NCBI GenBank assembly: GCA_028714615.1
Contig: JAQTMA010000104.1
Location: 1 to 14,138 of the forward strand
DNA length: 14,138 nucleotides
Reading direction: 5' to 3'
DNA from: Anaerolineaceae bacterium
GTDB taxonomy: Bacteria; Chloroflexota; Anaerolineae; Anaerolineales; Anaerolineaceae
Below, one piece after another: positions 1 to 14,138 of this stretch. The position numbers were made by a program, and so were the translations under genes. The notes below the pieces were generated by a model. That model did not search any database. It was given only the letters and a program-made list of their open reading frames with translations, and was not told where the DNA came from. How positions within the stretch are numbered: position 1 is the first letter of the stretch; the number at the start of each line of letters is the position of its first letter.

Positions 1-2
1 AC

Positions 3-31
3 TTGAGTCTTTGTATCATCGAACATACAAA
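3..31 (+). promoter_or_regulatory. possible sigma70-type promoter before the partner-switching operon
   Basis: TTGAGT (3-8) is followed after 17 bases by TACAAA (26-31), about 65 bases ahead of the STAS start codon. The spacing is ideal but both hexamers deviate from consensus and the region upstream is not visible, so the operon may instead begin outside the window. This is a weak call. Confidence 0.25.
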
Positions 32-95
32 CACCGGACGAACATCAAATGAATGGCCAGTTATCTACCGGATCCAGCCTTCAGGAGGATTGATC

Positions 96-431
96 ATGGA
101 GATCTCCACCACAGAATACAAGCATTGCGACCTGCTCAAAGTCGCTGGGCGCATTGATTCTTCCACAGCGTCCCAGGTATCCGAGACCTTCAACGAAATG
201 CACCAGAAGGGAAGGTATAAAATTGTATTTGACATGAGCGAAACCGATTACATCTCCAGTTCGGGTTTGTGGGTGCTGGTAAATGCACAAAAAGCAAGCA
301 AACGGTATAACCGGGGTGAAGTGGTTCTGGCTTGCGTCCCCGAAAGAATCTATGCTGCATTGGACCTGGCCGGCTTTATCCCCTTCTTCAAGCTGTACGA
401 CAATATTACCACCGCTGTCGGAAGCTTTTAA
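96..431 (+). CDS. STAS-domain anti-sigma factor antagonist (RsbV/SpoIIAA-like)
   Basis: A 111-residue single STAS domain, the usual length of the SpoIIAA/RsbV family. In this family the unphosphorylated protein binds an RsbW/SpoIIAB-type ATPase and frees that kinase's target; phosphorylation on one serine inactivates it. The sequence shows the core strand-helix pattern LLKVAGRIDSSTA (about 13-25), the strand YKIVFDMSETDYI (41-53), and the phospho-acceptor signature SSSGL at 54-58, where Ser55 aligns with the family's modified serine (family consensus DSSG; here the Asp is Ser54). The ATG at 96 is preferred over the open frame beginning at position 3 because AGGAGG (83-88) sits 7 bases before it and the family fold starts there. 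The ATPase and phosphatase genes follow directly, giving the complete kinase/antagonist/phosphatase trio. The protein is cytoplasmic. Its partner assignment comes from context. Confidence 0.93.
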   Translation: MEISTTEYKHCDLLKVAGRIDSSTASQVSETFNEMHQKGRYKIVFDMSETDYISSSGLWVLVNAQKASKRYNRGEVVLACVPERIYAALDLAGFIPFFKLYDNITTAVGSF

Positions 432-447
432 CCGACCCGGTTCTTTC

Positions 448-867
448 ATGAAAACGGCGACTTTTCCCGGTCGGTATGATAGCCTGGCCCGGATCAGTGA
501 GTTTGTCCTCAGAGCGGCCAAACAAGCCGGTCTGGATGAAAAAGCGGTATATGCCGTCCAGACGGCTGTCGACGAAGCGTGTTCCAACATTATCGAACAC
601 GCCTATGGGGGTGAAGGGCTTGGAGAAATTAACTGCTCCGTTCTCAACCAAGAGGACAGCCTGGCCGTCATTTTACGCGACCGGGGAAAATCTTTCGATC
701 CAAGCTCGATCCCAATCCCAAATGTCCATTCCAAGCTGTTTAGACGGAAAGAAGGGGGGTTGGGATTATTTTTCATACGGAATTACATGGACGAAGTGCG
801 TTTTGAATTCTCGTCCGAAAAGGGCAACCAGTTGACGATGATCAAGTACAAGGAGAAATCCACTTGA
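448..867 (+). CDS. anti-sigma factor serine kinase, GHKL ATPase (RsbW/SpoIIAB-like)
   Basis: A 139-residue HATPase_c protein of the RsbW/SpoIIAB type, which phosphorylates the neighbouring STAS protein and sequesters a target such as a sigma factor. The N box is VDEACSNIIEHAY with Glu43 and Asn47, the Mg-ATP ligands of GHKL enzymes. The G1 box is DRGKSFDP with Asp78 and Gly80, and the glycine-rich G2 segment is GGLGLFFI (103-110). Start choice: the reading frame is open further upstream, but that part overlaps the STAS gene, and the ATG at 448 gives the normal family N-terminus. No clear ribosome binding site precedes it, so translation probably depends on coupling to the STAS stop codon 16 bases before. 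Its stop codon overlaps the start of the phosphatase gene. No sigma factor gene is present in the window, so its target is unknown. Confidence 0.9.
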   Translation: MKTATFPGRYDSLARISEFVLRAAKQAGLDEKAVYAVQTAVDEACSNIIEHAYGGEGLGEINCSVLNQEDSLAVILRDRGKSFDPSSIPIPNVHSKLFRRKEGGLGLFFIRNYMDEVRFEFSSEKGNQLTMIKYKEKST

Positions 868-3800
868 AAAGTGGCCAGCCAGTTGAAACGGATGCACGCT
901 GGAGGGGGCTATTGGCTCTCGGCGAGCAGCTCCTGGCGAAGCCATCCATCCTAAACCAATATAATTTGATCATCCAACAAGTAGGCCAGCTTTTGCAAGC
1001 ACGAGTAGAGCTGGTCCTCTGTGAAGATTACTACCACCTCCCTGGCGAAGATCCCGTTCAAATTATTTCAACTCGAAAACCCAGCCGTCTGACACTAAAG
1101 GCGCTAACAAGTCGCCTGGTGCAAATTAGTCCCGTTGGAGATTCAAGCCCGGTCAACCTGGCCCTTCCCCTACAGACACAGAACACGCTGCTGGGCGTCA
1201 TCCAGGTGAAGCGATCCAACACCCAGCCCTTCTCTCCAGAGGATCGCCAATTTATCGAAGCAGCCACCCATTACCTGGCAGAACTACTCCTGATTACCCA
1301 CCAGGTAGCGATTAATAACTGGCGCCTCGAACAGCTTTCTCTGGTGCGCGAAGTTAGCGCTCAATTGGTGCATATCTCCGATCTGGATGAACTCGCGCAC
1401 AAGGTCTCTCACCAGATCCTGGATACCTTCCACTATTATTATGTGGCAATCCACACAGTAGAACCAGGGAAAGATCGTCTACGCTTCCGCGCGAATGCAT
1501 ATGCCCGAGGGAAATCGGACAGTCATCCGGCACACCCTCACAAAGTGGAAGTTCGGCTGAGCGAAGGGATCGTCGGCGCTGTTGCCCAAATGGGAACTGA
1601 AGTTTTAGCTGCCGATGTACAACATGAACCTCGCTACCGGTTTGTCGATGGGCTGCCCGAGACTCGCTCTGAGTTTGCGCTTCCGTTAAAAATCGAGGAC
1701 CACATTTTAGGCGTCTTGGATGTGCAGTCAGACCAGGTGAACGCCTTCCACGAGATCGACCAACTGGTATTACGAGCCTTAGCCGATAACATTGCTATCG
1801 CCATCGAGGGCACCCGTTTGTATAGCGACCTGCGCAAGCGCGTCGAGCAAATTACGACCGTAGCTGAGGTCAGCCGGTCGATCACCTCCATCCTGGATGT
1901 AGATGACGTCATTCGGGAGGTCGTTAATCTGTTGCATGAGCGCTTCGGTTACCCATACGTTCATGTCTTTACCGTGACCCCTGGAACGCGGAAAGTGCTC
2001 TATGCGGCCGGCAGTGGACCACGCAGCCAAGCATTTGCAGAATCTGGCCTGGCATACGATTTGGATGCTCCTTCTGGCATCATCCCTTGGGTAGCGCGCA
2101 CGGGGAAGACCCTAGTTGCGAACGACGTGTCGAAAGAAAAGCTGTACCGGCCAACCGAGTTACCCCCCCTGGATACCCGAGCCGAACTGGCGGTGCCGTT
2201 TCTCTATAATGGCGAAGTTCTGGGTCTGTTAGATATCCAAAGCGACCAGGTAAACATCTTCGATGAAGATGACCTGTATATATATGAAACCCTGGCCGCC
2301 AACGTTGCTATCGCTATGCGCAACGCGCGCTTATACAGATCGGAGAAGTGGCGTCGCCAGGTAGCCGAATCGCTGCGCGATGTAGCCGGTTTGCTTTCCG
2401 CAAACGTGGGGGTTGACCAGGTTCTTGAAGCAATTCTAACGGAACTAGAGCGTAACCTGCCTTGTGCAGTTGCCGCTATTTGGCTGGTCGAGAATGACCC
2501 AACGGATTCAGACGGTGAAGTTAGCCAGCGACTGCGCCTGGCAGCCATTCATGGGGATAATCCCGAAGAAGTGCAACGAGTGCGTGACGTTGTCCCCGAT
2601 GGGGATGACTTTCTGGCGCGAACGTTAACCAGTCTAGACCCGATCATCCGCTCACCGGATGATCCATTCGGCCCGCTCGGGGCGGCGCTTGGTTACGTCC
2701 AGGATTATTCATCCATTGCTGCGCCCCTACGCTCAGGAGATGAACCGCTCGGCTTGCTGGTGTTAGTTCACCCTACCCCCAGCCGGTATGGCGGCGAAGC
2801 CCAGGGGATGACCAAAGCTTTCGCCAGTTACGCGGCGGTTGCGCTCGAAAATACCCGGTTGTATGCCTCGGCCCAAGAACAAGCCTGGGTTTCCACGGTG
2901 ATGCTGCAGGTGGCTGAAGCAACTCAAACCTATGAAACACAAGATGAACTGCTCTCGGCTGTCGTTCGACTTGCACCCATGCTGGTGGGGGTGCGCGGAA
3001 CAGGCGTATTTCTATGGAACACTCTGGCAGAGAGCTTCCACCTGGCAGCATCCTACGGCTTGGAAGATACGCAAAAAGCCGATTTCGAAACGCGAACCAT
3101 CTTTCCGGGGGATGCGATAGCCTTCGATCAAGTGCGTTTTCAAAAAACTCCCGTTTTCGTACAGGATTGTCGCAAGGAGTTAGGATTTGGAGAAGCGGCA
3201 GCCTGTGAAACTGATTCTTACGATTTTGTGCTCTTTCCCCTTCTAACCCGGGGAGAATTCCTAGGCGCGTTCTTGGTCGAGCAACGCGGCCAGCCCGCGA
3301 TTGCAAATATCGAACAAAGGTTCGGCAGCGAACGCCTGGCTATTTTGCAAGGCATTGTGCAACAGACTGCGGTGGCAGTAGAAAACATCCGCCTTTTAGA
3401 AAACAAACAGGAAGAAGCTTATGTCACTGCCGTCTTGCTGCAGGTAGCACAGGCTGTCGTCAGCTCGAATGGTCTGGAAGATATCCTCGGTTCAATCGTG
3501 CATTTGATGCCGATCCTGGTCGGTATTGATTTCTGCGCCATCTTCCTGTGGGATGCAGAGCAGGAATCATATCACCCGGCGCAAGTGTATAGCGGTTCCT
3601 GGAACCTTGAAGAAGGCCTGTTTACCCGCGACACTGCCCTGGGAGAATATCCCTTATTGGATGCGGTACTGTCCAATCAGGCATTGGTCGTTTGCCCCTT
3701 AGGAAGCCCTGTTCCACCGCCCAACCAATGGCTAACCCTACCTCTCCCCGAGGGTGGCGAAGGGCAAGAAGCCTTCCTCAAGGGAAACCAAGACCTGCTG

Positions 3801-4721
3801 ATGGCTTTCCCCCTTTCCGTCAAAGGAGTGCACTTTGGAGTGCTGCTCGCCCAGGAAGCGGGCGCCGATCCAGCCTTCCGCGAACGAAGGATTGAAATCA
3901 TAAACGGCATCGCCCAACAAGCCTCCCTCGCTATTCAGAACGATCGGCTCAATCAGGAGATGGTGGAACGGGAGCGTCTTGAACGCGAATTCCAACTGGC
4001 TCGCGATATCCAACGTACCTTCCTGCCCACCCACACCCCAAAACCGAAAGGTTGGGACCTGGACGTGCGCTGGCGACCAGCGCGTGAAGTGGGAGGGGAC
4101 TTCTATGATGCATTTGAGTTGCCCGGTAACCATCTGGGATTGGTGATCGCAGACGTCTCTGACAAAGGTATGCCCGCGGCACTCTATATGACCGTCACTC
4201 GGACCCTCATCCGAGCAGCCGTTCAAGAGGAGGACTCCCCTGCGCGAGTACTAGAACGCGTAAATAACCTGCTATTGATGGATTCCCAATATGGGGCATA
4301 CGTGACTTGCGTGTATGCGATCGTTTCGTTGGATAGCGGTCAAATCACCTATGCGAATGCCGGCCACAATATTCCGCTGATCCTGCGAGCCAACTCGGGG
4401 GTGATTGAGCCATTAAAGAAGGGGAGCATGGCGATGGCTGTGCTTGAGGATAACCCACAGGTCGATCAAACGGTAATCTTGGAATCGGGTGACATTATCT
4501 TACTGTTCACAGACGGGGTTACGGAGGCTTTTTCTGCAGAGGGAGAACTTTACGGGGATCAGCGCTTAATGGCAGCCATCCATTGCTGCCCGTTGGATTC
4601 TGCCGGGGAATTACTCGAGCATCTTGACCAATCGCTCCTTGAATTCGTACACGGCGCGCCAGCCTCGGATGATATTACCTTGATTGCCTTGCGCCGGGAG
4701 GGGACGGCTGGCGCTTCCTAA
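864..4721 (+). CDS. multi-GAF sensor PP2C-type serine phosphatase (SpoIIE/RsbU family)
   Basis: A 1285-residue cytoplasmic protein with no evident membrane helices. The first ~1030 residues look like about six GAF-type units (roughly 1-150, 160-325, 330-495, 500-665, 675-845, 850-1030). Units 2 and 3 share endings of the form LGVLDVQSDQVNAF and LGLLDIQSDQVNIF; units 5 and 6 share openings LLQVAQA and PxLVG, which suggests tandem duplication. A charged helical linker (about 1025-1050) leads to a PP2C SpoIIE domain whose predicted metal-binding aspartates are Asp1079 (VGGDFYD), Asp1097 (IADVSDKG), Asp1217 (TDGVTEA) and Asp1269/Asp1270 (SDDIT). In the RsbU/SpoIIE family this domain dephosphorylates the STAS antagonist. 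The start is TTG at 864: AAGGAG (850-855) lies 8 bases before it and the codon overlaps the ATPase stop by four bases (TTGA), the signature of coupled translation. The GAF ligands cannot be read from sequence. Confidence 0.9.
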   Translation: MKSGQPVETDARWRGLLALGEQLLAKPSILNQYNLIIQQVGQLLQARVELVLCEDYYHLPGEDPVQIISTRKPSRLTLKALTSRLVQISPVGDSSPVNLALPLQTQNTLLGVIQVKRSNTQPFSPEDRQFIEAATHYLAELLLITHQVAINNWRLEQLSLVREVSAQLVHISDLDELAHKVSHQILDTFHYYYVAIHTVEPGKDRLRFRANAYARGKSDSHPAHPHKVEVRLSEGIVGAVAQMGTEVLAADVQHEPRYRFVDGLPETRSEFALPLKIEDHILGVLDVQSDQVNAFHEIDQLVLRALADNIAIAIEGTRLYSDLRKRVEQITTVAEVSRSITSILDVDDVIREVVNLLHERFGYPYVHVFTVTPGTRKVLYAAGSGPRSQAFAESGLAYDLDAPSGIIPWVARTGKTLVANDVSKEKLYRPTELPPLDTRAELAVPFLYNGEVLGLLDIQSDQVNIFDEDDLYIYETLAANVAIAMRNARLYRSEKWRRQVAESLRDVAGLLSANVGVDQVLEAILTELERNLPCAVAAIWLVENDPTDSDGEVSQRLRLAAIHGDNPEEVQRVRDVVPDGDDFLARTLTSLDPIIRSPDDPFGPLGAALGYVQDYSSIAAPLRSGDEPLGLLVLVHPTPSRYGGEAQGMTKAFASYAAVALENTRLYASAQEQAWVSTVMLQVAEATQTYETQDELLSAVVRLAPMLVGVRGTGVFLWNTLAESFHLAASYGLEDTQKADFETRTIFPGDAIAFDQVRFQKTPVFVQDCRKELGFGEAAACETDSYDFVLFPLLTRGEFLGAFLVEQRGQPAIANIEQRFGSERLAILQGIVQQTAVAVENIRLLENKQEEAYVTAVLLQVAQAVVSSNGLEDILGSIVHLMPILVGIDFCAIFLWDAEQESYHPAQVYSGSWNLEEGLFTRDTALGEYPLLDAVLSNQALVVCPLGSPVPPPNQWLTLPLPEGGEGQEAFLKGNQDLLMAFPLSVKGVHFGVLLAQEAGADPAFRERRIEIINGIAQQASLAIQNDRLNQEMVERERLEREFQLARDIQRTFLPTHTPKPKGWDLDVRWRPAREVGGDFYDAFELPGNHLGLVIADVSDKGMPAALYMTVTRTLIRAAVQEEDSPARVLERVNNLLLMDSQYGAYVTCVYAIVSLDSGQITYANAGHNIPLILRANSGVIEPLKKGSMAMAVLEDNPQVDQTVILESGDIILLFTDGVTEAFSAEGELYGDQRLMAAIHCCPLDSAGELLEHLDQSLLEFVHGAPASDDITLIALRREGTAGAS

Positions 4722-4746
4722 ATAGAAACCCTTGAGATCGCTCTTC

Positions 4747-4788
4747 CATCCTGGTCATTATTGCATGAACCTGCAATAATGACGGATG
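4747..4788. terminator. strong hairpin after the phosphatase gene, terminator-like but without a T tract
   Basis: GTCATTATTGCA (4754-4765) pairs perfectly with TGCAATAATGAC (4772-4783) around the six-base loop TGAACC. CATCC (4747-4751) then pairs with GGATG (4784-4788) beyond a two-base TG bulge, giving about 17 base pairs. It begins 25 bases after the phosphatase stop. No run of T follows on the plus strand and none precedes it that would serve the minus strand, so it is not a textbook intrinsic terminator. It could protect the 3' end of the mRNA, or be the left edge of the adjacent REP/RAYT insertion. Confidence 0.5.
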
Positions 4789-4792
4789 ATAA

Positions 4793-4847
4793 TGTTTGTA
4801 GTGCGCGCTTCAGCGCGACTGTTTGTAGTGCGCGCTTCAGCGCGCTA
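4793..4847 (+). repeat. two tandem REP-like palindromic repeats
   Basis: Two identical 25-base copies lie at 4793-4817 and 4820-4844, separated by AC (27-base period). Each consists of the lead TGTTTGTAGT followed by the palindrome GCGCGC-TTCA-GCGCG; in the second copy the stem is completed to six base pairs by a further C. A short conserved lead next to a GC-rich hairpin is the usual form of a REP sequence recognised by a RAYT. Similar sequences in reverse orientation occur after the transposase gene (5532-5549 and 5574-5602), which ties the repeats to that gene. Confidence 0.75.
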
Positions 4848-4902
4848 TCCCGGCGATCCACTCATCTCATCATCAAGGACCCCCTCACCCCCACTATACG
4901 CC

Positions 4903-5496
4903 ATGTATACCTACCGATCACTCTCACCAAGCGAACGAACCCAACTCATCCAGGAACGTCTCTCGCGCGGATATCCTCCCCACTCACCTCCACACCCGGT
5001 ACAGGACGCCCAAATCTACCTGATCACTGCTGCGTGCCTGAACCATCTTCCCATCATGAACACCCCTGAGCGACGGAAAACTGCTTTGGACTTCCTCTTT
5101 GAGCAAGCAATTACCCACGGTGTGGAAATCCTTTCTTGGGTGATCCTCCCCAATCATTACCACATCCTGGTGAATCTCGACCAGCTATCTGACATGGGCC
5201 TGATCACACAAAGGGTGCATGGAACGACCGCCCACATGTGGAACCAGGAGTATCATTGTGAGAAGCGCAAGATTTGGTATCGCTATACCGACCGCGCCAT
5301 TCGCAATGAGAACCATTATCAAGTCACCCTGAATTACATCCATTTCAATCCGGTCAAACACCAATATGTAGAATCTGCCAATAATTGGATGGAGAGCAGC
5401 CTGGCATGGTATTCTCAAACCAACGGAAAGGAGTGGCTGCGTGAGAACTGGAGTCGATATCCTATCCTGGAGTACGGACGAGGATGGGACGAGTAG
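4903..5496 (+). CDS. REP-associated tyrosine transposase (RAYT, Y1_Tnp/IS200-like)
   Basis: A 197-residue protein of the HUH single-strand transposase superfamily, RAYT branch, which cuts and joins DNA at REP hairpins. The HUH-type metal site is in WVILPNHYHILV, with His85 and His87. The C-terminal family signature is IWYRYTDRAIRNENHYQ followed by YIHFNPVKH (145-153), with Tyr139 or Tyr145 as the candidate nucleophile. The ATG at 4903 is chosen because the family fold starts just after it and the open frame further upstream runs through the REP-like repeats. The ribosome binding site is poor (AAGGA at 4875-4879 is 23 bases away), so expression may be low. The gene lies in the convergent gap between two operons and is flanked by REP-like palindromes on both sides. 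The reading frame is intact. Such proteins usually act on dispersed REPs and are often domesticated; that aspect is inference here. Confidence 0.88.
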   Translation: MYTYRSLSPSERTQLIQERLSRGYPPHSPPHPVQDAQIYLITAACLNHLPIMNTPERRKTALDFLFEQAITHGVEILSWVILPNHYHILVNLDQLSDMGLITQRVHGTTAHMWNQEYHCEKRKIWYRYTDRAIRNENHYQVTLNYIHFNPVKHQYVESANNWMESSLAWYSQTNGKEWLRENWSRYPILEYGRGWDE

Positions 5497-5796
5497 AACG
5501 AAGAGAGCACGCTGACCTGCAAGTGGTGCTACGCAAAGCGCGCACGACACATGGGGGTTATTCTACCGCGGGCTAGTGCGTGCTAAAGCAAGCACTACGA
5601 ACTTGCAGAATACTTTTTGTCCGCAAGGTATTTCACCCGATTAAGGGTGTTAATGAACTGATCACCGAATGAGTTACTCGGAATGACTAAATCACACGAG
5701 ACACCCCGCAGAGTCATACCTGCAAGAGGGACGAGTAGCACGACTGCCCTGCTAGGAGCGCTGGATTGGTTTTTACACTGATGCCATGCAGATAGA
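5497..5796. other. non-coding gap between the RAYT gene and the NRAMP-related transporter gene
   Basis: About 300 bases without a convincing gene. The left third holds the inverted REP-like pair described separately. A 16-base near-repeat, GGGACGAGTAGnACGA, occurs at 5486-5501 (overlapping the RAYT stop) and at 5728-5743, and ACCTGCAAG occurs at both 5515-5523 and 5719-5727. These are perhaps remnants of an insertion or duplication. No clear T-tailed terminator for the minus-strand operon was found. Confidence 0.5.
5517..5608. repeat. pair of inverted REP-like palindromes (BIME/REPIN-like) after the RAYT gene
   Basis: Two degenerate relatives of the upstream REP unit lie in the opposite orientation. 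The first is at 5532-5549: its reverse complement, TGTCGTGCGCGCTTTGCG, matches the upstream lead and stem closely. The second is a hairpin at 5574-5597, with arms TAGTGCGTGCT and AGCAAGCACTA (one mismatch), followed by CGAAC, the complement of the conserved lead GTTCG. The pair is enclosed by the perfect 8-base inverted repeat CTGCAAGT (5517-5524) and ACTTGCAG (5601-5608), so the 92-base unit can fold as one long imperfect hairpin. Confidence 0.65.
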
Positions 5797-7083
5797 CTAG
5801 AACTTGATAAAAGTAACCACTAGCGTACCGATGGAGGCAATGCTGATAATTACGGTGCAAACAATGGCGAAATACTTTTGGAAGCGGTTATTGGCAAATT
5901 CGCCCATCAGTTTCTTGTCGCTGGTGAGCTTGATCAGGTAATAGAAAACCAACGGCAGGCTCATGGCGTTGATAATCTGGGTGATGATCGCCAGTTTAAA
6001 GAGTGACAGCCCGGGGAACATGATGACGATCGTAGCCACAACCAGTTGGGCAATGAAGAGGACATAGAAAGTCTTGCTTTGCTGAAAGCTCATATCCAAG
6101 CTACCGGAAAGACCAAAAAATTCAGCGAAAGCATAGGCGGTACAGAGCGAAACGATGACCAAGCCCATAAAGCCGGCATCGAGAATGCCGATAGCAAACA
6201 ACGTTCCGGCAAGTTTTCCGGCGAAAGGTTGGATGGCAAGCGCCGCCTGTTCACCGGAAATCAAGGGGATTTTATGAGCGAATAGGGTGGCAGCAGTCGC
6301 CACGATCATAAAGAATGAAAAGAAGTCCGTCAGAAAGGCGCCCCAGTAGGTCTCCAACTGGGAGTAACTCACCCGGCCCTTCTCGATCTTCTTATCATAA
6401 GCAAAACTGCTTATGAAGAACTGCCCCCATGGGGTAATCGTCGTGCCCAGCACACCCATTCCAATGATCAGGTAGTTCCGTAAGTATTCCGGAGTAGCTT
6501 CAACCCCGTGTGGGTAAAAGATGTTGCTGACGGCTAACCCCCAATCTGGTTTTGCCTTCACGGCAGAGATAATGTAAGCCAGGTAGAACAAACACGCCAA
6601 CAGCATAACATTCTGGGTTAACTTATAATTCCCGCGGGTGATGAAAACGAAGGATATCAATACGATCACAATCACGAAGGGGATCGAGGGGATATTCAAC
6701 ATGGCACTGGTAATTTTTACGGCCGACAGCTCCGTAATGATAGTGCCCATATTGGCGATCAATAGACTGGTGAACATCAACACCGTCACCTTGACTCCGA
6801 ATTTCTCGCGAATCAGGTCGGCTAAACCACGCCCGGTGATGACCGTCAGGCGCATGCCCATTTCCTGGGTGATGCCCAGCAGGACGGTTATCAGCAACAA
6901 AGGGAATAAGATCGGGTAACCCAGGGTGGCGCCTGCCACGGAATAGGTCGCCACACCGCCGGCATCGTTATCCGCCATTGCCGTGATGGTGGCTGGACCG
7001 AAGACCGCCACAAATACCAAAATCCTTTTCCAGAAGCTTCCGATGAAGCTCCGCTTCTTCTTCCCGATGGATTTTTCTTCCAT
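5797..7083 (-). CDS. NRAMP-related divalent metal transporter, probable Mg2+ transporter of the NRMT/NrmT clade
   Basis: A 428-residue polytopic membrane protein with about 11 hydrophobic helices and the NRAMP (SLC11) fold. It aligns at helix 1 (GPATITAMADNDAGGVAT, from residue 29) and helix 6 (GTTITPWGQF, from 213). Canonical Mn/Fe NRAMPs carry DPGN in helix 1 and MPH in helix 6. Here these read DAGG (Asp40 to Gly43) and TPW (Thr217 to Trp219): the aspartate is kept, while the asparagine and the soft-metal methionine ligand are lost. Loss of that methionine is a hallmark of NRAMP-related Mg2+ transporters (NrmT of Clostridium acetobutylicum and the Eggerthella lenta NRMT belong to this group), so Mg2+ uptake across the cytoplasmic membrane is the preferred reading. 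The start ATG is 30 bases after the MgtE_N-CBS gene with only a weak ribosome binding site, consistent with an operon. Mn2+ transport remains possible but is less likely. Confidence 0.85.
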   Translation of the reverse strand: MEEKSIGKKKRSFIGSFWKRILVFVAVFGPATITAMADNDAGGVATYSVAGATLGYPILFPLLLITVLLGITQEMGMRLTVITGRGLADLIREKFGVKVTVLMFTSLLIANMGTIITELSAVKITSAMLNIPSIPFVIVIVLISFVFITRGNYKLTQNVMLLACLFYLAYIISAVKAKPDWGLAVSNIFYPHGVEATPEYLRNYLIIGMGVLGTTITPWGQFFISSFAYDKKIEKGRVSYSQLETYWGAFLTDFFSFFMIVATAATLFAHKIPLISGEQAALAIQPFAGKLAGTLFAIGILDAGFMGLVIVSLCTAYAFAEFFGLSGSLDMSFQQSKTFYVLFIAQLVVATIVIMFPGLSLFKLAIITQIINAMSLPLVFYYLIKLTSDKKLMGEFANNRFQKYFAIVCTVIISIASIGTLVVTFIKF

Positions 7084-7113
7084 GTTCGCTCTACGAGAGA
7101 TTCTGTTTCCGGA

Positions 7114-8370
7114 TTATCGGTAATAGCGCGGCAGGCGTTTCTTCCATGCCGTGGGAATGATTTTATCCAAGGCGTCGTCGGATGTGACGATCCCCATCAG
7201 ATGGTTATTCTCGTCGACCACCGGAATAGCAAGCAGATCGTATTTCGCAATCGACTGAGCGACATCATCCTGGCTATCCGAAGTCAGAACGCTCACCACC
7301 CGCTTGTGCATAAACGATTTCACAGGAGTCTCCGGATCAGCCATGATCAAATCGCTGAGGGAAAACACACCGATCAGGCAATTGTCTTCATCGGTAACGT
7401 ACACATAGAAGATGGTTTCAGCTTCGCTTGCCGTGCTGCGCAGAAGAGCAATGGCTTCCTGTGCCGTAATATTCTCTGGGATGGTGACGTACTCGGTGGT
7501 CATAAGACCGCCAGCCGAATCTTCCGGATAAGCTAGCAAGCGGCGCACATCCTCAGCGTTTTCGTCTTCCATCAGCTCCAAAAGATCCTCGCTGCGCTCT
7601 TTGCCGAGTTCCGCCAGCAAGTCGGCTGCTTCATCCGGAGCCATTTCCTCGAGCACATCTGCCACCCGTTCGTCTGGCATAGATTTCACCAGACTGGCCT
7701 GAAAATCAGGCTCAACCTCCTCCAGGGTATCTGCCAGTGTTTCAATATCGAAAGTCTCCAGCAAATCATCCGATTGGGCACGTGACAGGTCGCTAATGAT
7801 CTCGGCCAGATCGGCCGGGTGCAGTTCAGAAATTCGATCGCCAGGTACCTTGAGACGCATGCTGTCACTATCTGAAAGTAGCTCCACATCGTCCCAGGAA
7901 ATTTCGTTGCCTGATAAGGGTTTCTTAACGCGACCAGCAAGACTTTGGGCAAGGCGCGCCAACCCCATCCGACGAAGCAATCCCAAGCTGCCCACGTCTA
8001 CATTGGCGACAAAAAAAGAGCCATTAACCCGGGTTAGTTCCAGATCATTTACTCGCACAACCCGCACCCCATTGGTATCGATGATCTGCTTATCCAGCAC
8101 ATCGCGCGCCAGGTAAAGATCCGTCTCCGCAGGGTGGTAGCTTTCTATCTCTTGCCTCTTTAAATTGAGGGGGATGGCTGGGGCGATAAAAACCGCCAGT
8201 TGGTGAAAGGGGATTTCTAGATGCTGGTTAGCGTGCTTGACCTGGATAGCGACTACCATGGGATGTGGGATATCCCCCCGAATGCTGGCAATCACATCTT
8301 CGAGCTCGCCAATCCGCTCGCCGTCGATGTCGGTTACCGGTTTGCCGATTAATTCACTAAGGTAAGCCAT
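7114..8370 (-). CDS. soluble PRC-barrel, MgtE_N and CBS domain protein (probable Mg2+ sensor without the channel domain)
   Basis: A 418-residue protein with no membrane helices. The N-terminus is a PRC-barrel-like unit (about 3-80: LIGKPVTDIDGERIGELEDVI), followed by a second, looser PRC-like unit (about 88-140). Residues ~180-285 form the acidic helical-repeat MgtE_N domain, with repeats such as LADTLEEVEPD and VADVLEEMAPDEAADLL. The linker YPEDSAGGLMTTEYVTI leads into two CBS domains (~290-350 and ~352-408). In MgtE these parts sit in the cytosol, bind Mg2+ and gate the attached channel; the channel part is absent here. The protein ends soon after CBS2 at KRLPRYYR. Its position directly before an NRAMP-related Mg2+ transporter suggests that it senses Mg2+ and controls that transporter in trans, which is inference. 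The start is supported by GGAGG (8377-8381), 6 bases before the ATG. A terminator-like hairpin lies just upstream. Confidence 0.88.
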   Translation of the reverse strand: MAYLSELIGKPVTDIDGERIGELEDVIASIRGDIPHPMVVAIQVKHANQHLEIPFHQLAVFIAPAIPLNLKRQEIESYHPAETDLYLARDVLDKQIIDTNGVRVVRVNDLELTRVNGSFFVANVDVGSLGLLRRMGLARLAQSLAGRVKKPLSGNEISWDDVELLSDSDSMRLKVPGDRISELHPADLAEIISDLSRAQSDDLLETFDIETLADTLEEVEPDFQASLVKSMPDERVADVLEEMAPDEAADLLAELGKERSEDLLELMEDENAEDVRRLLAYPEDSAGGLMTTEYVTIPENITAQEAIALLRSTASEAETIFYVYVTDEDNCLIGVFSLSDLIMADPETPVKSFMHKRVVSVLTSDSQDDVAQSIAKYDLLAIPVVDENNHLMGIVTSDDALDKIIPTAWKKRLPRYYR

Positions 8371-8387
8371 CGGGCACCTCCGGGCAG

Positions 8388-8414
8388 AAAAACGCCCCGC
8401 GGCGAACGGGGCAT
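8388..8414 (-). terminator. intrinsic terminator or attenuator just ahead of the MgtE_N-CBS gene
   Basis: On the minus strand GCCCCG (8412-8407) pairs with CGGGGC (8399-8394) around a seven-base loop, extended by an A-T and a T-G pair, and is followed almost at once by five T (8392-8388). It lies about 90 bases after the stop of the small membrane protein gene and only about 17 bases before the next start codon; the ribosome binding site follows the T run within a few bases. It may end transcripts of the upstream gene or work as a leader attenuator. No M-box consensus could be seen in the short leader. Confidence 0.65.
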
Positions 8415-8446
8415 ATCAATTGTCAGGGATAAAGTCAAACAGTGTA

Positions 8447-8468
8447 AACCGGATTAATCGCACCGGTT
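8447..8468. promoter_or_regulatory. inverted repeat in the gap before the MgtE_N-CBS gene
   Basis: AACCGG (8447-8452) and CCGGTT (8463-8468) form a perfect six-base inverted repeat with a ten-base spacer, two turns from end to end. It could be an operator for a dimeric regulator or a weak RNA stem in the leader. On the minus strand TTGACT followed after 17 bases by TATGCC lies between it and the terminator hairpin, a poor candidate for an internal promoter. The call rests on symmetry alone. Confidence 0.3.
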
Positions 8469-8503
8469 CATGTCAATATCGAAACGCTTTCACTCCGGCT
8501 GGT

Positions 8504-8914
8504 TCAGCCTTCGGTGACATCTCGGAGTACAACCATGCGCACATCGGGAAGCTCGCTATACCACAATAGGAAAGCGGAAAGGGTCATAGCGATGACCGTA
8601 AGTACCAGATAGGGTATGTTCGCGACCTGGACACCATTGTCATTCATGGTAGCGTGGGGCATGATCATCATCAGCCGGCTGATCACGTTAATCCCCTGGG
8701 AGAAAGATACCAAATACCAGGGCCACAGCACGTCGCGTTGCTGGAAAATCAACTCCACATCGGCGATCAGCACCAGGATTGCCAAGAGAACCGGCAGCCA
8801 CCATTCTTGTGAATCAGGAGAGAAAGAGGCTGAAGGAAACAGGATGAGCGGGATAAACTGCAGGACCAGAATAACAAAAACCACAGGTTTACGAGTGATG
8901 AACTTGCGTACCAT
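8504..8914 (-). CDS. small four-helix membrane protein of unknown function
   Basis: I do not recognise a family. The 136-residue protein has a basic start (MVRKFITRK) and four hydrophobic stretches at about 11-27, 38-57, 64-86 and 101-119, then a short soluble tail. Acidic and polar residues lie in or near the membrane part (DVELIFQQRD around 53-62). AGGAGG (8925-8930) lies 10 bases before the ATG, and a consensus minus-strand promoter is about 65 bases upstream, so this is the first gene of the transcript that continues, at least in part, into the MgtE_N-CBS and NRAMP-related genes. Context makes it a candidate accessory membrane subunit of the Mg2+ system, but nothing in the sequence proves that. 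Its frame is intact and its hydrophobic pattern is regular. Confidence 0.75.
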   Translation of the reverse strand: MVRKFITRKPVVFVILVLQFIPLILFPSASFSPDSQEWWLPVLLAILVLIADVELIFQQRDVLWPWYLVSFSQGINVISRLMMIMPHATMNDNGVQVANIPYLVLTVIAMTLSAFLLWYSELPDVRMVVLRDVTEG

Positions 8915-8977
8915 GGTCCGCGTGCCTCCTGGGAGAATGTGTAATCCGAAATTATCGATAAACTAAATGATCAAATG

Positions 8978-9006
8978 ATTATAAAGAAATCTCATACGGC
9001 TGTCAA
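8978..9006 (-). promoter_or_regulatory. consensus sigma70-type promoter for the minus-strand operon
   Basis: On the minus strand TTGACA (9006-9001) is followed after exactly 17 bases by TATAAT (8983-8978), a full match to the housekeeping consensus. Transcription would start near 8971, leaving a leader of about 57 bases before the small membrane protein gene. Confidence 0.85.
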
Positions 9007-9020
9007 GAAACAAAAGAATG

Positions 9021-9058
9021 AAAATCGATCAAGAAAGGAACTTGACATAGTCGATTTT
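9021..9058. promoter_or_regulatory. nested inverted repeat between the divergent promoters, possible operator
   Basis: AAAATCGA (9021-9028) and TCGATTTT (9051-9058) are perfect inverted arms. Inside them TCAAG (9029-9033) and CTTGA (9041-9045) form a second inverted pair. The right part covers the -35 box (9042-9047) of the rightward promoter, a location that suits repressor binding. No regulator gene is in the window. Confidence 0.4.
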
Positions 9059-9070
9059 TTTATGTATAGT
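9042..9070 (+). promoter_or_regulatory. near-consensus sigma70-type promoter for the Liv transporter operon
   Basis: TTGACA (9042-9047), a 17-base spacer and TATAGT (9065-9070) differ from the consensus at one position. Transcription would begin near 9077, about 258 bases before the binding-protein gene, so the transcript has an unusually long leader. Confidence 0.85.
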
Positions 9071-9076
9071 ATCTGG

Positions 9077-9334
9077 AACAGAATCGCTACCCAAATTCGT
9101 AACTATTATCCACGACATCAAGAACAGGAACTGAATACAGGAGCAATCATCCCTTATTTTAGGTGTAGGTATTTTTCGGAAACACCTGCTTGTTGGAAAA
9201 AGGATTACAAGGAGGGAGGTGGTATAGCCCACAGGATTCGGATTTCTACCTGGATGACACCCCACAGATTATCATCAAGTGAGGTTATGAATCCATCAAT
9301 CGGTTAAGCTCTACACAATCCAAGGAGGAGATCT
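9077..9334 (+). promoter_or_regulatory. long 5' leader of the Liv operon with alternative stems
   Basis: The leader contains no convincing gene. ACACCT (9182-9187) can pair either with AGGTGT (9161-9166) or, through CACCT, with AGGTG (9217-9221); in the second fold CTTGT (9189-9193) also pairs with ACAAG (9207-9211). The two folds exclude each other. CCCACAG occurs twice (9228-9234, 9261-9267). A six-codon frame MNPSIG at 9287-9307 ends 27 bases before the binding-protein ATG. No T-box or other named riboswitch consensus was recognised. The binding-protein ribosome binding site AAGGAGGAG lies at 9321-9329. Confidence 0.35.
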
Positions 9335-10483
9335 ATGCGTACGTTTAAAGTATTCAGTATCCTGATGGTTGTTGCCTTGCTCTTCACGGCATGCACCCCA
9401 GGGGCAAAGACGGTTAAGATCGCAATTTTAGCACCCCTGTCTGGCTCTCAGCCTACCTTCGGCGCTATGACCCGGGATGGCGCTTTACTGGCTATCGACC
9501 AGTGGAATGCCAAGGGTGGTGTGTTAGGTGCGAAGATCGTCGGCCAGGTGGAAGACAGCCAATGCTCGGCTGATCCGGCCGTAGCGGCTGCCAACAAGGT
9601 CATCAGCCAGGACAAGATCCACTACATCGTCGGCGAAGTCTGCTCCAGCGCTTCGATCCCTGTCTCCGATATCGCCAACGCTGCTAAAGTCGTGCAGATC
9701 AGCCCGACCTCCACAAACGTCAACCTGACTGTGGACAAGAACGGTAAAGTCAAGGATTACATTTTCCGAGCTTGCTTCATCGATCCCTTCCAGGGCAAGG
9801 TAGGCGCTAAATTCGCTTTTGAAAACTTGAAAGCGAAAACCGCCTTTGTCATGCTCGACCAGGGCAACGACTACGTCAAGGGCCTGGCGGAAGCATTTGA
9901 AGCTTCCTTCAAAGAGTTGGGCGGAAAAGTCGTCGGTAAAGAAAGCTACACCAAGGGTGATACCGATTTCTCCACCATCCTCTCCAAGGTATCCGACACC
10001 AAGCCGGACGTGATTTACCTGCCTGATTACTATCAAACAGTCAATCTGGTCACGAAACAGGCCAAGGAAAAGGGCATCACTGCTCCATTCATGGGCGGCG
10101 ATGGCTGGGACTCGTCAGACCTGGATAAGGTAGCGGCTGCAGGTGGATACTTCACCAACCACTACTCCCCTGAGGACCAACGACCAGAAGTCCAAACCTT
10201 CTTGAAGGATTTCGGGGCGAAATACAAGGACGATAAGGGCAATCCAAAAATTCCGGACGCTCTAGCTGCCCTGGCTTATGACGCCACCAACCTGCTGATC
10301 CAGGCTATCTCCAACGCCGGCGTCGACGATGCCACCAAAGTCCGTGATGCAATGATCGGTATCAATTTCAAAGCGGTATCTGGCACGATTACCTTTGACG
10401 CTGACCACAACCCGATCAAATCTGCCACGATTTTGGCTGTGACACCTGACAAGATCAAGTTCGAGGCAGTTGTCAATCCGTAA
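9335..10483 (+). CDS. livK: branched-chain amino acid type ABC transporter substrate-binding lipoprotein (LivK-like)
   Basis: A 382-residue type 1 periplasmic-binding-fold protein (Peripla_BP_6/LivK family) that captures the substrate outside the membrane and delivers it to the LivHM permease. The N-terminus is a lipoprotein signal: basic start MRTFK, hydrophobic core, and lipobox LFTAC with the lipidated cysteine at residue 20. The mature part opens with KIAILAPLSGSQPTFGAMTRDGALLAI, which is typical of the family, and contains the hinge-region motif PDVIYLPDYY. AAGGAGGAG (9321-9329) is 5 bases before the ATG. Genes for two permeases and two ATPases follow in order, so this is the binding protein of a complete HAAT-type system. 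The substrate cannot be decided from sequence: leucine, isoleucine and valine are the default, but related systems carry other amino acids, amides or urea. Hairpins separate it from livH, which suits higher expression of this gene than of the permeases. Confidence 0.92.
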   Translation: MRTFKVFSILMVVALLFTACTPGAKTVKIAILAPLSGSQPTFGAMTRDGALLAIDQWNAKGGVLGAKIVGQVEDSQCSADPAVAAANKVISQDKIHYIVGEVCSSASIPVSDIANAAKVVQISPTSTNVNLTVDKNGKVKDYIFRACFIDPFQGKVGAKFAFENLKAKTAFVMLDQGNDYVKGLAEAFEASFKELGGKVVGKESYTKGDTDFSTILSKVSDTKPDVIYLPDYYQTVNLVTKQAKEKGITAPFMGGDGWDSSDLDKVAAAGGYFTNHYSPEDQRPEVQTFLKDFGAKYKDDKGNPKIPDALAALAYDATNLLIQAISNAGVDDATKVRDAMIGINFKAVSGTITFDADHNPIKSATILAVTPDKIKFEAVVNP

Positions 10484-10485
10484 TA

Positions 10486-10507
10486 ATCTTCGTTTACGAA
10501 GGTTTTC
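10486..10507 (+). terminator. short terminator-like hairpin after the binding-protein gene
   Basis: CTTCG (10488-10492) pairs with CGAAG (10497-10501) around TTTA, extended by a T-G and an A-T pair, then a short T stretch follows. It starts 3 bases after the stop codon. The stem is short, so partial termination is more likely than a full stop. Confidence 0.45.
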
Positions 10508-10517
10508 GCACATTACT

Positions 10518-10547
10518 GGTGGAGGGCGATCCCCATCGCCCTCCACC
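10518..10547 (+). promoter_or_regulatory. 13-base-pair intercistronic hairpin between the binding-protein gene and livH
   Basis: GGTGGAGGGCGAT (10518-10530) pairs perfectly with ATCGCCCTCCACC (10535-10547) around the loop CCCC. No T run follows, so it is not a standard terminator. Stable stems at this position in binding-protein transporters commonly block 3' decay and keep the binding-protein message abundant; that role is inferred here. Confidence 0.6.
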
Positions 10548-10570
10548 CATGCAGTTTAAAATCGTTCTGT

Positions 10571-10585
10571 AGGAGGTACCCTCCT
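10571..10585 (+). promoter_or_regulatory. self-complementary ribosome binding site of livH
   Basis: The ribosome binding site AGGAGG (10571-10576) is followed after TAC by its exact complement CCTCCT (10580-10585), directly before the ATG at 10587. If folded, the hairpin hides the site, so livH translation would be limited or dependent on unfolding. Confidence 0.5.
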
Positions 10586-10586
10586 G

Positions 10587-11714
10587 ATGCAGCAGGCAAG
10601 CGTTTCTCAAACATTGATGCCGGTCGTAAACAAACCGAAAACACGCCTCGCGTGGGTTGGCCAGGGGTTTCTGATCCTTTTGGCTATTGTCGTAATTATT
10701 GTTCTTGGACTCAACCTGATCAAGAATCCGTCATTATTCTTCCAGATCGTGGTGAGCGGCCTCCAACTTGGCTTTGTTTATGCCATGATCGCTCTCGGCT
10801 ACACGATGGTTTATGGCATCGTCAAGCTGATCAATTTTGCCCATGCCGACGTGTTCATGGTGGGAGCCTTCGTCAGTTATTACGCCGTGGCGAATTTCAA
10901 ACTCCATCAATGGCCCGAGGCAGTTTTCCCGGGCATCCCTCCCGGCGTTAGTATCGTGGTCGGATCGCTGACCGTCATCTTGTTATCGATGATCATCTGT
11001 ACCCTAATGGCGGTGATCATCGAGCGGACAGCGTATAAACCCTTGCGAAATGCCCCCCGCATTGCCGCATTGATTACCGCAATCGGCGTATCCTTTTTTC
11101 TGGAATTCTACGGGGCTCTCAATTTTGTTTTTTCTCCCCGTTTCATCCCATACCAACGTCCTTTTGACGTGACTGCCTGGTACATCAAGAACGGTGTGTT
11201 TCCGATTACACCCGGTCAGGCGCCGCCAAGTGGCAGTGTGACGTTTTCAAACATCCTGGTCATTATTATGATCGCCTCCATCCTTGTGCAGTTGATCCTG
11301 CAATACCTGGTACGGCGAACCAAAATTGGCATTGCCATGCGAGCTACCTCGTTCGACAAACCCGCAGCCCGCTTGATGGGCATCAATGTCGATCAGGTCA
11401 TCTCGTTCACCTTCGCCGTTGGGGCTGCCTTCGCCGGGTTGGGTGGTGTGCTCTACGCAATCGCTTATAGTTCGATCTGGACCCAGTTGGGCGTCTACCC
11501 GGGCCTAAAAGCCTTCGTGGCTGCCGTCCTGGGAGGGATTGGAAGTATCCCAGGCGCTCTCGTCGGAGCGCTGATCATGGGCCAGGCGGAAGCGCTCACC
11601 GCAGGCTATATCTCGACCCCCATGCGCGATGCGGTCGCTTTTACCATTTTGATCATTGTCTTGCTCGTCCGCCCAACCGGCATTTTCGGCGAGCCCGAAA
11701 AAGAGAAAGCTTAA
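10587..11714 (+). CDS. livH: branched-chain amino acid type ABC transporter permease LivH
   Basis: A 375-residue inner-membrane permease subunit of the BPD_transp_2 family; it forms the translocation channel with LivM. The family core begins near residue 50 with LQLGFVYAMIALGYTMVYGIVKLINFAHADVFMVG, which is highly characteristic of LivH. The EAA-like ATPase contact loop is around GINVDQVISFTFAVGAAFAGLGGVLYA. The C-terminus ends in LLVRPTGIFGEPEKEKA. It is longer than the ~300-residue E. coli protein mainly because of an extra N-terminal helix (about 24-46) and a longer extracytoplasmic segment around YIKNGVFPITPGQAPPSG. AGGAGG lies 10 bases before the ATG, but inside a potential hairpin. The stop is followed 10 bases later by livM. 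Confidence 0.93.
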   Translation: MQQASVSQTLMPVVNKPKTRLAWVGQGFLILLAIVVIIVLGLNLIKNPSLFFQIVVSGLQLGFVYAMIALGYTMVYGIVKLINFAHADVFMVGAFVSYYAVANFKLHQWPEAVFPGIPPGVSIVVGSLTVILLSMIICTLMAVIIERTAYKPLRNAPRIAALITAIGVSFFLEFYGALNFVFSPRFIPYQRPFDVTAWYIKNGVFPITPGQAPPSGSVTFSNILVIIMIASILVQLILQYLVRRTKIGIAMRATSFDKPAARLMGINVDQVISFTFAVGAAFAGLGGVLYAIAYSSIWTQLGVYPGLKAFVAAVLGGIGSIPGALVGALIMGQAEALTAGYISTPMRDAVAFTILIIVLLVRPTGIFGEPEKEKA

Positions 11715-11724
11715 GGCACCCGCC

Positions 11725-13101
11725 ATGGACCTGACATTTCTCATCCTCTCCCTGGTTAAGATCGCCTTCATGATCGGCTGGATCTATGGTTTGATGTGGG
11801 CCATCGGCCACACATCGAAGATCATCAAAGTCGGCGGGATCGTTGTGGCGTTTGCGATCATTCAACTGGCCATATCGATTCAAATCGGTGATTCGCAGTT
11901 TTTTAACCCATTCGATGCAGGGCTGTTATTTACGGGTAGCGCCATGGCAATGGTGGTGCTCGGATTGAACCTGATTTACGGCTTTAATGGGCAATTCAGC
12001 CTGGGTCAATGGGGTTTCTATGGGATCGGCGCCTATACTGCGGCGGATATTACCTACCGTTGGGTGAACGGAGATTCCAGTGGCCTAATGGTCGTCTTAA
12101 TTGGCGTAATCTTAGGCGGCCTGATGATTCTGGGTATTGGAACGCTCATTCGCCGTTACCGTGGTATTCCAATCTTATCGCAATTTACTCTCTATCTGAT
12201 CGGCAGCGTGCTGGCCGGAGCGGTGGCGGTATTCTTGGGAAATCGGATTGCTCCGCTGATCAATTCCGGCCTGGGAGCTACCGGGGAAGGCCCACTCGCC
12301 CAAGGGTTTTCGATGTATGTCATGTTCTTCTTATCCATCGTTTGCGCCGGCGTATTCGCGGCTGAGGTCAGTTTTCTTTTCGGCCTTCCCGTGCTTACCC
12401 TCGGTTCAGACTATTTCGGCATCGCTACCCTTGGTTTTGCAATCGTCGTGAACGTGCTCATGAATAACACCGATACCATCCTACCCTTCCCAGAGATGAA
12501 GGGGGCGCGCGGGATGATTGGCATTCCGAAGTTGACAACCTGGTTCTGGGTATTTCTATTCTTGATCCTCATTGTGATCGTAATGCGCAATATCATCCAC
12601 TCATCTACCGGCCGGACGATCATCTCCGTTCGTGAGGACGAGACGGCAGCCCGAGCAATGGGGGTGGACGTGGCCGGCACCAAGTTATTGTCGTTCGTAA
12701 TCGGCAGCCTGTTCGCCGGAATTGGTGGGGCAGTCTATGCGCACTATATCGGCTTCCTCAGCCCGACCAACTTCACCTTCCTGAACGGGTTTAACCCGCT
12801 CATCATCGTCGTTTTCGGTGGATTGGGCAGCATGACCGGATCCGTTGCAGCTTCGATCGGCTGGACCTTCTTCCTCGAGGGATTGCTGCGCGTGCTGTTA
12901 GGCCAAATGGGGACTGAAGCACCCACCTGGCGCTTCGTACTCTATCCGATCACCCTGCTATTGCTCATGCTCATCCGACCCCAAGGTTTGTTAGGATCGA
13001 ATGAGTGGGGTTTCTTAAAAGCGCCGTTCATTCGACCCCGAGGTAAACAAGAACCGGCGATGGCGACAGCTTCATCCGACTCTGATCGAGGAGGGGATTA
13101 A
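11725..13101 (+). CDS. livM: branched-chain amino acid type ABC transporter permease LivM, long form
   Basis: A 458-residue membrane protein, second permease subunit of the Liv system. Family landmarks are LGLNLIYGFNGQFSLGQWGFYGIGAYTAA, the segment LTLGSDYFGIATLGFAIVV, the coupling loop AMGVDVAGTKLLSFVIGSLFAGIGGAVYAH and the end LLLMLIRPQGLLG. Each stands in the expected order. Compared with a typical ~300-residue LivM, it has two added hydrophobic helices at the N-terminus and an insertion of about 60-70 residues, rich in hydrophobic segments, between the first two landmarks; a hydrophilic tail follows the last. The ATG at 11725 is chosen because the earlier in-frame start would overlap livH by 59 bases and lies in its coding sequence; the ribosome binding site is weak (AAGG near 11713), so coupling to livH is likely. 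livG starts 2 bases after the stop. Confidence 0.92.
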   Translation: MDLTFLILSLVKIAFMIGWIYGLMWAIGHTSKIIKVGGIVVAFAIIQLAISIQIGDSQFFNPFDAGLLFTGSAMAMVVLGLNLIYGFNGQFSLGQWGFYGIGAYTAADITYRWVNGDSSGLMVVLIGVILGGLMILGIGTLIRRYRGIPILSQFTLYLIGSVLAGAVAVFLGNRIAPLINSGLGATGEGPLAQGFSMYVMFFLSIVCAGVFAAEVSFLFGLPVLTLGSDYFGIATLGFAIVVNVLMNNTDTILPFPEMKGARGMIGIPKLTTWFWVFLFLILIVIVMRNIIHSSTGRTIISVREDETAARAMGVDVAGTKLLSFVIGSLFAGIGGAVYAHYIGFLSPTNFTFLNGFNPLIIVVFGGLGSMTGSVAASIGWTFFLEGLLRVLLGQMGTEAPTWRFVLYPITLLLLMLIRPQGLLGSNEWGFLKAPFIRPRGKQEPAMATASSDSDRGGD

Positions 13102-13103
13102 TC

Positions 13104-13904
13104 ATGGAAGCAACAATGACGGCAACGATTCCTACCCTTCACGTTCAAGGCCTGACCAAGTACTTCGGTGGCTTGCGTGCTGTACATGATCTGGATATCA
13201 CCCTGCTCCCCGGACAACTTGCCGGTTTAATCGGACCGAACGGAGCAGGAAAGACAACCGCATTCAACCTGATTACCGGTCTGTACATGCCCAGTAATGG
13301 AGATGTCGTTTTCCAGGGGGATAGCCTGGTTGGCTTGGAACCATATGAGATCACCCGTATGGGGATCGGTCGCACGTTCCAGAATATCCGCCTTTTCCCC
13401 AATCTGACGGTACTCGACAACGTCCGGGTAGCTTACCACCCCCGGGCAGGCTATACCATGATCGATGCCATTCTGCGCAACGGGAAATTCAATACGCATG
13501 AGGCTGAGCTCACCGAGCGTGCCCAGGATTTCCTGGCGATCTTCAATTTGGAAGGCATCCAAAACGAGATTGCCAAGAACTTGCCATACGGAGAACAGCG
13601 CCGGGTAGAAATTGCCCGAGCCCTGGCATGCGAACCTCGCCTGTTATTGCTGGATGAACCTGCTGCCGGGATGAACCCGCGCGAAATCGTCCAGTTGATG
13701 GATTTGATTCATTTCATCCGCGACCGGTTCAATTTGACCATCTTGTTGATCGAACACCAGATGCGTGTGGTGATGGGGATTTGCCAGTACATCACCGTGA
13801 TGGACTTCGGAGAAGTCATCGCACGCGGAACGCCGCAAGAAATCCAGGATAATCCGCTCGTCATTGAAGCCTACCTGGGTAAGGGAGCCGCTCATGTTGC
13901 TTGA
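13104..13904 (+). CDS. livG: branched-chain amino acid type ABC transporter ATP-binding protein LivG
   Basis: A 266-residue cytoplasmic ATPase subunit, close to the usual LivG length. Walker A is GPNGAGKT (44-51), the Q-loop lies in GRTFQNIRLFPNLTVLDNV, the ABC signature reads PYGEQRRVEIARAL, Walker B is LLLLDEPAAGMNP (about 180-192) and the switch histidine is in LLIEHQMRVVMGI. The AAGMNP form and the C-terminal IQDNPLVIEAYLG are typical of LivG. GGAGGGG just before the livM stop serves as ribosome binding site for the ATG at 13104; a second ATG at 13116 is possible, but the first fits the spacing better. It overlaps livF by 11 bases. Confidence 0.95.
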   Translation: MEATMTATIPTLHVQGLTKYFGGLRAVHDLDITLLPGQLAGLIGPNGAGKTTAFNLITGLYMPSNGDVVFQGDSLVGLEPYEITRMGIGRTFQNIRLFPNLTVLDNVRVAYHPRAGYTMIDAILRNGKFNTHEAELTERAQDFLAIFNLEGIQNEIAKNLPYGEQRRVEIARALACEPRLLLLDEPAAGMNPREIVQLMDLIHFIRDRFNLTILLIEHQMRVVMGICQYITVMDFGEVIARGTPQEIQDNPLVIEAYLGKGAAHVA

Positions 13905-14138
13905 AGTCCAGGATTTACATGTCTATTACGAAGCCATCCATGCATTGCAGGGGATCAGCTTCCACGTAAACGAGGGAGAGATTGTAACCCTCATCGGCGC
14001 CAACGGGGCGGGCAAGTCAACCACCTTACGATCCATCTCGGGGCTGTTGCGTCCGCGGCGAGGCTCGATTAAGTTCAAAGGGCAAGAGATATCCATCACC
14101 CCAGCCGAGCAAATCGTCCGCCTGGGAATCAGCCAGGT
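13894..14138 (+). CDS. livF: branched-chain amino acid type ABC transporter ATP-binding protein LivF (partial, 3' end outside window)
   Basis: The ATG at 13894 opens a frame that stays open to the window end (81 full codons). It begins MLLEVQDLHVYYEAIHALQ, the typical LivF start, and has Walker A GANGAGKST (35-43) followed by SGLLRPRRGSIKFKGQ. It is the second ATPase subunit of the Liv transporter. AAGGGAG (13881-13887) lies 6 bases before the ATG, and the gene overlaps the end of livG by 11 bases, indicating coupled translation. The signature and Walker B motifs lie beyond the window. Confidence 0.93.
   Translation, partial: MLLEVQDLHVYYEAIHALQGISFHVNEGEIVTLIGANGAGKSTTLRSISGLLRPRRGSIKFKGQEISITPAEQIVRLGISQ

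Follow-up and report, generated by a model that had tools for sequence, protein, structure and literature searches.

Two neighbouring minus-strand genes in the window (the whole 14,138-nucleotide stretch of DNA analysed) encode a soluble sensor related to the cytoplasmic part of MgtE and an Nramp-related carrier of the NRMT type, and the leading explanation, which we consider probable, is a two-gene Mg2+ uptake unit in which the sensor gates the carrier in trans. The pair is of a well-conserved and already described kind, the sensor in the window being PRC-bearing. The nearest relatives of the two genes point to an Anaerolineae-like genome. The sensor gene lies upstream, separated from the transporter gene by 30 bases (7084-7113). 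The initial annotation had located both open reading frames and the gap correctly, and Pfam agreed with its description of a soluble sensor that combines PRC, MgtE_N and CBS-CBS but lacks the membrane part of MgtE (domains matched, PF01769 absent). The features are as follows:

7114..8370, minus strand: channel-less PRC + MgtE_N + CBS-CBS sensor protein, 418 aa (ORF list, Pfam, NCBIfam, structure model)
8203..8367, minus strand: PRC-barrel domain, residues 2-56 (Pfam, 42.2 bits)
7876..8121, minus strand: further beta-strand block resembling PRC, roughly residues 84-165 (16.4 bits, below the Pfam cut-off of 21.2; strands in the structure model)
7519..7824, minus strand: MgtE_N domain, residues 183-284 (Pfam, 92 bits)
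7159..7506, minus strand: CBS pair, about residues 289-404 (Pfam, two stretches, 75 bits)
7117..7158, minus strand: C-terminal tail IPTAWKKRLPRYYR (residues 405-418), basic and aromatic, at the place of the MgtE plug helix (alignment, model)
5797..7083, minus strand: NRMT-type Nramp transporter, 428 aa (ORF list, Pfam, solved-structure match, tree)
6955..6966, minus strand: TM1 metal-site motif D40-A41-G42-G43, DxxG (alignment)
6427..6444, minus strand: TM6 metal-site motif T214-T-I-T217-P-W219, TxxT (alignment)
8392..8414, minus strand: terminator-like hairpin and T-run just 5' of the sensor ribosome-binding site (terminator scan)

The hairpin at 8392..8414 probably ends the upstream gene, or could act as an attenuator; the three terminator-like sites between 5500 and 9400 are not above chance in number, since shuffled sequences gave a mean of 4.0. 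The ORF at 8504-8914 (minus strand) was considered as a third operon member and rejected as a conserved part, as it had no tblastn match in the collected relative loci and its homologue in the sister genome G001 lies on contig C319, the pair being on C409.

The MgtE membrane domain (PF01769) was not found in the sensor by Pfam, so that the protein is not an MgtE channel; against the NCBIfam mgtE model (TIGR00400) it scored 205.3 bits, below the cut-off of 232.75. The kinship of the soluble partner to MgtE held, as Pfam identified the MgtE_N domain and the CBS pair and the structure model (mean pLDDT 83.6, pTM 0.53) had MgtE structures as its best matches, 5x9g and 5x9h being among the fold matches. 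The N-CBS part of the model superposed on the Mg2+-bound MgtE cytosolic domain 2yvy with a TM score of 0.87 (target length) and an rmsd of 1.7. With the MgtE cytosolic domain (2yvy, 2zy9) the sensor has in common the N domain, the CBS pair, most Mg2+-ligand positions and the fold; it differs in lacking the membrane domain, in its added PRC part and in its plug region, where the first turn of the helix (D399, D402) is followed by the basic tail.

The Mg2+-ligand residues of MgtE, as named in the available text of PMC5882242, were mapped onto the sensor by alignment. In MgtE_N, D214 corresponds to MgtE E59 (Mg7), D246 to D91 (Mg4) and D250 to D95 (Mg6), and in the CBS pair D378 corresponds to D226 (Mg5), D399 to D247 (Mg4) and D402 to D250 (Mg5). 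For the window sensor alone, 6 of 6 site residues are kept versus 31 of 46 other acidic residues, a difference that is not significant (p 0.16). Among 79 channel-less sensors, an acidic residue is present at E59 in 75/78, at D91 in 73/78, at D95 in 77/78 and at D247 in 76/79, and at the Mg5 ligands D226 and D250 in 19/79 and 66/77, respectively. The Mg4, Mg6 and Mg7 positions are kept in channel-less sensors and Mg5 often is not; the window sensor is predicted to bind Mg2+. The CBS pair of Anaerolineae sensors is followed by the tail PTAWKKRLPRxYR, of which PTAWKKRLP is invariant in the window and 11 relatives; looser versions occur in other Chloroflexota, and the Patescibacteria proteins, with conserved MgtE_N and CBS and with PRC above the cut-off in L019 and below it in L027, end without the tail.

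The transporter belongs to the Nramp fold family (PF01566, 241 bits in Pfam) and fell below the cut-offs of three NCBIfam Nramp models (119.6 vs 430, 62.7 vs 272.5 and 45.2 vs 50 bits). Its best solved match was 7qia with 208 bits, followed by one at 91 bits and 19 other distinct sequences below 60. We take 7qia to be EleNRMT because D55, T224, E133 and Q379 sit where the available text of PMC8806188 puts them; these residues align with D40, T214, E118 and Q369 of the window protein. In the window and 13 relatives, E118 is almost invariant and the other three are fully so. According to the rule given for NRMTs, DxxG in TM1 and TxxA/T in TM6 replace DxxN and A/CxxM (PMC8806188), and the window protein has DxxG (D40-G43), with G43 at the Asn-to-Gly position of the metal site, and TxxT (T214-T217). 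The changes from DPGN to DAGG and from MPH to TPW that had been read from the sequence were recovered (TM1, DNDAGGVATYS; TM6, GTTITPWGQFF), and the Nramp match, 7qia as the best match and the DxxG-TxxT signature together uphold the NRMT identity of the transporter. The TM6b histidines of canonical Nramp are likewise replaced in the window (TPWGQFFI, in which W and I take their places). EleNRMT (7qia; PMC8806188) and the window protein thus agree in the metal-site D, G, T, E and Q and in the replacement of both TM6 histidine positions, and differ in TM6 (TxxA in EleNRMT, TxxT in the window) and in the long branch of the window clade. In a quick tree of 104 rows (two canonical Nramp rows as outgroup; two L067 rows and the duplicate loci L028-L036 left out), the window protein and EleNRMT grouped apart from canonical Nramp inside one 97-row group with an SH-aLRT of 92, which is below the 95 for a star; EleNRMT had no firm position inside this group. 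Within it, the window clade comprises 28 rows from Anaerolineae and Patescibacteria on a long branch of 1.36 changes per column.

A genome-neighbourhood survey, as suggested in the initial annotation, confirmed the conserved co-occurrence of the two genes. In a scan of genome contigs the sensor was adjacent in 24 of 27 related loci, in one of them (L018) downstream on the opposite strand, and the pairing is thus more than chance; three loci were without a sensor, namely L010, in which the contig ends at the carrier gene, and L015 and L014, with 0.6 and 1.65 kb of upstream sequence covered. Sensor-NRMT pairing is common in Chloroflexota: across 151 genomes, among the matches listed, a sensor lay within 3 kb of 51 of 103 transporter matches of at least 149 bits, and 52 had none within that distance. 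Broken down by transporter score, again among the matches listed, a sensor was within 3 kb in 8/10 at 300 bits or more, 28/46 at 240-300, 5/8 at 200-240, 10/38 at 164-200 and 0/1 below. Of the 51 pairs among the matches listed, 43 had the sensor upstream in the same orientation as the transporter, and order or strand differed in the other 8, which argues for selection and not for a frozen gene order. For this count, transporter rows below 149 bits were left out by hand, as were many sensor rows, either ordinary MgtE-type matches without PRC or the second piece of a match listed in two; the sensors of G116, G076 and G132, whose neighbouring Nramp rows are split, are hence uncounted. At the genome level, 58 genomes had a PRC-bearing sensor among the matches listed and 56 of these also had an NRMT-like gene, versus 14 of the 93 other genomes (both genes, 56; sensor only, 2; transporter only, 14; neither, 79; Fisher p 2e-25, kinship ignored). 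These sets were coded by hand, the two-piece sensors of G055, G064, G113, G137 and G153 being excluded and that of G073 inconsistently included.

On the transporter tree, 73 rows were paired, 23 unpaired and 5 undecided, and the pairing label required 11 changes versus 20.8 in shuffles (0/500 as low), indicating repeated losses or gains. Pairing by metal-site type is clustered by descent: among decided rows with DAxG in TM1, 36/41 with TPW in TM6, 22/25 with TPY, 9/10 with APW and 2/10 with SPY were paired, as was 1/5 of those with DP types in TM1. Sensors also occur unlinked (L107-L112, L114 and L115), and G006 has two unlinked sensors and no Nramp match among the matches listed. Among 18 ORFs covering part of the neighbours of these eight sensors, Pfam detected no Nramp, MgtE or CorA; the ORFs included an ABC permease (BPD_transp_1) next to L109.

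Of 14 near relatives, 7 have an M-box Mg2+ riboswitch 5' of the pair and in the same orientation (6 of 12, then present at L016 and absent at L025), as do 0 of 11 other loci, mostly from Patescibacteria, and 2 of 20 other Chloroflexota loci (L048 and L082, with the carrier first in both). Few genomes of the class contain an M-box (6 of 120 under strict filters). In the window, no M-box or other known leader RNA was detected at gathering level, nor in 8350-9340 at E values up to 1, so the M-box that accompanies some members of the NrmT-associated fragment is absent here. The 139-nt leader of the window folded no better than its shuffles (z -0.77, 40/200 as good). Among the draft genomes of 13 relatives, 2 gave a match to the MgtE membrane domain, 9 to CorA and 9 to an additional Nramp above 420 bits, presumably canonical; the completeness of these drafts is unstated, so that absences, such as that of the MgtE membrane domain from 11, are soft. 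With the M-box 5' of the operon in 7/14 near relatives and the second high-scoring Nramp in 9/13 genomes, Mg2+, which had been proposed as the substrate, is the likely ion of the pair, and the window carrier itself would transport it. EleNRMT carries Mn2+ as well as Mg2+ (PMC8806188).

The closest known systems are those of NrmT with an MgtE-like fragment (Ca_c0685 operon, Acp2976-Acp2977; PMC4072509), in which, as in the window, an Nramp-related carrier stands beside a channel-less MgtE cytoplasmic domain. In the available text of that paper, Shin et al. (2014) report that most NrmT genes adjoin a gene whose product is homologous to the N-terminal cytoplasmic domain of MgtE, and that an M-box controls many of them; as a speculation, they suggest that the partner serves cytoplasmic feedback regulation or metal chaperone activity. 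The initial annotation had singled out the pairing as its point of interest; the pairing is real, but both it and the same kind of regulation are described in PMC4072509, so that this central point was already in print. The window differs from these systems in its lack of the M-box found before many of them (here before 7/14 near relatives) and in its single sensor gene, the MgtE-like fragment of Clostridium acetobutylicum being split in two. The main text of PMC4072509 (figure S5 outside the count) has 0 occurrences each of PRC, CBS and Chloroflexi, whereas the window has a PRC + CBS sensor. The carrier of Acidobacterium capsulatum rescued Mg2+-dependent growth at low millimolar Mg2+ only, this rescue was not improved by co-expression of the partner in the single such test, made in this other phylum, and the same carrier fully rescued an Mn2+ transport defect; the C. 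acetobutylicum carriers were active in assays without the partner (PMC4072509). In the open-access literature examined, which was covered in part, we found no later test of the MgtE-like partner. New here are the adjacency counts for the 27 related loci and for Chloroflexota, the co-occurrence by genome, the M-box in 7/14 near relatives, the MgtE channel unmatched in 11/13 draft genomes, the largely kept MgtE Mg2+-ligand positions, the conserved basic tail, and the PRC-MgtE full channels, one of them 5' of an NRMT gene.

These full channels (L113, L039 and P0251) combine PRC, MgtE_N, CBS and the MgtE membrane domain; they have the PRC + MgtE_N + CBS head in common with the window sensor and retain the plug region and membrane domain, which the sensor lacks. 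At L039 the channel gene lies directly upstream of an NRMT gene, and this layout, together with the existence of such channels, makes descent of the free sensor from a PRC-MgtE channel plausible. Fusions were searched with both window proteins joined as the query (7993 candidates scored, 200 passed), and no genuine sensor-transporter fusion was present among the best 120 of 200. Two matches in this set combined Nramp with sensor domains: P0246 has an Arg-rich, apparently out-of-frame stretch between the two and looks like a double frameshift across neighbouring genes, and P0322, with the last CBS part only, seems to be a read-through of an intergenic stretch. P0249 (two Nramp copies), P0248 (two Nramp stretches) and P0278 (Nramp and an epimerase) contain no sensor fusion.

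In the two-gene Mg2+ uptake unit that we favour, the NRMT carrier would import Mg2+ without H+ coupling, by analogy with EleNRMT, and the soluble partner would be the MgtE cytoplasmic sensor freed from its channel, carrying PRC barrels at the N-terminus and a basic tail at the C-terminus. We infer both a physical contact between sensor and carrier and the direction of the sensor's effect on it. Such gating in trans had been put forward in the initial annotation, with the PRC barrels as a possible docking module. Several observations count against a Mg2+ gating unit, namely the A. capsulatum partner without effect and the full Mn2+ rescue by its carrier, the C. acetobutylicum carriers that work without a partner (PMC4072509), Mn2+ transport by EleNRMT (PMC8806188), the weak conservation of Mg5, the site residues of the window sensor that are not significantly better kept than its other acidic residues, the unpaired transporters (52/103 among the matches listed), the unlinked sensors, the lack of a fusion among the best 120 of 200 matches, and the lack of an M-box in the window and in the 11 other, mostly Patescibacteria loci. 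The Mn2+ rescue by the A. capsulatum carrier (PMC4072509) would also suit the same pair with a carrier mainly for Mn2+ or another transition metal and a sensor that reads that ion, as would transport of both ions by EleNRMT (PMC8806188) and the long branch of the window clade (1.36 changes per column, 28 rows). We regard this as unlikely in view of the M-box in the leaders of 7/14 near relatives, the retained NRMT metal-site residues and the second Nramp above 420 bits in 9/13 relatives, presumably their Mn2+ importer.

Slightly more doubtful is a sensor that is merely co-expressed with the carrier and either signals Mg2+ levels, or ATP levels via the CBS pair, to some other target or acts in metal buffering or delivery. 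PRC barrels are general docking modules, the CBS pair of MgtE binds ATP (5x9g and 5x9h, among the fold matches), and sensors do occur unlinked, two of them in a genome (G006) with no Nramp match among the matches listed. Metal chaperone activity was also named by Shin et al. (PMC4072509). Against such a role, 56 of 58 sensor genomes have an NRMT-like gene among the matches listed, and a sensor that keeps the Mg4, Mg6 and Mg7 positions would most simply be a gate. That PRC-MgtE full channels with the same head architecture exist would also allow the partner to be a functionless relic of a truncated MgtE gene, retained by linkage; this is very improbable, given the intact frames and the conserved tail across Anaerolineae, the conservation of MgtE_N and CBS into Patescibacteria, and an adjacency that survives changes of gene order.

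If gating in trans is true, two unrelated Mg2+ transport folds have come to use one kind of sensor domain, which moved between them as a subunit of its own, and the question raised in 2014 on the role of the MgtE-like fragment can be tested with well-defined pairs. Concrete comparisons are offered by the PRC-MgtE channel 5' of the NRMT gene at L039 and by the sensors in which the basic tail replaces the plug helix. As a more tentative extension, PRC-MgtE_N-CBS might be an exchangeable Mg2+ gate that controls MgtE channels in cis and, in trans, a carrier of the unrelated LeuT fold, which it would contact through the basic tail that stands where the plug helix was, and many Anaerolineae might have layered Mg2+ control by M-box, short acidic leader ORF (see below) and protein sensor.

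In 10 of 13 near relatives, a short ORF beginning M-[DN]-[ATS]-D, with a strong Shine-Dalgarno sequence, lies 206-329 bases 5' of the sensor gene. It resembles the acidic leader peptides that precede Mg2+ transporter genes in enterobacteria. Its conservation fades after about six codons, and the motif occurred in 0/300 mononucleotide shuffles of the 14-leader set (window included), which excludes base composition only, as the motif was derived from these leaders themselves and the relatives share descent. In mycobacteria, an M-box followed by a small ORF has been documented (PMC12810186). The short acidic ORF was rejected as a general companion of the M-box: the other M-boxes of the class (L116-L120, L122) have no such short ORF and no sensor or NRMT match in the flanks covered, and among 120 genomes of the class a loose form of the pattern gave 32 sites, spread over 27 genomes, versus 11 sites for the reversed control. 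The loose-pattern sites of G001 and G033 precede the pair.

An M-box, the Mg2+ riboswitch, was found before the operon of the sensor and the Nramp-related Mg2+ transporter (NRMT) at the following loci of related genes, all of which belong to Chloroflexota:

L001 3054-3253, M-box
L002 3111-3279, M-box
L003 3184-3353, M-box
L004 2164-2335, M-box
L005 2247-2417, M-box
L008 2739-2913, M-box
L016 3219-3394, M-box
L048 1213-1382, M-box
L082 811-968, M-box

Within the class Anaerolineae, 6 of the 120 genomes contained an M-box match of any kind. A short ORF coding for 32–67 aa was present 206–329 bases 5' of the sensor start at ten loci (L001, L002, L003, L004, L005, L006, L008, L011, L012 and L016), at seven of which it sits between the M-box and the sensor gene. 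Its start, M-[DN]-[ATS]-D, is conserved and preceded by a strong Shine-Dalgarno sequence, and its C-terminus varies among loci without conservation. The ORF is possibly a Mg2+-responsive leader peptide; it was absent from the window, L007, L009 and L026.

Several NRMT-like Chloroflexota carriers, including those of L086, L087, L088, L093, L095 and L097, showed the TM6 motif SPY (site TxxS). Carriers of this type mostly lacked an adjoining sensor (2 of the 10 with the TM1 motif DAxG were paired), and the motif could indicate a different ion or a different way of regulating the carrier, or simply reflect descent. Variant arrangements were also observed: at L039 (1180-4237), a gene for a full PRC-MgtE channel lies immediately 5' of the NRMT gene, a position taken in relatives by the channel-less sensor alone, and at L025 (2493-6269), a sensor split over two frames and a transporter copy likewise in two frames are followed by an intact transporter copy. 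The Chloroflexota genome G006 contains two similar unlinked sensors (L109 1743-3143 and L110 1994-3394) and gave no Nramp match.

Other features of the window were:

864-4721 (+), protein of 1285 aa in which Pfam identifies several GAF domains plus a SpoIIE phosphatase domain
4786-5496 (+), REP-associated tyrosine transposase (NF047646)
8504-8914 (-), hydrophobic protein of 136 aa
8978-9006 (-), strong promoter-like site, 12/12 consensus bases, 17-base spacer
9042-9070 (+), strong promoter-like site, 11/12 consensus bases, 17-base spacer

Small ORFs 5' of the 1285-aa protein gene appear to encode a protein of the STAS type and an anti-sigma kinase, and the transposase and transporter genes are convergent. 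The hydrophobic protein, which matched nothing in Pfam or NCBIfam, has homologues in 27 of the 120 class genomes; in the Chloroflexota genome G001, its homologue and the sensor-transporter pair are on different contigs. The two promoter-like sites are divergent and flanked by the hydrophobic protein gene and a solute-binding protein gene at 9335.
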